Assembly: GCF_913773735.1 (NCBI RefSeq)
Contig: NZ_CAJYEB010000002.1
Coordinates: 1-64,000, forward strand
Length of the DNA: 64,000 bases
Direction of reading: 5' to 3'
Source: an uncultured Massilia sp.
GTDB taxonomy: Bacteria > Pseudomonadota > Gammaproteobacteria > Burkholderiales > Burkholderiaceae_D
Of the stretch, positions 1-64,000 are shown in pieces. The notes under the pieces are model-generated. The model had not been told where the DNA came from, searched no databases, and saw nothing but the letters and a program-made list of their open reading frames with translations. The translations under genes were made by a program, and so were the position numbers. Position 1 is the stretch's first letter, and every line of letters starts with the position of its first letter.

Positions 1-67
1 GACCGCGCTCCGCCACCTGCTTGACCGCCGCGATCTTGAATTCCTCTGTGTACCGCTTTCCGCTCAT
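1..67 (-). CDS. IS3-family transposase OrfA, N-terminal fragment cut by the window edge
   Basis: Twenty-two codons are visible, reading MSGKRYTEEFKIAAVKQVAE and then RG. This is the usual opening of the helix-turn-helix OrfA protein of IS3-family elements, which binds the IS ends and is joined to the DDE integrase OrfB by a programmed frameshift. The start is the ATG at 65-67, with an AAGGAG-like ribosome binding site just upstream on the minus strand. Whether the rest of the transposase is intact cannot be seen. Confidence 0.65.
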   Translation of the reverse strand, partial: MSGKRYTEEFKIAAVKQVAERG

Positions 68-127
68 ACCTTCTCCTTGTGCCCAACATTATGGCTCAGG
101 AGTGTCTACGGTAGTCGTGGCGATTCA
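1..127 (-). mobile_element. End of an IS3-family insertion sequence (continues beyond the window)
   Basis: The minus strand carries the first codons of an IS3-type OrfA, preceded by about 60 bases with no other gene. The outer end probably lies at 127, where the minus strand reads TGAATCGCCACGACTACC and then GTAGACACTCC. This TGAA-CGCC-GACACT layout resembles terminal inverted repeats of IS3-group elements. Only one end is visible, so neither the second inverted repeat nor a target duplication can be checked. The element points away from cas1 and marks the left side of the CRISPR-Cas block. Confidence 0.6.
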
Positions 128-483
128 AGATCGATCTATACCCTCACAAAAAAGGGTCTGGCACTACGCTGCGTAGCACCTGCCGATTGTAGCCCACCAC
201 TTGGTTCCGCAAAAAAACTGATACTGAACGCGATCAGACTTCCTGCACCGACGACACCCATGTCTTCTGGATTGACGTGCACCCTTCGCAAGATCCTCGG
301 TCACCACCATCACAACCCAGACTCAAGGAATGCATTCCCAATCAACCACTGGAGGCCCAACCAATCGAAATTATTGTTGCCAGGAAAATAAAATAACGAT
401 AAGTTAAATTCTTCATTCATTGAAAATTTCACGGCGTCAACTCCTTCATAGTCACCACCGCCCCATGTCATTGGATTACTCCC
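128..483. other. Intergenic region between the IS end and cas1; no gene seen
   Basis: This stretch of 356 bases has no convincing reading frame on either strand. It turns AT-rich between about 365 and 430, which would suit a promoter for cas1 and cas2-3, but I cannot pick out a convincing -35/-10 pair. I looked for CRISPR repeats or repeat-like hairpins here, as many type I-F loci have a second array beside cas1, and found none. Confidence 0.4.
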
Positions 484-1463
484 ATGTCAGACCATATCGC
501 CTTCAGCGACCTCAAATCGATCCTCCACTCCAAACGCGCAAATATCTACTACCTGGAGCACTGCCGATTACTGGTCAACGGCGGCCGCGTCGAATACATC
601 ACGGATGAAGGAAAGCGCTCGCTGTACTGGAATATCCCGATCGCCAATACCACGACCGTCCTGCTGGGAACTGGCACGTCGGTCACCCAGGCCGCCATGC
701 GTGAATTGGCCAAGGCCGGCGTACTGGTCGGATTTTGTGGCGGTGGCGGCACGCCGCTGTTCAGCGCCAACGAAATCGATATCGAAGTGGCCTGGTTTTC
801 GCCGCAAAGCGAATATCGTCCAACCGAATACCTGCAGCATTGGGTTCGCTTCTGGTTCGACGACGAATTGCGCCTTGCCGCGGCAAAGTCCCTGCAATTG
901 GCCCGCTTGGGCTACATTCGTACGCACTGGACCGGACAACGCTCATTGAAAGAACAGGGTTTCGATATCAATGCCAGCATACTGGACGAGGTGCTGGCCA
1001 CCGCACGCAAATCGATCGAAAACTCCCCGGACCTGGCCTTCCTGCTCACCCATGAAGCCCGGCTGACCAAGCAGCTCTACAAGATGGCCGCCGGCGCTGT
1101 CGATTACGGCGACTTCGTGCGCTCGAAGCGAGGCAGCGGCAAGATCCCGCCAATCGCCTGCTCGACCACGGCAACTATCTGGCATACGGACTCGGCGCAA
1201 CGGCGACCTGGGTGCTGGGACTGCCGCATGGTCTGGCAATCCTGCACGGGAAGACCCGGCGCGGTGGCTTGGTATTCGATGCGGCGGATCTGGTCAAGGA
1301 CGCGGTCATCCTCCCGCAAGCCTTCGTGTGTGCCATGCGGGGCGAGAGCGAGCAGGAGTTCCGCAATGCCTGCGTCGACAGCCTGACCCGGGCCGAAGCA
1401 CTCGATTTCATGATCGATACACTCAAGGACATCGCCACCAGCACCGCAAGGATGGTCTCATGA
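484..1463 (+). pseudogene. cas1: Cas1 integrase of type I-F CRISPR-Cas, interrupted by a one-base frameshift
   Basis: Cas1 is the integrase that, with Cas2-3, inserts new spacers at the leader end of the array. The first 220 codons read as Cas1f and include the metal-ligand Glu191 in LLTHEARLTKQLYK. At about 1138-1144 the frame slips: after GSGK the family sequence continues one frame back as DPANRLLDHGNYLAYGL. It then runs through LPHGLAILHGKTRRGGLVFD, with the remaining ligands His255, Asp266 and Asp269, to the TGA at 1461-1463. Restoring one A in ggcaagatccc would give a normal 326-residue protein. As written, translation stops at 1386 after 300 residues and loses those ligands. The cause is either a real inactivating deletion or a sequencing error. 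No good ribosome binding site precedes the ATG. The end overlaps the cas2-3 start (ATGA). Confidence 0.85.
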
Positions 1464-4400
1464 ACGTCCTGTTCGTTTCCCAGTGTACCAAGCGGGCGCT
1501 GATAGAAACCCGCCGGATCCTCGACCAGTTCGCCGAACGGCGCGGCGATCGCACATGGCAGACGCCGATCACCCAGGCGGGACTCGATACGCTACGTCGC
1601 CTTCTCAAGAAGAGCGCGCGGCGCAATACAGCCGTCGCCTGCCACTGGATATGGGGACGCGACCATAGCGAACTGCTGTGGGTGGTCGGCGATGCCGCGC
1701 AATTCAACAACCGCGGCGCCGTCCCGACGAATGTCACTACCCGAAACATCCTACGCAGCGCCGACGAGAACGAGTGGCATACCGGCCAGGACATCCAACT
1801 GCTGACCGGCATGGCGGCCCTGCTGCACGATCTCGGCAAGGCAAGCGTCGCCTTCCAACGGCGCTTGCGCGGAGAGCTCGAGGAAAAAAACCAGTACCGG
1901 CACGAATGGGTGTCGTTACGCCTGTTCGAGGCCTTTGTCGGAACGGACGACGACGAACGCTGGCTAGCGCGCCTGGCAGCGCCAACGTCCGACGACGACT
2001 CCAGTTGGCTGGCACCCGACAGACTGCAGCGGGACGGGCGCGATCCGAATGTCTCACGTACTTTCGCCAAACTGTCGCATGCGCCGCTGGCACAAGCGAT
2101 CGGCTGGCTGGTGGTAACCCACCACCGCTTGCCGACGCTTCCTCACGATCGCGACGGCACGCAAGGATTTTCGGTCCATTTGCTCAATAACGTCCTGGAG
2201 CATATCGATGCCGGCTGGAACGAAGGAACCGCTGAGCGCAACGCCACTACCCTCCCCCTGTACTGGGAATTCGAACACGGCCTGCCGGTGACGACCGACG
2301 CATGGCGCAAGCGTGCTGCGCGCCTGGCAAGACGCCTGTCGACGTTGCGCGCGCAAGCCGGCAAGGGGAACTGGCTGTCCAATCCCTACGTCATGCACGT
2401 GTCGCGCCTGAGCCTCATGCTGGCCGACCACCATTACTCCAGCCTGAGCGGCAACAACCCGGGACGCGTCAAGGGGGCAGAGGGCTATCCCTTGTATGCA
2501 AACACGCTCGGCAGCCCCAGGGACTTCAACCAGGCGCTGGACGAGCACCTGCTCGGCGTCGCCAGCCATGGCGCCGAAGTAACGCGCGCCCTGCCACGCT
2601 TCAACGAGCACCTGCCTCGACTGGCACGACACAAGGGACTACGCAAGCGCGCCCAAGACGAACGCTTCCGCTGGCAGGACAAGGCCGCGGATATGGCGGC
2701 CGCCATGCGCGAACGGGCCGGCATGCACGGCGCCTTCGTCGTCAACATGGCGTCCACCGGCTGCGGCAAGACCCTGGGGAACGCCCGCATCATGTACGGC
2801 CTGGCCGATCCGGAACGCGGTATGCGCTGTGCGTTCGCGATGGGCCTGCGTACGCTGACCCTGCAAACCGGGCGTGCCTTCCGCGACCTGCTGGGGCTAC
2901 GTGACGACGAGCTGGCTATCAAGGTCGGCGGCACGGCCACGCGCGAACTCTTCGAACATTACGAGGCCGAGGCCGAAAAGACCGGATCGGCGTCGCGCCA
3001 GGATCTGATCGACGAAACCACGCACGTTCTGTTCGAAGGCAACCACGATTCCGATCCCCTGCTCCGCAGGATCATGCACGATCCGCAGGTACGTTCTCTG
3101 CTGGCGGCACCAGTGCTGGTATCCACCATCGATCACTTGATGCCCGCCACCGAGAGCGAACGCGGCGGCCGCCAGATCGCACCGATGCTCAGGCTCATGA
3201 GCAGCGACCTGGTGCTGGACGAACCCGACGACTTCGATATCGGCGACCTGCCCGCGCTGACGCGGCTCGTGCACTGGGCCGGCATGCTGGGCGCACGCGT
3301 ACTGTTGTCATCGGCCACCTTGCCGCCAGCCCTTGTACAGGGCCTGTTCGAAGCCTACCGCGACGGTCGACGTCATTTCCACCGCAACCGCGGTGTGCGG
3401 CCGGATGCCGCTCACCCGCAGCCGGAAATCTGCTGCGCATGGGTCGACGAATTCCGGCAGTCGCAGGCCGACTGCACGGATGCCAAGACCTTCAGCGACG
3501 CCCATGACGCCTTCGTCGCGCAGCGACATGCGCGGCTGGCCGAAAGTCCGGTACGCCGGCGCGCAGCCCTGCTGCCGCTTCCCCTTGCCGGCATACGGCG
3601 CGAGCGGCACGCCGAAGAATTCGCCCGCCACGTGTTGGACGCCGCCATGCGCCTGCATGCACAGCACCACAGTATCGATCCGCATGGCAGCAAGCGCGTC
3701 AGCTTCGGCCTGGTGCGCATGGCGAACATCCAGCCGCTCGTCGATGTGGCACTGGCCCTTTACCGGCAGGGCGCGCCGGACGGCGTACGCATCCACCTGT
3801 GCACGTACCACTCGCAATATCCTCTGCTACTCCGTTCCGACATCGAACGGCGTCTGGACCAGGCACTCAATCGGCGCTGGCCGGACCGCAGCCAGCTCGA
3901 ACCCGTATTTTCCCTCCCCGATATTCGCCAACGCCTCGACCGCTTCACGGAATCGGATCACGTCTTCATCGTACTCGGCTCGCCCGTCACGGAAGTCGGG
4001 CGCGACCACGACTACGACTGGGCCGTGGTGGAGCCGTCGTCCATGCGCTCGCTGATCCAGCTGGCGGGCCGGGTGCGCCGCCATCGGGGCGAAGAATGCA
4101 CGTCGCCCAATATCCTGGTATTCGATACGAACCTACGCCACTTCCGCGAAGAAATCGCCTTCTGCAAACCGGGTTTCGAGAGCACGACATTCCCCCTGTC
4201 CACGCACTCGCTGGCGCAGCTGCTGTCGGAGTCAGAACGCAATGTCATCGATGCACGTCCGCGGATCGTCAGCCGGCCAGCCCATCAATTGGAGCCGACG
4301 ACCCGACTGGTCGACCTGGAGCATGTGCGCATCCGGCAAACGATGTCGGCCGATAGCGGCAAACCGGCACCTGCTTCTACCGGACTACGAAAGCGCGGAT

Positions 4401-4849
4401 CTATCCTGGCCGGAAAGCCGATCGACAATGCAGCCACGTGGTGGAGCCTGCCGCCCGCCGATGCCTTGCTCACTGCTGTCCTGCAACGGCGCCAGCCGTT
4501 CCGCAAGGACGGCGCGCCGCAAGTCGACCTGTTCCTGCGCCCGCTCGAAGACGGTTCCGACTACGAACTCGTCGAGATTGCAGAGAAAAGACGCCGGACA
4601 CGTACCGGCGAGGTGATCGTCGAAGTGGATACATCGATGAACCATCGCATCGACGACGCGATGGTTCTGGGTGATGGAATCGCTCCGTGGGGGCAAGTCG
4701 ACTACATGCAAGCACTGCATCAGTTGGCGCAAGAACTTGACATGACTATCGCGGATTGTGCTCGCCGCTATAGCACCGTGACCCTGCCAAGGCGCGATCA
4801 AGGCTGGCGCTTCCATGTGGCGCTGGGGTTTTCGGCATACATGCCATAG
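1460..4849 (+). CDS. cas3: Cas2-3 fusion nuclease-helicase of type I-F
   Basis: This 1129-residue protein fuses an N-terminal Cas2 domain (about residues 1-95, MNVLFVSQCTKRALIETRR) to Cas3, an arrangement specific to type I-F. Visible motifs are the HD nuclease pair His123-Asp124 in LLHDLGKAS, Walker A in STGCGKT with Lys437, the DEPD box at 587-590, SAT at 618-620, and the motif VI arginines in QLAGRVRRHRG from 867. Cas2 assists spacer integration; Cas3 unwinds and degrades DNA marked by the Csy complex. I chose the ATG at 1460 because it overlaps the cas1 stop as ATGA and matches the family N-terminus; an in-frame ATG at 1328 would lie inside cas1. The gene looks intact, unlike cas1. Confidence 0.95.
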   Translation: MNVLFVSQCTKRALIETRRILDQFAERRGDRTWQTPITQAGLDTLRRLLKKSARRNTAVACHWIWGRDHSELLWVVGDAAQFNNRGAVPTNVTTRNILRSADENEWHTGQDIQLLTGMAALLHDLGKASVAFQRRLRGELEEKNQYRHEWVSLRLFEAFVGTDDDERWLARLAAPTSDDDSSWLAPDRLQRDGRDPNVSRTFAKLSHAPLAQAIGWLVVTHHRLPTLPHDRDGTQGFSVHLLNNVLEHIDAGWNEGTAERNATTLPLYWEFEHGLPVTTDAWRKRAARLARRLSTLRAQAGKGNWLSNPYVMHVSRLSLMLADHHYSSLSGNNPGRVKGAEGYPLYANTLGSPRDFNQALDEHLLGVASHGAEVTRALPRFNEHLPRLARHKGLRKRAQDERFRWQDKAADMAAAMRERAGMHGAFVVNMASTGCGKTLGNARIMYGLADPERGMRCAFAMGLRTLTLQTGRAFRDLLGLRDDELAIKVGGTATRELFEHYEAEAEKTGSASRQDLIDETTHVLFEGNHDSDPLLRRIMHDPQVRSLLAAPVLVSTIDHLMPATESERGGRQIAPMLRLMSSDLVLDEPDDFDIGDLPALTRLVHWAGMLGARVLLSSATLPPALVQGLFEAYRDGRRHFHRNRGVRPDAAHPQPEICCAWVDEFRQSQADCTDAKTFSDAHDAFVAQRHARLAESPVRRRAALLPLPLAGIRRERHAEEFARHVLDAAMRLHAQHHSIDPHGSKRVSFGLVRMANIQPLVDVALALYRQGAPDGVRIHLCTYHSQYPLLLRSDIERRLDQALNRRWPDRSQLEPVFSLPDIRQRLDRFTESDHVFIVLGSPVTEVGRDHDYDWAVVEPSSMRSLIQLAGRVRRHRGEECTSPNILVFDTNLRHFREEIAFCKPGFESTTFPLSTHSLAQLLSESERNVIDARPRIVSRPAHQLEPTTRLVDLEHVRIRQTMSADSGKPAPASTGLRKRGSILAGKPIDNAATWWSLPPADALLTAVLQRRQPFRKDGAPQVDLFLRPLEDGSDYELVEIAEKRRRTRTGEVIVEVDTSMNHRIDDAMVLGDGIAPWGQVDYMQALHQLAQELDMTIADCARRYSTVTLPRRDQGWRFHVALGFSAYMP

Positions 4850-4852
4850 AGC

Positions 4853-4926
4853 ACAACGAGCTGCCTGTTCGGCAGTAGAGAGACAGCACTTCCATAGTTT
4901 GCTGAGCTGCATGCGCTGCAGTGGAT
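4853..4926 (-). ncRNA. Putative cas-regulating crRNA-like RNA (CreR type): two diverged repeats around an 18-nt pseudo-spacer
   Basis: Read on the minus strand. Psi-repeat 1 (4926-4899) has stem CTGCA/TGCAG and loop GCGCA, followed by handle CTCAGCAA; the array repeat has CTGCC/GGCAG, loop GTGTA and handle CTCAGAAA. The changed base pair is compensatory and both loop changes are transitions. Psi-repeat 2 (4880-4853) keeps the stem CTGCC/GGCAG followed by CTC, with loop GAACA. Between them lies an 18-nt guide, ACTATGGAAGTGCTGTCT (4898-4881), shorter than the normal 32. Cas6f cutting after each stem would leave a 46-nt RNA in place of the usual 60. A TATAAT box lies directly upstream. Such mini-CRISPRs are known to guide type I effectors to cas promoters; that this one does so is inferred from its match to 4967-4985. 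Confidence 0.75.
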
Positions 4927-4929
4927 CTG

Positions 4930-4935
4930 ATTATA
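4930..4935 (-). promoter_or_regulatory. Perfect -10 box (TATAAT) for the CreR-like RNA
   Basis: On the minus strand the hexamer is TATAAT. Transcription would start about seven bases on, near 4923, which is just where psi-repeat 1 begins, so the RNA would have almost no extra leader. The -35 region (around 4953-4960, TTATGT or TATGTG) matches the consensus poorly. Confidence 0.5.
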
Positions 4936-4966
4936 ACGAAATGAAAAATACTCACATAATAGCTAG

Positions 4967-4987
4967 GTGACAGGATTTCTATAGTGG
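4967..4987 (-). promoter_or_regulatory. PAM-flanked target of the CreR-like guide in the csy promoter region
   Basis: The minus strand reads CC (4987-4986, the canonical type I-F PAM) and then ACTATAGAAATCCTGTCA (4985-4968). Compared with the guide ACTATGGAAGTGCTGTCT it differs only at positions 6, 10, 12 and 18. Positions 6, 12 and 18 are the nucleotides that Csy-type complexes flip out of the heteroduplex, and the position 10 change leaves a G-T wobble. The site lies 37-57 bases upstream of the csy1 ATG and covers the plus-strand hexamers TATAGT (4980-4985) and GTGACA (4967-4972), candidate promoter elements, so bound complex would block transcription of csy1-csy2-csy3-cas6f. Confidence 0.7.
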
Positions 4988-5023
4988 CAGATCATTTCTC
5001 CGCACCTAAGCAAGGAGGACGAA

Positions 5024-6328
5024 ATGATAGTGACCGATCCACAACGCGTTACCGAACTTCGAAGTCTGATCCATACCTTCCTGGCAAAGCGCTTGGAAGA
5101 TAAACTCGACAAGCTGGCTATCGACGATCCCAAGCGTATTGAGCTAGCGCAGCAGTTTGTACCGGCCACATGGCTCGATGACGCGGCCCGGCGCGTAGAG
5201 CAAATCCAGGCCGTCACTCACTCCATCAAACCCATCCATCCGGATGCCAAGGGATCGAGCCTGTACAGTGCCCCATCCAGCCAATCGATCCTGGATGTCG
5301 TCGGTAGTCATTGCCTCGGCGACGATTTCGAGATCGACGTCGTGGGAAATGCAGCGGCACTCAATGTCTACAAATTTCTCAAGCTGGAGCACGACGGCAG
5401 TACCTTGCTCGACCTGTCGCTGCGGGGCGATGCCCATTTCAAGATGGCCCTGCACGACGACCCCGAGCAGGCGCAGGAATGGCTTGAGGCCTTTGCCGGA
5501 CTGGCAAAGCCGCGCGATCGCATGCATTCGCACACATTGGCAAAACAGCTATTCTGGCCGGTCGGCGACGATCCGCACGACGACCATGGGTTCGACTTGC
5601 TAGTGCCATTGCACGCAAGCTCGTTGGCGCACCGCATTCACCTGCAAATCCAGGATGACCGTTTCGGGGAAGCCGCAACGGCGGCGAGGGAGGCGCGCAA
5701 GAAGAATGAATTCAGCGATCGCTACGTACGCGAGTATCCGAATCTGGCAATCAGGAAGGTAGGAGGGACGAAGCCCCACAATATAAGCCAGCTCAACAGT
5801 GACCGACGCGGCGAAAACCTGTTGCTGGCATCCCTTCCTCCCGTCTGGCGAACGAGCGAACTCAAGCCACTATGGAATGTCGATTCGCTGTTCGTACGAT
5901 ACGGCTTCCGGACGGATGTCAAACGCATCATTACAACACTGCAGCTTTTCTTGAAAAAGAATCCTAAACCAAACGAAAAAACCCGTTTGCGCGTCGCCGC
6001 CTTGTTGAGTGAACTGATCGACATTTTCCAACAGCTTTCAGCCGAATTCAGGTCGCTTTCTCCCGGCTGGAGCCAGCTTCCGGCATGCAAGTTGCCGCCA
6101 TCGGAACAACACTGGCTCGACCCGGCAGGCGTGCAGCAAGCAAGAGCCGCCGATGGACGTCCCGTGCCGACCGATACGGCCGAGCAGATTAGCGCTGCGT
6201 TCGGGCGCTGGCTGAACGCACGGCTGCAAACTGCGCTCGACGTCGGCGACGCGGAATTCCAAGAGTGGCGCAAGCGCCTGCATGAGCATATCCAACTGGA
6301 AGACTGGGAGATCGACCATGAGCTTTGA
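5024..6328 (+). CDS. csy1: Csy1 (Cas8f), large subunit of the type I-F effector complex
   Basis: This 434-residue protein matches the Csy1/Cas8f family in length and sequence (for example LLASLPPVWRTSELKPLW near residue 268 and the conserved GGTKPHNISQLNSDRRGEN stretch). Csy1 sits with Csy2 at the foot of the Csy complex, holds the 5' handle of the crRNA and reads the CC PAM. The start is well set by AAGGAGG five bases upstream of the ATG. It begins the operon csy1-csy2-csy3-cas6f and overlaps csy2 by 11 bases. A separate promoter for this operon is likely in the 174-base gap after cas2-3, the same gap that holds the CreR-like element and its target. Confidence 0.95.
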   Translation: MIVTDPQRVTELRSLIHTFLAKRLEDKLDKLAIDDPKRIELAQQFVPATWLDDAARRVEQIQAVTHSIKPIHPDAKGSSLYSAPSSQSILDVVGSHCLGDDFEIDVVGNAAALNVYKFLKLEHDGSTLLDLSLRGDAHFKMALHDDPEQAQEWLEAFAGLAKPRDRMHSHTLAKQLFWPVGDDPHDDHGFDLLVPLHASSLAHRIHLQIQDDRFGEAATAAREARKKNEFSDRYVREYPNLAIRKVGGTKPHNISQLNSDRRGENLLLASLPPVWRTSELKPLWNVDSLFVRYGFRTDVKRIITTLQLFLKKNPKPNEKTRLRVAALLSELIDIFQQLSAEFRSLSPGWSQLPACKLPPSEQHWLDPAGVQQARAADGRPVPTDTAEQISAAFGRWLNARLQTALDVGDAEFQEWRKRLHEHIQLEDWEIDHEL

Positions 6329-7331
6329 AACGCCAACAATCCCGTCCGTGCTTGTCCTGCCGCGCCTGCGCATACAGAACGCGAACGCCATTTCGAGCCC
6401 GCTGACCTGGGGCTTCCCGGCCATCACCGCATTTACCGGCCTCATGACGGCCCTGGAGCGCAAGCTCGGACGCGATGCCAGCATCACCATGCACGGTATC
6501 GGCGTGATCTGCCACGGCATCGAACCGCAAGTCACGCGCAACGGCTACACCCGCAACTTCCACCTCACGCGCAACCCCATCCTGCCCGACGGCGAGACCG
6601 CGGCCATCGTCGAGGAAGGCCGCGCTCACCTCGACCTGACTCTGGTCATCGACGTCGATGTTGCACCATCGCTGCCCGGCACGGATGCACTTCAGCATCT
6701 GGCACAGCGGATCGGGACCATCGTGGCCGGCATGCGCATCGCTGGAGGATCCGTGGTGCCGCCCCTTCCTGGCCGGTTCCGCCGTCCGCCGACACCACAG
6801 TTGTTCGTGAAGGAAAGCGATCCGCACGAGGCAAGCCGGATACTGCGCAAGCTGACCCGCCAATGGCTTCCCGGCTTCGCGCTGGTATCTCGCGACGATT
6901 TGCTGCAACAACGGTTTGCGGACCTGCGCCTCGACGCACCCGCGGCCACCCTGCTGGATGCATTTCTCGACCTATCCAGCCTGACGCATCGCGCCGTCCT
7001 GAAAAATAGCGCAGATGAAGACGACGCGCCGACGAGCAATGCCGTGGAATGGCGCACCGATGCACGTGCAGGCTGGATCGTGCCGATGCCGGTCGGCTTC
7101 GCGCGCATCGCGCCGCTGCAAGCACCCGGCAGCGTCGCTCGTGTGCGCGATCCATCCCTGCCGGTTGCCTTCGTCGAAAGCGTGTACTCAGTGGGCCAGT
7201 GGATCAGTCCACATCGCCTCGTCGATATCGATCATCTGTTCTGGCAGCCCTATAACGACAAGGAGAACGGGCTTTACCGCTGCATCAACGGCTTCCGTGC
7301 CACGCCTACCACCGCTGTTTCCACCTACTGA
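6318..7331 (+). CDS. csy2: Csy2 (Cas5f), effector complex subunit
   Basis: The 337-residue product carries the family's signature opening [20 protein letters not shown], followed by [16 protein letters not shown]. Csy2 is the Cas5-type RAMP protein that pairs with Csy1 to cap the 5' end of the crRNA. I chose the ATG at 6318, which overlaps the csy1 stop by 11 bases, over the ATG at 6282 that would add twelve residues inside csy1; the overlap fits translational coupling and the usual N-terminus. The gene ends 17 bases before csy3. Confidence 0.93.
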
Positions 7332-7348
7332 ATCCAAGGAGATCAATC

Positions 7349-8383
7349 ATGGCAACTGCTGCACTCAAAACCGCATCGGTACTTGCGTTCGAACGCAAAC
7401 TCGATCCGTCCGATGCCCTGTTCTTCGCCGGCTCCTGGGACCAGCGGGATACAAGCGGCAACTGGCAGGCCGTCCGCGTAAAAGAAAAATCCGTGCGCGG
7501 AACGATCTCAAACAGGCTCAAGACGAAAGACCAGGATCCGGCAAAGCTGGATGCGGCAATCGAAAACCCGAACCTGCAAACCGTCGACGTGGCGGCCCTT
7601 CCCGCCGACGCCGACACGCTCAAGGTCAGTTTCACACTGCGCGTGCTGGGCGGCGCGGGAACGCCGTCGGCCTGCAACAATGCCGATTACCAGCGCAAGC
7701 TGCTGGGCACCGTGCAAGGCTATGTCGACGCCATCGGCTTCGGTGAACTGGGCCGGCGCTATGCCTACAATTTGGCGAACGGACGATTCCTCTGGCGTAA
7801 CCGCCTGGGCGCCGAACAGATCGCCGTGCAGGTCGCGCAAATGACCAATGGCCAACCCGTGAACACCTGGGACTTCGATGCACTGTCGCTCTCCACACGC
7901 CATTTCGAGCCAACGCAGGACACCGCGACCACGCTGACCGAATTGGGCGCCGTCATCGCGGACGGATTGGCCGGCAAGCATTACGTCCTCCTGCAAGTCA
8001 CCGCCTTCGTGCGCTTGGGTGCCGGCCAGGAAGTGTTTCCGTCACAGGAACTCATTCTCGACAAGGGCAAGGCAGGAAAAAGCAAGACCCTGTATGCGGT
8101 CTCCGAGATCGCTGGTATGCACTCCCAGAAAATCGGCAATGCGGTGCGTTCGATCGATACCTGGTACCCGGATGCAGCCGACAACGGACCGATCTCGGTC
8201 GAGCCGTACGGCGCCGTGACGACGCAGGGCAAGGCCTACCGCAAGCCGGGCGAAAAGCTGGACTTCTATACCCTGCTCGACGGCTGGATCATCAAGGACA
8301 AGGTACCGGCACCCGAGCAGCAGCACTTCGTCATGGCCAACCTGATCCGCGGCGGCGTGTTCGGTGACGCGGGCAAGGACTGA
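7349..8383 (+). CDS. csy3: Csy3 (Cas7f), backbone subunit of the effector complex
   Basis: At 344 residues this is the size of Cas7f, six copies of which polymerise along the crRNA spacer and set the six-nucleotide spacing of flipped-out bases. Recognisable family segments include the N-terminal [20 protein letters not shown], the SVRGTISNR stretch, and GQEVFPSQE in the C-terminal half. An AAGGAG site lies seven bases upstream of the ATG. The gene is followed two bases later by cas6f. Confidence 0.95.
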
Positions 8384-8385
8384 CG

Positions 8386-8949
8386 ATGGATCATTATGTC
8401 GATATCGATGTGAGGCCGGATCCGGAATTTCCGTCCCACCAGCTCATGAGCGCCTTGTACTCGAAGCTGCATCGGGCGCTGGTGGCCCTGGACAGCACGA
8501 ACATTGGCGTCAGCTTTCCGGAAGCGAAGCGCCAGCCGGCCGACCTGGGCAAGCGCCTGCGACTGCATGGTGAACTGGCGGTGCTGTCGACGCTGATGGA
8601 AAGTAGCTGGCTGACCGGGATGCGGGACCACGTCACGATCACGGCACCGTCGCGGGTACCGGAAACAGCCAGGCACTGCGTCGTCAGGCGAGCCCAAGTC
8701 AAGAGCAGCCCAGAGCGCCTGCGTCGCCGCCTCATGCGGCGTCATGAGATCGATGAGCAGGAAGCGTTTGCTCGCATACCCGATCACGTTGCGCGGCGGT
8801 TGGCGCTGCCGTTCGTGCAGTGGCGCAGTGCCAGTACTGGGCAGTCATTCAAGCTGTTCATTGACCAAAGTGGGCCGCAGTTGGAGCCGGTTGTAGGGGT
8901 ATTCAATACGTTTGGCTTGGGGCGTGGGGCGACGGTACCCTTTTTCTGA
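8386..8949 (+). CDS. cas6f: Cas6f (Csy4), crRNA-processing endoribonuclease
   Basis: This 187-residue protein cuts the pre-crRNA at the base of each repeat hairpin and stays bound to the 3' hairpin of the crRNA. The catalytic histidine of Csy4 is at exactly the expected place (His29 in YSKLHRAL). The arginine-rich helix that grips the RNA stem is seen at about residues 102-120 (RRAQVKSSPERLRRRLMRRH), and the protein ends in the typical GLGRGATVPFF. It starts two bases after csy3 and is the last gene of the operon; the CRISPR leader begins at once after its stop. Its cutting would also process the CreR-like RNA, whose two hairpins keep the five-base-pair stem. Confidence 0.95.
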   Translation: MDHYVDIDVRPDPEFPSHQLMSALYSKLHRALVALDSTNIGVSFPEAKRQPADLGKRLRLHGELAVLSTLMESSWLTGMRDHVTITAPSRVPETARHCVVRRAQVKSSPERLRRRLMRRHEIDEQEAFARIPDHVARRLALPFVQWRSASTGQSFKLFIDQSGPQLEPVVGVFNTFGLGRGATVPFF

Positions 8950-8972
8950 CCCTTTTTTCTGGGGCGGATTTT

Positions 8973-8984
8973 GTTCTTTAAAAA
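8973..8984 (+). promoter_or_regulatory. boxA-like antitermination element in the CRISPR leader
   Basis: The leader contains GTTCTTTAAAAA, a full match to the boxA consensus of ribosomal RNA leaders (GYTCTTTRA core). boxA elements recruit NusB/NusE and have been described upstream of CRISPR arrays, where they protect the long untranslated pre-crRNA from early termination. It lies 24 bases after the cas6f stop and would act only on transcripts that start upstream of it, for instance read-through from the csy operon. Confidence 0.6.
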
Positions 8985-8995
8985 TCAATGAGTTA
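8983..8995 (+). promoter_or_regulatory. IHF-binding consensus, distal site in the leader
   Basis: AATCAATGAGTTA matches the IHF consensus WATCAANNNNTTR at every position. IHF bends the leader during spacer integration in type I-F and I-E systems. The site lies about 84 bases upstream of the first repeat and overlaps the end of the boxA-like element by two bases. Confidence 0.55.
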
Positions 8996-8996
8996 C

Positions 8997-9032
8997 GAAA
9001 GGCCTCTTTATTTGGGTGTAGAGAGGCTTTTC
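8997..9032 (+). terminator. Hairpin with a U-rich side after cas6f, inside the leader
   Basis: GAAAGGCCTCT (8997-9007) pairs with AGAGGCTTTTC (9022-9032) over eleven base pairs including one G-T, with a 14-base loop. It has the look of the csy operon terminator, with the run of T inside the stem. The boxA-like element just upstream could let transcripts pass it into the array. Confidence 0.4.
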
Positions 9033-9049
9033 GAGGGAATTTGTTGGGT

Positions 9050-9062
9050 TTTCAAAGGGTTA
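9050..9062 (+). promoter_or_regulatory. IHF-binding consensus, proximal site in the leader
   Basis: TTTCAAAGGGTTA matches WATCAANNNNTTR with one mismatch (second base). It ends 16 bases before the first repeat. With the distal site at 8983 this gives two IHF sites 67 bases apart, the kind of two-site leader known from type I-F systems. Confidence 0.4.
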
Positions 9063-9078
9063 TGTTGGATTTTGTTTA

Positions 9079-10727
9079 GTTCACTGCCGTGTAGGCAGCT
9101 CAGAAAACGGCGAAGGCGGCACTGATGTAGGCGGTTGCGTTCACTGCCGTGTAGGCAGCTCAGAAAAGTTACCGCCAGCAAAACCAAGGACGGCCGACGT
9201 TCACTGCCGTGTAGGCAGCTCAGAAAACAATTGGACGAGACGATATTTCTTCCGCTTGGTTCACTGCGATGTAGGCAGCTCAGAAATACGAGGAAGAACT
9301 TGAGGTCACGCCCGAAGCGTTCACTGCCGTGTAGGCAGCTCAGAAATTCTGGCCACCCGTCGGTTCCTGCAGCGTGATGTTCACTGCCGTGTAGGCAGCT
9401 CAGAAAATGCGAGAGGCAAAGGTTGTCTCGCAATCGCAGTTCACTGCCGTGTAGGCAGCTCAGAAAAGACTAATTCGCCGCCAATTCGCAATCCGGAGGT
9501 TCACTGCCGTGTAGGCAGCTCAGAAATTGGCGGACTTAATGATGTCGTGCAGCGCGTCGTTCACTGCCATGTAGGCAGCTCAGAAAACCAGGTGCGATTG
9601 TCGTTATCGACGAAGCGCGTTCACTGCCGTGTAGGCAGCTCAGAAAAAGACGCGCCGGGCACCGGCAACAGCTGGCCTGTTCACTGCCGTGTAGGCAGCT
9701 CAGAAAATGGCCATCAACACCAATCCGCAGGTGACCGGGTTCACTGCCGTGTAGGCAGCTCAGAAATCAAGAATCTGTGCGAGGCGTGCTTGCTCGGCGT
9801 TCACTGCCGTGTAGGCAGCTCAGAAAAGCAAGCCAACAAGGGCGTGCGCGGCAAGATCGTTCACTGCCGTGTAGGCAGCTCAGAAAACATCGCCGCCGCA
9901 CGCAAATCGTTCACCGTCGTTCACTGCCGTGTAGGCAGCTCAGAAAATCATCTTTCGCCACCAGACGTGGCAGATCGACGTTCACTGCCGTGTAGGCAGC
10001 TCAGAAATGCAATGGCTTGCGACGAGTGATCGGCGTTTTGTTCACTGCCGTGTAGGCAGCTCAGAAAAGCAGCGCCTGGACATGCAGGTTTTCATCTACG
10101 TTCACTGCCGTGTAGGCAGCTCAGAAATCCACGCCGGCCATGAGCCGGCTTTTTTGCGCGTTCACTGCCGTGTAGGCAGCTCAGAAAAGCGCGCATCCAG
10201 TGCGCCAGCCGATGCGGATGTTCACTGCCGTGTAGGCAGCTCAGAAATGGTCGCGCTGGTGAGCTCGCCGTGGCCTGGCGTTCACTGCCGTGTAGGCAGC
10301 TCAGAAATTGAGACGGGCATAGATGACGTTCATGGCTGCGTTCACTGCCGTGTAGGCAGCTCAGAAATATCCTGTGACGCCCGAAGCAACGTCGGACGAG
10401 TTCACTGCCGTGTAGGCAGCTTAGAAAGGCTCCCAAGCATCGAAGGCCAGATTCAGCAGTGTTAACTGCCATGTAGGCAGCTCAGAAATTGCCGTGCGTG
10501 AGTGCGCGACGCAGTGCCGAGTTCACTGCCGCGTAGACAGCTCAGAAATATTTGTGGTTGGTGGGGTCTGCTAGTAATTGTTCACTGCCGCGTAGGCAGC
10601 TTAGAAAAGTCGGGATCCGGCGAATCTTATTCGGTCTACGTTCACTGCCGTGTAGGCAGCTCAGAAATAAGCCAACAGCCTGATCGTCCCGACGGCCGGG
10701 TTCACTGCAATGCAGGCGTCCGAACAC
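9079..10727 (+). CRISPR. Type I-F CRISPR array: 27 repeats of 28 bp, one decayed terminal repeat, 27 spacers
   Basis: The repeat begins GTTCACTGCCGTGTAGGCAG and ends CTCAGAAA, the standard I-F form with stem CTGCC/GGCAG. Repeats start every 60 bases from 9079; spacers are 32 bases except 33 at 9947 and 10428 and 31 at 10549. Variants: the repeat at 9259 has CTGCGATGTAGGCAG, which breaks the top pair of the stem; the one at 9559 has loop ATGTA; those at 10400 and 10580 end CTTAGAAA; 10461 begins GTTAACTGCCATG; 10521 has GCGTAGACAG. The last copy, from 10700, keeps only its first half. Drift at the right end and the AT-rich leader at 8950-9078 place the leader at the left, so transcription runs left to right and new spacers would enter at 9079. 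No two spacers look alike. Confidence 0.99.
10133..10155 (+). terminator. Intrinsic terminator carried inside spacer 18
   Basis: Spacer 18 (10128-10159) contains GCCGGC, loop CATGA, GCCGGC and then six T. In the direction of array transcription this is a textbook intrinsic terminator. It was presumably captured from the end of a phage or plasmid gene. It would lie between the first 17 and the last 9 spacers. Confidence 0.55.
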
Positions 10728-10760
10728 ATCGGTTGCCTCCGCTGCCGCTTATCCACGCAA

Positions 10761-11987
10761 CTACTGATACTGATATAACGGCCTTCGAATCAAAATTGGC
10801 CGAATATCGAGCCGTATATTGTAAATCGAATACGACTCCCCCGACCCCGATTGATAGCCGACACTGTCATCAGTACGCGCAAAGCGGAATTCGAACCCGA
10901 GATCCGGCTGCACACCATTAGGACTCCCGAGTGTGATGCCAATTGCTTCAGGCTGGTCGCTGTCGATCAGTTTTGTCATCAGATCGACTACCGTACTATT
11001 TCCAAGGATGTCAGCTGAAAATAACGGTTCCCGATAATAGGGACGTGATGGATCGAGACGATTGTCTACCCTATCTTCGGACGGAAAAAATTCGTGAGTA
11101 GCAATATTGAATCGATCGCCGTTATCGAGATAGCTGACGCGTACATTGCTGACATTGAAAGCGCCATCGTGCGAAGTCGCATTGCCAAGATCGAGTACCA
11201 GTGCTCCCTTATACCCCACGATTTCGACATCCCGGTTAGGCGCCACGACCATCGCGGTATCTTCATCGATCCCCAGCCCCAGCTTATAGCCTTTTTTGAG
11301 CATAGCCGGCAGCATGCGAGCAAACCGCCCTCGTACCAGCAAATGCTGGTCAATGAACACATCATCGCCCACGAACCCAAGTCCTTCAGTAATTTCCTTG
11401 CCGTCGTCCATGCCCAATTTGAGACTTGCCAGCACCGTCCGAGGCCTGCCGAACATCGTGCTGCTCATAATTGCAGCACCAGCACTCGACCCCGCGATCA
11501 CGCCGCCACGCCGATACAGGTCCCAGACAGCATCCAGCACGCGGGTATTACTGCCGTCCTCGTGTCGTAACGCACGTACGATGCGGGTCTGATCGCCGCC
11601 GGCAAAAAATACGCCTCCCGCGTTACGAATGGATTCTGCGACCCCGGCATCGTCCGCAGCTGTCTTGTAATCGCTGCCCGCCAAATGCATCGCAACCGGC
11701 ACGAAAAACGCACGAGCGCCATAGGCGTTCAATCGTTCTACTAGGCTCTTGCCAAACCGTTCAGGATAGCCAGATGCGGAGGCAAACACAGCAATGCGTG
11801 CCCCCTTCCCGCCAGCCAATTGGATGATGCGTTCCCATACCGGAGCATTACTTGGACGCAGATTGCCGCCGATAATGACCAACGAACCCTTGGGCGGCAG
11901 AGCGCCTTGGGCATCAGTTGCGGCGACGCACATTGGCGCGCCCGCCAAAAACATCAGGGCCAGTACCAGCCGAATCACCAAAAACAT
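10761..11987 (-). CDS. Secreted cyanophycinase (peptidase family S51)
   Basis: The 408-residue product starts with a signal peptide (about residues 1-23, ending CVAA) and then the S51 layout: VIIGGNLRPSN at 38-47, FFAGGDQTRI at 127-136, and the nucleophile elbow IAGSSAGAAIM with the probable catalytic Ser168. Cyanophycinases hydrolyse the storage polymer cyanophycin to beta-Asp-Arg dipeptides; the signal peptide suggests an external enzyme that feeds on polymer from other cells. Base composition is lower in GC than the core genes, as in the neighbouring cas block. The gene ends 34 bases from the decayed last CRISPR repeat and runs against the array. Its C-terminal SGSGESYSIY is nearly repeated in translation by spacer 26. 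Confidence 0.85.
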   Translation of the reverse strand: MFLVIRLVLALMFLAGAPMCVAATDAQGALPPKGSLVIIGGNLRPSNAPVWERIIQLAGGKGARIAVFASASGYPERFGKSLVERLNAYGARAFFVPVAMHLAGSDYKTAADDAGVAESIRNAGGVFFAGGDQTRIVRALRHEDGSNTRVLDAVWDLYRRGGVIAGSSAGAAIMSSTMFGRPRTVLASLKLGMDDGKEITEGLGFVGDDVFIDQHLLVRGRFARMLPAMLKKGYKLGLGIDEDTAMVVAPNRDVEIVGYKGALVLDLGNATSHDGAFNVSNVRVSYLDNGDRFNIATHEFFPSEDRVDNRLDPSRPYYREPLFSADILGNSTVVDLMTKLIDSDQPEAIGITLGSPNGVQPDLGFEFRFARTDDSVGYQSGSGESYSIYNIRLDIRPILIRRPLYQYQ

Positions 11988-12074
11988 GGTTCCCCTTCTT
12001 CTACTCTTTCAAATCAGAAACTGTATGTCCATCGTAAGCCTGATTGTAGAGAAGTGTCGCCGTGTTGAGGGAAG

Positions 12075-12518
12075 TCAGGACAAATAGATGTTAGGAGAAT
12101 AGCGCTCCATGGCACTATTTGGTCGTTGAAGAGGGGCAAAACCGAAGCGCGCATACAAACTGTGCGAGTCGGTAGTGTAGAGCGTAAAGCGTCGCAAGCC
12201 CTGCAGGCTGGGATGCTCCATCACCATACGAATCAACTGTTTTGCATAACCGCGACCACGATACTCGGGGACGACAAATACATCGCACAAGTTTGCAAAG
12301 GTTGCGTAATCAGTGACAACGCGCGCGAACGCCACTTGGCGCCCATCGAGATAGCCCCCGAAGCACAGCGAATTCTCGATGGACCGCTCGACGACCGTCT
12401 GCGTCACCCCCACGGCCCAGGTCGAGTGCTCGCTGAGGAAGCGGTAGATCATCGGCAGGTCGAGGCGCGTGCGGTCGGTGCTGACTTGAAAACTGGAGTC
12501 GTTGGTAGTGGGGATCAT
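12075..12518 (-). CDS. GNAT-family N-acetyltransferase
   Basis: The 147-residue protein has the acetyl-CoA binding motif of GNAT enzymes in VFVVPEYRGRGYAKQLI (about residues 80-96, core R-x-x-G-x-G/A), preceded by the beta strand VAFARVVTDYATFANLCD and ended by the typical YARFGFAPL. The substrate cannot be named from sequence; close relatives are annotated only as acetyltransferases. It stands alone on the minus strand between the cyanophycinase and a SnoaL-like gene, in the last lower-GC part of the accessory block. Confidence 0.85.
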   Translation of the reverse strand: MIPTTNDSSFQVSTDRTRLDLPMIYRFLSEHSTWAVGVTQTVVERSIENSLCFGGYLDGRQVAFARVVTDYATFANLCDVFVVPEYRGRGYAKQLIRMVMEHPSLQGLRRFTLYTTDSHSLYARFGFAPLQRPNSAMERYSPNIYLS

Positions 12519-12635
12519 AAGAACGGCACAGCGTCAAATCTGGTAAAAAAACCAATTCTAGCGCCGATCCGAGCGGCGCGGCCGATCGCGTCAATCGTGC
12601 GCACACTCGGCACGGTGCCCGGCTCGGCACCCCGC

Positions 12636-13238
12636 TCAGCGCCTGGGCAGATAGCGTTCGGGCAGCGGCAGGCGCGCGTCCTCGGCGCGCCAGACCAGGT
12701 TCACGACCCACCAGCGCTCGCCGTCGTTGACGAGCTGGATACTGTTGATGCCGCGCTGGAACGGCTGGGCGTCCCCGGCCGCGTGGCGCGATTCGTAGGT
12801 GCTGAACACGTGGGCGACCTGGCCGAACACCTCGGCCGTGCGCGCGACTTCGCGCTCGAAGAAACCCGTGGTCGCGAATGCCTTGCCGTTGCGCGCGATG
12901 TAGTCCTCCACCGTGAGGGTACGCAGCGCCACCGTGCCGTCCGGACGCGGCCCCACGACCACCATCCGGGCATCGGCCGCGAACAGCGAGCGCATGCGGT
13001 TCCAGTCGCGGGGCTGTCCGGCAGGGCCGGAGATCACGTCGTACAGCGCGGCGACGATGCCGTCGATGGTGCCGACGTCGGCGGCGGCCGCCTGGGCCGG
13101 CGCGGCTTGCGGCGCGGCTTGCGGCGCCGCCTGCGCCGCGGGCGCGGCATCGTGCGCCAGCGCGGCCGGCGATGCCGTGGCCGCCACCGCCGCCAGTCCC
13201 GTCATCAGCACCCGGGCCCTGCGCGTCATCCATTCCAT
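12636..13238 (-). CDS. Exported SnoaL-like (NTF2-fold) protein of unknown role
   Basis: Two hundred residues. It opens with a signal peptide (MEWMTRRARVLMTGLAAVAA to about residue 28), followed by a low-complexity stretch rich in Ala, Pro and Gln (about 29-50) and a SnoaL/DUF4440-type domain (IVAALYDVISGPAGQPRDWN onward) ending LPLPERYLPRR. Proteins of this fold are often small lyases or isomerases, or simply binding proteins; no activity can be assigned. I chose the ATG at 13236-13238 because it follows AAGGGGGACGAC and gives a clean signal peptide; an upstream ATG would add 30 unlikely residues. Confidence 0.7.
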   Translation of the reverse strand: MEWMTRRARVLMTGLAAVAATASPAALAHDAAPAAQAAPQAAPQAAPAQAAAADVGTIDGIVAALYDVISGPAGQPRDWNRMRSLFAADARMVVVGPRPDGTVALRTLTVEDYIARNGKAFATTGFFEREVARTAEVFGQVAHVFSTYESRHAAGDAQPFQRGINSIQLVNDGERWWVVNLVWRAEDARLPLPERYLPRR

Positions 13239-13332
13239 GTCGTCCCCCTTCTTATTGTCATGACGACACATCATCACGCATTTCGGCGTCGATGTCACCG
13301 GGGCCGCTGGCCGGCATGGGGCCTGCACAGTT

Positions 13333-13338
13333 TATAAT
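13333..13338 (+). promoter_or_regulatory. Likely -10 box upstream of argH
   Basis: TATAAT lies 37 bases upstream of the argH ATG and is the only AT-rich patch there. No clear -35 hexamer lies 16-18 bases further up. Confidence 0.35.
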
Positions 13339-13374
13339 CAGGAAAATCCACGCAATCCCTCATCACTTCCCATC

Positions 13375-14772
13375 ATGACTGCACAACTGTCCAAAAAAGC
13401 GGAAGCCTGGTCGGCCCGCTTCTCCGAACCCGTGTCCGACCTGGTCAAGCGCTACACCGCCTCGGTCTTCTTCGACAAGCGCCTGGCCCTGTTCGACATC
13501 CAGGGTTCGCTCGCCCACGCCGAGATGCTGGCCGCGCAAGGCATCATCAGCGCAGAGGACCGCGCCGAGATCGAGCGCGGCATGGCGCAGATCCGCGGCG
13601 AGATCGAGGCCGGCCAGTTCGAGTGGCTGCTCGACCTGGAAGACGTGCACCTGAACATCGAGAAGCGCCTGACCGAACTGGTCGGCGACGCCGGCAAGCG
13701 CCTGCACACCGGCCGCTCGCGCAACGACCAGGTGGCGACCGACATCCGCCTGTACATGCGCGCCGCCATCGACGACATCCTCGCCCTGCTGAAGGGCCTG
13801 CGCGGCGCCCTGACCGACCTGGCCGAGCAGCACGCCGGCACCATCATGCCGGGCTTTACGCACCTGCAGGTGGCGCAGCCGGTGACCTTTGGCCACCACC
13901 TGCTGGCCTACGTGGAGATGTTCGGCCGCGACGCCGAACGCATGGCGGATACGCGCCGCCGCGTGAACCGCCTGCCGCTGGGTGCCGCCGCCCTGGCGGG
14001 CACCACCTTCCCCATCGACCGCCTGCGCGTGGCCAGGACCCTCGGCTTCGAGGACGTCTGCCACAACTCGCTGGATGCCGTGTCTGACCGCGACTTCGCG
14101 ATCGAGTTCACGGCGGCCGCATCGGTATTGATGATGCACATCTCGCGCATGTCGGAAGAACTGGTGACCTGGATGAGCCCGCGCGTCGGCTTCATCGACA
14201 TCGCCGACCGCTTCTGCACCGGCTCGTCGATCATGCCGCAAAAGAAAAACCCGGACGTGCCGGAACTGGCGCGCGGCAAGACCGGCCGCGTCTACGGCCA
14301 CCTGATGGGCCTGCTCACGCTGATGAAGGGCCAGCCGCTGGCCTACAACAAGGACAACCAGGAAGACAAGGAACCGCTGTTCGACACCGTCGACACGGTG
14401 CTCGACACGCTGCGCATCTTCACCGACATGGCGGCCGGTATCACGGTCAAGGAAGGCAACATGCGCGCCGCCGCGCTGCAGGGCTATGCCACCGCGACCG
14501 ACCTGGCCGACTACCTGGTCAAGAAGGGCCTGCCGTTCCGCGACGCCCACGAGGCCGTGGCGCATGCGGTGCGCGCCTGCGACGATGCCGGCTGCGACCT
14601 GGCCGAGATGTCGCTGGAGCGCCTGCGCGCGTTCTCCACGCTGATCGAGGAGGACGTGTTCGCGGTGCTGACGCTGGAAGGCTCGGTGGCGGCGCGCGAC
14701 CACGTCGGCGGCACCGCGCCGGCGCAGGTGCGCAAGGCGATCGAACGCGTGCGCGGGCAGCTGGCCGAATAA
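13375..14772 (+). CDS. argH: Argininosuccinate lyase
   Basis: ArgH (465 residues) splits argininosuccinate into arginine and fumarate, the last step of arginine synthesis. The fumarase/lyase superfamily signature [20 protein letters not shown] (about 282-301), holding the catalytic serine loop, is intact. So are the N-terminal [13 protein letters not shown] and the TxQxxQP-type [14 protein letters not shown]. Length and start are normal for the family. The gene stands alone; downstream lies a long inverted repeat and then a convergent TonB-dependent receptor gene. Confidence 0.97.
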
Positions 14773-14809
14773 ACCCACAGCAGCAAACCGTCGCCCCCGC
14801 GACAAATGA

Positions 14810-14895
14810 CGTCGCCCCCGCGAAGGCGGGGGTCCAAGTTCTGCAAGCGCTATCGAAACGCGTGCAGATTGGACCCCGCCTTCGCGGGGGCGACG
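14810..14895. repeat. Dispersed inverted repeat, family A copy 1
   Basis: The arms at 14810-14837 (begins CGTCGCCCCCGCGAAGGCGG) and 14869-14895 are reverse complements apart from one missing C, with 31 bases between them. Each arm is also a short palindrome. A partial extra arm is visible at about 14789-14802. It lies between two convergent genes and may end transcription from both sides. Confidence 0.85.
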
Positions 14896-14914
14896 GTGTT
14901 TGGGCCGGCAGTCG

Positions 14915-17767
14915 TCAGAAGCGGTACTCGGCCCCCACGTTCACGAAGCGCCCCACCGCCCCCGCCGAGTGCAGCGACAGGTTGTACGGATAGCCGCTGC
15001 CGTAGGTGCTGACGTCGGCCGGCGGCTGGCGGTTGAACAGATTGCGCACCGAGGCGTGCAGCGTCCACTGCTTGCTCATCTTGTAGTTCAGCGTCAGGTC
15101 GGTCTGCATGAAGGAACCGACACGGCAAAAGTTCGCCGGCACGTTCCCGTTCGGGAACACGCCATTCATCGCCGCGCCCTCCTCGCAGGTGGTCTGGCCG
15201 CTGGTCGGGTCGGTCAGGTCGTAGCCCTTCACCCAGTGCAGCGAGGTGGTGGCCTCGAACTGGCCGCGCTCCCAGCCCAGGTCGAACTGGGCGCGGTCCT
15301 TCGGGTTGGCCGTGTCGGCGCCGATGCCGGCCGGGCCGTGGCCGCCGGCCAGCTGGTAGTCGATGCCGCCGATGTTCATGTTGTAGCTGAACGCGTGCGT
15401 GTACTGGAACTCGGTGCGCAGGCGGCCGTAGCCGCCCAGGTTCCAGCGGTAGCGGGTGCCGAATTCGACGCCGCGCGTGCGCGTGCTGTTGGCATTGATC
15501 GGGGTCGTCGGGTAGTAGGCGATGCGGCCGACGCTCGGGGTGCAGGTGATGGTGCCGCCCTTGCCGTCGGCGCAGTCGCTCGGCACGGGCGCGATGCGCA
15601 CCGGGACGTCGGCGCGCGGACCGCCGACGATCTGGTCGCTCACGCGGATCTGGTACAGGTCGACCGTCGTGCTCCAGCCGCGCACCGGCTCCAGGATCAC
15701 GCCGAACGTGGCCGATACCGAGTGCTCGGGCTTGAGGTCCGGGTTGGTGGTGGTCAGGCCGATCAGCGACTCGTTGCACGACGCGATCACGGTGCCGGCC
15801 GGGTACAGGCCGTCGGCACGGTAGCCGCCGGCGCACAGGACCGGGTCGGCATTGGTGCCGACGCCGCCGGCGCTGGCCGAATTGCCGTTCTCGGCCGGAC
15901 CCGGCGCGCGGAAGCCTTTCGCCAGCGTGCCGCGCACCGCGATCGTCTCGTTCGGGGTGAACTTGAAGGCGATCTTCGGCGTGGTCGAGCTGCCGGCCAG
16001 GCTGTAGTCGTCGTAGCGGACGGCGCCGTCGATTTCCAGGGACTTGAGCACCGGCGCGCTGAATTCCGCGTACGCCGACTTGACCGTCTCCGAACCGAAG
16101 GCATAGGCGCCGTTGGTGATGCCGTCGGCGTTCGGCATGGCCGGCGCGGACAGCTTGGTGTGGAAGGCGCTCAGGCCCGCGCTGACCTGCAGGTCGCCGC
16201 CCGCCAGCTTGGCCAGGGAGCGGCCGGCGCGGGCTTCGGCGTAGTCCAGTTCCGAGGTGTCGAACGAGCGCAGAGTCTTGAAGATCGCGGCCATGTCCTC
16301 GGCCGAGTTGGCGCCGTAGATCCGGTACGGGTTGACGGCGCGGTTCAGCGCCGCGTTCATCGCCGGCACGTTCAGGGCGCCGTAGCGCTTGCGCTCCAGG
16401 TTGTTGCGGGTATAGCCCAGCGACAGGTCGAGGTCCCAGTCGTTCCAGCTGCCGGCGAAGTCGGCGGCCAGGCGGTAGGCGCGCGAGTCGGTGGTGATGT
16501 AGCTGTCGGGGGCGCCCGGCACCGGGCCGCGCACGATGGCGGCCACGCCGAACGGATTGCCCGGGTAGCTGGCCGGGATGCGGATCGCCGGGATCGCCGA
16601 ATTCGGGATGTAGTGCGGCGGCACGCCCGACATCAGCTCCAGTTGGCTGCCGTAGGACGAGGGGAAGTTGGTGAGGCCCTGGTTGATCTTGACGCGGCTT
16701 TCGAACATCGAGGCCTTGAAGTCGGCGCGCCAGTCGCCGCCCAGCTTCTGCGTGTAGCTGGCCAGGATGTTGACGTTCTCGGTCAGGGGCTGGATCTGCT
16801 TGGTCGGATCGCTGTAGGCGCAGCCGCCCGACGCCATCTGGGCATAGCTGCCGCAGGCGGTGCCCGGGAAGAAGGAGAACGCGGCGCTGTTGTCGGCGCC
16901 GTAGACGCGCGTCACGTTCGGGTTCAGCAGGTAGGGCGACAGCGTGAGCGGCGCCGTGTTCTGCGGCGTGACGACGCCCAGCGCCTTGTTGTTGCCGCCG
17001 AAGCGCGACATGTCCAGCTCGTTCCAGATACCCTTGCCCTTGCGCTGGTCGTAGAAGATCGGTTCCTGGCGGCGGTATTCGACGCTGACGTAGCCGTTGT
17101 GGCCGTCGACGTCGAGGTCGCCCTTGCCCCAGGTCCCCGTGAAGTGCTCGGTCTTGCCGCCGCCTTCGGTGGCGATGCCCTTCTCGGCCGAGAGGGTGAG
17201 GCCGTTGAAGTTCCTCTTGAGGATCACGTTGACGACGCCGGCCATCGCGTCCGAACCGTAGACGGCGGAGGCGCCGTCCTTCAGGATCTCGATGCGCTCG
17301 ACCGCCTCGAACGGGATGTTGGAGATGTCGACGAAGGAGCGCGAGCCGTCGTCCGCCAGCGGGTACGACGCCATGCGGTGGCCGTCGATCAGCACCAGCG
17401 TGGCGTTGTTGTTCAGGCCGCGCAGCGAGATGCCGCTGCCGCCCGCCGCGAAGCCGGCCGAGAAGTTCTGGCTCAGCGTGCCGGCGCCGTTGGCCGTGAT
17501 GTTCTGCAGGACTTCGCCCACCGAGGTGTAGCCGGAATTCTTCAGGTCCTTGGCATTGATCACCTGGACCGGGCTCGGGGTCTCGGCATCGGCGCGGCGG
17601 ATGAAGGAGCCGGTGACTTCGACGCGCTGCACCGGCGCGTCCGCGCCGGCGGCCGGCGGCTGCGCCGGCGCCTGCTGCGCCAGTGCGGACATGCTGGTGG
17701 CCGCGAATGCGCCCGCGGCCGCCAGCTGGCGGATCGTGCGCGGCAGGACTTTCAGGTTGCTGCTCAT
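14915..17767 (-). CDS. TonB-dependent outer-membrane receptor
   Basis: The 950-residue product has a signal peptide (about 1-30, ending MSALAQ), a plug domain (about 45-175, including SGISLRGLNNNATLVLIDGH and VERIEILKDGASAVYGSDAM) and a long beta-barrel ending in the aromatic VNVGAEYRF expected of an outer-membrane protein. Such receptors import iron chelates, vitamins, sugars or peptides using energy from TonB/ExbBD; the substrate cannot be read from sequence. I chose the ATG at 17765-17767, after AAGGAG and followed directly by the signal peptide. The gene is divergent from a secreted M1 aminopeptidase, so peptide uptake is a reasonable guess. Confidence 0.9.
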   Translation of the reverse strand: MSSNLKVLPRTIRQLAAAGAFAATSMSALAQQAPAQPPAAGADAPVQRVEVTGSFIRRADAETPSPVQVINAKDLKNSGYTSVGEVLQNITANGAGTLSQNFSAGFAAGGSGISLRGLNNNATLVLIDGHRMASYPLADDGSRSFVDISNIPFEAVERIEILKDGASAVYGSDAMAGVVNVILKRNFNGLTLSAEKGIATEGGGKTEHFTGTWGKGDLDVDGHNGYVSVEYRRQEPIFYDQRKGKGIWNELDMSRFGGNNKALGVVTPQNTAPLTLSPYLLNPNVTRVYGADNSAAFSFFPGTACGSYAQMASGGCAYSDPTKQIQPLTENVNILASYTQKLGGDWRADFKASMFESRVKINQGLTNFPSSYGSQLELMSGVPPHYIPNSAIPAIRIPASYPGNPFGVAAIVRGPVPGAPDSYITTDSRAYRLAADFAGSWNDWDLDLSLGYTRNNLERKRYGALNVPAMNAALNRAVNPYRIYGANSAEDMAAIFKTLRSFDTSELDYAEARAGRSLAKLAGGDLQVSAGLSAFHTKLSAPAMPNADGITNGAYAFGSETVKSAYAEFSAPVLKSLEIDGAVRYDDYSLAGSSTTPKIAFKFTPNETIAVRGTLAKGFRAPGPAENGNSASAGGVGTNADPVLCAGGYRADGLYPAGTVIASCNESLIGLTTTNPDLKPEHSVSATFGVILEPVRGWSTTVDLYQIRVSDQIVGGPRADVPVRIAPVPSDCADGKGGTITCTPSVGRIAYYPTTPINANSTRTRGVEFGTRYRWNLGGYGRLRTEFQYTHAFSYNMNIGGIDYQLAGGHGPAGIGADTANPKDRAQFDLGWERGQFEATTSLHWVKGYDLTDPTSGQTTCEEGAAMNGVFPNGNVPANFCRVGSFMQTDLTLNYKMSKQWTLHASVRNLFNRQPPADVSTYGSGYPYNLSLHSAGAVGRFVNVGAEYRF

Positions 17768-17930
17768 GGATACTCTCCTTGGGGGTGGCGCTGCTGACTT
17801 CTTGTTATGGACCCGGCGCGCGAAACGCCGGGCAAGACGAGGCCATTCCGTGCCGGCGGGGCCGGCGGCGGCGGGTGCAGGGGGAACGATGCGGCGTTCG
17901 CGCAACGGAATGGTTTATATCGTTCTAATC

Positions 17931-17960
17931 AATATAGTGAGCACAAATTTCAGGTGTCAA
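17931..17960 (-). promoter_or_regulatory. Promoter of the TonB-dependent receptor gene
   Basis: On the minus strand TTGACA (17960-17955) is followed after 18 bases by TATATT (17936-17931). This is a near-consensus sigma-70 promoter about 155 bases upstream of the start codon. Confidence 0.6.
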
Positions 17961-18028
17961 ACGGATTTTGAAATGCGGCCCGTGTTCACCGCCGAGTTAC
18001 GCAACAGCGACGGCGCACGCAAATACGC

Positions 18029-18057
18029 TTGACACGTCCGGACGGCACGCGTAGGTT
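18029..18057 (+). promoter_or_regulatory. Possible promoter of the M1 aminopeptidase gene
   Basis: A consensus TTGACA at 18029-18034 is followed after 17 bases by the poor -10 TAGGTT. The start codon lies 37 bases downstream, with AAGGAGAGG between. Confidence 0.35.
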
Positions 18058-18093
18058 TTTCCGATCGTCATCAACGAAGGAGAGGTTTCGTCC

Positions 18094-20766
18094 ATGCGCA
18101 GCATCCCGTTCCTGCCCGCCGCCCTGTGCTCGGCGCTGGCCCTGGTATTGACACCCGCCGCAGTCACGCCCGCCGCCGCGGCGCCCGGTCCCGCGCAGGC
18201 GCCCTTCTCGTTCGAGCAAGCGCCGGGCCACCTGCCGAAGAACGTGGTGCCCACCGACTACGCGATCGCCATCGTCCCCGACGTCGACAAGCGCACGCTG
18301 CGCGGTACCGAGCAGGTAACGCTGCAGTTCAAGGAAGCCACCGACACCATCCAGTTCAACGCGCTGAACATGACGTTCGAGCGCGTGCGCCTGGACGGCA
18401 AGCCGGTCAGGAGCGTGGCCATCGACGCCAAGCGCCAGATCGTCACCGTGACGCTCGCGGCCAAGGCCGGGCCGGGCCGCCACGTGCTGGACCTGGCCTA
18501 CACCGCGCAGATCGAGACCGGTCCGCGCGGCCTGTTCGCCCAGCCCTTCCAGAAGCCGGACGGCAGCCGCGACGTGCTGCTGTCGACGCAGTTCGAAGCG
18601 ACCGACGCGCGCCGCATGTTCCCCTGCTGGGACGAGCCGGCCTTCCGCGCGCGCTTCCAGCTCACCGCCACGGTGCCGGCGAAATGGGCGGCCATCTCCA
18701 ACATGCCGGTGGAAAAGCGCGTGGTGAAGGGCGACCTGGCCACCACCACCTTCGCGCGCTCGCCGTCGATGGCGTCCTACCTGGTCGAATTCACCGGCGG
18801 CGACATGGCAAAGATCGGCACGCGCGCCGGCGCCACCGAGATCAACGTCTGGGCCGTGCGCGGCCAGGAACAGAACGGCAAGGTGGCGCTCGAGGACGCG
18901 CGCCAGATCCTGCTCGACTACAACGACTACTTCGGCGTGCCCTACCCGCTGCCCAAACTGGACGCGATCGCCGTGCCGGGCGGCTTCCAGGGCGCGATGG
19001 AGAACTGGGGCGCGATCACCTACAACGACCAGACGCTGCTGCTCACGCCCACGTCCACCATCGACAACCGCCAGCTGGTGTTCGGCATCTCGGCGCACGA
19101 GATGGCGCACCAGTGGTTCGGCGACCTCGTCACGATGGGCTGGTGGGACGACATCTGGCTCAACGAAAGCTTCGCCTCCTGGGGCGCGGCCAAGGAGACC
19201 GACAAGCGCAACCCGGGCTGGCGCGTGCGCGAGGCCGAGGACGCGGGCAAGGAAGCGGCGATGCGCGTCGACGCCCGCGTCGGCTCGCGCGCCGTGCACT
19301 ACCCGGTCGAGAACGAGCTGGAACCGCAGAACAATGCCGACCCGCTGATCATCTACAACAAGGGCCAGGCCGTGCTGCGCATGCTCGAGGCCCACGTCGG
19401 CCCGGACGTGTTCCGCGACGGCATCCGCGCCTACATGAAGAAGCACCAGTACGCGAACACCACCAGCACCGACCTGTGGAACGCGCTCGGCGCCGCCAGC
19501 GGCCGCAACATCGCGGGGCTGGCGCGCGACTGGATCGAGCAGCCCGGCTTCCCGGTGGTGGCGGTGCGCAGCGAATGCGACGCCAACGGCACGCGCGTGC
19601 TGGCGCTGGACCAGTCGCGCTTCCTGCTCTACGACAGGGACGGCAACAAGGAGCGGCCGCACTGGTCGATCCCGCTGCGCATGCGCGTGGGCGCCGACGG
19701 CGCGGCGCAATCGGTGCTGCTGGAAAAGGATGGCGACCGCATCGCGGCCGGCCGCTGCGACCAGCCGCTGTCGCTCAACGCCGATGCCGACGGCTTCTAC
19801 CGCGTGGCCTACGACGACGCCGTGCTGGCCGTGAACACGAAGGCGTTCGCCACCCTGCCGGACGGCGACCGCATCGCCCTGCTGGACGACCAGTGGGCGC
19901 TGGTGGAAAACGGCACGCGGCCGCTGGCGGGCTACCTGGCGCTGGTCGACGCGATGGGCGACAGCCTGAACGAACGCGCCTGGAACCAGATCCTGGGCGC
20001 CCTCGACACGATCGAGCGCGCCGAGCGCGGCACGCCCGGCCACGACACCTTCGTCGCCCACGCGCGCGCGCTGCTCAAGCCGGTGGCCACGCGCATGGGC
20101 TGGGCGCCCGCGGCCGGCGAGACCGCCGGCATGCAGCGCCTGCGCCGCAGCCTGCTCGCGCGCCTGGGCGCCTGGGGCGACCAGGACGTCGTGGCCGAGG
20201 CGCGCCGCCGCTTCGCTGCCTTCGTCGCCGCCAGGGACAGCCTGGCGCCGGACGACCAGGCGACCATCCTCACCATCGTCGCCCAGAACGCCGACGCCGC
20301 CACCTTCGAGCAATTGCACGCGGTGGCGCGCGGCGCCCGCAACGAAACCGAGGTGCGGCGCTTCTATCCGATCCTGATGCGCGTGCGCGACCCGCAGCTG
20401 GCCGCGCAGGCCGCCGCCATCGCGCTGTCGCCGGAGATCCCGCCGCAGGCCGATGTGCTGCGGCTCGGCCTCGTGCTGGCGCTGGCGGCCGAGCATCCGC
20501 AACTGTCCTGGACCACCTTCACCCAGCAGTTCGACAAGCTGACGGCCGCCAATCCGGGCAACCGCCCGAACGTGCTGGCCAAGACGGCGCCGGACGTGTT
20601 CTGGAACAGCATCCCGGCCGACACGCTGCAGGCCTGGATCCGCGCGCACGTGGAAGCGGGCATGCTGGACACGCTGGCGGACTCGATGGAGACGGTGCGC
20701 TTCCGCCAGAACGAGAAAGTGCGACTGGTCGAGGCGGCGGACAAGATCGCGGCGAAGCGATCGTAA
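18094..20766 (+). CDS. Secreted M1-family (gluzincin) aminopeptidase
   Basis: The 890-residue protein has a signal peptide (about 1-29), the substrate-anchoring GAMEN motif (FQGAMENWGAI, about 299-309) and the zinc site HEMAHQWFGD followed by NESFA, which together give the M1 pattern HEXXH-18-E. An ERAP1-like C-terminal half follows. It removes N-terminal residues from peptides, here in the periplasm or outside the cell. Its start follows a good AAGGAG site. It is divergent from a TonB-dependent receptor, and the two may work together in peptide use (inference). Confidence 0.93.
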   Translation: MRSIPFLPAALCSALALVLTPAAVTPAAAAPGPAQAPFSFEQAPGHLPKNVVPTDYAIAIVPDVDKRTLRGTEQVTLQFKEATDTIQFNALNMTFERVRLDGKPVRSVAIDAKRQIVTVTLAAKAGPGRHVLDLAYTAQIETGPRGLFAQPFQKPDGSRDVLLSTQFEATDARRMFPCWDEPAFRARFQLTATVPAKWAAISNMPVEKRVVKGDLATTTFARSPSMASYLVEFTGGDMAKIGTRAGATEINVWAVRGQEQNGKVALEDARQILLDYNDYFGVPYPLPKLDAIAVPGGFQGAMENWGAITYNDQTLLLTPTSTIDNRQLVFGISAHEMAHQWFGDLVTMGWWDDIWLNESFASWGAAKETDKRNPGWRVREAEDAGKEAAMRVDARVGSRAVHYPVENELEPQNNADPLIIYNKGQAVLRMLEAHVGPDVFRDGIRAYMKKHQYANTTSTDLWNALGAASGRNIAGLARDWIEQPGFPVVAVRSECDANGTRVLALDQSRFLLYDRDGNKERPHWSIPLRMRVGADGAAQSVLLEKDGDRIAAGRCDQPLSLNADADGFYRVAYDDAVLAVNTKAFATLPDGDRIALLDDQWALVENGTRPLAGYLALVDAMGDSLNERAWNQILGALDTIERAERGTPGHDTFVAHARALLKPVATRMGWAPAAGETAGMQRLRRSLLARLGAWGDQDVVAEARRRFAAFVAARDSLAPDDQATILTIVAQNADAATFEQLHAVARGARNETEVRRFYPILMRVRDPQLAAQAAAIALSPEIPPQADVLRLGLVLALAAEHPQLSWTTFTQQFDKLTAANPGNRPNVLAKTAPDVFWNSIPADTLQAWIRAHVEAGMLDTLADSMETVRFRQNEKVRLVEAADKIAAKRS

Positions 20767-20792
20767 GCGGCGCGACGAGGACGCATCGTTTG

Positions 20793-20819
20793 CCGTAGGG
20801 TGCGCACCCCGTGCGCACC
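20793..20819 (+). repeat. Dispersed repeat, family B copy 1
   Basis: The 27-base element begins CCGTAGGGTGCGCACC and contains the palindrome-like GGTGCGCAC-CCC-GTGCGCACC. The identical sequence occurs inverted at 36237-36263. It lies between the M1 peptidase and HAD genes. Confidence 0.8.
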
Positions 20820-20871
20820 CTGCGACGCCGCGCTACACTATCGGGCTCTTTCGCATCACCGATACCGACCA

Positions 20872-21537
20872 ATGACGCCAATCACCTTGCCTTCGCGCGA
20901 CTACGCCGCCTTCCTGTTCGACATGGACGGCACCATCCTCACCTCGATCAAGGCCGCCGAGCGCGTCTGGGGCCGGTGGGCCGCCGGCCACGGCCTCGAC
21001 GTCGAAGCCTTCCTGCCGACGATCCACGGCAAGCGCACCGAAGACACGGTGCGCGGCCTCGCACTGCCCGGCATCGATCCGGTCGCCGAAGCCGCGCGCA
21101 TCACCGCGGCCGAGATCGAGGACACGCTGGGGGTCGAGGCGATCGCCGGCGTGGCCGACTTCCTGGCCAGCCTGCCGCGCGGGCGCTGGGCCATCGTCAC
21201 CTCGGCGCCGCGCAGGCTGGCCGAGGCGCGCATCGCGGCGGCCGGCCTGCCGCTGCCCGAGGTGATGGTGGCGGCCGAGGACGTCCTGCGCGGCAAGCCG
21301 GCGCCTGACCCGTTCCTGCTGGGCGCCGAAAAACTGGGCGTGGCGCCCGCCGACTGCCTGGTGTTCGAGGACACGCTGGCCGGCCTGCGCTCGGCCGCGA
21401 GCGCGGGCATGGACAGCGTGGTGGTGACGGTGACGCACGCGCATCCGCTGGAAACGGACGTGGCGGCGGTGCTGGATTATGCCGACCTGCGGGCGGGCCG
21501 TGCGGAGGATGGCTTGCTGCGGCTGGAGCGGCGCTGA
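20872..21537 (+). CDS. HAD-superfamily phosphatase (subfamily IA)
   Basis: The 221-residue protein has HAD motif I FLFDMDGTI (residues 14-22, nucleophile Asp17), motif II in AIVTSAP (about 105), the lysine of motif III in GKPAPDPF and motif IV FEDTLAGLRSA. The alpha-helical cap between motifs I and II and the layout resemble small sugar-phosphate or polyol-phosphate phosphatases; the exact substrate is open. I chose the ATG at 20872, because the longer frame from 20800 would read through the dispersed repeat. Confidence 0.85.
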   Translation: MTPITLPSRDYAAFLFDMDGTILTSIKAAERVWGRWAAGHGLDVEAFLPTIHGKRTEDTVRGLALPGIDPVAEAARITAAEIEDTLGVEAIAGVADFLASLPRGRWAIVTSAPRRLAEARIAAAGLPLPEVMVAAEDVLRGKPAPDPFLLGAEKLGVAPADCLVFEDTLAGLRSAASAGMDSVVVTVTHAHPLETDVAAVLDYADLRAGRAEDGLLRLERR

Positions 21538-21550
21538 CGCAGCACCGACA

Positions 21551-21648
21551 CGTCATCCCGGCGCAGGCCGGGATCCGATTTGCAAGCGTCACGACGGCGC
21601 CCGGGAATTGGGTCCCGGCCAAGGCGGCCGGCGAGGTCCGGGACGACG
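21551..21648. repeat. Dispersed inverted repeat, family A copy 2 (second arm interrupted)
   Basis: The arm at 21551-21580 begins CGTCATCCCGGCGCAGGCCG. The opposing arm, 21606-21648, starts AATTGGGTCCCGGCC and ends GGTCCGGGACGACG, but carries roughly 14 extra bases in the middle. This is the most diverged copy. It separates the HAD gene from the convergent dehydrogenase gene. Confidence 0.7.
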
Positions 21649-21652
21649 GCAT

Positions 21653-22741
21653 TTATACCGTGGCCAGGCAGGCCGCCACCGCCTCCCCCACTGCGGTCGT
21701 GCTGGCCGTCCCGCCCATGTCGGGCGTGCGCGGCCCGTCGACCAGCACGCGCTCCATCGCCCGCACGATCGCGTCGTGCGCCTGCGTGTAGCGCTCCTCT
21801 CCCCGTCCCAGGAATTCCAGCATCATCGCGCCCGACCAGATCATCGCGATCGGGTTGGCGATGTTCCTGCCGTAGATGTCCGGCGCGGAGCCGTGCACCG
21901 GTTCGAACAGCGAGGGGAAGCGGCGCTCCGGGTCCAGGTTGGCCGAGGGCGCGATGCCGATCGTGCCGGTGCAGGCCGGGCCCAGGTCGGACAGGATGTC
22001 GCCGAACAGGTTCGACGCCACCACCACGTCGAAGCGCTCCGGCGACAGCACGAACCTGGCGGCCAGGATGTCGACGTGGTACTTGTCCCACTTGACGTCG
22101 GCGTAGCGCTCGCCCATCGCGGCCACGCGCTCGTCCCAGTACGGCATCGAGATCGCGATGCCGTTCGACTTGGTGGCCGCCGTCAGGTGCTTCTTCGGGC
22201 GCCGCCGGGCCAGTTCGAACGCATACTTGAGGATGCGGTCGGTACCGTGGCGCGTGAACACCGCTTCCTGCAGCACGAACTCGCGCTCGGTGCCCTCGAA
22301 CATGCGCCCGCCCACCGCCGAGTATTCGCCCTCGGTGTTCTCGCGCACCACGTAGAAGTCGATGTCGCCCGGCCGCTTGTTCGCCAGCGGACACGGCACG
22401 CCCGGCATCAGGCGCACCGGACGCAGGTTCACGTACTGGTCGAACTCGCGCCGGAACTTGAGCAGCGACCCCCACAGCGAGATGTGGTCGGGCACCGCGT
22501 CCGGCCAGCCGACGGCGCCGAAATAGATCGCCTCGCAGCCGTCCAGCTGCTGCTTCCAGTCGTCCGGCATCATCTTGCCGTGCTCCAGGTAGTAGTCGCA
22601 GCTGGCCCATTCGAAGGTGGCGAATTCCAGCGCGATGCCGAAACGCCGCGCCGCCGCCTCCAGCGCGCGCAAGCCTTCCGGCATCACTTCCTTGCCGATG
22701 CCGTCGCCGGCGATCACGGCGATCCTGTGCTTGTCCATCAT
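21653..22741 (-). CDS. dmlA: D-malate / tartrate dehydrogenase (decarboxylating)
   Basis: This 362-residue protein belongs to the isocitrate/isopropylmalate dehydrogenase superfamily: IAVIAGDGIGKEVMPEGLRA at the N-terminus, RPVRLMPGV with the substrate arginine, VVRENTEGEYS, and the cofactor site in SLFEPVHGSAPDI. The ENTEGEYS form and the length point to the DmlA/TtuC group, which oxidises D-malate or tartrate with NAD. It starts at ATGATG after AGGAG. A divergent LysR-type gene starts 88 bases away, as with dmlA and dmlR of E. coli, which supports the assignment. Tartrate rather than D-malate as the main substrate is possible. Confidence 0.85.
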   Translation of the reverse strand: MMDKHRIAVIAGDGIGKEVMPEGLRALEAAARRFGIALEFATFEWASCDYYLEHGKMMPDDWKQQLDGCEAIYFGAVGWPDAVPDHISLWGSLLKFRREFDQYVNLRPVRLMPGVPCPLANKRPGDIDFYVVRENTEGEYSAVGGRMFEGTEREFVLQEAVFTRHGTDRILKYAFELARRRPKKHLTAATKSNGIAISMPYWDERVAAMGERYADVKWDKYHVDILAARFVLSPERFDVVVASNLFGDILSDLGPACTGTIGIAPSANLDPERRFPSLFEPVHGSAPDIYGRNIANPIAMIWSGAMMLEFLGRGEERYTQAHDAIVRAMERVLVDGPRTPDMGGTASTTAVGEAVAACLATV

Positions 22742-22791
22742 GTCTCCTGTGGGTGCGTCAACGGGTCAAGGATAAACCATCACGCCATGTT

Positions 22792-22797
22792 TATAAT
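22792..22797 (+). promoter_or_regulatory. Likely -10 box of the LysR gene divergent from dmlA
   Basis: TATAAT lies 32 bases before the GTG start, within the 88-base divergent region where a LysR-type regulator normally binds. No good -35 was seen. Confidence 0.35.
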
Positions 22798-22829
22798 CCC
22801 GCCAAATGTGATGTCAAAGGACATGAATC

Positions 22830-23744
22830 GTGAATAATCTTCCAGCGCGTTCCCTGGAGAACGAAGACCTGCGCGTGTTCGTCGCCGTGGTGCGCAAGGG
22901 CGGCTTCGCGGCGGCGGCGGGAGAACTGGGCATGTCGCCGGCCTACGTCAGCAAGCGCATCGGCATCCTCGAGGAGACGCTCGCCGTCAAGCTGTTCGCG
23001 CGCACCACGCGGCGCGTGCTGCTGACCGAGGAAGGCGAACGCGTGCTGGAACGCACCCAGGCCATCCTCGACGGGCTCGACGCGCTGATGGACGACGTGG
23101 CGGCGAGCGGAGGCGAGCCGCGCGGCCGGCTGCGCATCTGCGCCAGCTTCGGCTTCGGCCGCAACGTGGTGGCGCCCGCCGTGGCCCGGCTGGCCGCGGC
23201 CTATCCGCGCCTGCAGATCCGCTTCGAGGTGCTCGACCGCCTGGTGGACGGCGCCGAAGGCTTCGACCTCGACGTGCGCGTCGGCGACGACATCGCCCCG
23301 CACCTGGTGGCGCGCAAGCTGATGGCCAACCACCGCATCCTGTGCGCCGCCCCGTCCTACCTGGAACGGCGCGGCACGCCCGCGACGCTGCGCGAGCTGG
23401 CCGGCCACGACTGCCTCGCCATCAAGGAACGCGACCATCCATTCGGGGTCTGGCGCTTGCGCGGCAGGCATGGCCAGGAAACCGTCAAGGTTTCCGGCCC
23501 GCTGTCGACCAACCACGGCGAGATCGCGCTGCGCTGGGCCGTCGAGGGCGCGGGCATCGTGCTGCGTTCGCGCTGGGACGCGCAGGCCTGGATCGACGCC
23601 GGCCGCCTGGTGCAGGTGCTGCCGGACTACACGCAGGAGGCGAACGTGTGGGCCGTGTACCCGCAACGCCTGGCCGGCTCGGCCAAGCTGCGCGCCTGCG
23701 TCGCGTTCCTGCAGCGGCACCTGCAGGCGTCCGCCGGCGCGTGA
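22830..23744 (+). CDS. LysR-family regulator, probable activator of dmlA
   Basis: The 304-residue protein has the LysR helix-turn-helix at about residues 18-75 (GGFAAAAGELGMSPAYVSKR followed by IGILEETL and RTTRRVLLTEEGE) and a periplasmic-binding-like effector domain from about 95. Translation most likely starts at GTG 22830, eight bases after AAAGGA; nearby ATGs are out of frame or run into stops. Its place divergent from the D-malate/tartrate dehydrogenase gene suggests that it responds to that substrate, as DmlR does. Confidence 0.85.
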   Translation: MNNLPARSLENEDLRVFVAVVRKGGFAAAAGELGMSPAYVSKRIGILEETLAVKLFARTTRRVLLTEEGERVLERTQAILDGLDALMDDVAASGGEPRGRLRICASFGFGRNVVAPAVARLAAAYPRLQIRFEVLDRLVDGAEGFDLDVRVGDDIAPHLVARKLMANHRILCAAPSYLERRGTPATLRELAGHDCLAIKERDHPFGVWRLRGRHGQETVKVSGPLSTNHGEIALRWAVEGAGIVLRSRWDAQAWIDAGRLVQVLPDYTQEANVWAVYPQRLAGSAKLRACVAFLQRHLQASAGA

Positions 23745-23778
23745 CGCCCGCGGCGCGGCGGCGGCGGCAGCGGCGGCG

Positions 23779-24330
23779 TCATTCCGCGCGGTAGACGCGC
23801 GGCTCCAGCACGTGTTCCTCGACCGGCGGCACCGGCGGCTGCGCGCTGGCCGTCGGTGCCGGCGTGGCGGCGCGCTTCGGGTAGGGCGTGCCGTCGCGGT
23901 GCGTGTAGCCGTTGCTGGCCGCGTCGTAGACGAGGTCGATGTCGGGATAGTAGGCCCGGTCGTCCGGATCGTTCGGCCCCACCGCCAGGAACAGCGCATT
24001 GCCCCAGCCGCGGTTGACGAAGTGGTGGGCGTTCGGACGGCCGGCCGGGAAGGCCGCGCAGTCGCCGGCGCGCATCAGGGTCTCGCCTTCGTCGGTGACG
24101 AGCGTCAGTTCGCCCGACACCACCATGACGAACTCGTCCTCGTGCGTGTGCCAGTGGCGCTGCGACGAGGCCGCGCCCGGCTGGAGCTCGACCAGGTTGG
24201 CGCCGAACTGGGTCAGGCCGCCGGCCGCGGCCAATGCCTGGCGGCTGCGGCCGTTGACGGCCTCGGCAAAGGGATCGGGGTAACCGGTGCCGGTCAGCAC
24301 CGGGATGACGCTCAGGTCGAGCCTGGACAT
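23779..24330 (-). CDS. Cupin-domain protein
   Basis: The 183-residue protein has the two cupin motifs: HWHTHEDEFVMVVSGELTLV (about residues 58-77, with the metal-binding His-x-His and Glu) and PAGRPNAHHFVNRG (about 93-106). The second half carries an extension ending HVLEPRVYRAE. Single-domain cupins of this type are often putative sugar-epimerase-like or oxygenase-like proteins; no reaction can be assigned. The ATG at 24328-24330 follows AAGGAGCG. A long out-of-phase extension upstream has no family match. Confidence 0.8.
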   Translation of the reverse strand: MSRLDLSVIPVLTGTGYPDPFAEAVNGRSRQALAAAGGLTQFGANLVELQPGAASSQRHWHTHEDEFVMVVSGELTLVTDEGETLMRAGDCAAFPAGRPNAHHFVNRGWGNALFLAVGPNDPDDRAYYPDIDLVYDAASNGYTHRDGTPYPKRAATPAPTASAQPPVPPVEEHVLEPRVYRAE

Positions 24331-24488
24331 GGCGACGCTCCTTGTTGGTTTGGACGCAGTGCTGGACGGACTGCTGGCGGCTAGCATAGCGCAAACGGCG
24401 GCGCGACCCTTGTCCCGCAGGCGTGACAATGTGCGCATGTTGCGCCGTCGGCGCCGTGCTATCGTGGCCATCTTTCGAGGAGGGCGGG

Positions 24489-25250
24489 ATGACGGCGACG
24501 GCGGGGGCGAAGCAGCGACTGCAGGCGGGACGCGCGGCCGCGCGCGCGGGCAGGCACGAGGAAGCGCTGCGCGAATTCGCCTGGTTCCACGACCACGCGC
24601 TGGACGACACGCCGTCGCTGTACGGCGTGCGCCTGTCGTTCGCGCTGCACGACTGGGTCCGGCTCGGCGAGGCCTATCCGCCGGCGCGCCAGGCGCTCGA
24701 CGCCGTCCGCGCGCGCAAGGCGCAGGCGCTGCTGGACGGCGCCGCCGATTTTTCGCTGTTCCACGACGTCGCGTCGATCGACGAGATGCTGGGCATGCCG
24801 CAGGCCACCGGCACGCTGTACGCGGCGCTGGCCGAACGCGCGCCGGCGTTCGCGCGCGCGGTCGCCGGCGTTGCGCTGCCACTCCTGGTGCAGGCCGGAG
24901 ATTACGTCCTGGCCGACCGTATGCGGCCCGAACCGGCGCAAGCGCTCCGCGAGCACGCCAACCTGCTGGCGCGCCACCTGCGCTGGGCCCGGCGGCAGCC
25001 CTATGCGCCCATGCCGCTGCGCTGGTCCTTCATCGAGGGCCATGCGGCCCTCGTGCGAATGCACGTGGCGATCACCGCGGCCGTCGGTGGCCCCGCCGCG
25101 GCCGGCCGCCTGGCAGCGCAGGCCATCGCCGCGATCCCCGATCCCCTGCTGCGCGCCACGGTGCGCGAACAAATCGCCCGGCCCTCCGGCGCGCGGGTGT
25201 ACCGCAAGCGCCGGCGCGGCTGGTCGCCGCCGCGCCGCGTCGAGTGCTGA
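24489..25250 (+). CDS. Uncharacterised helical-repeat protein
   Basis: I do not recognise this 253-residue family by name. The first third looks like a tetratricopeptide-type helix pair (AGRAAARAGRHEEALREFAW and then FHDHALDDTPSLYGVRLSFA), and the whole protein is predicted helical and rich in Ala, Arg and Leu. The C-terminus is strongly basic (RVYRKRRRGW). No signal peptide or membrane segment is seen. The ATG at 24489 follows GAGGAGGG. Its stop codon abuts the stop codon of paaZ on the other strand. Confidence 0.6.
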   Translation: MTATAGAKQRLQAGRAAARAGRHEEALREFAWFHDHALDDTPSLYGVRLSFALHDWVRLGEAYPPARQALDAVRARKAQALLDGAADFSLFHDVASIDEMLGMPQATGTLYAALAERAPAFARAVAGVALPLLVQAGDYVLADRMRPEPAQALREHANLLARHLRWARRQPYAPMPLRWSFIEGHAALVRMHVAITAAVGGPAAAGRLAAQAIAAIPDPLLRATVREQIARPSGARVYRKRRRGWSPPRRVEC

Positions 25251-27302
25251 TCAGGCGCGCTTCTGCACCAGCGTCAGGATGTCGTAGCTGGCCACCAGCT
25301 CGTCGCGCTGGTTGGTGACCTGCACGTCCCAGGCCACCACGCCCTGGCCGCGCCCGGCCTCGTCGGTGCGGTTGCGGTCGACCTTGCGCTTGCAGGTCAG
25401 GCGCGCGCGGATGGTGTCGCCGATCGCCACCGGCGCCACGAAGCGCAGGTTGTCCAGGCCATAGTTGGCCAGCACCGGTCCCGGCGCCGGCGAGACGAAC
25501 AGCCCGGCCGCCGCCGACAGCACGAAGTAGCCGTGGGCGATGCGCTGGCCGAACTGGGTATCCTTCGCCGCGATCTCGTCGAAGTGCATGTAGAAGTAGT
25601 CGCCCGAGACGCCGCCGAAGTTCACGATGTCCGCCTCGGCGACGGTGCGGCGGTGCGTGAGCAGCGAGTGGCCCACTTCCAGGTCCTCGAAGTGGCGGCG
25701 GAACGGGTGGACTTCCGATTCCTTGACGGCGGCGCCGCGCACGTACTCGCCGGTGACGGCCGCCAGCATCGTCGGCGAACCCTGCACCGCGGCGCGCTGC
25801 AGGAAGTGCTTGACGGCGCGGATGCCGCCCAGTTCCTCGCCGCCGCCGGCGCGGCCCGGGCCGCCGTGCTTGAGCTGCGGCAGCGGCGAGCCGTGGCCGG
25901 TCGAATCCACCGCCGCCTCGCGGTCCAGGATGTGCACGCGGCCGTGCGAGGCCGCCGCGACCGGCACCGCCTGCGCGGCGATGGCCGGATCCTTCGTCAC
26001 CAGCGTCGTCACCAGGCTGCCGCGGCCGCGCGCGGCCAGCGCCAGCGCCTCGTCGATGCCCCGGTAGGGCACGATGGTGCTGACCGGACCGAAGGCTTCG
26101 ACGTCGTGGACCGCGGCGTTGGCGGCGCCATGGCGCGCCAGGATCAGCGTGGGCGCGAAGAAGGCGCCGTCGGCGCAACCGGCGCCGACCGGCTGGAAGC
26201 CGTCGCGGGCGGAGAACAGCACCTCGTTGCCGCGCGCGAGCATCTCGACGCGCTCGGCGACGTCGCGCTGCTGGTCCTTCGATGCCAGCGCGCCCATGCG
26301 CACGCCCTCGACCTGCGGATTGCCGACCACGATCTTCGCCAGCCGTGCGCGCAGGCGCTCGCCGACGGCGTCGACGAGGTGCTCCGGCACGATCACGCGG
26401 CGGATCGCCGTGCACTTCTGCCCCGCCTTGCCGGTCATCTCGCGCGCCACTTCCTTGACGAACAGGTCGAATTCCTCGTCATCCGGGGTCACGTCCGGCG
26501 CCAGGATGGCGGCGTTGAGCGAGTCCGCCTCGGCGGTGAACGGCACCGATTCGCGGATCAGGTTGGGATTGGCGCGCAGCTTCGCGGCGGTATCGGCCGA
26601 GCCGGTGAAGGTGACCGCGTCGAAGCCGCCCAGGCGGTCCAGCAGGTCGCCGGTGCCGCCGATGACCAGTTGCAGGCAGCCTTCCGGCAGCAGGTTCGAC
26701 GCCATCATCAGCTTGACGACGGCGTGGGTGAGGTAGCTGGTCGCGGTGGCCGGCTTGGCGATGCAGGGCATGGCGGCCAGGAAGCTCGGCGCGAATTTTT
26801 CCAGCAGGCCCCAGATCGGGAAATTGAAGGCGTTGATGTGCACGGCGACCCCGCCGCGCGGCACCAGGATGTGCGTGCCGGCGAAGCCGCCGCGCTTGCC
26901 CAGCGCCATGGCCGGTCCCTCGTGCAGCACGTTCGACGACGGCAGTTCGCGCCCGCCCATGCTGGCGTAGGCGAACAGCGTGCCGATGCCGCCCTCGACG
27001 TCGACCCAGCTATCGGGCCGCGTGGCGCCGGTCAGGTGCGAGATCGCATACAGCTCTTCCTTGCGCTCCATCAGGTACAGGGCCAGGGCCTTGAGCACCT
27101 GCGCGCGCTTCTGGAAGTCGAGCCGCATCAGCGCCGGCACGCCGGTCCTGCGGGCGTAGGTGACGGCTTCGTCGAAGTCGATCTTATCGGCGTGGGTATG
27201 GTAGATCAGCCGGTTGTCCAGCGCGCCGTGCAGGGGCTGGTGCGGTTCGCTGCCGAGCCAGCGGCCGGCGATCAGGCTTTGCAGGGTGGATGGGGTGTGC
27301 AT
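25251..27302 (-). CDS. paaZ: PaaZ: oxepin-CoA hydrolase / 3-oxo-5,6-dehydrosuberyl-CoA semialdehyde dehydrogenase
   Basis: A 683-residue bifunctional enzyme. Residues 1 to about 530 form an aldehyde dehydrogenase (catalytic cysteine in [13 protein letters not shown]). About 555-683 form a MaoC-type hydratase domain ([19 protein letters not shown]). It hydrolyses the oxepin-CoA ring made by PaaG and oxidises the resulting aldehyde. I chose the ATG at 27300-27302, after GAGGAG, giving [19 protein letters not shown]. It is the last gene of the paa operon, separated from paaY by a family A repeat. Length and both domains are normal. Confidence 0.95.
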
Positions 27303-27326
27303 TTTGTGTCTCCTCAGTTCATGGGA

Positions 27327-27396
27327 AATTGGGCCCCGGCCTGCGCCGGGGCGACGTATCGAGGACCGTCGCCCCGGCGCAGGCCGGGGCCCAATT
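27327..27396. repeat. Dispersed inverted repeat, family A copy 3 (inside the paa operon)
   Basis: Two perfect 30-base arms (27327-27356, starting AATTGGGCCCCGGCCTGCGC, and 27367-27396) face each other across ten bases. The resulting hairpin would sit in the mRNA between paaY and paaZ and could lower expression of paaZ or protect the upstream message. Confidence 0.9.
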
Positions 27397-27414
27397 TTGC
27401 GTGCACGCACGCAG

Positions 27415-28005
27415 CTATTTTTTGGGCTTGTGCGGCTCGTCGAACACCAGCCTGCGCCGCCCTGCTTCCGGTTCCGTCAACGCCTCCACCTCGCGCATCG
27501 TGTCCATCGAGCGCAGGTTCAGGTCGTGGTACTGCCGCGTCCCGTAGCTCTTCCACGCGACCTCCTCGTCCGTGACCGCGCGCACCACCCGCGCCGGCGC
27601 GCCCAGCACCAGGCTGCGCGGCGCGATCACCATGCCGGCCTTGACGAAGGCGGCGGCGCCGACGATGGATTCGCAGCCGACGACCGCCTTGTCCATCACC
27701 ACCGCGTTCATGCCGACCATGGCGTTGCGGCCCACGCGGCAGCCGTGCAGCACGGCGCCGTGGCCGATGTGGCCGTCGACCTCGACCACCGTGTCGTCCT
27801 CGGGAAAACCGTGCATCACGCAGGTGTCCTGCACGTTGGCCCCCTCTTCCAGCACCAGGCGGCCGAAGTCGCCGCGCAGCGAGGCCAGCGGCCCGACGTA
27901 GCAGCGCGGGCCGACGATCACGTCGCCGACCAGCACCGCCGTCGGATGCACGTAGGCGCTCGGGTGCACGACCGGGCGGATGCCGTCGATCTCGTAGACC
28001 GGCAT
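27415..28005 (-). CDS. paaY: PaaY: hexapeptide-repeat thioesterase of phenylacetate degradation
   Basis: The 196-residue protein is a left-handed beta-helix of the gamma-carbonic-anhydrase type ([60 protein letters not shown]) with the His ligands of the metal site. PaaY is reported to hydrolyse dead-end CoA adducts such as 2-hydroxycyclohepta-1,4,6-triene-1-formyl-CoA, relieving the pathway. It starts one base after the end of paaJ, so the two are translated together. Confidence 0.92.
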
Positions 28006-28006
28006 G

Positions 28007-29212
<1,206 letters not shown>

Positions 29213-29232
29213 GTCGTATCCTTGTCCTTGCT

Positions 29233-30549
29233 TCATGGGTTGCGGGGGCGCTGGTCGAGCACGCGGCGCGCCTTGCCGGTCAGCGAGCGTTCGATGCCTT
29301 GCGACGGCAGCAGCTGCACGCGCGTCGTCACGCCGATATGGGTCTTGATGCGGTGCTGCAGTTCGCGCCCGATGGCCTCGATCGTCTCCTGCGCCACCTC
29401 GCCTTCGCGCAGTTCGCAGCGCACCTCGAGCGCGTCGAGGTGGCCGTCGCGCGTCACCACCAGCTGGTAGTGCGGGGCCAGCGCGGGCAGCTGCAGCACG
29501 AGTTCCTCGACCTGGCTGGGGAAGACGTTCACGCCGCGGATGATCAGCATGTCGTCCGAGCGGCCGTTGATGCGGCCCATGCGGCGCATCGCGCGCGAGG
29601 TCGGCGGCAGCAGGCGGGTCAGGTCGCGCGTGCGGTAGCGGACGATGGGCAGCGCTTCCTTGGTGAGCGAGGTGAACACCAGTTCGCCCTCGGCGCCGTC
29701 CGGCAGCACCTCGCCGGTATCGGGGTCGATGATCTCGGGATAGAAATGGTCTTCCCAGACCACCGGGCCGTCCTTGCTCTCGATGCACTCGCTGGCCACG
29801 CCCGGCCCCATCACCTCGGACAGGCCGTAGATGTCGACGGCGTCGATGCCGGCGCGTTCCTCGATCTCGCGGCGCATGGCGTCGGTCCAGGGCTCGGCGC
29901 CGAAGATGCCGACCCGCAGCGAGGACGTGGCCGGGTCGATGCCCTGGCGCCGGAATTCCTCGACGATGTTCAGCATGTACGAGGGCGTGACCATGATGAT
30001 CGAGGGCTGGAAGTCCTGGATCAGCTGGACCTGCTTCTCGGTCTGCCCGCCCGACATCGGCACGACGGTGCAGCCAAGGCGCTCGGCGCCGTAGTGGGCG
30101 CCCAGGCCGCCGGTGAACAGGCCGTAGCCGTAGGCGACGTGCACCATGTCGCCGGGCCGACCGCCCGCCGCGCGGATCGAGCGCGCGACCACGCCGGCCC
30201 AGGTGTCGATGTCGCGTTGCGTGTAGCCGACCACGGTCGGCTTGCCGGTGGTGCCGGACGAGGCATGCACGCGCACCACCCGTTCGCGCGGCACGGCGAA
30301 CATGCCGAACGGGTAGTTGTCGCGCAGCGTCGCCTTGTCGGTGAACGGGAATTTCGCCAGGTCGGCCAGGGTGGCCAAATCGTCCGGATGGACGCCGGCC
30401 TCATCGAAGGCGCGGCGGTAGTGGGGCACGTTGTCGTAGGCGTGCCGCAGGCTCCACTGCAGGCGTTCCAGCTGCAGCGCCTGCAGTTCGTCGCGGCTGG
30501 CGCGCTCGATCGGGTCGAGTTCGCCGGGTTGGGGAATGCGTTGGACCAT
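29233..30549 (-). CDS. paaK: PaaK: phenylacetate-CoA ligase
   Basis: PaaK (438 residues) starts the pathway by joining phenylacetate to CoA with ATP. The AMP-binding signature VHASSGTTGKPTVVGYT (about 92-108) is clear, as are the adenylate-forming motifs DIYGLSEVMGPGVASEC and the C-terminal lysine region SLTGKARRVLDQRPRN. The ATG at 30547-30549 follows AGGAG; an in-frame ATG 12 codons up adds no family sequence. It is placed between paaI and paaJ. Confidence 0.95.
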   Translation of the reverse strand: MVQRIPQPGELDPIERASRDELQALQLERLQWSLRHAYDNVPHYRRAFDEAGVHPDDLATLADLAKFPFTDKATLRDNYPFGMFAVPRERVVRVHASSGTTGKPTVVGYTQRDIDTWAGVVARSIRAAGGRPGDMVHVAYGYGLFTGGLGAHYGAERLGCTVVPMSGGQTEKQVQLIQDFQPSIIMVTPSYMLNIVEEFRRQGIDPATSSLRVGIFGAEPWTDAMRREIEERAGIDAVDIYGLSEVMGPGVASECIESKDGPVVWEDHFYPEIIDPDTGEVLPDGAEGELVFTSLTKEALPIVRYRTRDLTRLLPPTSRAMRRMGRINGRSDDMLIIRGVNVFPSQVEELVLQLPALAPHYQLVVTRDGHLDALEVRCELREGEVAQETIEAIGRELQHRIKTHIGVTTRVQLLPSQGIERSLTGKARRVLDQRPRNP

Positions 30550-30581
30550 TGTTGACTCCTGTTGGGGGCGCAGGCGCGTTG

Positions 30582-31019
30582 TCACGCATCCGGTTCCACG
30601 ATATGGCCGGCGATGCGGTGCGACTTGCCGCGGAACAGCGCGATCCGGCGCCCTTCCTGGTTCGACACGGCCACGTCGTAGACTCCGGTCTTGCCGGCCA
30701 GCGCCTGCTCGACCGCCTCGGCCACCAGCACGTCGCCCGCCCGGCCCGGCGCCAGGTAGTCGATCGTGCAGCCGGCGCCGACGGTGTTGAAGTTGTGCGA
30801 ATTGCAGGCGAACGCGAAGGCGCTGTCGGCCAGCATGAAGATGTAGCCGCCATGGCAGGTGGCATGACCGTTCAGCATGTCGGGACGCACGGCCATGCGC
30901 ATGCGCGCATAGCCGGGACGGATTGCCTCGAGCGCCATGCCCAGCGCCTGGCTGGCCGGATCGCGTTCGTACATGGTCCTGCCGGCCAGTTCGGCCAGTG
31001 CTTGCGGATCACGCGGCAT
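30582..31019 (-). CDS. paaI: PaaI: hotdog-fold acyl-CoA thioesterase
   Basis: The 145-residue hotdog protein carries the PaaI signature NGHATCHGGYIFMLADSAFA (about 54-73, with the conserved HGG) and GAGCTIDYLAPGRAGDV. It hydrolyses stalled ring-hydroxylated phenylacetyl-CoA esters and so frees CoA. The start at 31017-31019 overlaps the end of paaH by 11 bases, which argues for coupled translation; a longer frame upstream lies wholly inside paaH. Confidence 0.93.
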   Translation of the reverse strand: MPRDPQALAELAGRTMYERDPASQALGMALEAIRPGYARMRMAVRPDMLNGHATCHGGYIFMLADSAFAFACNSHNFNTVGAGCTIDYLAPGRAGDVLVAEAVEQALAGKTGVYDVAVSNQEGRRIALFRGKSHRIAGHIVEPDA

Positions 31020-32598
31020 GGAAGCGGCCTCCTTGCGTGTCGAAGACGCCGGCGGCGAGCCGGCGGCGCAGCAGCGGCGACACGCGGTAGCGGTCCTCGC
31101 CGTAGGCCGCGCCCAGGTTGGACAGCACCGCCACCACCTGGCGCAGGCCGACCGCATCGGCCCAGGCCAGCGGGCCGCGCGGATAGTTCACGCCCTTCTG
31201 CATCGCCACGTCCACCGCGGCGGCGCTGCACACGCCCTGGTTGACGGCGTCGGCCGCCTCGTTGGCCAGCATGGCGACGGTGCGCATCACGGCCATGCCC
31301 GGCACGTCGTCCAGGCGCGTGACGGCGAAGCCCGCTTCCTGGAACAGGCCGACGGCGGCATGCCAGGCGGCGTCGGAACAACCGTCGGCCTTCGCCAGCG
31401 CGATGCGCGCAGCCCTGGCCGGGTCCAGCACGAGGTCGAACAGCACCGTGTCGCGCCAGCCGTCGTCGGCCGCGCGCTGCGTCGCGCTGCGTCCGTCGGT
31501 CAGGTAGATGGCGGCGCCGCCCGCATGCAGGGCCGGCGCCTCGCGCGCCTCGGCGCCGTCGAGCAGGCCCGGATGGCCGACGTCCACGCCGGATGCCTGC
31601 AGGCGCGCGGCCAGCACGTCGTGCAACGCGTCGAAGGCGGGCGCGCGCGCGTCCTGCGCGTGGGTCACGCGCACCGTCTTCGGACACGGTTGCGGCGCCT
31701 CCTGCGCGGCCTGCGGCGCGGGCACGTCGGCGCCGTAGCGGTAGAAGCCGCGCCCGCTCTTGCGGCCCAGGAAGCCCGCGTTCACGAGTTCCTGCTGCAG
31801 CGTCGACGGCGTGTAGCGCGGGTCGCCGAAATACGCGTCGAACACGGAGCGCGTGACGGAGAAATTGACGTCGTGGCCGATCAGGTCCATCAGCTCGAAG
31901 GGGCCCATGCGAAAGCCCCCCGCGTCGCGCATCACGGCGTCCAGCGTGGCGGCGTCGGCCGCGCCTTCCTGCAGCAGGCGCAGCGCCTCCGCATAGTAGG
32001 GACGCGCCACCCGGTTGACGATGAAGCCGGGCGTGGACTTCGCGTGCACCGGGCTCTTGCCCCAGGCCGCGGCGGTGGCGGCGACGACGTCGGCCACGGC
32101 CTTGTCGGTGGCCACGCCTGCGACCACTTCCACCAGCGCCATCAGCGGCACCGGATTGAAGAAGTGCATGCCCACCAGGCGCTGCGGACGCTGCAGCCCG
32201 GCCGCGATGGCGGTGACGGAGATCGACGAGGTATTGGTGGCCAGGATGCAGTCCGGGCCGACGACGGCTTCCAGCGCGGCGAACAGCGCGCGCTTGGCGT
32301 CCAGGTCCTCGACGATGGCCTCGACCGCCAGCGCGGCGCCGGCGGCGTCCTGCAGCGCGGCCATCGGACGCAGGCGCTCGCGCGCCAGGTCGGCCTCGGC
32401 CGCGCCCATGCGGCCCTTCTCGACCAGCCTGGCGTAGGCCTTGCCGATGCCGGCGATGGCGCGCGCGACGGCGTCCTGGCTGGTGTCGAACAGGCGCACC
32501 TGGTGGCCGGCCGCGGCCGCGACCTGGGCGATGCCGCTGCCCATGGCGCCGCTGCCGATGACGGCGACGACGCTGCCCTTTTCCAATGCATTGGCCAT
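31009..32598 (-). CDS. paaH: PaaH: 3-hydroxyadipyl-CoA dehydrogenase
   Basis: The 529-residue enzyme oxidises 3-hydroxyadipyl-CoA with NAD. An N-terminal Rossmann motif VAVIGSGAMGSGIAQVAAAA (about 10-29) and VGMHFFNPVPLMALVEVV mark the hydroxyacyl-CoA dehydrogenase family. Two C-terminal 3HCDH domains follow (GFIVNRVARPYYAEALRLL and RTVAMLANEAADAVNQGV), with a spacer between them that makes it longer than a simple 3-hydroxybutyryl-CoA dehydrogenase. It starts four bases after paaG ends and overlaps paaI at its end. Confidence 0.93.
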   Translation of the reverse strand: MANALEKGSVVAVIGSGAMGSGIAQVAAAAGHQVRLFDTSQDAVARAIAGIGKAYARLVEKGRMGAAEADLARERLRPMAALQDAAGAALAVEAIVEDLDAKRALFAALEAVVGPDCILATNTSSISVTAIAAGLQRPQRLVGMHFFNPVPLMALVEVVAGVATDKAVADVVAATAAAWGKSPVHAKSTPGFIVNRVARPYYAEALRLLQEGAADAATLDAVMRDAGGFRMGPFELMDLIGHDVNFSVTRSVFDAYFGDPRYTPSTLQQELVNAGFLGRKSGRGFYRYGADVPAPQAAQEAPQPCPKTVRVTHAQDARAPAFDALHDVLAARLQASGVDVGHPGLLDGAEAREAPALHAGGAAIYLTDGRSATQRAADDGWRDTVLFDLVLDPARAARIALAKADGCSDAAWHAAVGLFQEAGFAVTRLDDVPGMAVMRTVAMLANEAADAVNQGVCSAAAVDVAMQKGVNYPRGPLAWADAVGLRQVVAVLSNLGAAYGEDRYRVSPLLRRRLAAGVFDTQGGRFHAA

Positions 32599-32601
32599 GG
32601 C

Positions 32602-33393
32602 TTACTCTCCCTTGAAGTGAGGCTGGCGTTTCTCGATGAAGGCGGACACGCCTTCGCGGTAGTCGTGGCTGTGGCCCAGCTCGCGCATCATGCGCGCCTC
32701 CAGCGCCAGCTGCTGTTCCAGCGTGTTGCCCCAGCTGGCCAGCATGGCCTGCTTGGTGAAGGCCAGCCCCTTGGTGGGCGCGGCGGCGAAGTGCGCGGCC
32801 ATGGCGCGCGCCTGCGGCAGCAGCGCCTCGTCCGGCACGCAGCGCCAGATCAGGCCCCAGGTCTCGGCCTGCTCGGCGGAGATGCGCTCGCCCAGCAGCG
32901 CCATGCCCATCGCCCGCGCCGGGCCGACCAGGCGCGGCAGCGCCCAGGTGCCGCCGGTGTCGGGGATCAGGCCCAGCTTGCAGAAGGCTTCGATGAAGCT
33001 GGCGGACTGCGCGGCCAGCACGATGTCGCAGGCCAGCGCCAGGTTGGCGCCGGCGCCGGCGGCCACGCCGTTGACGGCGCAGATCACGGGCAGCGGCAGC
33101 GTGCGCAGCGTGGTCACCAGCGGCGCATAGTATTTCTCGACCGATTCGCCCAGGTCCACGCTGGGCGCGCCGGGGGCGACGGCGCGGTCGTTCAGGTCCT
33201 GGCCGGCGCAGAAGCCGCGCCCGGCGCCGGTGAGCAGCAGCACGCGCACGCTGCGGTCTTCCTGCACGCGGTCGAGGGCGTGGCGCACTTCCTCGTGCAT
33301 CGCGCGGGTGAAGCTGTTCAGGCGGTCCGGGCGGTTCAGGACCAGGGTGGCGATGCCGGATGCGATGGTGAAGTCGATGGATGCGTAGGTCAT
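32602..33393 (-). CDS. paaG: PaaG: ring-1,2-epoxyphenylacetyl-CoA isomerase
   Basis: The 263-residue crotonase-fold protein turns the epoxide made by PaaABCDE into oxepin-CoA. It keeps the PaaG hallmarks GAGRGFCAGQDLNDR (near 55-69), ICAVNGVAAGAGANLALACD, the catalytic-Asp segment LIPDTGGTWALPRLVG and the C-terminal SHDYREGVSAFIEKRQPHF. The start ATG (33391-33393) lies after the family A repeat that separates it from paaE. The other crotonase of the usual pathway, paaF, is not present in this cluster. Confidence 0.93.
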   Translation of the reverse strand: MTYASIDFTIASGIATLVLNRPDRLNSFTRAMHEEVRHALDRVQEDRSVRVLLLTGAGRGFCAGQDLNDRAVAPGAPSVDLGESVEKYYAPLVTTLRTLPLPVICAVNGVAAGAGANLALACDIVLAAQSASFIEAFCKLGLIPDTGGTWALPRLVGPARAMGMALLGERISAEQAETWGLIWRCVPDEALLPQARAMAAHFAAAPTKGLAFTKQAMLASWGNTLEQQLALEARMMRELGHSHDYREGVSAFIEKRQPHFKGE

Positions 33394-33425
33394 GGTGTCT
33401 CCGTGTGTTCTTGTTCGATCGGCTA

Positions 33426-33507
33426 CGTCGCCCCGGCGCAGGCCGGGGCCTAATGTCTTTTCGGTGGCCGCATGCGAAATTGGACCCCGGCCTGCGCCGG
33501 GGCGACG
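33426..33507. repeat. Dispersed inverted repeat, family A copy 4 (inside the paa operon)
   Basis: The arms at 33426-33454 (CGTCGCCCCGGCGCAGGCCG and on) and 33478-33507 oppose each other across 23 bases, with two or three mismatches. They fill the gap between paaE and paaG and would form a strong hairpin in the operon mRNA, splitting epoxidase genes from beta-oxidation genes. Confidence 0.88.
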
Positions 33508-33512
33508 TACGC

Positions 33513-34607
33513 TTATTCGGCCACGTCGAAATCGACCACGACCTTGTCCGTCACCGGGAAGCTCTGGCAGCTGAGCACGAAGCCGCGCGCCACCTCGTAG
33601 TCCTCGAGCGCGTAGTTGACGTCCATGTCCACGGTCCCGTCCAGCACCTTGCAGCGGCAGGTCGAGCACACGCCGCCCTTGCAGGAATAGCGCATGTCGA
33701 TCCCGGCGCGCAGGCCGGCGTCCAGCAGCGACTCCTTGTCGCGCTCCATCGTGAAGCTGGCGTGGTTGCCGTCCATGATCACGGTGACCTCGGTGCTGCG
33801 CTGCGCTGCGCCGGCGCCGGCGCCGGCGCCGGCCTGGCGGCGCGGCCCGCGCGGCGCCTGCGCGGCGCCGGCGGCGAACAGCTCGATGCGGATCCGGTCC
33901 TTCGGCATGCCGGCTTCCTGCAGCGCCGCCGAGACGCCGTGCATCATGTCTTCCGGGCCGCAGACGAAGGCGTAGTCGACGTCTTCGACGCGCAGCCAGC
34001 GCTGGAACAACTGGCGGCACTTGTCCTCGGTGATGCGGCCGTTGAACAGCTCGATATCCTGCTGCTCGCGGCTCATCACGTACACCAGGTTCAGGCGCTC
34101 CAGGTACTGGTCCTTCAGCTCGGCCAGTTCGTCGCGGAAGAGCACGGACGAGGAGGCGCGGTTGCCGTACAGGACGGTGAAGCGGCTGTGCGGCTCGGCC
34201 AGCAGCGTGGTCTTGACGATCGACAGGATCGGCGTGATGCCGCTGCCGGCCGCGAACGCCAGGTAGTGGCGCCGGCTGTCCGGGTCGAGCGGCAGGTTGA
34301 AGCGGCCTTCCGGCGGCATCACGTCCAGCGCGACGCCGGGCTTGATCGCCTCGTTGGCCCAGGTCGAGAACAGGCCGCCGGGCACGCGCTTGATGGCGAC
34401 GCGCAGGCGCTCGTCCTGCACGGCGGCGCAGATCGAGTAGGAACGGCGCACCTCCTCGCCGTCGATGGTGGCGCGCAGCGTCAGGTGCTGGCCCTGGCGG
34501 TAGCGGAACGTCTCTTGCAGTGGCGGCGGCACGTCGAAGGTGACGGCGATGGCGTCGCGCGTCTCGTGCCGGACGTGCGCCACCTGCAGGCGATGGAATT
34601 GGCTCAT
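33513..34607 (-). CDS. paaE: PaaE: reductase of the phenylacetyl-CoA epoxidase
   Basis: PaaE (364 residues) passes electrons from NADPH to the PaaA diiron centre. In order: an FAD-binding domain (RSYSICAA near residue 55), an NAD(P) domain (FAAGSGITPILSIVK near 118, VCGPEDMM near 215), a linker with Ala-Gly alternation (AGAGAGAGAA near 260, encoded by a short GCCGGC tandem run) and a plant-type 2Fe-2S ferredoxin domain with CKGGVCSTCRC and a further cysteine. The start matches the family. It follows paaD by seven bases. Confidence 0.95.
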   Translation of the reverse strand: MSQFHRLQVAHVRHETRDAIAVTFDVPPPLQETFRYRQGQHLTLRATIDGEEVRRSYSICAAVQDERLRVAIKRVPGGLFSTWANEAIKPGVALDVMPPEGRFNLPLDPDSRRHYLAFAAGSGITPILSIVKTTLLAEPHSRFTVLYGNRASSSVLFRDELAELKDQYLERLNLVYVMSREQQDIELFNGRITEDKCRQLFQRWLRVEDVDYAFVCGPEDMMHGVSAALQEAGMPKDRIRIELFAAGAAQAPRGPRRQAGAGAGAGAAQRSTEVTVIMDGNHASFTMERDKESLLDAGLRAGIDMRYSCKGGVCSTCRCKVLDGTVDMDVNYALEDYEVARGFVLSCQSFPVTDKVVVDFDVAE

Positions 34608-34614
34608 GTCGGCC

Positions 34615-35139
34615 TCAATGGCATTTGAAGTAGTCGAAGGGCTCGCGGCAGTCCTGGCACTGGTACAGCGCCTTGCACGGCGTCGAGCCGAACTGGCTGG
34701 TCAGGCGCGTGCGCGCCGAGCCGCAGTGCGGGCAGGCGACGTCCGGCTGGCGGATCGCGTGGCGCTTCACGCCGTGCGCCAGGCCGCTGATGTCGATCAC
34801 CTGCTGCGCCGGCGGCGCGATGCCGTAGCCCTTGAGCGCGGCCTTGCCGGCCTCGCTCATCCAGTCGGTGGTCCAGGCCGGCGACAGGCGGGTGGCGATG
34901 CGCACGTCGGCGACGCCGCGCGCGCGCAGCGCCTGCGCGACGTCCGCGGCGATCACCTGCATCGCCGGGCAGCCGGAATAGGTCGGGGTGATCGTCACCG
35001 TGCAGGCGCCGCCGTCCGCGTCGACGGCGACGTCGCGCACGATGCCCAGGTCCACCACCGAGATCACCGGGATCTCGGGGTCCGGCACCTCGCCGAGCCA
35101 GGCCCAGACCTGGGCGGCGGTGAAGACGGGCGCGGCCAC
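34615..35139 (-). CDS. paaD: PaaD: phenylacetyl-CoA epoxidase maturation protein
   Basis: About 174 residues: a DUF59/SufT-type domain (EVPDPEIPVISVVDLGIVRD, TPTYSGCPAMQVIAADV) and a C-terminal zinc-ribbon with cysteines in ACPHCGSART and YQCQDCREPFDYFKC. It is thought to help mature the metal centre of the epoxidase. There is no ATG at the right place. I chose GTG 35137-35139, giving VAAPVFTAAQVWAWLGE; a second GTG at 35149-35151 overlaps the paaC stop and is equally in frame. Neither has a strong ribosome binding site, so coupling to paaC translation is likely. Confidence 0.88.
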   Translation of the reverse strand: MAAPVFTAAQVWAWLGEVPDPEIPVISVVDLGIVRDVAVDADGGACTVTITPTYSGCPAMQVIAADVAQALRARGVADVRIATRLSPAWTTDWMSEAGKAALKGYGIAPPAQQVIDISGLAHGVKRHAIRQPDVACPHCGSARTRLTSQFGSTPCKALYQCQDCREPFDYFKCH

Positions 35140-35144
35140 GGCGC

Positions 35145-35915
35145 TTACCACTCGGCGCCCGGGTAGGCGCGCTGCAGGAACTGCATCTCGGCCAGCAGGT
35201 AGCCGAGGCGTTCGGAATGGCGGCCCTGCTTGCCGCCGCGCTGCATGAAGGCGTCCGGCGCCGGCATGCGCAGCGTCGCCTCGTCCAGCACCTCGGCCAC
35301 GTGGCCGAGGAAGGCGGCGCGCAGCGTGTCGGCCGGCGGGGCGACGCCCCGCTCCACCATGGCCAGGTCGACGGCGTCGTAGGCGAACGGCTCGCCGACA
35401 TAGGTCCACAGCGCGTCGACGGCGTCCTGCATCTTGCGGTGGCTGAGTTCGGTGCCGTCGCCCAGGCGCACCACCAGGTCGCCGCTGCGGCGCAGGTGGT
35501 AGGTGACTTCCTTGAGCGACTTTTCCGCGATGTCGGCGATGCGGCGGTCGCTGGAGGCCAGCAGTTCGCGCATCAGGTAGTAGTGCCAGGTGTCGAAGAA
35601 GAACTGGCGCACCATGACGTGCGCATAGTCGCCGTTGGGCTGCTCGACCAGCAGCGCGTTGCGGAACGCGCGGCTGTCGCGCAGGTAGGCCAGCTGGTCC
35701 TCGTCGCGCCCGCGGCCCTCGATCTCGCCGGCGTAGGCGAGCCACAGGCGCGTCTGGCCGAGCAGGTCGAGGGCGACGTTGGTCAGCGCCATGTCTTCTT
35801 CCAGCGCCGGGCCCTTGCCGCACAGCTGCGACAGTTGCTGCGACAGGATCAGGGCGTTGTCGCCCTGGCGCAGCAGGTAGTCGAACTTGAATTCGTCGAA
35901 CGGGTTCGCATCCAT
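35145..35915 (-). CDS. paaC: PaaC: structural subunit of phenylacetyl-CoA epoxidase
   Basis: The 256-residue ferritin-like protein pairs with PaaA. It retains family segments LEEDMALTNVALDLLGQTRL, FFFDTWHYYLMRELLASSD and KEVTYHLRRSGDLVVRLGDG, but PaaC lacks the full set of iron ligands found in PaaA, as usual. It starts seven bases after paaB and ends at or within the start region of paaD. Confidence 0.95.
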   Translation of the reverse strand: MDANPFDEFKFDYLLRQGDNALILSQQLSQLCGKGPALEEDMALTNVALDLLGQTRLWLAYAGEIEGRGRDEDQLAYLRDSRAFRNALLVEQPNGDYAHVMVRQFFFDTWHYYLMRELLASSDRRIADIAEKSLKEVTYHLRRSGDLVVRLGDGTELSHRKMQDAVDALWTYVGEPFAYDAVDLAMVERGVAPPADTLRAAFLGHVAEVLDEATLRMPAPDAFMQRGGKQGRHSERLGYLLAEMQFLQRAYPGAEW

Positions 35916-35922
35916 CGCCGCC

Positions 35923-36207
35923 TCACAGGTTCTTGACGTCTTCCGGCATCGGGAAGAAGGTGGGGTGGCGGTAGACCTTGCTGTTGGACGGCTCGAACAG
36001 CGCGTCCTTGTCGGCAGGGCTGGAGGCGACGATGTCGGCCGCCTTCACGACCCAGATCGAGACGCCTTCGTTGCGGCGCGTGTAGACGTCGCGCGCGTTG
36101 TTGATCGCCATCGCGGCGTCGGGGGCGTGCAGGCTGCCCACGTGCTTGTGGGCGAGGCCGTGCTGGCTGCGGATGAAGACCTCCCACAGGGGCCATTCTT
36201 TGCTCAT
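35923..36207 (-). CDS. paaB: PaaB: bridging subunit of phenylacetyl-CoA epoxidase
   Basis: The 94-residue protein starts MSKEWPLWEVFIRSQHGLAH and continues KHVGSLHAPDAAMAINNARD, both diagnostic of PaaB, which links PaaAC dimers in the complex. ATG 36205-36207 is the family start, after GGAGACAAC. It is separated from paaA by 93 bases that hold dispersed repeats B and C. Confidence 0.95.
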   Translation of the reverse strand: MSKEWPLWEVFIRSQHGLAHKHVGSLHAPDAAMAINNARDVYTRRNEGVSIWVVKAADIVASSPADKDALFEPSNSKVYRHPTFFPMPEDVKNL

Positions 36208-36236
36208 TGTTGTCTCCGTGTTCTTGGCGACGCGGT

Positions 36237-36263
36237 GGTGCGCACGGGGTGCGCACCCTACGG
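36237..36263 (-). repeat. Dispersed repeat, family B copy 2
   Basis: This is the exact reverse complement of the 27-base element at 20793-20819. It lies between paaA and paaB, so it is transcribed within the paa operon. Confidence 0.8.
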
Positions 36264-36296
36264 CTCCGTATCTTTTTTGCGGCGCGTGGTCAAACC

Positions 36297-36337
36297 GGGG
36301 TCAGAGCCCCTGAACGGCAACACCGGGCTCTGACCCC
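36297..36337. repeat. Perfect inverted repeat (family C) forming the end of paaA
   Basis: GGGGTCAGAGCCC (36297-36309) and GGGCTCTGACCCC (36325-36337) are exact 13-base complements around a 15-base loop. The repeat supplies the stop codon and the last codons of paaA (the tail EPGVAVQGL). This looks like a mobile palindrome that landed at the 3' end of the gene. Confidence 0.85.
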
Positions 36338-37308
36338 TGGGCCTGCTTGTCCGCGTAGGCATTCAACGCCTCGCGGAACCACGCCCCCTCTTCCCACGCC
36401 GTCACGCGCGTGCGCAGGCGCTCCTTGTTGCACGGTCCGTTGCCCTTCAGGACCTCGTGGAACTCGCTCCAGTCGATCGCGCCGAAGTCGTAGCTGCCGC
36501 GCTCAGCGTTCCACTTCAGGTCCGGGTCGGGGATGGTCAGGCCCAGGAACTCGGCCTGCGGCACGGTCTGGTCGACCATGCGCTGGCGCAGCTCGTCGTT
36601 CGAGAACAGCTTGATGCGCCACTTGCTCGATTGCGCGCTGTTGACGGATTCCGCGTCGGACGGGCCGAACATCATCAGCGCGGGCCACCACCAGCGGTCC
36701 AGGGCATCCTGCGCCATCGCCTTCTGCTCGGGCGTACCCTGGGCCAGCTTCATCATGATGTCGTAGCCCTGGCGCGCGTGGAAGGACTCTTCCTTGCACA
36801 CGCGGATCATGGCGCGCGCGTACGGGCCGTAGGAGCAGCGGCACAGCGGGATCTGGTTGATGATGGCCGAGCCGTCCACCAGCCAGCCGATGGCGCCGAT
36901 GTCGGCCCAGGTCAGGGTGGGATAATTGAAGATGCTCGAATACTTGGCCTTGCCCGCGTGCAGCGCGTCGAGCAGCTCGTCGCGCGACACGCCCAGCGTC
37001 TCGGCGGCGCTGTACAGGTACAGGCCGTGGCCGGCCTCGTCCTGGATCTTGGCCAGCAGGATCGCCTTGCGCTCGAGCGTGGGCGCGCGCGTGACCCAGT
37101 TCCCTTCCGGGAGCTGGCCGACGATCTCCGAATGCGCGTGCTGGGAAATCTGGCGCACCAGGGTCTTGCGGTAGGCCTCGGGCATCCAGTCCTTCGGCTC
37201 GATCTTGACGCCGGCGTCGATGCGCGCCTGGAACGCCTGCTCCTCGGCGCCCATGTCGTCCTGCGACCGGACCTGCTTGAGGCCCGTGTCCACCATTTGT
37301 GCATACAT
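36301..37308 (-). CDS. paaA: PaaA: catalytic diiron subunit of phenylacetyl-CoA 1,2-epoxidase
   Basis: PaaA (335 residues) inserts oxygen into the ring of phenylacetyl-CoA. Both carboxylate-bridged iron motifs are present: DEAGH (90-94) and EESFH (173-177). It opens the operon paaABCDE-GHIKJYZ. The ATG at 37306-37308 gives the family start [18 protein letters not shown]. The C-terminus is longer than in many relatives, and its last dozen residues are encoded by an inverted repeat. The likely promoter and PaaX operator lie directly upstream. Confidence 0.95.
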
Positions 37309-37340
37309 GGCCGGTCTCCGGTTGTGTTTTGTTTGAACCC

Positions 37341-37369
37341 ATAATACGATACAAAAAACACGATGTATA
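37341..37369 (-). promoter_or_regulatory. paaA promoter with a candidate PaaX operator
   Basis: On the minus strand TATACA (37369-37364), 17 bases, TATTAT (37346-37341) make a fair sigma-70 promoter. Overlapping it is an inverted repeat ATACA-N10-TGTAT (37349-37368). PaaX-type repressors bind palindromes over the paa promoter and are released by phenylacetyl-CoA, so this is the best operator candidate in the 104-base region between paaA and paaX. Confidence 0.5.
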
Positions 37370-37412
37370 GCGAAATTTTGAATCATATCGACGGCCGCGC
37401 GCCGCACACGCC

Positions 37413-38339
37413 ATGACCCCAACCAGCGGTCCCGAGTGGATCGACCGTTTCCTGACCAGCGACCCGCCCCGCTCCAAGTCGCTGGTGATGACCATCTTCG
37501 GCGACGCCATCGCCCCGCACGGCGCGCGCCTGTGGCTGGGCAGCCTGATCGAGCTGGTGCAGCCGATGGGCGCCACCGACCGGCTGGTGCGCACCAGCGT
37601 GTTCCGCCTGGCGCAGGAAGGCTGGCTGGTGGCCAGCCGCGAGGGCCGGCGCAGCAGCTACGCGCTGGAAGCGCAGGCGCGGCCGCGCTTCGAGCGCGCC
37701 AACCGGCGCATCTACGCGCCGCCCGGCCTCGACTGGGACGGCCGCTGGACGCTGCTGCTGGCGCCCAACGGCAGCATCGACGCGGCGCTGCGCGCCCAGG
37801 TGCGCAAGGAACTGGAGTGGGAAGGTTTCGCGATGCCGGCGCCTGGCCTGCTGGCGCATCCGGCGGCCGATCCGGCCGGCGTGGCCGAAGTGCTGGAGCG
37901 CGTCGGCGCCACCGGCAAGGTGTTCGTGGTGCGCGCGGCCGAACTGGACGGCGTGGGCGCGCGCCCGCTGGGCGAGCTGGTGGGCGAAGGCTGGGACCTG
38001 TCGGCCGTGATGGCGGCGTACCGGCGCTTCCTCGCCGACTTCACGCCGCTGCTGGCCCTGCTGGAATCGGGCGCCGCCGTCGATCCGCCGGCGGCGTTCG
38101 CGATGCGCAGCCTGCTGATCCACGCCTACCGCCGCGTCCAGCTGCACGACCCGATGCTGCCGCTGGCGCTGCTGCCGCGGCCGTGGCCGGGATCGGAGGC
38201 GTATGCGCTGGCGCGCGCCATCTACCACCTGGTGTGGGAACGCGCCGAGGCACACCTGATGGCCGTGCTGCGGCGCGAGGATGCCGGCGCGCCGGCCGCG
38301 GATGCGGCGTTTTACGCGCGGTTCGGGGGGCTGGAGTAA
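37413..38339 (+). CDS. paaX: PaaX-family repressor of the phenylacetate operon
   Basis: The 308-residue protein has the PaaX N-terminal winged helix ([20 protein letters not shown], then [20 protein letters not shown], about 20-85), the central PaaX domain ([12 protein letters not shown]) and the C-terminal domain with [20 protein letters not shown] and PWPG. It is divergent from paaA. In the known systems PaaX represses the paa genes until phenylacetyl-CoA binds it; the position here implies the same. Confidence 0.93.
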
Positions 38340-38351
38340 GCTGCAGCAGGA

Positions 38352-38606
38352 TCAGCCATCCAGCGCCAGCTGCGCCGCCGCCATTGGATTGCGCACCCGC
38401 TCCAGCGGCAGTTCGAGGTCCAGCGCCGGCCAGACCAGGATGGCGCCGCCCAGGCAGTCGACGCGGCACAGCTGCGCCACCGTCGCGTGCTCGAACCAGG
38501 GAAACAGCGCGAACGGCAGGTACAGTTCCTCGTCCTGCCGGCGCAGCCAGAAACCCAGCCGGTTCAGGCCCGTGATCTCGACCTGCTCCCATGCGATCGC
38601 CTTCAT
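38352..38606 (-). CDS. Small DUF2442-type protein
   Basis: The 84-residue product reads MKAIAWEQVEITGLNRLGFW at the start, then LYLPFALFPWFEHATVAQLC and VDCLGGAILVWPALDLELPL, which fits the DUF2442 domain seen alone or next to toxin-like DUF4160 proteins. No partner gene of that kind is next to it here. The ATG at 38604-38606 follows GGGAGGGG. It is convergent with paaX, 12 bases away. Its role is unknown. Confidence 0.7.
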   Translation of the reverse strand: MKAIAWEQVEITGLNRLGFWLRRQDEELYLPFALFPWFEHATVAQLCRVDCLGGAILVWPALDLELPLERVRNPMAAAQLALDG

Positions 38607-38748
38607 GTCCCCTCCCGTTTCGTTCGGCAAAGCAATGAACATAGCAAAAGCCGCAAGGCCGGGCGTTGACGCAGGGCAGACCCGCCGCCGCGGACGACGA
38701 AAGGGGTATCATGCTGGCCTCGACATTTCGACAACAACGGGACGCACC

Positions 38749-39885
38749 ATGTCTATCAAGATCAGCAGCCAGTTCGACGCTGGCGCCATCGAGGTCGTGA
38801 ACGCCACGAGCGCGAACGCCATCGACCTGAACATCCGCAAGGACTCGCACGCCGACATCACCCAGTGGTTCTACTTCCGCCTGCAGGGCGCGCAGGGCGA
38901 ACCGTGCACGATCCGCCTGCTCAACGCCGGCAAGTCGGCCTATCCGGCGGGCTGGGAAGACTACAACGCCATGGCCAGCTACGACCGCGTGAACTGGTTC
39001 CGCGTGCCGACCGGCTACGACGGCCAGGTGCTCACCATCGAGCACACCCCGGCCATGGACAGCGTCTACTACGCCTATTTCGAGCCGTACTCGTGGGAAC
39101 GCCACCTGGAGCTGCTGGACCGCGCGCAGCTGTCGGAACACGTGCGCATGCTGGACCTGGGTTCGACCATCGACGGCCGCGACCTGAACATGCTGGTGAT
39201 CGGCGAGCCGGATGCGGGCAAGAAGAAGGTCTGGGTCATCGCGCGCCAGCACCCGGGCGAGACGATGGCCGAGTGGTTCGTCGAGGGCATGCTCGACGCC
39301 CTGCTCGACCCGGCCCACCCGTTCGGCCGCCAGCTGCTGAAGGAAGCGGTGTTCTACGTGGTGCCGAACATGAACCCGGACGGTTCCGTGCGCGGCAACC
39401 TGCGCACCAATGCCGCCGGCGCCAACCTGAACCGCGAGTGGTTCGCCCCGTCGATGGAGCGCAGCCCGGAAGTCTTCCTGGTGCGCCAGAAGATGCACCA
39501 GACCGGCGTCGACCTGCTGCTCGACGTGCACGGCGACGAGGGCCTGCCCTACGTCTTCATCGCCGGCAGCGACGCCCTGCCGACCTTCACGGCCGAGCAG
39601 GCCGCCGCGCAGAAGGCGTTCTCGGACGACTTCATGACCGCGAGCCCGGACTTCCAGGACGTCCACGGCTATCCGAAGGAACCGTACACCGACGAGGTGC
39701 TGACCATGGGTTCGCCGTACGTGACCCACGCCTTCGGCTGCCTGTCGCTGACGCTGGAACTGCCGTTCAAGGACAACGCCAACGACCCGGACCCGCAGGT
39801 GGGCTGGGACGGCGCGCGCAGCAGCCGGCTGGGCGGCGCGGTGCTGCAGCCGGTGCTGCGGGCGATCCGCGCGCTGGACAAGTAA
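38749..39885 (+). CDS. M14-family cytosolic carboxypeptidase-like protein
   Basis: The 378-residue protein has an N-terminal beta-sandwich (about 1-130) and an M14 metallocarboxypeptidase domain: the zinc motif HPGETMAEW (His and Glu ligands near residues 164-167), NPDGSVRGNLRTNAAGANLN and the third ligand in LLLDVHGDEG. No signal peptide is present. The layout is that of bacterial relatives of cytosolic carboxypeptidases (Nna1/CCP), whose substrates in bacteria are unknown. I chose the ATG at 38749 on the family start; a longer frame upstream crosses the DUF2442 gene. Confidence 0.88.
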   Translation: MSIKISSQFDAGAIEVVNATSANAIDLNIRKDSHADITQWFYFRLQGAQGEPCTIRLLNAGKSAYPAGWEDYNAMASYDRVNWFRVPTGYDGQVLTIEHTPAMDSVYYAYFEPYSWERHLELLDRAQLSEHVRMLDLGSTIDGRDLNMLVIGEPDAGKKKVWVIARQHPGETMAEWFVEGMLDALLDPAHPFGRQLLKEAVFYVVPNMNPDGSVRGNLRTNAAGANLNREWFAPSMERSPEVFLVRQKMHQTGVDLLLDVHGDEGLPYVFIAGSDALPTFTAEQAAAQKAFSDDFMTASPDFQDVHGYPKEPYTDEVLTMGSPYVTHAFGCLSLTLELPFKDNANDPDPQVGWDGARSSRLGGAVLQPVLRAIRALDK

Positions 39886-39892
39886 TCGCTAC

Positions 39893-39979
39893 CGTCGCCC
39901 CGGCGCAGGCCGGGGCCCAATTCTGCATGCGCCGCGGCTGTGCTGAAATATTGGGACCCCGGCCTGCGCCGGGGCGACG
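39893..39979. repeat. Dispersed inverted repeat, family A copy 5
   Basis: The arms at 39893-39922 (CGTCGCCCCGGCGCAGGCCG and on) and 39951-39979 oppose each other. A third partial arm (GCCGCCGGGGCGACAGG) follows at about 39986-40002. The element separates convergent genes. Confidence 0.88.
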
Positions 39980-40011
39980 GGGGATGCCGCCGGGGCGACA
40001 GGTTGATGCGC

Positions 40012-40665
40012 TTACAGGAACGTGAACACCTGCTCTTCCTTCAGGCGCGACTTCGGCAGCGCCGCATTGAAGTCGTCGCCGGCGCGGTAGCCGAAGCTCA
40101 GCATCACCAGGCTGCTCAGGCCCTGCGCGTGCAGGTCGAATTCCGCGTCCAGCGCGCGCGTGTCGATGCCTTCCATCGGCGTGGTGTCCACGCCCAGCGC
40201 GCTCGCGCCCAGCATCGCGGTCCCCAGCGCGATGTAGACCTGCTTTTCCAGCCACTGCGGCAAGTCCTTCTGCGTGTAGCGGTGCAGGTTCACGTAGCCC
40301 AGGCGGCCCTTGGCCTGGCCGGCCTTGGCGGCGTCGTCGCGGAAGCGTCCGTCGGCCTGTTCCTGCGCCAGCAGCTTGTCCAGGTGCGCGGCGTCGGCGT
40401 CGACGCGGGCGCAGAACAGCACCACGTGCGAGGCGTTCAGCACCTTCGGTTCGTTGTAGGCGAAAGCGGCCGGCGTGCCCTTGGCCATGCGCGCCTTGGC
40501 TTCCGGCGTGCTGGCGACGATGAAGTGCCAGGGCTGCGAGTTCACCGAGGAAGGGCTGTTGCGCATCAGGTCGTAGATCTGGCGCATCGTCTCCTCCGGG
40601 ACCTTGCGGGTCGGGTCGTAGGCTTTGGCGGTATAGCGTTGCTTGGCGGCGGCGAGAATATCCAT
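40012..40665 (-). CDS. nfsB: Oxygen-insensitive NAD(P)H nitroreductase (NfsB type)
   Basis: At 217 residues this has the length of E. coli NfsB. It shows the FMN-binding pattern of the family: KQRYTAKAYDPTRKVPEETM at the N-terminus, NSPSSVNSQPWHFIVAS (about 39-55) and the C-terminal LSFGYRAGDDFNAALPKSRL. Such flavoproteins reduce nitroaromatics, quinones and flavins. The ATG at 40663-40665 follows AAAGGAC; a 28-residue upstream extension has no family match. Confidence 0.9.
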   Translation of the reverse strand: MDILAAAKQRYTAKAYDPTRKVPEETMRQIYDLMRNSPSSVNSQPWHFIVASTPEAKARMAKGTPAAFAYNEPKVLNASHVVLFCARVDADAAHLDKLLAQEQADGRFRDDAAKAGQAKGRLGYVNLHRYTQKDLPQWLEKQVYIALGTAMLGASALGVDTTPMEGIDTRALDAEFDLHAQGLSSLVMLSFGYRAGDDFNAALPKSRLKEEQVFTFL

Positions 40666-40797
40666 GGTGTCCTTTCGTTCGGTGAGGTGGCGCGCGACGC
40701 ATGGGCGCATCCGCGCGACCGGACCGACATTATTGCAGGAACCCGCCATGGACGTGCGGCCTCCCCCGGGCCGCCCCGGCGCCGCCGGCGAGGCGGC

Positions 40798-41724
40798 TCA
40801 GCGCGCGCCCGCCACCGCGCCGGTGCGCGGCGCCAGCAGGTCGTCCAGGCCGATGCGGCGCAGGAATTCGGTACGGATGCGGTCCGCCACCGCGCCGACG
40901 ACGGCGCAGCCGTCGTCGGACGGATCCACGTGCACGCGGAACGGCCGGCGCCCGTGCGGGGCCGCGACGATGTCGACGATGGCGCGCGCCACCGCGGCCG
41001 GGTCGGCATCGGCCGGCTCCAGCGCCGCCAGCCGCGCCAGCGCCTGCTGCGCCAGGCCCTGCGTGGGGCCGTCGTCGTACTCGGCCTGGCGCGCCGCGTC
41101 GGCTGGCTTGCCGGCGTGGGCGAAGTGGTTGGTGCCCTGGGTGAAGGCGCCCGGCACGACGATGCTGGTCTCGATGCCCCAGCGCGCCAGTTCGCCCGCA
41201 TAGCTCACGGCCAGCGCATCCATCGCCGCCTTGGCGGCGAAGTACGGCCCCAGGAAGGGCGGCGTGCCGCCCCGGTGGCTGCTGCTGCCCACCCACAGCA
41301 GCAGGCCCTGTCCCTGCCGGCGCAGCGCCGGCAGCGCCGCGCGGTTGACGCGCTGGGTGCCCAGCACGTTGACGTCGTACAGCGCGGCGAGCTGTTCGGG
41401 CAGGAAGGCCTCGGCCGCGCCGAACACCATGTGGCCGGCGTTGTGCACGACGACGTCGAGGCGCCCCTGCTCGTCCAGGATGCGCGCCACCGCGGCGTCG
41501 GCGGACGCCTGCGATTGCACGTCGAGTTCGATGGCGTGCAGTTGCACGCCGTGGTCGCGGCCGAACGCGCGGGCGGCGTCCCCCTGCGGGGCGTTGCGGC
41601 CGCCCAGGTCGCGCATGCCGGCATAGACGACGTGGCCGGCCAGCGCCAGCGCGCGGGCGCTCATCGCGCCGAAGCCGCTGGAAGCGCCGGTGACGACGAC
41701 GATGCGGTGGGATGACATGTCCAT
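40798..41724 (-). CDS. Short-chain dehydrogenase/reductase
   Basis: The 308-residue protein has the classical SDR features: cofactor motif VVVTGASSGFGAMSARALAL (about 8-27), NAG in VVVHNAGHMVFG (about 95), catalytic serine in WVGSSSHRG and the YxxxK pair in PYFAAKAAMDALAVSY (about 161-176). A C-terminal extension carries an uncharacterised tail. The substrate is unknown. It follows AGGAGG. A LysR-type gene is divergent 119 bases away and probably controls it. Confidence 0.88.
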   Translation of the reverse strand: MDMSSHRIVVVTGASSGFGAMSARALALAGHVVYAGMRDLGGRNAPQGDAARAFGRDHGVQLHAIELDVQSQASADAAVARILDEQGRLDVVVHNAGHMVFGAAEAFLPEQLAALYDVNVLGTQRVNRAALPALRRQGQGLLLWVGSSSHRGGTPPFLGPYFAAKAAMDALAVSYAGELARWGIETSIVVPGAFTQGTNHFAHAGKPADAARQAEYDDGPTQGLAQQALARLAALEPADADPAAVARAIVDIVAAPHGRRPFRVHVDPSDDGCAVVGAVADRIRTEFLRRIGLDDLLAPRTGAVAGAR

Positions 41725-41831
41725 GGTTTCCTCCTGCTGTGAAATGAAGAATCGGTGCAGCCATTTTCATCATTTCACCGCGGAAGATAAATCCACGGTT
41801 TTGCACAACACCATTCAAGCCGGGACAACAA

Positions 41832-41837
41832 TATAAT
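41832..41837 (+). promoter_or_regulatory. -10 box placed for a nearly leaderless LysR mRNA
   Basis: TATAAT ends seven bases before the ATG at 41844, so a transcript starting at the usual distance would begin at or next to the start codon. There is no Shine-Dalgarno sequence before this ATG. The -35 region is weak. Confidence 0.4.
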
Positions 41838-41843
41838 CGGTCC

Positions 41844-42770
41844 ATGGACCGCCTCGACACCCTCCAGCTCTTCACCCGCATCGTCGAACAGGGCAGCTTC
41901 ACCCGCGCCGCCGACATGCTGGGCATCCCGCGCGCCAGCGCCACCCACGCGATCAAGGAACTGGAAACGCGGCTCGGCACGCGCCTGCTGGAGCGCACCA
42001 CGCGCCACGTGCGGCCGACGCTCGACGGCCAGGCGTATTACGAGCGCTGCGTGCAGGTCTTGAGCGACCTGGACGATGCGGAAGCGGCCTTCCGCCACGT
42101 CGCGGCCAATCCGCGCGGCGTGCTGCGCGTGGACATGTCCGGCACCCAGGCGGCGCGCATGGTGCTGCCGCGCATCGGCGAATTCCACGCCAGGTATCCG
42201 GACATCGAGGTCGTGCTCAGCAGCGGCGACCGCCTGGTGGACCTGGTGCGCGAAGGCGTCGATTGCGTGATCCGGGCCGGCGACCTGGCCGACACCAACC
42301 TGGTGGCGCGGCGCCTGGCGCTGATGCCGCAGGTGATCTGCGCCAGTCCCGACTACCTGGCGCGCTGCGGCGTGCCGCGCCATCCCGACGAGCTCGCGGC
42401 GCACCGCGCCGTGCGCTTCTTCGCCAGCAGCGGCGCGCGCGACTATCCGTTCGAGGCGCTGGTGGACGGCCAGTGGCGCCGCTACGACGTCGGCGGCTGG
42501 CTGGCCGTCAACGATGCCGAGAACTACATGCAGGGCGCGCTGCGCGGCTGCGGGCTGATCCAGCTGCCGCGCTTCCACGTCGAGCAGGAATTGCGCGACG
42601 GGCGCCTGGTGGAAGTGCTGGGGGAATGGCGCAGCCCGGACATGCGCCTGTCGGCGCTGTATCCGCAGCGGCGCCAGCTCTCGCCGCGCGTGCGCGTGTT
42701 CGTCGACTGGCTCGCTGGCCTGTACGAGGAACGCTTCGGCCCGCTGCCGGCTCAGGTCATGAGCGCGTAG
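41844..42770 (+). CDS. LysR-family transcriptional regulator
   Basis: The 308-residue protein has an N-terminal winged helix (TLQLFTRIVEQGSFTRAADM, then ATHAIKELETRLGTRLLERT, about 5-62) and an effector domain from about 90. The type resembles the DsdC/AaeR-like regulators common in Burkholderiales. It is divergent from the SDR gene, which is its likely target. The end overlaps the convergent RTX-DUF4214 gene by 19 bases. Confidence 0.88.
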   Translation: MDRLDTLQLFTRIVEQGSFTRAADMLGIPRASATHAIKELETRLGTRLLERTTRHVRPTLDGQAYYERCVQVLSDLDDAEAAFRHVAANPRGVLRVDMSGTQAARMVLPRIGEFHARYPDIEVVLSSGDRLVDLVREGVDCVIRAGDLADTNLVARRLALMPQVICASPDYLARCGVPRHPDELAAHRAVRFFASSGARDYPFEALVDGQWRRYDVGGWLAVNDAENYMQGALRGCGLIQLPRFHVEQELRDGRLVEVLGEWRSPDMRLSALYPQRRQLSPRVRVFVDWLAGLYEERFGPLPAQVMSA

Positions 42771-43729
42771 TCGAGCACCAGGCCGTTGCCGATCAGCGTC
42801 GCCGTGCCGGCCACGTTTTCCACGCTTTCGCTGATCCCCACCAGCACCTGGGCGTCGGTGGCCGCGCCGCTCTCGAGCACGTCGGTCCAGAACGTCAGGC
42901 CGCCCGGGTCCGGCGAGCGGTGCAGGATGTTCTGGTAGAACTCGGCCACCAGCGCGCGGTTGCTCAGGATCGGCGGATACAGCTGCTGGTATTCCTTCGA
43001 ATCGATGAAGCCCTGCGCCATCGCTTCCAGGCCCAGGCCGTTGGCGGCCTGCCTGGTCCAGAACAGCAGGCCGTCCGCGTCCGGCAGGCGGTCGAAGGCG
43101 GCCTGGTACAGGCGCACCACCTGGCCGGCGGGCGTGTCGACGGCGACGTCGGCCGCGATGAACTTGTCGGCGAAGTCGAGGCGCTCGATGTTGTTCACCG
43201 TGTCGATGCTGCCGTCCACGAGGTTCGTGATGGAAAAGCCGCCGCCGGTGCGCACCACCGTGTAGTCGCCCAGGTTGCCGGAAAAGCGCACGTGGTCGAA
43301 GCCGGCGCCGCCGTCGATGCGGTCGCTGCCGGCGCTGGCGATGAACACGTCGTCGCCGTCGTGGCCGTAGAGGATGTCGTTGCCGCCGCTGCCCGCGATC
43401 AGGTCGTTTCCGCGCAGCATGTCGTACGGGAACGCCCACTGGGACAGCGGCTTGTCCGGCGCGAGATTGAAGACCAGGTTGGGGTCGCCCGCATCCTTGC
43501 CGATCCGGTAGATTTCGCCGGCGGCATTGAACAGGGAGATCTCGCTGACGGCGCCGACGATCCGGCCGTCCTGGTAGGAGAGGACGCCCGCGGGCGACGC
43601 GTAGAGGTCGAGGCGCAGGCCGCCGCTCGTGAAGCTGAGCTTCTTGACGTCGTGGACGTCGGCGGGCGGCGTCCAGTCCTTGACGGTGGCGGCGAGGTCG
43701 TACGGCTGGTACAGGGTAAAGGAGGCCAT
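42752..43729 (-). CDS. RTX calcium-binding protein with DUF4214 domain
   Basis: The 325-residue protein has two glycine-rich RTX nonapeptide stretches (GNDLIAGSGGNDILYGHDGD and DVFIASAGSDRIDGGAGFDH, about 108-148) and a C-terminal DUF4214 domain (VRLYQAAFDRLPDADGLLFW, then GFIDSKEYQQLY, about 205-300). There is no N-terminal signal peptide, which fits export by a type I secretion system using a C-terminal signal. DUF4214 proteins of this kind are surface or secreted proteins, with roles unknown. It overlaps the LysR gene tail. Confidence 0.85.
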   Translation of the reverse strand: MASFTLYQPYDLAATVKDWTPPADVHDVKKLSFTSGGLRLDLYASPAGVLSYQDGRIVGAVSEISLFNAAGEIYRIGKDAGDPNLVFNLAPDKPLSQWAFPYDMLRGNDLIAGSGGNDILYGHDGDDVFIASAGSDRIDGGAGFDHVRFSGNLGDYTVVRTGGGFSITNLVDGSIDTVNNIERLDFADKFIAADVAVDTPAGQVVRLYQAAFDRLPDADGLLFWTRQAANGLGLEAMAQGFIDSKEYQQLYPPILSNRALVAEFYQNILHRSPDPGGLTFWTDVLESGAATDAQVLVGISESVENVAGTATLIGNGLVLDYALMT

Positions 43730-43765
43730 GACGTCTTTAACAATGTTGTCAAAAACTTCAATCTA

Positions 43766-43785
43766 ACCCCGCACGATTGCGGGGT
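43766..43785 (-). terminator. Hairpin downstream of pmbA
   Basis: ACCCCGCA and TGCGGGGT pair perfectly around CGAT. On the minus strand the hairpin is followed by a broken T-rich stretch (TAGATTGAAGTTTTT). It lies 34 bases past the pmbA stop codon and is the best candidate for ending its transcript. Confidence 0.5.
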
Positions 43786-43818
43786 CAATTGCCTACCCTC
43801 ACCGGATACGCAAACGCT

Positions 43819-45171
43819 TCAATTTCCCGCCACGACCATCTTCTCGATCAGGATCGACCCGGTCGACTTGTTGCCGCGCGTCAGCACGTCATTGCCGATG
43901 CCGACGATGGCCTGGAACATGTCCTTCATGTTGCCGGCGATGGTGATTTCCTCGACCGGGTACTGGATGACGCCGTTCTCGACCCAGTAGCCGGACGCGC
44001 CGCGCGAATAGTCGCCGGTCACGTAGTTGGTGCCCTGGCCCATCAGCTCGGTGACCAGCAGGCCGGTGCCCATCTTGCGCAGCATGCCTTCGAAGGTGTC
44101 GGCGATCTTCGTCTGCGTCGAGGTCAGCTCCAGGTTGTGCGAGCCGCCGGCATTGCCGGTGGTCTGCATGCCCAGCTTGCGCGCCGTGTAGGTGGACAGG
44201 AAGTAGCCCTGCAGGACGCCGTCGCTGACGACCTTGCGGCGCTGCGTGCGCACGCCCTCTTCGTCGAAGGGCGCGGAGCCGACGCCGCCGACCAGGTGCG
44301 GGTCCTCGACGACCTGGACGTGCGCCGGGAAGACCGATTGGCCGAGCGAATCGAGCAGGAAGCTCGACTTGCGGTACAGCGCGCCGCCGGACGTGGCCTG
44401 GACGAAGGCGCCGAGCAGGCCGGCGGCCAGCGGGGCCTCGAACAGCACCGGGCAGGTGCGGGTGTCGAGCTTGCGCGCGTTCAGGCGCGCCAGCGCGCGC
44501 TCGGCGGCGTAGCGGCCCACTTTTTCGGGGTCGGCCAGTTTCTTCGGATCGCGCGCCGACGAATACCAGTCGTCGCGCTGCATGTGGGCGCCCTTGCCGG
44601 CGATCGGGGCGACCGACAGCGTGTGGCGCGAGAACGGGTAGCCGGCGCAGAAGCCGTGGCTGTTGGCGGCGACGAAGTGCGACTGCTGCACGTAGACGCT
44701 GGCGCCTTCGCTGTTGGTGACGCGCTTGTCGACGGCGAACGCGGCGGCCTCGCAGCGCTGGGCGATCTCGACCGCCTCTTCGGCGCCGATCTGCCACGGA
44801 TAGCACAGGCGCAGGTCGCGCGGGTTCTGTTCCAGCAGCTCGGGATCGGGCAGGCCGGCGGCCGGGTCCTCGGCCGTGAAGCGGGCGATGTTCCAGGCCG
44901 CTTCGACGGTGGCGCGCAATGATGCCGCGGAGAAATCGGACGTGCTCGCATGGCCGCGGCGCTGGCCGCTGTAGACCGTCACGCCGATGCCCTTGTCCTT
45001 GTTCTGCTCGATGGTCTCGACCTGTCCCTTGCGCACCGTCACCGCCAGGCCGCCACCCTCGCTGATCTCGACGGCGGCATTGCTGGCGCCGGTTTCCCTG
45101 GCGATGGCCAGCACGTCCTGTGCGAGCTGCTTGAGCTGGTCTTGCGTATGGGTGAAGACGGAGTCGTTCAT
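43819..45171 (-). CDS. pmbA: PmbA/TldE, metalloprotease subunit partner of TldD
   Basis: The 450-residue protein matches PmbA (TldE): VEISEGGGLAVTVRKGQVET near residue 34, GIGVTVYSGQRRGHASTSDF near 64, and the C-terminal GASGYWVENGVIQYPVEEIT, followed by IAGNMKDMF. With TldD it forms a heterodimeric protease that trims peptides such as microcin B17 precursors and degrades CcdA. I chose the ATG at 45169-45171 on family grounds; the frame extends 20 codons further without support. It is divergent from darP, an arrangement common in beta- and gammaproteobacteria. Confidence 0.95.
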   Translation of the reverse strand: MNDSVFTHTQDQLKQLAQDVLAIARETGASNAAVEISEGGGLAVTVRKGQVETIEQNKDKGIGVTVYSGQRRGHASTSDFSAASLRATVEAAWNIARFTAEDPAAGLPDPELLEQNPRDLRLCYPWQIGAEEAVEIAQRCEAAAFAVDKRVTNSEGASVYVQQSHFVAANSHGFCAGYPFSRHTLSVAPIAGKGAHMQRDDWYSSARDPKKLADPEKVGRYAAERALARLNARKLDTRTCPVLFEAPLAAGLLGAFVQATSGGALYRKSSFLLDSLGQSVFPAHVQVVEDPHLVGGVGSAPFDEEGVRTQRRKVVSDGVLQGYFLSTYTARKLGMQTTGNAGGSHNLELTSTQTKIADTFEGMLRKMGTGLLVTELMGQGTNYVTGDYSRGASGYWVENGVIQYPVEEITIAGNMKDMFQAIVGIGNDVLTRGNKSTGSILIEKMVVAGN

Positions 45172-45266
45172 GTGCGTTTTTCTGTGGCGAGCCCTAAAAC
45201 AGTTATCATAGCAGCCGTTTACTGTTTTCACCGGCGGGCCGTGCGCCCTGCCCGACCAAGATCACC

Positions 45267-45863
45267 ATGCCAAATGCAAACCGCGGCTCCGTCGGCTTCC
45301 GCTCCGACGAGTTCGACCAGGAATACGACCGTCCGTCCAAGTCCGAACTCAAACGCCAGATGAACGACCTGCAAAAGCTCGGCGAGCAGCTCGTCGACGA
45401 GCCGCGCGACCGCGTCAAGCGCGTGCCGATGCCGGAAGAACTGCGCGACGCCATCCTGATGTGCCAGTCGATCACCGACCACGGCGGCCGCCGCCGCCAG
45501 CTGCAATTCGTCGGCAAGATGATGCGCAAGCTGGACGAGGAGGAAGTCGCCGTCATCCAGCGCACCATCGAAAGCTGGAAGGGCATGTCCAAGGCCGAGA
45601 CCGCGGCCCTGCACGCGCTCGAGCGCCGCCGCGAGAAGCTGCTGGCCGACGACAAGGCGCTGACCCAGCTGCTGGAAGAGAACCCGGAACTGGACGTGCA
45701 GCACCTGCGCACCCTGATCCGCAACGCGCGCAAGGAACAGGCCGAGAACAAGCCGCCGAAGGCCTACCGCGAGATCTTCCAGATCCTGAAGGACCTGGGC
45801 AAGAAGCCGAAGGCGGCCGCGCAGGACGACGAGGAAGGCGAAGACGATGAGTCCGGCGAATAA
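45267..45863 (+). CDS. darP: DarP (YjgA), 50S ribosome assembly factor
   Basis: The 198-residue charged, helical protein has the YjgA/DarP domain (PSKSELKRQMNDLQKLGEQL at 23-42, followed by VPMPEELRDAILM, then GGRRRQLQFVGKMMR). DarP is a dual-action ribosomal assembly protein that helps mature the large subunit. The tail is very acidic (DDEEGEDDESGE). It overlaps mog by 17 bases. Confidence 0.93.
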   Translation: MPNANRGSVGFRSDEFDQEYDRPSKSELKRQMNDLQKLGEQLVDEPRDRVKRVPMPEELRDAILMCQSITDHGGRRRQLQFVGKMMRKLDEEEVAVIQRTIESWKGMSKAETAALHALERRREKLLADDKALTQLLEENPELDVQHLRTLIRNARKEQAENKPPKAYREIFQILKDLGKKPKAAAQDDEEGEDDESGE

Positions 45864-46479
45864 CGACGAACTCGTCATCGGCCTGGTGTCGGTCTCCGAC
45901 CGCGCCAGCGGCGGCGTCTACGAGGACAAGGGCATCCCGGCGCTGCGCGAGTGGCTGCAGGGCGCGCTGGCCACGCCGTTTCGCGTCGAGACGCGCCTGA
46001 TTCCCGACGAGCGCGCCGCCATCGAGGCCACGCTGGTCGAGCTGGTCGACACCGTGCGCTGCCACCTGGTGCTGACCACCGGCGGCACCGGCCCGGCGCG
46101 GCGCGACGTCACGCCCGAGGCGACGCTCGCCATCGGCACGAAGGAAATGCCGGGCTTCGGCGAACAAATGCGCCAGATCAGCCTGCGCTTCGTGCCGACC
46201 GCGATCCTGTCGCGCCAGACCGCCGTGATCCGCGAGACGCCCGACCACGCGGCGCTGGTCATGAACCTGCCGGGCCAGCCGAAGTCGATCAGGGAAACGC
46301 TGGAGGGCCTGAAGGATGCGGACGGCAGGACCGTCGTCGGCGGCATCTTCGCGGCCGTGCCCTACTGCATCGACCTGATCGGCGGGCCGTACAGCGACAC
46401 CAACCCCGACGTATGCAAGGCCTTCCGGCCGAAATCGGCACAGCGTCCCGCTCTGCCCCACCCCGAGGACACCGCATGA
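45847..46479 (+). CDS. mog: Molybdopterin adenylyltransferase (Mog/MogA)
   Basis: The 210-residue protein activates molybdopterin by adenylation before molybdenum insertion. Family marks are GLVSVSDRASGGVYEDKGIP (12-31), the nucleotide/MPT-binding TTGGTGPARRDVTPEAT (about 78-94), the conserved LSRQTAVIRE, and LPGQPKSIRETLEGL. It starts inside darP and ends inside the next gene (ATGA), so the three are probably translated together. Confidence 0.93.
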   Translation: MSPANNDELVIGLVSVSDRASGGVYEDKGIPALREWLQGALATPFRVETRLIPDERAAIEATLVELVDTVRCHLVLTTGGTGPARRDVTPEATLAIGTKEMPGFGEQMRQISLRFVPTAILSRQTAVIRETPDHAALVMNLPGQPKSIRETLEGLKDADGRTVVGGIFAAVPYCIDLIGGPYSDTNPDVCKAFRPKSAQRPALPHPEDTA

Positions 46480-47144
46480 GCGAACTGCTCGACCATCTTC
46501 ACGTCGATACCGGCGCCGACCCGCAGGTCAGCATCATCTGGATGCACGGCCTGGGCGCCGACGCCAACGATTTCGTGCCGCTGGTGCGCGAACTGGACCT
46601 GGCCGGCCTGCCCGCCATCCGCTTCGTCTTCCCGAACGCGCGCACGATGCCGATCACGATCAACAACGGCTACGTGATGCGCGCCTGGTACGACATCAGC
46701 AACGCCGACCTGACCCGCCGCGAGGACGAGAAGGGCCTGCGCGCGTCCCAGGCCGACATCGAAGCCTTCATCGCGCGCGAGAAGGCGCGCGGCGTCCCGG
46801 CCAGGCGCATCATCCTGGCCGGCTTCTCGCAGGGCTGCGCGATGACGATCCAGGCCGGCCTGCGCCATCCGGAAACGCTGGGCGGCCTGCTGTGCCTGTC
46901 CGGCTATGCGCCGCTGGCCGACACGCTGGCGCAGGAGCGCAGCGAGGCCAGCCTGGCCACGCCCGTCTTCATGGCGCACGGCCAATACGACAACGTGGTG
47001 CCCTTCGCGCGCGCCCAGGCCTCGCGCGACCTGCTGCAGTCGCTGGGCTGCCGGGTCGAGTGGCACGAATACGCGATGCAACACACGCTGTGCCTGGAAG
47101 AGGTGCAGGACATCTCGGCATGGCTCAAGAAAGTGCTGGCCTGA
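46476..47144 (+). CDS. Carboxylesterase of the phospholipase/carboxylesterase family
   Basis: The 222-residue alpha/beta-hydrolase has WMHGLGADANDF (oxyanion region, about 22-33), the nucleophile elbow GFSQGCAM (serine near 119), and an aspartate and histidine in HGQYDNVVPF and YAMQHTLC completing the triad. The closest known relatives are bacterial esterases such as EstB and YpfH acting on short acyl esters. It starts by a four-base ATGA overlap with mog. Confidence 0.9.
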   Translation: MSELLDHLHVDTGADPQVSIIWMHGLGADANDFVPLVRELDLAGLPAIRFVFPNARTMPITINNGYVMRAWYDISNADLTRREDEKGLRASQADIEAFIAREKARGVPARRIILAGFSQGCAMTIQAGLRHPETLGGLLCLSGYAPLADTLAQERSEASLATPVFMAHGQYDNVVPFARAQASRDLLQSLGCRVEWHEYAMQHTLCLEEVQDISAWLKKVLA

Positions 47145-47145
47145 G

Positions 47146-47346
47146 ATGGCGAAGAAACCGGAAAAACTCGACGACGAGACCATGGCGCTGATCCACTGGT
47201 GCATCGAGGTCGAACAGCACCTGGTCGCCGGCGGCGCCACCCAGGCGCAGGCGCAGGAACACATCGAGGAACAGGTCGAGTGGTTCACCGACCTGTTCTA
47301 CGATGGACTGACGCCGGAGCAAGCGGCCAAGGAAGCGCTGGCCTAG
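47146..47346 (+). CDS. Small uncharacterised acidic protein
   Basis: I do not know this family by name. The 66-residue product, MAKKPEKLDDETMALIHWCI and on, is helical and acidic, with a repeated Glu/Gln pattern (AQAQEHIEEQVEWFTDLF) and an end EQAAKEALA. It begins two bases after the esterase stop codon, so it belongs to the darP-mog-esterase operon. Confidence 0.65.
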   Translation: MAKKPEKLDDETMALIHWCIEVEQHLVAGGATQAQAQEHIEEQVEWFTDLFYDGLTPEQAAKEALA

Positions 47347-47371
47347 TCTCCCGGTACACGCAGCATCGGCA

Positions 47372-47456
47372 CGTCGCCCCGGCGAAGGCCGGGGCCTAAT
47401 TTCCTGGCGCAGCCGGAACGCGCAAGCATTGGGCCCCGGCCTGCGCCGGGGCGACG
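47372..47456. repeat. Dispersed inverted repeat, family A copy 6
   Basis: The arms at 47372-47401 (CGTCGCCCCGGCGAAGGCCG and on) and 47428-47456 lie between two convergent genes. The left arm differs from most copies by GAAGG for GCAGG. Confidence 0.88.
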
Positions 47457-47471
47457 GTTCGCAGCCGCCAT

Positions 47472-47843
47472 TCACGCAGGTTCCGCCTGCCCATTCCTCG
47501 CATCGTAGGCCTGCCGCGCCGCGCCGATCTCCACGCGGTGGTCCTGCGTCCACGTGTAGACCGACGCGAACAGCTTGCCCAGGCTGCGGCCCAGCTCCGT
47601 GATCCGGTACTCGACCGCCACCGGCGATACCGGGATCACCGTGCGCTCGACCATGCCGTTGCGCTCCAGCCGGCGCAGGCATTGCGTCAGCGTCTTCTGC
47701 GTCACCCCGTCCAGGCGGTGCTTCAGCGCGTTGAAGCGCAGCGGCCCGTGCCACAGGGTCTTGAGCACCAGCATCGTCCATTTGTCCAGCAGCTGGTCCA
47801 GCAGCGCGCGTCCTTCGCTGCAGCTGCCCACGTCCTTTTCCAT
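47472..47843 (-). CDS. HxlR-family transcriptional regulator
   Basis: The 123-residue protein has the HxlR winged helix: LLDKWTMLVLKTLWHGPLRF (about 19-38), then LDGVTQKTLTQCLRRLERNG and the wing VSPVAVEYRITELGRSLG. A cysteine near the N-terminus (GSCSEGR) matches the thiol sensor position of redox- or electrophile-sensing members. The start at 47841-47843 fits the family. It is divergent from an old-yellow-enzyme gene, a common pairing for sensing and removing reactive carbonyls. Confidence 0.88.
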   Translation of the reverse strand: MEKDVGSCSEGRALLDQLLDKWTMLVLKTLWHGPLRFNALKHRLDGVTQKTLTQCLRRLERNGMVERTVIPVSPVAVEYRITELGRSLGKLFASVYTWTQDHRVEIGAARQAYDARNGQAEPA

Positions 47844-47897
47844 CGTCGTCTCCCTCGCGGTATCCGCGCGCCTACCTGGTCGCGCCAAAGTGCCTTC

Positions 47898-47937
47898 TTG
47901 ACACCAAGTATATCCGAGATACCATTGCCGTATATCC
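47898..47937 (+). promoter_or_regulatory. Promoter and HxlR-type operator upstream of the flavin oxidoreductase
   Basis: TTGACA (47898-47903), 16 bases, TACCAT (47920-47925) make a promoter. Within it GTATATCCGAGATAC (47908-47922) is a near-perfect palindrome of the GTAT-N7-ATAC type bound by HxlR proteins, and GTATATCC recurs at 47930-47937, exactly two helical turns on. Confidence 0.5.
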
Positions 47938-47953
47938 CAACAGGAGCTTCGCC

Positions 47954-49072
<1,119 letters not shown>

Positions 49073-49081
49073 GCCAGGCGC

Positions 49082-49636
49082 CTAGTCCGGCAGCGGCGCC
49101 GCGGACGACGGCGGCGCCGCGGTCCTGGCGGTGTTCATCACCATCGCCAGGAACGTGTAGTAACCGTTGACCCCCATCAGGTCCACGACGCCCTGCTCGC
49201 CGAACAGCGCCAGGGCGTCGCCGTAGACGCGGTCCGACACCCGCCTGGCGCGCTGCAGCTCGATGCAGAAATCGTAGACCACGCCCTCGTCCACCAGCAG
49301 GGCCGCCGGCCGCTCGCGCCGCGCGATGGCGTCGATGACGTCCTGGGTGATGCCGACCTGCAGCGCGATCGGCGCATGGATCGCCCATTCCACCTGCTGG
49401 TCCCATTCGCGCGCCGTGACCAGGATCGCCAGTTCCGACAGCCGCGTGCCGATGGCGCTGCGGTAGCGCAGGTATTCGCCCAGCCGCTGCGCATGGCCCA
49501 TCAGCTCGGGGCTGCGCAGCAGCGGGATGAAGGGGCCGTACAGGCCGCCGCGCGGGCCGTCGACGATGTCCTGGGCGGCGGCGCGCTGGGCGTCGGTCCA
49601 GTCTTCTGGCGGGAGGGGGCGCAGGCGCTCGGTCAT
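49082..49636 (-). CDS. Carboxymuconolactone-decarboxylase-family protein
   Basis: The 184-residue protein has the CMD/AhpD-like helical domain (GPFIPLLRSPELMGHAQRLG, LAILVTAREWDQQVEWAIHA). The CxxC pair of AhpD peroxidases is absent, so alkylhydroperoxidase activity is unlikely; lactone decarboxylase or an unknown role remains. I chose the ATG at 49634-49636 (MTERLRPLPPEDWTDAQRAA) on family length. Confidence 0.8.
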   Translation of the reverse strand: MTERLRPLPPEDWTDAQRAAAQDIVDGPRGGLYGPFIPLLRSPELMGHAQRLGEYLRYRSAIGTRLSELAILVTAREWDQQVEWAIHAPIALQVGITQDVIDAIARRERPAALLVDEGVVYDFCIELQRARRVSDRVYGDALALFGEQGVVDLMGVNGYYTFLAMVMNTARTAAPPSSAAPLPD

Positions 49637-49749
49637 GGCGGGTAAAAGTTGTCTGGGCGAAAAATACTCGCATGACTCAAGGCAAAAATCAAAGGAATCC
49701 GGCCGGTTCGCGCCTATCGTCAAGCGTTTCGATCCCAGGGAGACCCGCC

Positions 49750-51084
49750 ATGAGCCATATCCTGCACCGCAGCCTGCGCCACACGCCGCCCGTCGCGGCC
49801 GGCGGCAACGGCATCCACCTGCGCGACGCCGGCGGACGCAGCTACCTCGATGCCAGCGGCGGCGCGGCCGTTTCCTCGCTGGGGCACGGCCACCCGGACG
49901 TGATCGCCGCCATGCACCGCCAGATCGACCGCTGCGCCTACGCGCACACGGCCTTCTTCACCACCGACGTGGCCGAGGAGCTGGCCGACCGCCTGGTGGC
50001 TGGCGCCCCGGACGGCATCGCCGGCGTGTACCTGGTGTCGGGCGGCTCGGAGGCGATGGAGACGGCGCTGAAGCTGGCGCGCCAGTACTTCGTCGAGGCC
50101 GGCCAGCCGCGCCGCACCCGCTTCGTCGCGCGGCGCCAGAGCTACCACGGCAACACGCTCGGCGCGCTGGCCGTGGGCGGCAACGAGTGGCGCCGTGCGC
50201 CGTTCGCGCCGCTGCTGGCCGACGTCGAGCGCGTGTCGGCCTGCTACGAATACCGCGGCCGCGCCCCCGGCCAGGGCGTGGACGCCTACACCGCGATGCT
50301 GCTGGACGAACTGGAGACGGCGTTCCTGCGCGCGGGACCGGACCAGGTGATCGCCTTCGTCGCCGAACCGGTGGTGGGCGCGACCGGCGGCGCGATCCCG
50401 CCCACGCCCGGCTACTTCCGCGGCGTGCGCGCGCTGTGCGACAAGTACGGCATCCTGTTCATCGCCGACGAGGTGATGTGCGGGATGGGCCGCACCGGCA
50501 CCATGTACGCGATCGAGCAGGACGGCGTGGCGCCGGACATCGTCACGGTGGCCAAGGGGCTGGGCGCCGGCTACCAGCCGATCGGCGCCGTGCTGGCCGG
50601 CGCCGCCATCGTCGACTGCCTGCGCGCCGGCAGCGGCACCTTCCTGCATGGGCACACCTACATCGGCCATCCGGTGGCGGCGGCGGCCGCGCTGGCGGTG
50701 CAGCAGGTCATCGAGCGCGACGACCTGCTGGCCCAGGTGCGCCGCCGCGGCGCCGCGCTGTGGCGCATGCTGGGCGAGGCCTTCGGCGACCATCCGCACG
50801 TGGGCGACATCCGCGGGCGCGGGCTGTTCCTGGCGCTGGAGCTGGTGCGCGACCGGGCCGGCAAGGCGCCGTTCGCGCCGGAACGCAAGCTGCACGCCGC
50901 CATCAAGGAACAGGCGCTGCGCAACGGGCTGCTGGTGTATCCGATGGGCGGCACGATCGACGGCCGCCAGGGCGACCACGTGCTGCTGGCGCCGCCGTTC
51001 ATCGCCAGCGAGGCGGAGCTGGCGGAAATCGTGGAGAGGTTGCGGCAATCGGTGGATGCGGCCGTGAACGGGACGGCACGGTGA
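49750..51084 (+). CDS. Class III (omega) aminotransferase
   Basis: The 444-residue PLP enzyme has SGGSEAMETALKLARQYFVE (about 99-118), the YHGNT motif (about 137), FIADEVMCGMGRTG (about 236-249) with the PLP-ring aspartate, and the Schiff-base lysine in VTVAKGLGAGYQPIGAVL (about 267). It uses amines or omega-amino acids as donors, with pyruvate or 2-oxoglutarate as acceptor; the exact pair is not readable. The ATG at 49750 gives the family start; the frame extends upstream without support. Its function may be linked to the kamA-like operon 2 kb away. Confidence 0.88.
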   Translation: MSHILHRSLRHTPPVAAGGNGIHLRDAGGRSYLDASGGAAVSSLGHGHPDVIAAMHRQIDRCAYAHTAFFTTDVAEELADRLVAGAPDGIAGVYLVSGGSEAMETALKLARQYFVEAGQPRRTRFVARRQSYHGNTLGALAVGGNEWRRAPFAPLLADVERVSACYEYRGRAPGQGVDAYTAMLLDELETAFLRAGPDQVIAFVAEPVVGATGGAIPPTPGYFRGVRALCDKYGILFIADEVMCGMGRTGTMYAIEQDGVAPDIVTVAKGLGAGYQPIGAVLAGAAIVDCLRAGSGTFLHGHTYIGHPVAAAAALAVQQVIERDDLLAQVRRRGAALWRMLGEAFGDHPHVGDIRGRGLFLALELVRDRAGKAPFAPERKLHAAIKEQALRNGLLVYPMGGTIDGRQGDHVLLAPPFIASEAELAEIVERLRQSVDAAVNGTAR

Positions 51085-51094
51085 CATCGACCGG

Positions 51095-51179
51095 CGTCAT
51101 CCCCGCGCAGGCGGGGATCCAATGTGCAGGCGCCGTCGGGATGCGTGAAAATTGGGTCCCCGCCTGCGCGGGGACGACG
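51095..51179. repeat. Dispersed inverted repeat, family A copy 7
   Basis: The arms at 51095-51123 (CGTCATCCCCGCGCAGGCGG and on) and 51150-51179 oppose each other between two convergent genes. This copy and copy 2 share CGTCAT at the start where the others have CGTCGC. Confidence 0.85.
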
Positions 51180-51190
51180 TATCGCCGGCG

Positions 51191-52042
51191 TTACGCCTTC
51201 GGGAACGCCACCACTTCCTGCTGCTGCTCGCCCAGCCCCGCGATGCCCAGGCGCAGCTTGTCGCCCTTCTTGAGGAAGCGCTGCGGGCTGCGGCCCAGGC
51301 CGACGCCCGGCGGCGTGCCGGTGGTGATGATGTCGCCCGGCTCCAGCGTCATGAAGCGCGACACGTAGCTGACGATCTGGGCCACCGTGAAGATCATCGT
51401 CGAGGTGTTCCCCGTCTGCATGCGCTTGCCGTTCAGCTCCAGGTACAGGTCGAGGTCCTGCACGTCGTAGATCTCGTCCTTGGTCACCAGGAACGGGCCG
51501 ACCGGGCCGAAGGTGTCGCAGCCCTTGCCCTTGTCCCACTGCGAGCCCATCTCGAACTGGAAGGCGCGCTCGGACAGGTCGTTGACGACGCAGTAGCCGG
51601 CCACGCAGGCCAGCGCGTCGGCTTCGCTCACGTACTGCGCGCGGGTGCCGATCACGACGCCCAGCTCGACTTCCCAGTCGGTCTTCTTCGAGCCCTTCGG
51701 CAGCTGCACCGGATCGTCCGGGCCGGACAGGCTGCTGGTCGCCTTCATGAACAGGATCGGTTCCTTCGGGACCGGCGCGCCCGTTTCGCGCGCGTGGTCG
51801 GCGTAGTTCATGCCGATGCCGATGAACTTGCCGACGCCCTTGACCGGCACGCCGAGGCGCGGATTGCCGCGCACCAGCGGCAGGGTCTTCCAGTCGACCT
51901 TGGCCAGCTTGCGCAAGGCCTTTTCCGACATCACCGCGCCATCGATGTCGGCGACGATGCCGGACAGGTCGCGCAGGCGGCCCTCTTCGTCGAACAGGCC
52001 AGGCTTTTCCTTACCGGGGCGACCGTAACGAACCAATCTCAT
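51191..52042 (-). CDS. Fumarylacetoacetate-hydrolase-family protein
   Basis: The 283-residue protein is of the FAH type: GIGMNYADHARETGAPVPKE (about 94-113), the metal-binding DWEVELGVVIG (acidic residues near 142-146), YCVVNDLSERAFQFE and MTLEPGDIITTGTPPGVGLG. Members cleave carbon-carbon bonds in diketo or acylpyruvate substrates or hydrolyse related acids (for example in L-rhamnose or L-fucose breakdown). The substrate is unknown. It is the last gene of a kamA-MFS-FAH unit and overlaps the MFS gene by 32 bases. Confidence 0.88.
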   Translation of the reverse strand: MRLVRYGRPGKEKPGLFDEEGRLRDLSGIVADIDGAVMSEKALRKLAKVDWKTLPLVRGNPRLGVPVKGVGKFIGIGMNYADHARETGAPVPKEPILFMKATSSLSGPDDPVQLPKGSKKTDWEVELGVVIGTRAQYVSEADALACVAGYCVVNDLSERAFQFEMGSQWDKGKGCDTFGPVGPFLVTKDEIYDVQDLDLYLELNGKRMQTGNTSTMIFTVAQIVSYVSRFMTLEPGDIITTGTPPGVGLGRSPQRFLKKGDKLRLGIAGLGEQQQEVVAFPKA

Positions 52043-53318
52043 AGTCTTCCTTCTGGGTGATCATAGCGATTCCGCATTCTACCGGACGGCGCCGCAGGTA
52101 GTGGCGGACCAGCCCCGGCACCTGCAGCGCCGCCAGCGCGCCGAACGCCACCCGGTAGGCCGTCGCCGGATAATGGCCGGCCGCGTCGGCGGGCCACAGG
52201 CCGACGACCTGGCCGAAGCCGGCCTGCACCAGGAAGGCGCCGACGAAGATCAGGAGGTTCAGGCAGGTCGCCGCGCGTCCCGTCAGCGCGCGCGGCAGGC
52301 TTTGCGCGACGATCGCGTACTCGATGCCGGTGATGGTGCCCACCAGCGTGAACAGCACCGACAGCGTCTGCAGGCTGGGACGCCAGTCGCACACCATGGC
52401 CGCCTGCACCAGCACGAACACCAGCACCCCGGCGGCGGCCACGTCCAGCGCCGCGATGCCGCGCCGTCCCGCCCACTCGGTGATCATGCCGACCGCGATG
52501 GCGCCGAAGATCACCGAGGCCATGCCCAGGTACAGCAGGTAGGCCACGGCGGCGTCGGAAAAGCGCGCCACGTCGGACAGCCAGCGCCCGATCCACAGGC
52601 CCTGCAGGCCGAAGAACACGGCATGCGGGACCAGCACCAGCGCGACCGTGGCGCGGAACGCCGGCGCGCGGTAGACGTCCAGCACCGAGCGCACCGTGGG
52701 CGCCGCCCCGCCCTTGCCGCCGTCGCCGCCGCTGCGCGGGGTGACGAGCCAGATCAGGATGCCGGCGCAGGCGCTCAGCAGCGCGAACAGGACGAACAGG
52801 CCGCGCCAGTCGGTATGGTGCAGCAGCGCGCGCACCGGCAGCGTGGCGGACGCCGCGCCCAGGCCGCCCACCGCGATCAGGTAGCCCTGCACCGACGGCA
52901 GGCGCTTCGGTTCGACCCAGGTCGCCACCGCCTTCACGGCCGACATGAAGCAGCCGCCCAGGCCGCAGCCGATGACGGCGCGCGCCAGCACCAGCTGCTC
53001 GAAGCTGCGCCCGCACGCGAACAGCAGCGCGCCCAGCGCCGCCAGCAGCATCAGCACCAGCTGCACGCGGCGCGGCCCGTAGCGGTCGAGCGCGATCCCG
53101 ACCGGCAGCTGGGCCAGGGCGAAGGCGCAGAAGAAGGCGCTGGTGAGCAGCCCCAGCTGGCCCGGACCGAGCGCCAGCGCGCCGACCAGGTCGGGCGCCA
53201 GCACGGCGTTCACGTTGCGCAGCAGCGAGGACAGGTAGTGGCCCAGCGCGAACGGCAGGAATACGTAGAAGAACACCGCCGCGCCGCCCAGGCGCGCGGT
53301 GGCACGATCGGCGTCCAT
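52011..53318 (-). CDS. Major facilitator superfamily transporter
   Basis: The 435-residue membrane protein shows about twelve hydrophobic segments and the MFS loop motif LDRYGPRRVQLVLM between segments 2 and 3 (about 77-90). A charged loop rich in glycine (RSGGDGGKGGAAP) marks the middle. The substrate is unknown; the operon suggests an amino acid derivative or organic acid. It starts 21 bases after the kamA-like gene ends and its last 32 bases overlap the FAH gene, so the three genes are coupled. Confidence 0.88.
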   Translation of the reverse strand: MDADRATARLGGAAVFFYVFLPFALGHYLSSLLRNVNAVLAPDLVGALALGPGQLGLLTSAFFCAFALAQLPVGIALDRYGPRRVQLVLMLLAALGALLFACGRSFEQLVLARAVIGCGLGGCFMSAVKAVATWVEPKRLPSVQGYLIAVGGLGAASATLPVRALLHHTDWRGLFVLFALLSACAGILIWLVTPRSGGDGGKGGAAPTVRSVLDVYRAPAFRATVALVLVPHAVFFGLQGLWIGRWLSDVARFSDAAVAYLLYLGMASVIFGAIAVGMITEWAGRRGIAALDVAAAGVLVFVLVQAAMVCDWRPSLQTLSVLFTLVGTITGIEYAIVAQSLPRALTGRAATCLNLLIFVGAFLVQAGFGQVVGLWPADAAGHYPATAYRVAFGALAALQVPGLVRHYLRRRPVECGIAMITQKEDYEIGSLRSPR

Positions 53319-53339
53319 GGGAGTCTCCGGCCCGGCGGG

Positions 53340-54770
53340 TCAGGCGGCGCTGGGCTGGCTGTCGCTGGCGCGGCGGTCGAACGGCTGCGCCGCCGGCAGG
53401 ATCGGAATCACGCGCCCGGGCGGCACGTGGTCGTGGTCCTGGGCCTCGTCGCCCTCGAAGAAGAACCGCTTGCGGCCGAACGCCGGCTTCAGGTGGTCGA
53501 GCCAGGTCGCTTCGGCGTCGTACCTGGCGAAGAACGGCCGGCGCACCCAGTCGGGATTGCGCGCCTGCAGGAACTGCAGGGCGAACAGCTTCTCGCCGTT
53601 GATCGTGACCACGCCGTCGATCACGACCTTGCCGGGGAAGGCGCTCATCGACGGCCCGCGCACGGTGCGCGACAGGCCCGAGACCATGCTGTAGGCGGCC
53701 TGGAAGATCTCGTGGGCGCGCGCCAGCGGCAGCGCGAAGTAGTCGCGCGGGCCGGTGTCGCGCTCGACGAACATGTAGTACGGGATGGCGCCCAGGCGCA
53801 CGCCGGTGGTCCACAGCTCGGCCCAGCTGGCCGGGTCCTCGTTGATGTGGCGGATCAGCGGGGCCTGCATGCGCAGCGTGGCGCCGGTGCCGACGATGCG
53901 CTTGACGGCCTGCCGGGCGATGGGCGAACGCAGCTCGACCGCGTGGTTGTAGTGGCCCATCAGCGCCAGGTTCTTGCCGGCCCCGACGACCTTCTCGAAC
54001 AGGCGCATCAGGTCGTCCGCGTCCTTGTCCGACACGAAGCGCTGCGGCCAGTACGCCACCGACTTGGTGCCGATGCGGATGTTCTGGATGTGCGCCAGCT
54101 CCGGCGCCAGCAGCGGCTCGATGAAGCCGGCCAGCGAGCGCGTGTTCATGATCATGGGGTCGCCGCCGGTGATCAGGACGTCGGTGACGTCCGGATGCGT
54201 GGCCAGGTAGGACACCAGCTCGGTGCACTCGCGCGCGTCGAACTTCATCTCGTCCATGCCGACGAACTGCGGCCAGCGGAAGCAGAAGGTGCAGTAGGCG
54301 TGGCAGGTCTGGCCCGCGCTCGGGAAGAACAGCACCGTCTCCTTGTACTTGTGCTGCAGGCCCTTGAGCGGCGCGTCGTTCACGCGCGGCACGTTGTGCG
54401 TCATCTGGCCGGCCGGGTGCGGGTTCATGCGCATGCGGATCTCGCGCACCAGGCGCGCCGTGGCGGCGTCGTCCTTCTTGTACAGCACCAGCTCGCGCAG
54501 GGCCGCGTACTCCTGCGCGGGCAGCATGTCGCGGTGCGGGAAGGTCAGGCGGTAGATCGGATCGTCCGGCACGCGGCTCCAGTCGATCAGCTGTTCCATC
54601 ACGTATTCGTTGGTGCGGAACGGCAGCACATGGGAAACCACTTGCACCGCTTCCTGCAGTTCGGGACTCAGCCACTGCCACTGGCGCGCGGTGGAGATCG
54701 ACTGGCGGGTATAGGGCTTGAACTTCGCTGGCGTCGCGTCAAGGCTCACGGGGTTCTCCAGGATGGTCAT
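53340..54770 (-). CDS. KamA-family radical SAM aminomutase (lysine 2,3-aminomutase-like)
   Basis: The 476-residue protein has the radical SAM cysteine motif CHAYCTFCF (about 155-163), preceded by FFPSAGQT, the KamA-type DVLITGGDPMIMNTRSLAGF, and a PLP-domain region with SAFPGKVVIDGV. In true lysine 2,3-aminomutase the PLP lysine sits in a PGGGGK loop; here only PGK remains, so the substrate may not be lysine. It heads an operon with an MFS transporter and a FAH-family enzyme. The first ATG is used. Whether it makes a beta-amino acid is an inference. Confidence 0.82.
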   Translation of the reverse strand: MTILENPVSLDATPAKFKPYTRQSISTARQWQWLSPELQEAVQVVSHVLPFRTNEYVMEQLIDWSRVPDDPIYRLTFPHRDMLPAQEYAALRELVLYKKDDAATARLVREIRMRMNPHPAGQMTHNVPRVNDAPLKGLQHKYKETVLFFPSAGQTCHAYCTFCFRWPQFVGMDEMKFDARECTELVSYLATHPDVTDVLITGGDPMIMNTRSLAGFIEPLLAPELAHIQNIRIGTKSVAYWPQRFVSDKDADDLMRLFEKVVGAGKNLALMGHYNHAVELRSPIARQAVKRIVGTGATLRMQAPLIRHINEDPASWAELWTTGVRLGAIPYYMFVERDTGPRDYFALPLARAHEIFQAAYSMVSGLSRTVRGPSMSAFPGKVVIDGVVTINGEKLFALQFLQARNPDWVRRPFFARYDAEATWLDHLKPAFGRKRFFFEGDEAQDHDHVPPGRVIPILPAAQPFDRRASDSQPSAA

Positions 54771-55017
54771 GGGTTGATGTACGAAAACTGTTTCCTTCAG
54801 GAACCAATAGTAGTCGGCACGCCATGCCGCGAGTTGCCACGAATCAAGTACTTCCGCGCTTTCTCACCAATCCTCACATGCAATGCGCAAGATCAGCATC
54901 GTGCTTGCGCTGGCACAGCAGCCACCGGATAGCGCTTGTGCGAGCGCAACAGCAGGTAGCGCCACGCGACGTAGAGTAGGCAATGCAAATAGGCAACATT
55001 TCCTGAAAGGACCTCCC

Positions 55018-55470
55018 ATGAAACCGTTCGTCACCACCGCCGCCATCGCCCTGTGCCTCGCCGCCAGCCCCGCCTTCGCCGACCCGACCGAAAAGGACGC
55101 CATCGCCATGGCCGAGCGCGGCGCGGCGCTGATCAAGGCCAAGGGCAAGGACGAGATGATGAAGCGCATCAACGCCAAGGATCCGGATTTCGTCCAGGGC
55201 TCGCTGTACGTCGACATGCGCGACGTCAAGACCGGCATCGTGCTGGCCCACCCGTACAACCCGTCTATCGTCGGCAAGGACCTGACCGACGTGCCGGACG
55301 CGAACGGCAAGAAGTACCGCCGCGAGATCATCGAGCTGGCCGCCGCCAAGGGCAAGGGCTGGGTCGACTACCAGTACAAGAACCCGACCACCGGCAAGAT
55401 CGAGCCGAAGACCACCTACATCCTGCTGGTCGATGGCGTCGTCCTCGAGGCCGGCCTGTATAAAAAATAA
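55018..55470 (+). CDS. Periplasmic single-Cache-domain protein
   Basis: The 150-residue product has a signal peptide (about 1-21, ending SPAFA) and a single Cache type 2 domain (GAALIKAKGKDEMMKRINAK, LYVDMRDVKTGIVLAHPYNP, KGWVDYQYKNPTTGKIEPKT). Stand-alone Cache proteins bind small ligands in the periplasm. It lies 81 bases upstream of a chemoreceptor gene on the same strand and may feed ligand signals to it (inference). The ATG at 55018 fits the signal peptide. Confidence 0.85.
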   Translation: MKPFVTTAAIALCLAASPAFADPTEKDAIAMAERGAALIKAKGKDEMMKRINAKDPDFVQGSLYVDMRDVKTGIVLAHPYNPSIVGKDLTDVPDANGKKYRREIIELAAAKGKGWVDYQYKNPTTGKIEPKTTYILLVDGVVLEAGLYKK

Positions 55471-55551
55471 CGTCGCGCCTGCCGGCGCCTGCCGGCGATC
55501 GCCATCGCGGACGCTTCCGGCGTCCGTCGTCTTGTCCTGCGGGAGCGAAGC

Positions 55552-57267
55552 ATGCTGAACAAACTGCGAATCGGTCCGAAGCTGCTGCTGGCGCCCGGCA
55601 TGGTGCTGGTGTTGCTGTTGACGCTGTCGGGCGCCGCGTATTACGGGATGGTGCGCCAGAACGCATCGCTGGAAAACATGGTGCAGGTGCGCGCGGCGCG
55701 CCTGAAGGACGTGGCCGACGTCGCCGGCGACGCCAAGTACGTGCATGCCAATGCCTACCAGCTGCTGGCCTGGGTCAGCGGCAGTTTCGCCCGCAATCGG
55801 CTGGACGGCCTGGTGGCCGACATCCATGCGCGCCATGCCGGCGTCAAGAGCCGGCTGGACGCGCTGGCGCGCGTGACGGACGGCGCCGAACGCCAGCCCG
55901 TCGATGCCTCGCTGGCCGCGCTGGCGGCCTACCGCAAGGCCGTGCAGGAGACCATCGAGCTGGCCCAGGTCGACCAGTCGATCGCCACCAACGCGATGCA
56001 GAAGGCGGAAAAGGAATTCGGCGTCCTGAATACGCAGCTGGCCCGGCTGGCGGCGCTGGAAAAGACGCTCAGCGAACAGGCCATGGCCGCGGCGCGCGCC
56101 GAGTTCCTCGGGCTGGGCCGCGCGATGACGGCGCTGGTGGTGCTGTCGATCGTGCTGTCGCTGGTGGTGACGGTGCGCGTGCGCCGCGCCATGCTGCGCG
56201 ACATCGGCGCCATTTCCGGCGTCGTGCACGAACTGGCCCAGGGACGGCTGGAGGGCAGCGCCGGCAACGCCGGAAGGGACGAGATCGGGGACACCGCGCG
56301 CGCCCTCGACCGCACCATCGCGAACCTGAACCGCACGCTGCGCAGCGTGCTCGACGCGGTGCGCTCGATCGACACGGCCTCGCGCGAGATCGCGAGCGGC
56401 AACCTCGACCTGTCGACGCGCACCGAGATGCAGGCCGGCTCGCTGGAAGAAACGGCGAGCGCGATGGCGACGCTGACGCAGGCCGTCAAGGGCAATGCCG
56501 ACAGCGCGCGCGAGGCCGCCGCGCTGGCCTCCGAGGCGGTGCGCCTGGCCGGCGGCGGCGGCCAGGCGGTCGACCGCGCGGTGCAGACCATGGAATCGAT
56601 CCGCGCCAGCTCGCGCAAGATCGTCGAGATCATCGGCGTCATCGACGGCATCTCGTTCCAGACCAACCTGCTGGCGCTGAACGCGGCGGTGGAGGCGGCG
56701 CGCGCCGGCGAACAGGGGCGCGGCTTCGCCGTGGTGGCGGCCGAGGTGCGCACGCTGGCCCAGCGCTCGGCCTCGGCCGCGAAGGAGATCAAGGCGCTGA
56801 TCGCCGACTCGGTGGCGATCATCGACAGCGGCAGCGCCTCGGTGGACGAAGCCGGCGCCAGCATGGGCAGCGTGGTGGCCTCGGTGCGCCAGGTGGACGA
56901 GATCATCCAGCGCATCAGCGCCGCCAGCAGCGAGCAGGCCCAGGGCATCGCCGAGGTCAACCTCGCCGTCGGCCACATGGACGACATGACCCAGCAGAAC
57001 GCGGCCCTGGTCGAGCAGGCCGCGGCGGCGGCGGCCAGCCTGCACGAGCAGACCGTCAGGCTGGCGCAGGCCGTGTCGGTGTTCCAGGTCGACGGGGTCG
57101 AGGCGATCCTGCCCGACGCCGGCGCCAACGCAGATGCCGCGGCGCCGGCACCGCAAGCCCGGCCCGAGCGGCGCGCGCCGGACAGCCCGCTGCGGGCGCG
57201 CCCGGCGCTGCAGCACCGGCCGCAGCGCCAGCCGGCGCGCCAGGAACGGCCGCGCCGCGCGGCCTGA
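55552..57267 (+). CDS. Methyl-accepting chemotaxis protein
   Basis: The 571-residue receptor has a first membrane span (about 10-33), a periplasmic helical-bundle domain (about 35-188), a second span (about 190-211), a HAMP domain (to about 264) and a signalling coiled coil with the conserved hairpin tip [20 protein letters not shown], followed by [14 protein letters not shown]. No C-terminal CheR-binding pentapeptide is seen; the tail is basic and Pro-rich. The preceding Cache-domain gene may encode a ligand-binding partner. Confidence 0.93.
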
Positions 57268-57279
57268 GCCGGGTGCGGG

Positions 57280-57849
57280 TCAGCGGAACGGCTTGCTGAC
57301 CCAGCGCGAGCCGGCCTCGCCGAAGCGCCACGGCACGTCGACCGCCTTCGAGATGCCGATGCGCGGCCCTTCCACCACCGCGATCCCCGGCTGGGCCGGC
57401 AGCAGGGCGAACGGCGCCCCGTCCAGCGGCAGCGCGTTCAGCGCGCGCGTCACGCCGAGGGCCTGGCACAGCTTGCCGGGACCGGAACAAAGCGTCCACG
57501 CATCGCCGCTGGCGCGCCGTGCGCGCATCGCGTCCAGGCCGGCCAGCGGCTCGAGCGCGCGGATCAGCACCCCGGCGCCGTGCCCTTCCTCGCGGCAGAC
57601 GAAGTTCAGGCACCAGTGGATGCCATAGGATCGGTAGACGTAGGCGTGCGCGGGCGGACCGAACATCGCGAAATTGCGGTCGGTGCGCCCGCCGTAGGTG
57701 TGCGAGGCCGGATCCTCGCCGTCGTAGGCCTCGGTCTCGACGATGCGCCCGCCCACGCCGTCGACCAGCACGGTCACGCCGATCAGCTGGCGGGCCACCA
57801 CGTGCGATGGTGCCAGGAAGTCAATACCGGCAAGAATGGAAGAAGACAT
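57280..57849 (-). CDS. 3-methyladenine DNA glycosylase (AAG/MPG family)
   Basis: The 189-residue protein matches the alkyladenine glycosylase fold: [20 protein letters not shown], the catalytic-Glu segment [20 protein letters not shown] (about 37-56), [20 protein letters not shown] and [14 protein letters not shown]. It removes alkylated purines from DNA. The ATG at 57847-57849 (MSSSILAG) is preferred; two other in-frame ATGs lie up to 13 codons upstream. Confidence 0.92.
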
Positions 57850-58008
57850 GGCCCGCATTGTAGCGGCGACAACCACGCCCGGTCGCACTGTCGGATTTGC
57901 TACATAAAAGCAATACGTTGCTGCAACTTTGACGGTACTGGTTTATAGTGACGAGCTTTGTAGATATTTCCGTGCGGCATCGTCGCAGCATTGTTTTCCC
58001 GCCAAGCC

Positions 58009-58872
58009 ATGACCACAGCAGCCGCCCTGGCGCGACCGAGCGCCGCCGAAGATCCCGTCGATACCCTGATCAAGTCGATCCGCATCCCGCCGCGTCCGAG
58101 CCTGCTGGCCGACCTGCAACGCGAACTGGCGTCGCCCGACCCGAGCCCGGAAACGATCGGCCGCATCGTCGCCAGCGACGTCGGCATGTCGGGCGCCCTG
58201 CTGAAGCTGGCCAATTCCGCCGTGTTCGGCGGACGCAAGGCCAAGTCGATCGAGCAGGCGATCCTGTTCCTCGGCATTAACCAGGTCGCCGCCCTGATGA
58301 CCGGCCTGCTGGCGCGCCGCGCGATTCCCGCCAACAGCGCGGCGCTGGCGAGCTTCTGGGACCTGTCGAGCCGGCGCGCCCAGGCGATGGTGTTCCTGTC
58401 GCGCCGCCTGCGCATCGGCGAGCCGGACGTGGCGCACACCTTCGGCCTGTTCTGCGACACCGGCGTGCCGCTGCTGATGGACCGCTTCGCCGACTACGGC
58501 GCCACCTACGCGGCGGCCTCGCTGGAAGCCGATCGCCCGTTCACGGCGCTGGAAGACGAGCGCCACAGCACCAGCCACGCCGCCGTCGGCACCTTGCTGG
58601 CGCGCAACTGGGGCCTGGCCGGCGACGTCGCCTGGGCCATCCTGCACCACCACGACTACGCGGTGCTGGACGACGCCGACACCGCCTCCACGGTGCGCTC
58701 GCTGGTGGCGCTGTCGCTGCTGGCCGAAAGCGCGATCTGCAAGTACCAGGGCCACGTCGAATCGCTCGAATGGAACAAGGGCGGCGCGCGCGCCCTCGCC
58801 TACCTCGGCCTGTCCGACGAGGAAACCGCCGAACTGCTCGACGAGCTGCTGGAAGCCTTCCACGAGGACTGA
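58009..58872 (+). CDS. HDOD-domain signalling protein
   Basis: The 287-residue protein has an HDOD domain (about 22-220; RPSLLADLQRELASPDPSPE, VGMSGALLKLANSAVFGGRK, SIEQAILFLGINQVAALMTG), a degenerate HD-type module without the metal-binding set. Such proteins act in signalling or gene control, often linked to c-di-GMP and motility. Translation from ATG 58009 is chosen; a TTG six codons upstream is in frame. It stands alone. Confidence 0.88.
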   Translation: MTTAAALARPSAAEDPVDTLIKSIRIPPRPSLLADLQRELASPDPSPETIGRIVASDVGMSGALLKLANSAVFGGRKAKSIEQAILFLGINQVAALMTGLLARRAIPANSAALASFWDLSSRRAQAMVFLSRRLRIGEPDVAHTFGLFCDTGVPLLMDRFADYGATYAAASLEADRPFTALEDERHSTSHAAVGTLLARNWGLAGDVAWAILHHHDYAVLDDADTASTVRSLVALSLLAESAICKYQGHVESLEWNKGGARALAYLGLSDEETAELLDELLEAFHED

Positions 58873-58951
58873 ACGCGTCTTTACATCCGCCGGCCGGCGG
58901 CGGATACTGCGGTCATAAGCTACCGAGGCGCCCGACGCCAAGGAGGAGACC

Positions 58952-60142
58952 GTGGAACGCGCGTTCCGGCAGCTGTTGCTGCTGCCCATCCTGATCCAGG
59001 CACTGCTGCTGTGCGGCTGCGCCGCGACGGCGCCGCCGCCGTCCGTTCCTCCCGCCCTGTTCGCCGACGCGTCGTTCGCGCCGCCGTCGCAGGCGATCGG
59101 CACCGACGGCCTGTTCGCCCTCAGCCCCGCCATGCGGACCTACCTGCGCAGTGCCGCCTTCGCGCGCCACCTGCGCAACCGGGATCCCAAGCAGGGCCTG
59201 CTCGACGCCCTGTACAGCAAGAGCGACCTGCTGCTCGAATACGACGCGCGCGTGACGCGCACCGCGGCCGAGACCTATGCGGCGCGCTCCGGCAACTGCC
59301 TGTCGCTGGTGATCATGACGGCGGCCTTCGCCAGGGAACTCGGCATGGTGGTGCGCTACCAGGGCATCCAGACGACGGACGAGACCTGGACCCGCGAGAA
59401 CGGCCTGTACGTGCTGTCCACCCACGTCAACATCGCGCTCGGCAACCGCAACACGACCAACGGCGCCGATCCCGACACCATGCTGGTGGTCGACTTCCTC
59501 TCCCCGCCCGAAGCCAGCCGCCTGCACGCGTACCCGCTGGCGCAACGGGACATCGAGGCCCTGTACCTGAACAACCGCGCCGTCGAGACGCTCATGGGCG
59601 GCAACGTCGACGACGCCTACTGGTGGGCGCGCGCCGCGATCATGGCGGCCCCCGGCGACGCCACCGCCTACAACACGCTGGGCGTGATCTACCAGCGCCA
59701 CGGCGACGCGCTGCTGGCCGAACGGGCCTTGCGCGCCGCCCTGGCGCGCGCGCCGGAAAACCTGCCGGTGCTGCAGAACCTCGGCCCGCTGCTGGCCTCG
59801 CTGGGCCGCGACGCCGAGGCGCGCGCCATCGCGCGGCGCCTGGCGCTGCTGCAGCCGGTGCCGCCCTTCCATGATTTCAACCTGGGCATGGACGCACTGG
59901 AACGCGGCGACTACGCCGCCGCGCGCGACCTGTTCGCGCGCGAGGTGCGGCGCGCGCCCTATTCCGACGAATTCCACTTCTGGCTGGCGATGGCCTACCT
60001 GCGCCTGGGCGAGACCCGCAAGGCCCAGGCCGAGCTGGCGCTGGCCGTGCAGCACAGCGTGCGCGGCGACACGCGCGAGCGCTACGCGGCCAAGCTGGCC
60101 ACCCTGCGGCGCCAGGACGCGGGTATCCTGCGCATCCACTGA
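58952..60142 (+). CDS. TPR lipoprotein with transglutaminase-like domain
   Basis: The 396-residue protein starts at GTG after AAGGAGG, has a lipoprotein signal peptide with the lipid-anchored cysteine at about residue 23 (LLLCGC), a transglutaminase-like region (AARSGNCLSLVIMTAAFARE with the cysteine, about 110-129) and at least four tetratricopeptide repeats in the C-terminal half (DATAYNTLGVIYQRHGDALL, ENLPVLQNLGPLLASLGRDA). The role is unknown; it may be an outer-membrane-attached scaffold or peptidase-like protein. Confidence 0.82.
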   Translation: MERAFRQLLLLPILIQALLLCGCAATAPPPSVPPALFADASFAPPSQAIGTDGLFALSPAMRTYLRSAAFARHLRNRDPKQGLLDALYSKSDLLLEYDARVTRTAAETYAARSGNCLSLVIMTAAFARELGMVVRYQGIQTTDETWTRENGLYVLSTHVNIALGNRNTTNGADPDTMLVVDFLSPPEASRLHAYPLAQRDIEALYLNNRAVETLMGGNVDDAYWWARAAIMAAPGDATAYNTLGVIYQRHGDALLAERALRAALARAPENLPVLQNLGPLLASLGRDAEARAIARRLALLQPVPPFHDFNLGMDALERGDYAAARDLFAREVRRAPYSDEFHFWLAMAYLRLGETRKAQAELALAVQHSVRGDTRERYAAKLATLRRQDAGILRIH

Positions 60143-60156
60143 CGGCGCCAACGAAA

Positions 60157-60200
60157 ACGGCCGCGCCGTCCGCACCCATGGATGCGGACGGCGCGGCCGT
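60157..60200 (-). terminator. Long perfect hairpin between convergent genes (infA terminator)
   Basis: ACGGCCGCGCCGTCCGCA (60157-60174) is the exact complement of 60183-60200 around an eight-base loop. On the minus strand it is followed by TTTTCG, so it should end the infA transcript; from the plus side it would at least slow transcription of the lipoprotein gene. Confidence 0.75.
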
Positions 60201-60230
60201 GCCTGCCCTACCTGCCAGCGTGGCGCCGGA

Positions 60231-60494
60231 TCAGCGGCGGCGCTGGCGCGCGCCTGCCGGCGGCGGGGAACCGCGCGTTTCCAGGTGACGGAACACGATA
60301 CGGCCCTTGTTCAGGTCGTACGGCGACATCTCCAGGCTGACGCGGTCGCCGGCGATGATGCGGATATGGTTCTTCTTCATGCGGCCGGACGTGTAAGCGA
60401 CCAGTTGATGACCATTCTCGAGGTCGACGCGGAAACGCATTTCCGGCAGTACCTCGGTGACCTTGCCCATCATTTCGATCAGATCTTCTTTCAT
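60231..60494 (-). CDS. infA: Translation initiation factor IF-1
   Basis: The 87-residue S1-fold protein matches IF-1: [20 protein letters not shown], then [20 protein letters not shown] and [14 protein letters not shown]. The extra basic Pro-rich tail ([16 protein letters not shown]) beyond the usual 72 residues is typical of the second infA copy found in many betaproteobacteria, so another infA probably lies in the ribosomal protein operon. ATG 60492-60494 follows AAAGGAC. Confidence 0.93.
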
Positions 60495-60919
60495 GGTGCG
60501 TGTCCTTTCATAAGTGTTACAGACCAAGCTTTTTCCACAGCGCCAATGGCAATGCCCGCGATCGGGAAATACCGATCGCAGCGCCATCCTCGGGGCGCCG
60601 GCCATGCATCGTCATCGTCGAAACGGGGGAAAAAAGGACGGCGCCAGCGGGTTCGTGGCGCCGTGAACTTGGGGATGCATCCGAGATGGGGACGTTGCGC
60701 CAGAAAAAAAGGGGAAATCGAAAATGTCTTCGAATTATTCTTCTTGGCGGTGGATCGCACCAGGCCGGACGTTGTCGGCAAGCTTGTCATTTCTTCATGC
60801 ATGCTCGCATGCACGTCCCCACTATACCACGGGTAACCCCCAAGGGGATGGGGCAATGCGTCCGCGCCAGGCGCTGCAGGCAGTGTAGAGTACGCGCTTG
60901 TTCCCCTTTCCTGCCTGTC
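60495..60919. other. Divergent region between infA and the sensor kinase gene; no gene seen
   Basis: This stretch of 425 bases is noticeably more AT-rich than the genes on both sides. The plus-strand frame of the kinase runs open through it but has no family sequence before ATG 60920. It probably holds the infA promoter and leader, as leaders of infA copies are often long and regulated; I could not identify a defined element. Confidence 0.4.
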
Positions 60920-63061
60920 ATGCCCTCCCGACCGATTCCTGCCGCTCCCCCTACCGTCGCCTCCCTGCAAGCGGACATCGAACGGCTTCATCGGGAACAA
61001 GCCCGCCTGTGCGCCGTCAATGAACGATTGGAACTCGCGCTATCGGCGTCGGGCGTCGTCGGCCTGTGGGACTGGATGCTCGACAGCAACCTGCTGCATG
61101 GGGACGTCAACTTCGCGCGGCTGTACGGGCTCGACCCGGAAAAGACGGCCGCAGGCCTGACCATGGAAGACTATCAGGCGTTCGTGGTGGTCGACGACCT
61201 GCCGAGGCTGCGCGAAGACATTCGCGACACCTTCATGCGGGGCACCGACTTTTTGGTGGAGTATCGCCTGGCCATTCCTGGCGAGCCATTGCGCTGGGTC
61301 GAGTGCAAAGGCAAGCTCATCGATGACGCCCATGGCAGGCCCGTGCGGTTTTCCGGCACCGCCGTCGACATCACCACGCGCAAGCAAGCGGACAACGCAA
61401 CGCGCTTGCATGCCATCGCCGCACGCGCGAACGCGGAACGCGTGCAGCTCGCCCTGGCCGCCGGCGCCATCGTGGGCACGTGGGTCTGGGATATCAAGAC
61501 CAACCAGTTCACCGTCGATGCGGGTTTCGCCAACGCTTTCGGGCTGGACCCGGCGCTGGGCCATCAAGGCATCAGCCTGGAACAGGTGATCGGCACCGTC
61601 CACCCGGACGACAAGGCCGGACTCATCGAGGCCGTCACCCAGGCGGTGAAGGAAGGCGGCGCCTACATGCATCAATACCGGGTACGCCGCCACGATCGTG
61701 CCTATTACTGGGTGGAGGCCAACGGCCGGGTCGAGCTGGACGACGACGGCAATCCGGACCGGTTCCCCGGCGTATTGATCGACATCACTGCGCGGCGCGG
61801 GGTGGAAGCGGAGCGTGACAGGGTCACCGCCCAGCTGCGCGACCTGAACGCCACCCTCGAGCAGCGTGTGGAGGAACGTACCGCGAAGCTCGTCGAGACC
61901 CAGGAGGCATTACGCCAGTCGCAAAAGATGGAAGCGGTCGGCCAGTTGACCGGCGGCCTGGCGCATGATTTCAACAATCTGCTGGCAGGCATCTCGGGCG
62001 CCTTGCAGCTGATGCAATTGCGCGCGTTGAACGGCCAGTTCAAGGATGTCGAGCGCTACATCCTGACCGCGCAAAGCGGCGTCAAGCGCGCTGCCGCCCT
62101 GACCCACCGGCTGCTGGCCTTTTCCCGCCGCCAGACGCTGGACCCGCGGCCGGCCGACGTCAACCGGCTCGTCGCCGACATGCTGGAACTGGTCCAGCGC
62201 ACGGTCGGCCCCGGCATTGCCGTGAACGTGATCAGTGCGCCGGACTTGTGGCACACGCTCGTCGATCCATCCCAGCTCGAAAACGCGCTCCTGAATCTCT
62301 GCATCAACGCGCGCGATGCCATGCCCGACGGCGGCCACATCACGATCGAGACCGGCAACCGCTGGCTGGACGAGCACACTGCGCACCTGCACGATATTCC
62401 CTCGGGCCCCTATCTTTCTCTCAGCGTCAGCGACTCGGGCGTGGGCATGGCGCCGGACATCCTCGACAAGGCGTTCGAACCGTTTTTCACCACGAAACCC
62501 GTCGGCGAGGGTACGGGACTCGGCTTGTCCATGGTGTACGGATTCGCCAGGCAGTCCGGCGGCCAGGCCCGCATCGACTCCGCACCCGGCGTGGGCACGA
62601 CCGTGTGCCTGTATCTCCCGCGGCATGTCGGCGACGTGCAGGCCGAGCAGGAAAGCGCCGTCACGGCCTTGCCCGCCGCCGTGGAGAAGCCGCGCAGTGT
62701 GCTGATCGTCGACGACGAGCCGATGATCCGCATGCTCGTCATGGAAACGATCGGCGACCTGGGATATACCGCGCTGGAAGCGGGCGACAGCGCGACGGGA
62801 TTGAAGATCCTGCAATCGGACGTGCCGATCGACCTGCTGGTGTCGGACGTGGGCCTGCCGGGAGGCCTCAATGGCCGGCAGATGGCCGACGCCGGCCGCC
62901 AGGTGCGCCCCGAACTGAAGGTACTGTTCATCACCGGCTACGCCGAGAATGCGGCCGTCGGCAACGGGCACCTGATGCCCGGCATGCAGGTGATGACCAA
63001 GCCATTCGACATGCAGGCCCTGGCTTCACGCATCCGCGCCCTGGTCGAGCCGCAGGACTGA
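60920..63061 (+). CDS. Hybrid sensor histidine kinase with two PAS domains and a receiver
   Basis: In order this 713-residue protein has a short N-terminal coiled coil (about 15-35), two PAS/PAC units (about 35-150 and 170-290, each ending in a DITxR motif), a coiled coil, a HisKA domain with the H-box LTGGLAHDFNNLLAGI (phospho-acceptor His349), an HATPase domain (LCINARDAMPDGGHITIETG, EGTGLGLSMVYGFA) and a C-terminal receiver (VLIVDDEPMI, phospho-acceptor Asp643 in LLVSDVGLPGG). No membrane span is present, so it senses a cytosolic cue. ATG 60920 was chosen because the open frame upstream has no domain. Its 3' end overlaps the next gene by 36 bases. Confidence 0.92.
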   Translation: MPSRPIPAAPPTVASLQADIERLHREQARLCAVNERLELALSASGVVGLWDWMLDSNLLHGDVNFARLYGLDPEKTAAGLTMEDYQAFVVVDDLPRLREDIRDTFMRGTDFLVEYRLAIPGEPLRWVECKGKLIDDAHGRPVRFSGTAVDITTRKQADNATRLHAIAARANAERVQLALAAGAIVGTWVWDIKTNQFTVDAGFANAFGLDPALGHQGISLEQVIGTVHPDDKAGLIEAVTQAVKEGGAYMHQYRVRRHDRAYYWVEANGRVELDDDGNPDRFPGVLIDITARRGVEAERDRVTAQLRDLNATLEQRVEERTAKLVETQEALRQSQKMEAVGQLTGGLAHDFNNLLAGISGALQLMQLRALNGQFKDVERYILTAQSGVKRAAALTHRLLAFSRRQTLDPRPADVNRLVADMLELVQRTVGPGIAVNVISAPDLWHTLVDPSQLENALLNLCINARDAMPDGGHITIETGNRWLDEHTAHLHDIPSGPYLSLSVSDSGVGMAPDILDKAFEPFFTTKPVGEGTGLGLSMVYGFARQSGGQARIDSAPGVGTTVCLYLPRHVGDVQAEQESAVTALPAAVEKPRSVLIVDDEPMIRMLVMETIGDLGYTALEAGDSATGLKILQSDVPIDLLVSDVGLPGGLNGRQMADAGRQVRPELKVLFITGYAENAAVGNGHLMPGMQVMTKPFDMQALASRIRALVEPQD

Positions 63062-63574
63062 GCGTGGCCGCGAGGCAGGCTCCTGGCCGTTCTCCATCAG
63101 CTGCCGCCAGTACTGGAGCTTTCCGTCGAAGGACATGGCGGCATTGGCCGGCGACGACGACGGCAGCACCACCGTGCGATAACCGTGCGCTGCGAACTGC
63201 GGCGCGAATTTTCCCGACGTCCGGCCATTGAATCCCACCGTCTCCAGCGCCGGACACAGCAGGCGCAAGCGTGCGAAGTCGTTGGCGGCCGGCTTGCGGA
63301 TGGCGGCATCGAGGCTGCCTGCGCGCTCGCAGGCGGCCAGCACGTCCCACAGGCCGAAACGGTGCGCCAGCAGGCGCGGCAGGCGTTCTGCGTACGGCAG
63401 GGAATACAGGTCTTCGCCGACCAGCGCGCCGACCAGTTTCCAGAACTGGTTGCGCGGATGGGCGTAGTACTGTCCCGCCGCCAGCGACGCGGCGCCCGGG
63501 AAGCTGCCCAGGATGAGGATGCGGGTGGCGGGATCGATGACGGGCGCGAGCCCGGTGAGGAGCGAATCGGACAT
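63026..63574 (-). CDS. DNA-deoxyinosine (hypoxanthine) glycosylase
   Basis: The 182-residue protein belongs to the uracil-DNA glycosylase superfamily: ILILGSFPGAASLAAGQYYA and HPRNQFWKLVGALVG (about 20-53) form the catalytic motif of the hypoxanthine-DNA glycosylase group, and LPSSSPANAAMSF (about 138-150) is the DNA-intercalation loop. It excises deaminated adenine. ATG 63572-63574 is preferred to one four codons upstream. It overlaps the kinase gene tail by 36 bases. Confidence 0.88.
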   Translation of the reverse strand: MSDSLLTGLAPVIDPATRILILGSFPGAASLAAGQYYAHPRNQFWKLVGALVGEDLYSLPYAERLPRLLAHRFGLWDVLAACERAGSLDAAIRKPAANDFARLRLLCPALETVGFNGRTSGKFAPQFAAHGYRTVVLPSSSPANAAMSFDGKLQYWRQLMENGQEPASRPRSVLRLDQGADA

Positions 63575-63641
63575 GATCGAGATCATAGTCCGGATACGCC
63601 GGACGCGGCAGACGGCATACCGTCCACCGCGTCGTGCCGCC

Positions 63642-64000
63642 TCAGCCCTTGCGGCGACGCAGCAGCCCCAGGCCGGCCAGGCCCAGACCGAACAGGGCCA
63701 GCGTGCCCGGTTCCGGGACGGCGGTGCCGGTGTTCGCGTTCGAACCCGAGCCGGAACCCGTGCCCGTGCCCGGCGTCGTCGGCGCGGTGACCGGCTTCAG
63801 GGTGCCCTGCACGCTGTAGCTCACGTAGTCGCCGCTCGACGCCTGCACGTTGGGCGTGTTGGCCCACGACACCGTCATGAACTTGTCCGCCGCGATCGTC
63901 GCCCACTGGTCGGCGCTCAGGGATACCGTACCCACCATGGTGTAGCTGAGGCCGCTCCAGCTGACGCCCTGGTTGCTGGTCAGGCTCCAGTGCGCGTACT
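63642..64000 (-). CDS. PEP-CTERM sorting-domain protein, C-terminal part (cut by the window end)
   Basis: The visible 119 codons end in the PEP-CTERM tripartite signal: AVPEPGTLALFGLGLAGLGL followed by LRRRKG, that is the PEP motif, a membrane segment and a basic tail. It is preceded by a Gly-Ser-Thr-rich linker (GTGTGSGSGSNANTGT). The frame is open to the window edge (YAHWSLTSNQGVSWSGLSYT), so the internal ATG at 63936-63938 is not the real start. The signal directs the protein to an exosortase/EpsH system that must lie elsewhere in the genome. Confidence 0.88.
   Translation of the reverse strand, partial: YAHWSLTSNQGVSWSGLSYTMVGTVSLSADQWATIAADKFMTVSWANTPNVQASSGDYVSYSVQGTLKPVTAPTTPGTGTGSGSGSNANTGTAVPEPGTLALFGLGLAGLGLLRRRKG

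Follow-up and report, generated by a model that had tools for sequence, protein, structure and literature searches.

CreR RNAs, which regulate cas genes, were reportedly described by Liu et al. (2023, Cell Host Microbe). Shmakov et al. (2023, NAR 51:8150) are said to have described regulatory mini-arrays of type I-F1, with two repeat-like units and a spacer partly complementary to cas8 promoters, and to have tested one I-F1 system. Autorepression by CreR is in print for types I-B, I-E and V-A, as given in the available parts of PMC13131331 and PMC12737573. In type I-F, the accessible sections on the CreTA module of Acinetobacter (Wang et al. 2023, PMC10097628) report a 20-nt guide with mismatches at positions 6, 11 and 18, and an antitoxin RNA, CreA, that is processed with an 8-nt 5' handle and a 20-nt 3' handle. 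CreA works through Csy, with no need of Cas1 or Cas3, and keeps down a toxin RNA that contains a mini-ORF of 33 bp. The same sections give CC as the PAM of type I-F. In type I complexes the base at each sixth position flips out of the duplex and the seed comprises positions 1-5, 7 and 8 (excerpts of PMC7305327), and in type I-B 24-bp spacers repress without interference (excerpts of PMC10989794). Racr are solitary repeats borne by phages (available text of PMC10651486). Haloarchaeal CreT is tRNA-sequestering according to the portion at hand of PMC8501985, in whose main text the term 'I-F' is absent, and nothing on cas autoregulation in type I-F appears in the available sections of PMC11656645.

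The window, the 64,000-nucleotide stretch of DNA analysed here, contains a type I-F1 locus composed of cas1f, cas3f, csy1, csy2, csy3, cas6f and a CRISPR array. The cas1f gene (484-1463) is split across two frames that cover profile positions 1-207 and 233-306. On the plus strand follow cas2-3 (cas3f; 1460..4849, one open frame, TIGR02562), csy1 (cas8f; 5024..6328, TIGR02564), csy2 (6318..7331, TIGR02565), csy3 (cas7f; 7349..8383, TIGR02566) and cas6f (csy4; 8386..8949, TIGR02563), and the main array, also on the plus strand, occupies 9079..10727 with 28 repeats (counted at 17/28 or better), of which 21 are exact copies of GTTCACTGCCGTGTAGGCAGCTCAGAAA. Just upstream of cas1, positions 1-66 of the minus strand resemble what we take to be the start of an IS3-type transposase OrfA. 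By profile search the effector set for binding is complete, with csy1-3 and cas6f plus cas3f. Adaptation has likely been lost through the frameshift in cas1f, with the effector genes still read through, and the same lesion may reflect decay of parts of the locus. Of 392 genomes in the family 10 had a csy1 match, as had 21 of 399 in the order, the window's own genome being counted each time; within the genus csy1 was present in 1 of 62 genomes, that of the window only, which suggests that the I-F locus was acquired by transfer. The gap between cas3f and csy1 is 174 nt long. A scan found no T-run terminator between these genes, and csy1 could in any case be fed by read-through from cas3.

This gap holds, on the minus strand, a unit of two degenerate I-F repeats around a short guide, within the cas locus and separate from the main array, as is the case for CreR. 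PsiR1 (ATCCACTGCAGCGCATGCAGCTCAGCAA; 4926-4899) has the stem CTGCA/TGCAG with loop GCGCA; the guide, PsiS (ACTATGGAAGTGCTGTCT; 4898-4881), is 18 nt long; and PsiR2 (CTCTACTGCCGAACAGGCAGCTCGTTGT; 4880-4853) keeps the intact stem CTGCC/GGCAG. The initial annotation had described two repeat-derived minus-strand hairpins 46 bases apart, with these stems and an 18-nt guide in place of the usual 32, and all of this is borne out, the starts of PsiR1 and PsiR2 being separated by 46 nt. The C-G to A-T swap that it saw, which retains pairing, is real and lies in the PsiR1 stem. It had also called the loop changes transitions; this is true of both PsiR1 changes relative to the array repeat, whereas the PsiR2 loop carries a transversion as well. 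The unit does not qualify as a canonical array, as the two PsiRs are unlike each other and unlike the array repeat, and the guide has 18 nt against 32 nt in the array spacers. PsiR2 starts 3 nt past the stop codon of cas3, its hairpin can be read on the plus strand too, and its handle has lost its resemblance to the array repeat. The last 8 nt of PsiR1 form the predicted 5' handle, CTCAGCAA. With the published register of I-F CreA processing (accessible sections of PMC10097628), the predicted mature CreR RNA would span 46 nt at 4906-4861 (8 of handle, 18 of guide and 20 of 3' hairpin), which agrees with the register proposed earlier.

An Rfam search of 4700-5100 at E <=1 returned CRISPR-DR4 as the sole family, and it matched both hairpins, in both cases under the gathering score (PsiR1: E 0.16, model positions 1-28 of 28; PsiR2: E 0.073, model positions 6-22). 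These matches argue that the two hairpins are more than chance, and so do the existence of a target for the guide and the reappearance of this layout in related loci. Fold energy was tried as support for the element and set aside, being weak for PsiR1: it was unusual for PsiR2 (z -2.82) and not unusual for PsiR1 (z -0.11) or for the 66-nt two-hairpin RNA (z -0.63). In the minimum-energy fold of that 66-nt RNA (4861-4926) PsiR1 is disrupted or mispaired; the centroid retains both hairpins.

The guide has a protospacer-like target, ACTATAGAAATCCTGTCA, on the minus strand at 4985-4968, flanked by the I-F PAM, CC, at 4986..4987 of that strand and lying 38 nt ahead of the csy1 start. Guide and target are identical at 14 of 18 positions, and three of the four mismatches (6, 10, 12 and 18) fall on the flipped-out positions of type I complexes. 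When both strands of the window were scanned, this was the best match of the guide apart from the guide itself. With positions 6, 12 and 18 omitted the target scored 14/15 with CC and the runner-up 11/15 without CC; the margin is smaller when all 18 positions are counted, at 14 for the target and 13 for a CC-flanked runner-up at 40745-40762. None of 2000 shuffled guides equalled the real guide in the gap (p 0.0005, the floor of the test). In the 5.88-Mb assembly the pattern CCACTATNGAAGTNCTGTC, searched with up to 3 mismatches, was found at five places, namely the target (1 mismatch), the guide itself (2) and three others (3 each), and the backwards pattern was found at none. Three independent registers, the predicted handle length, the PAM and the flipped positions, concur in this reading of the bases.

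The target lies among predicted signals for csy1. The best promoter candidate, GTGACA-17-GATCAT (4967..4995, 9/12), and the second, ATAATA (4956-4961)/TATAGT (4980-4985) with spacing 18 (8/12), both overlap it, and the third, ATAACG (4933-4938)/CATAAT (4955-4960), also 8/12, ends 8 nt upstream of it; if this third candidate is the true one, the target would cover the first transcribed bases of the csy1 RNA. All three are on the plus strand and are consensus matches only, with 0.3 sites as good as 9/12 expected by chance in the stretch. The csy1 Shine-Dalgarno sequence, AAGGAGG, is at 5012..5018. As described for CreR, the PAM-flanked partial match thus sits at a cas promoter, albeit a predicted one. 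The mini-array had been credited with a perfect TATAAT at the right spot for its RNA. This hexamer is indeed present on the minus strand (4935-4930) as a predicted creR -10, and an RNA from it would begin at about 4923, at the base of the first hairpin; its -35 is poor, reaching at best 3/6 when read by eye, and the promoter scan does not report a creR promoter.

Related loci were collected from a search with the window's Csy3 (best 80 of 137 relatives) and from additions by a csy1 search. The collection came to 109 loci; 100 of them could be used, and 97 went into the test once three near-duplicates had been removed. Loci were dropped because they had no csy1 match (L010, L032, L050), were duplicates (L033, L034, L037, L040), had a csy1 start too near or past the locus end (L080, L108) or were near-duplicates (L059, L104, L110). 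A first scan that required five stem pairs found a repeat pair in 29 of 59 loci, with a CC-flanked target at 11/15 or better in 28 of the 29, but was circular for stem covariation and was therefore replaced by a stem-blind search, in which the 18 nt after a handle-like octamer had to match, at 13/15 or better, a site in the same gap with CC beside it. Such a match was found in 39 of 63 loci with gaps of at least 100 nt, the window included, in this set containing the best 80 of 137 Csy3 relatives. The remaining 24 long-gap loci had no match at this main threshold, nor had any of 30 short-gap loci or of 4 loci with an unknown cas3 end. With CC replaced in turn by each of the other 15 dinucleotides, between 0 and 3 of the 63 loci matched. 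The reversed handle gave none, and so did two shuffled handles; a third, CCTAGAAA, still gave 34 of 57 because it is nearly identical to the real handle. One chance match, in L075 (plus strand, stem unpaired), arose in the handle-control scan.

The targets are clear of the mini-array in 36 of the 39 loci. They overlap it by 8 nt in L109 and by 4 nt in L072, where a second site is clear, and by 17 nt of its own PsiR1 in L058, a doubtful match that failed the earlier stem-requiring scan and was counted only since the stem-blind search permits targets inside the mini-array. The sole good CC-flanked match of the 18-nt L058 guide is this one within its own PsiR1, as in a self-regulating array or an internal duplication. 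When a second repeat was also required, a relaxed search added 7 loci among 28 misses, against 0 or 1 of 28 for eight control dinucleotides, and in the relaxed matches with 12-15-nt guides the complementarity stops about at the guide end. The window is compact within the 39 and not extreme, as three loci have targets closer to csy1, one has a shorter guide and one a smaller gap. Among other arrangements, the minus strand of the cas3-csy1 gap of L070 holds five units resembling repeats, spaced 60 nt apart, which look like a small ordinary array inside the operon, and L082 has the sole mini-array of the 39 that shares the strand of csy1.

A hairpin stands ahead of the handle in all 39 loci although none was demanded, with five pairs in 38 and four in L109. 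Across the first-repeat stems 194 of 195 cells are paired, whereas 2000 shuffles gave 173 on average and never more than 181; the arms were those of the best loop length between 3 and 6, which introduces a slight bias. The stem departs from CTGCC/GGCAG in 23 loci, and in 19 of these, including the window, both partners of a stem pair have changed. The compensatory swap in PsiR1 had been put forward as a sign of selection on RNA structure, with covariation across related I-F loci proposed as the check. A single swap proves little, but the stems co-vary across the 39 loci and the change is therefore part of a general pattern.

Mismatches between guide and target follow a similarly regular course in the 39 loci, with none at positions 1-5, 32 at position 6, 34 at 12, 32 at 18 and 41 jointly at the ten others. 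After removal of the three overlapping loci the profile is unchanged (29, 31 and 29 at positions 6, 12 and 18) and near and far targets divide 18/18. Selection against pairing at the sixth positions was considered and found unsupported, as 19 of 117 cells match where shuffling gives 21.5 on average (P 0.28); these positions look unconstrained rather than avoided. Read on the guide-like strand, the targets themselves have A in 79 of the 117 cells at 6/12/18, whereas the other five registers have it in 22-40 of 117; leaving out the overlapping loci gives 74 of 108 and 20-36. The guides are G+C rich at 6/12/18 (75 of 117). Of the 7 loci from the relaxed search, 6 have A at position 6 and 3 have it at position 12. 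Under drift alone, A should be no more favoured than T at the sixth positions.

The sequence between target and csy1 divides the loci further. Where the target is far from csy1 (218-360 nt), a Shine-Dalgarno-led mini-ORF of 9-14 codons is present in 18 of 19 loci (L022, L036, L046, L047, L049, L052, L061, L062, L064, L072, L074, L075, L078, L081, L083, L086, L090 and L092), against 2 of 19 in the reversed control. None was found in the 20 loci with near targets (13-169 nt), the window included. The cut at 200 nt was set after the distances were seen, and the split is weaker in the 7 relaxed matches, with a mini-ORF in three of five far loci (L016, L020 and L103; not L097 or L101) and in neither of two near loci. 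The mini-ORFs mostly start with GTG and carry two rare codons in tandem towards their end; in the 18 far loci this pair is AGA AGA in 9, TTA TTA in 4, TCA TCA in 1 and mixed in 4 (AGA AGG, AGG AGA, AGA TTA and ATA AGA). In the csy1 genes of the 19 far loci these codons are the least used of their sets, AGA making up 0.4% of Arg, TTA 2.4% of Leu and TCA 4.9% of Ser codons. L049 has two successive mini-ORFs with AGA AGA in each. Mini-ORFs also occur in the gaps of L016, L020 and L110, with AGA AGA in L016 and L110 and TTA TTA in L020; L103 and L100 have no tandem pair. These mini-ORFs are like the tRNA-sequestering haloarchaeal CreT in design (portion of PMC8501985 at hand) and unlike the Acinetobacter I-F CreT, and they are likely a bacterial family of tRNA-sequestering CreT directed at several tRNAs. 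In the window, the 38 nt from target to csy1 contain the Shine-Dalgarno sequence of csy1 itself, no start codon and no Shine-Dalgarno-led mini-ORF, and thus leave no room for a toxin gene.

Two degenerate repeats, an 18-nt guide, a PAM, a partial match 38 nt before csy1, recurrence in relatives and covarying stems are present in the DNA. We consider it highly probable that the minus-strand two-repeat mini-CRISPR at 4853-4926 (creR) encodes a 46-nt RNA that guides the Csy complex to the CC-flanked 14/18 site at 4968-4985, likely repressing the predicted csy1 promoter. A crRNA-like RNA regulating cas genes was also what the initial annotation favoured; that reading remains the best one, and the decisive evidence for it, the CC-flanked target, had been missed. 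The RNA would be transcribed from the TATAAT at 4935-4930 and presumably cleaved by Cas6f after each hairpin, and could then assemble with Csy1-3. The resulting complex would bind over or just past the csy1 promoter without cutting the DNA, as the guide is probably too short for a full R-loop. Feedback could follow, in that free Csy complex would load CreR and shut down csy1-4, and plentiful array crRNAs or phage anti-CRISPRs would draw the complex away and allow csy1-4 to be expressed.

The least improbable of the alternatives, to which we give a small chance, is that the RNA is the antitoxin of a CreTA module, repressing a toxin RNA encoded in the gap and so making the cell dependent on Csy. 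The Acinetobacter I-F CreTA occupies the same gap with the same layout (accessible sections of PMC10097628), the window likewise has a mini-array and a CC-flanked partial target in the cas3-csy1 gap, and mini-ORFs accompany nearly all far targets. The toxin RNA expected between target and csy1 is absent from the window, none of the 20 near-target loci has the mini-ORF, and with neither mini-ORF nor start codon there, and no toxin gene under the target, the element is best read as an autorepressor of the CreR type, as judged by its layout, rather than as a toxin-antitoxin. The solitary-repeat elements known as Racr, single repeats on a virus or plasmid, do not fit two repeats within a cas operon.

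A smaller chance still is assigned to a dead remnant, in which a repeat pair was left stray when an array was rearranged and now drifts without function. The degeneracy of both repeats, the frameshift in cas1 and a PsiR2 handle that has grown unlike the array repeat would suit such a remnant; yet degenerate PsiRs are the published norm for CreTA (available part of PMC9458426), and a remnant would not account for compensated stems, for the same logic in 38 other loci, or for a PAM-flanked match that is unique in the assembly at its score and has its mismatches at flipped-out positions. Those mismatch positions, together with guide and PAM, would equally be left without reason if the hairpins were structures of the DNA or mRNA, such as a terminator or processing sites in the cas3 or csy1 transcript, with the guide match secondary. 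The proximity of PsiR2 to the cas3 stop codon and its legibility on the plus strand lend this reading something, but it lacks the T-run of a terminator and we hold it to be more improbable than the remnant. The most improbable is an ordinary immune spacer against a phage or plasmid, whose match near csy1 would be due to descent or chance: the repeat-spacer-repeat form is as expected, but the guide has 18 nt and not 32, its best genomic match is in cis, and an exact search for CCACTATNGAAGTNCTGTC matched no viral contig of IMG/VR, a single collection limited to viruses and searched with no mismatches allowed.

If the autorepressor reading is true, the strain adjusts its CRISPR effector with an RNA of its own that has no more than 18 guide bases. 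Site, guide and register are known precisely enough that point mutations could test this directly. The survey also suggests a simple sequence rule, in which the distance from target to csy1 and the presence or absence of a mini-ORF separate autorepressors from toxin-antitoxins in the I-F gap. Beyond this we offer, as a tentative proposal that seems to us possible rather than probable, that the cas3-csy1 mini-array is one element with two states, either a CreTA holding down a toxin made of a tandem-rare-codon mini-ORF or a toxin-less CreR gripping csy1, of which the window would be the compact form. An addiction module may have become an autorepressor, or the reverse, and the targets of both states would carry a second code at positions 6, 12 and 18, where the guide-like strand has A and the paired strand T.

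The class of element, that of self-regulating RNAs, is already known, and the mini-array in the window is a new predicted example of it. By the reported features of the I-F1 mini-arrays of Shmakov et al. (2023), the one in the window is of the same kind. With CreR of types I-B, I-E and V-A it shares a crRNA-like RNA encoded in the cas locus, a partial match to a cas promoter and autorepression, the last predicted here; it differs from them, as they are presented in the available text, in belonging to type I-F, in its 18-nt guide against 32 in the array and in a site at the predicted csy1 promoter. Like Racr it is a repeat mimic that, by analogy, would bind Cas6f, and unlike Racr it has two repeats, a place in the host cas locus and a guide with a target in cis (available text of PMC10651486). 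The Acinetobacter I-F CreTA, as set out in the accessible sections of PMC10097628, has in common with the window the cas3-csy1 gap, a mini-array divergent from the target transcript, the order PsiR1-PsiS-PsiR2 and the CC PAM. The two differ in that the window is without creT and has its site 38 nt from csy1, and the Acinetobacter site is downstream of the creT promoter, whereas that of the window overlaps the two best promoter candidates.
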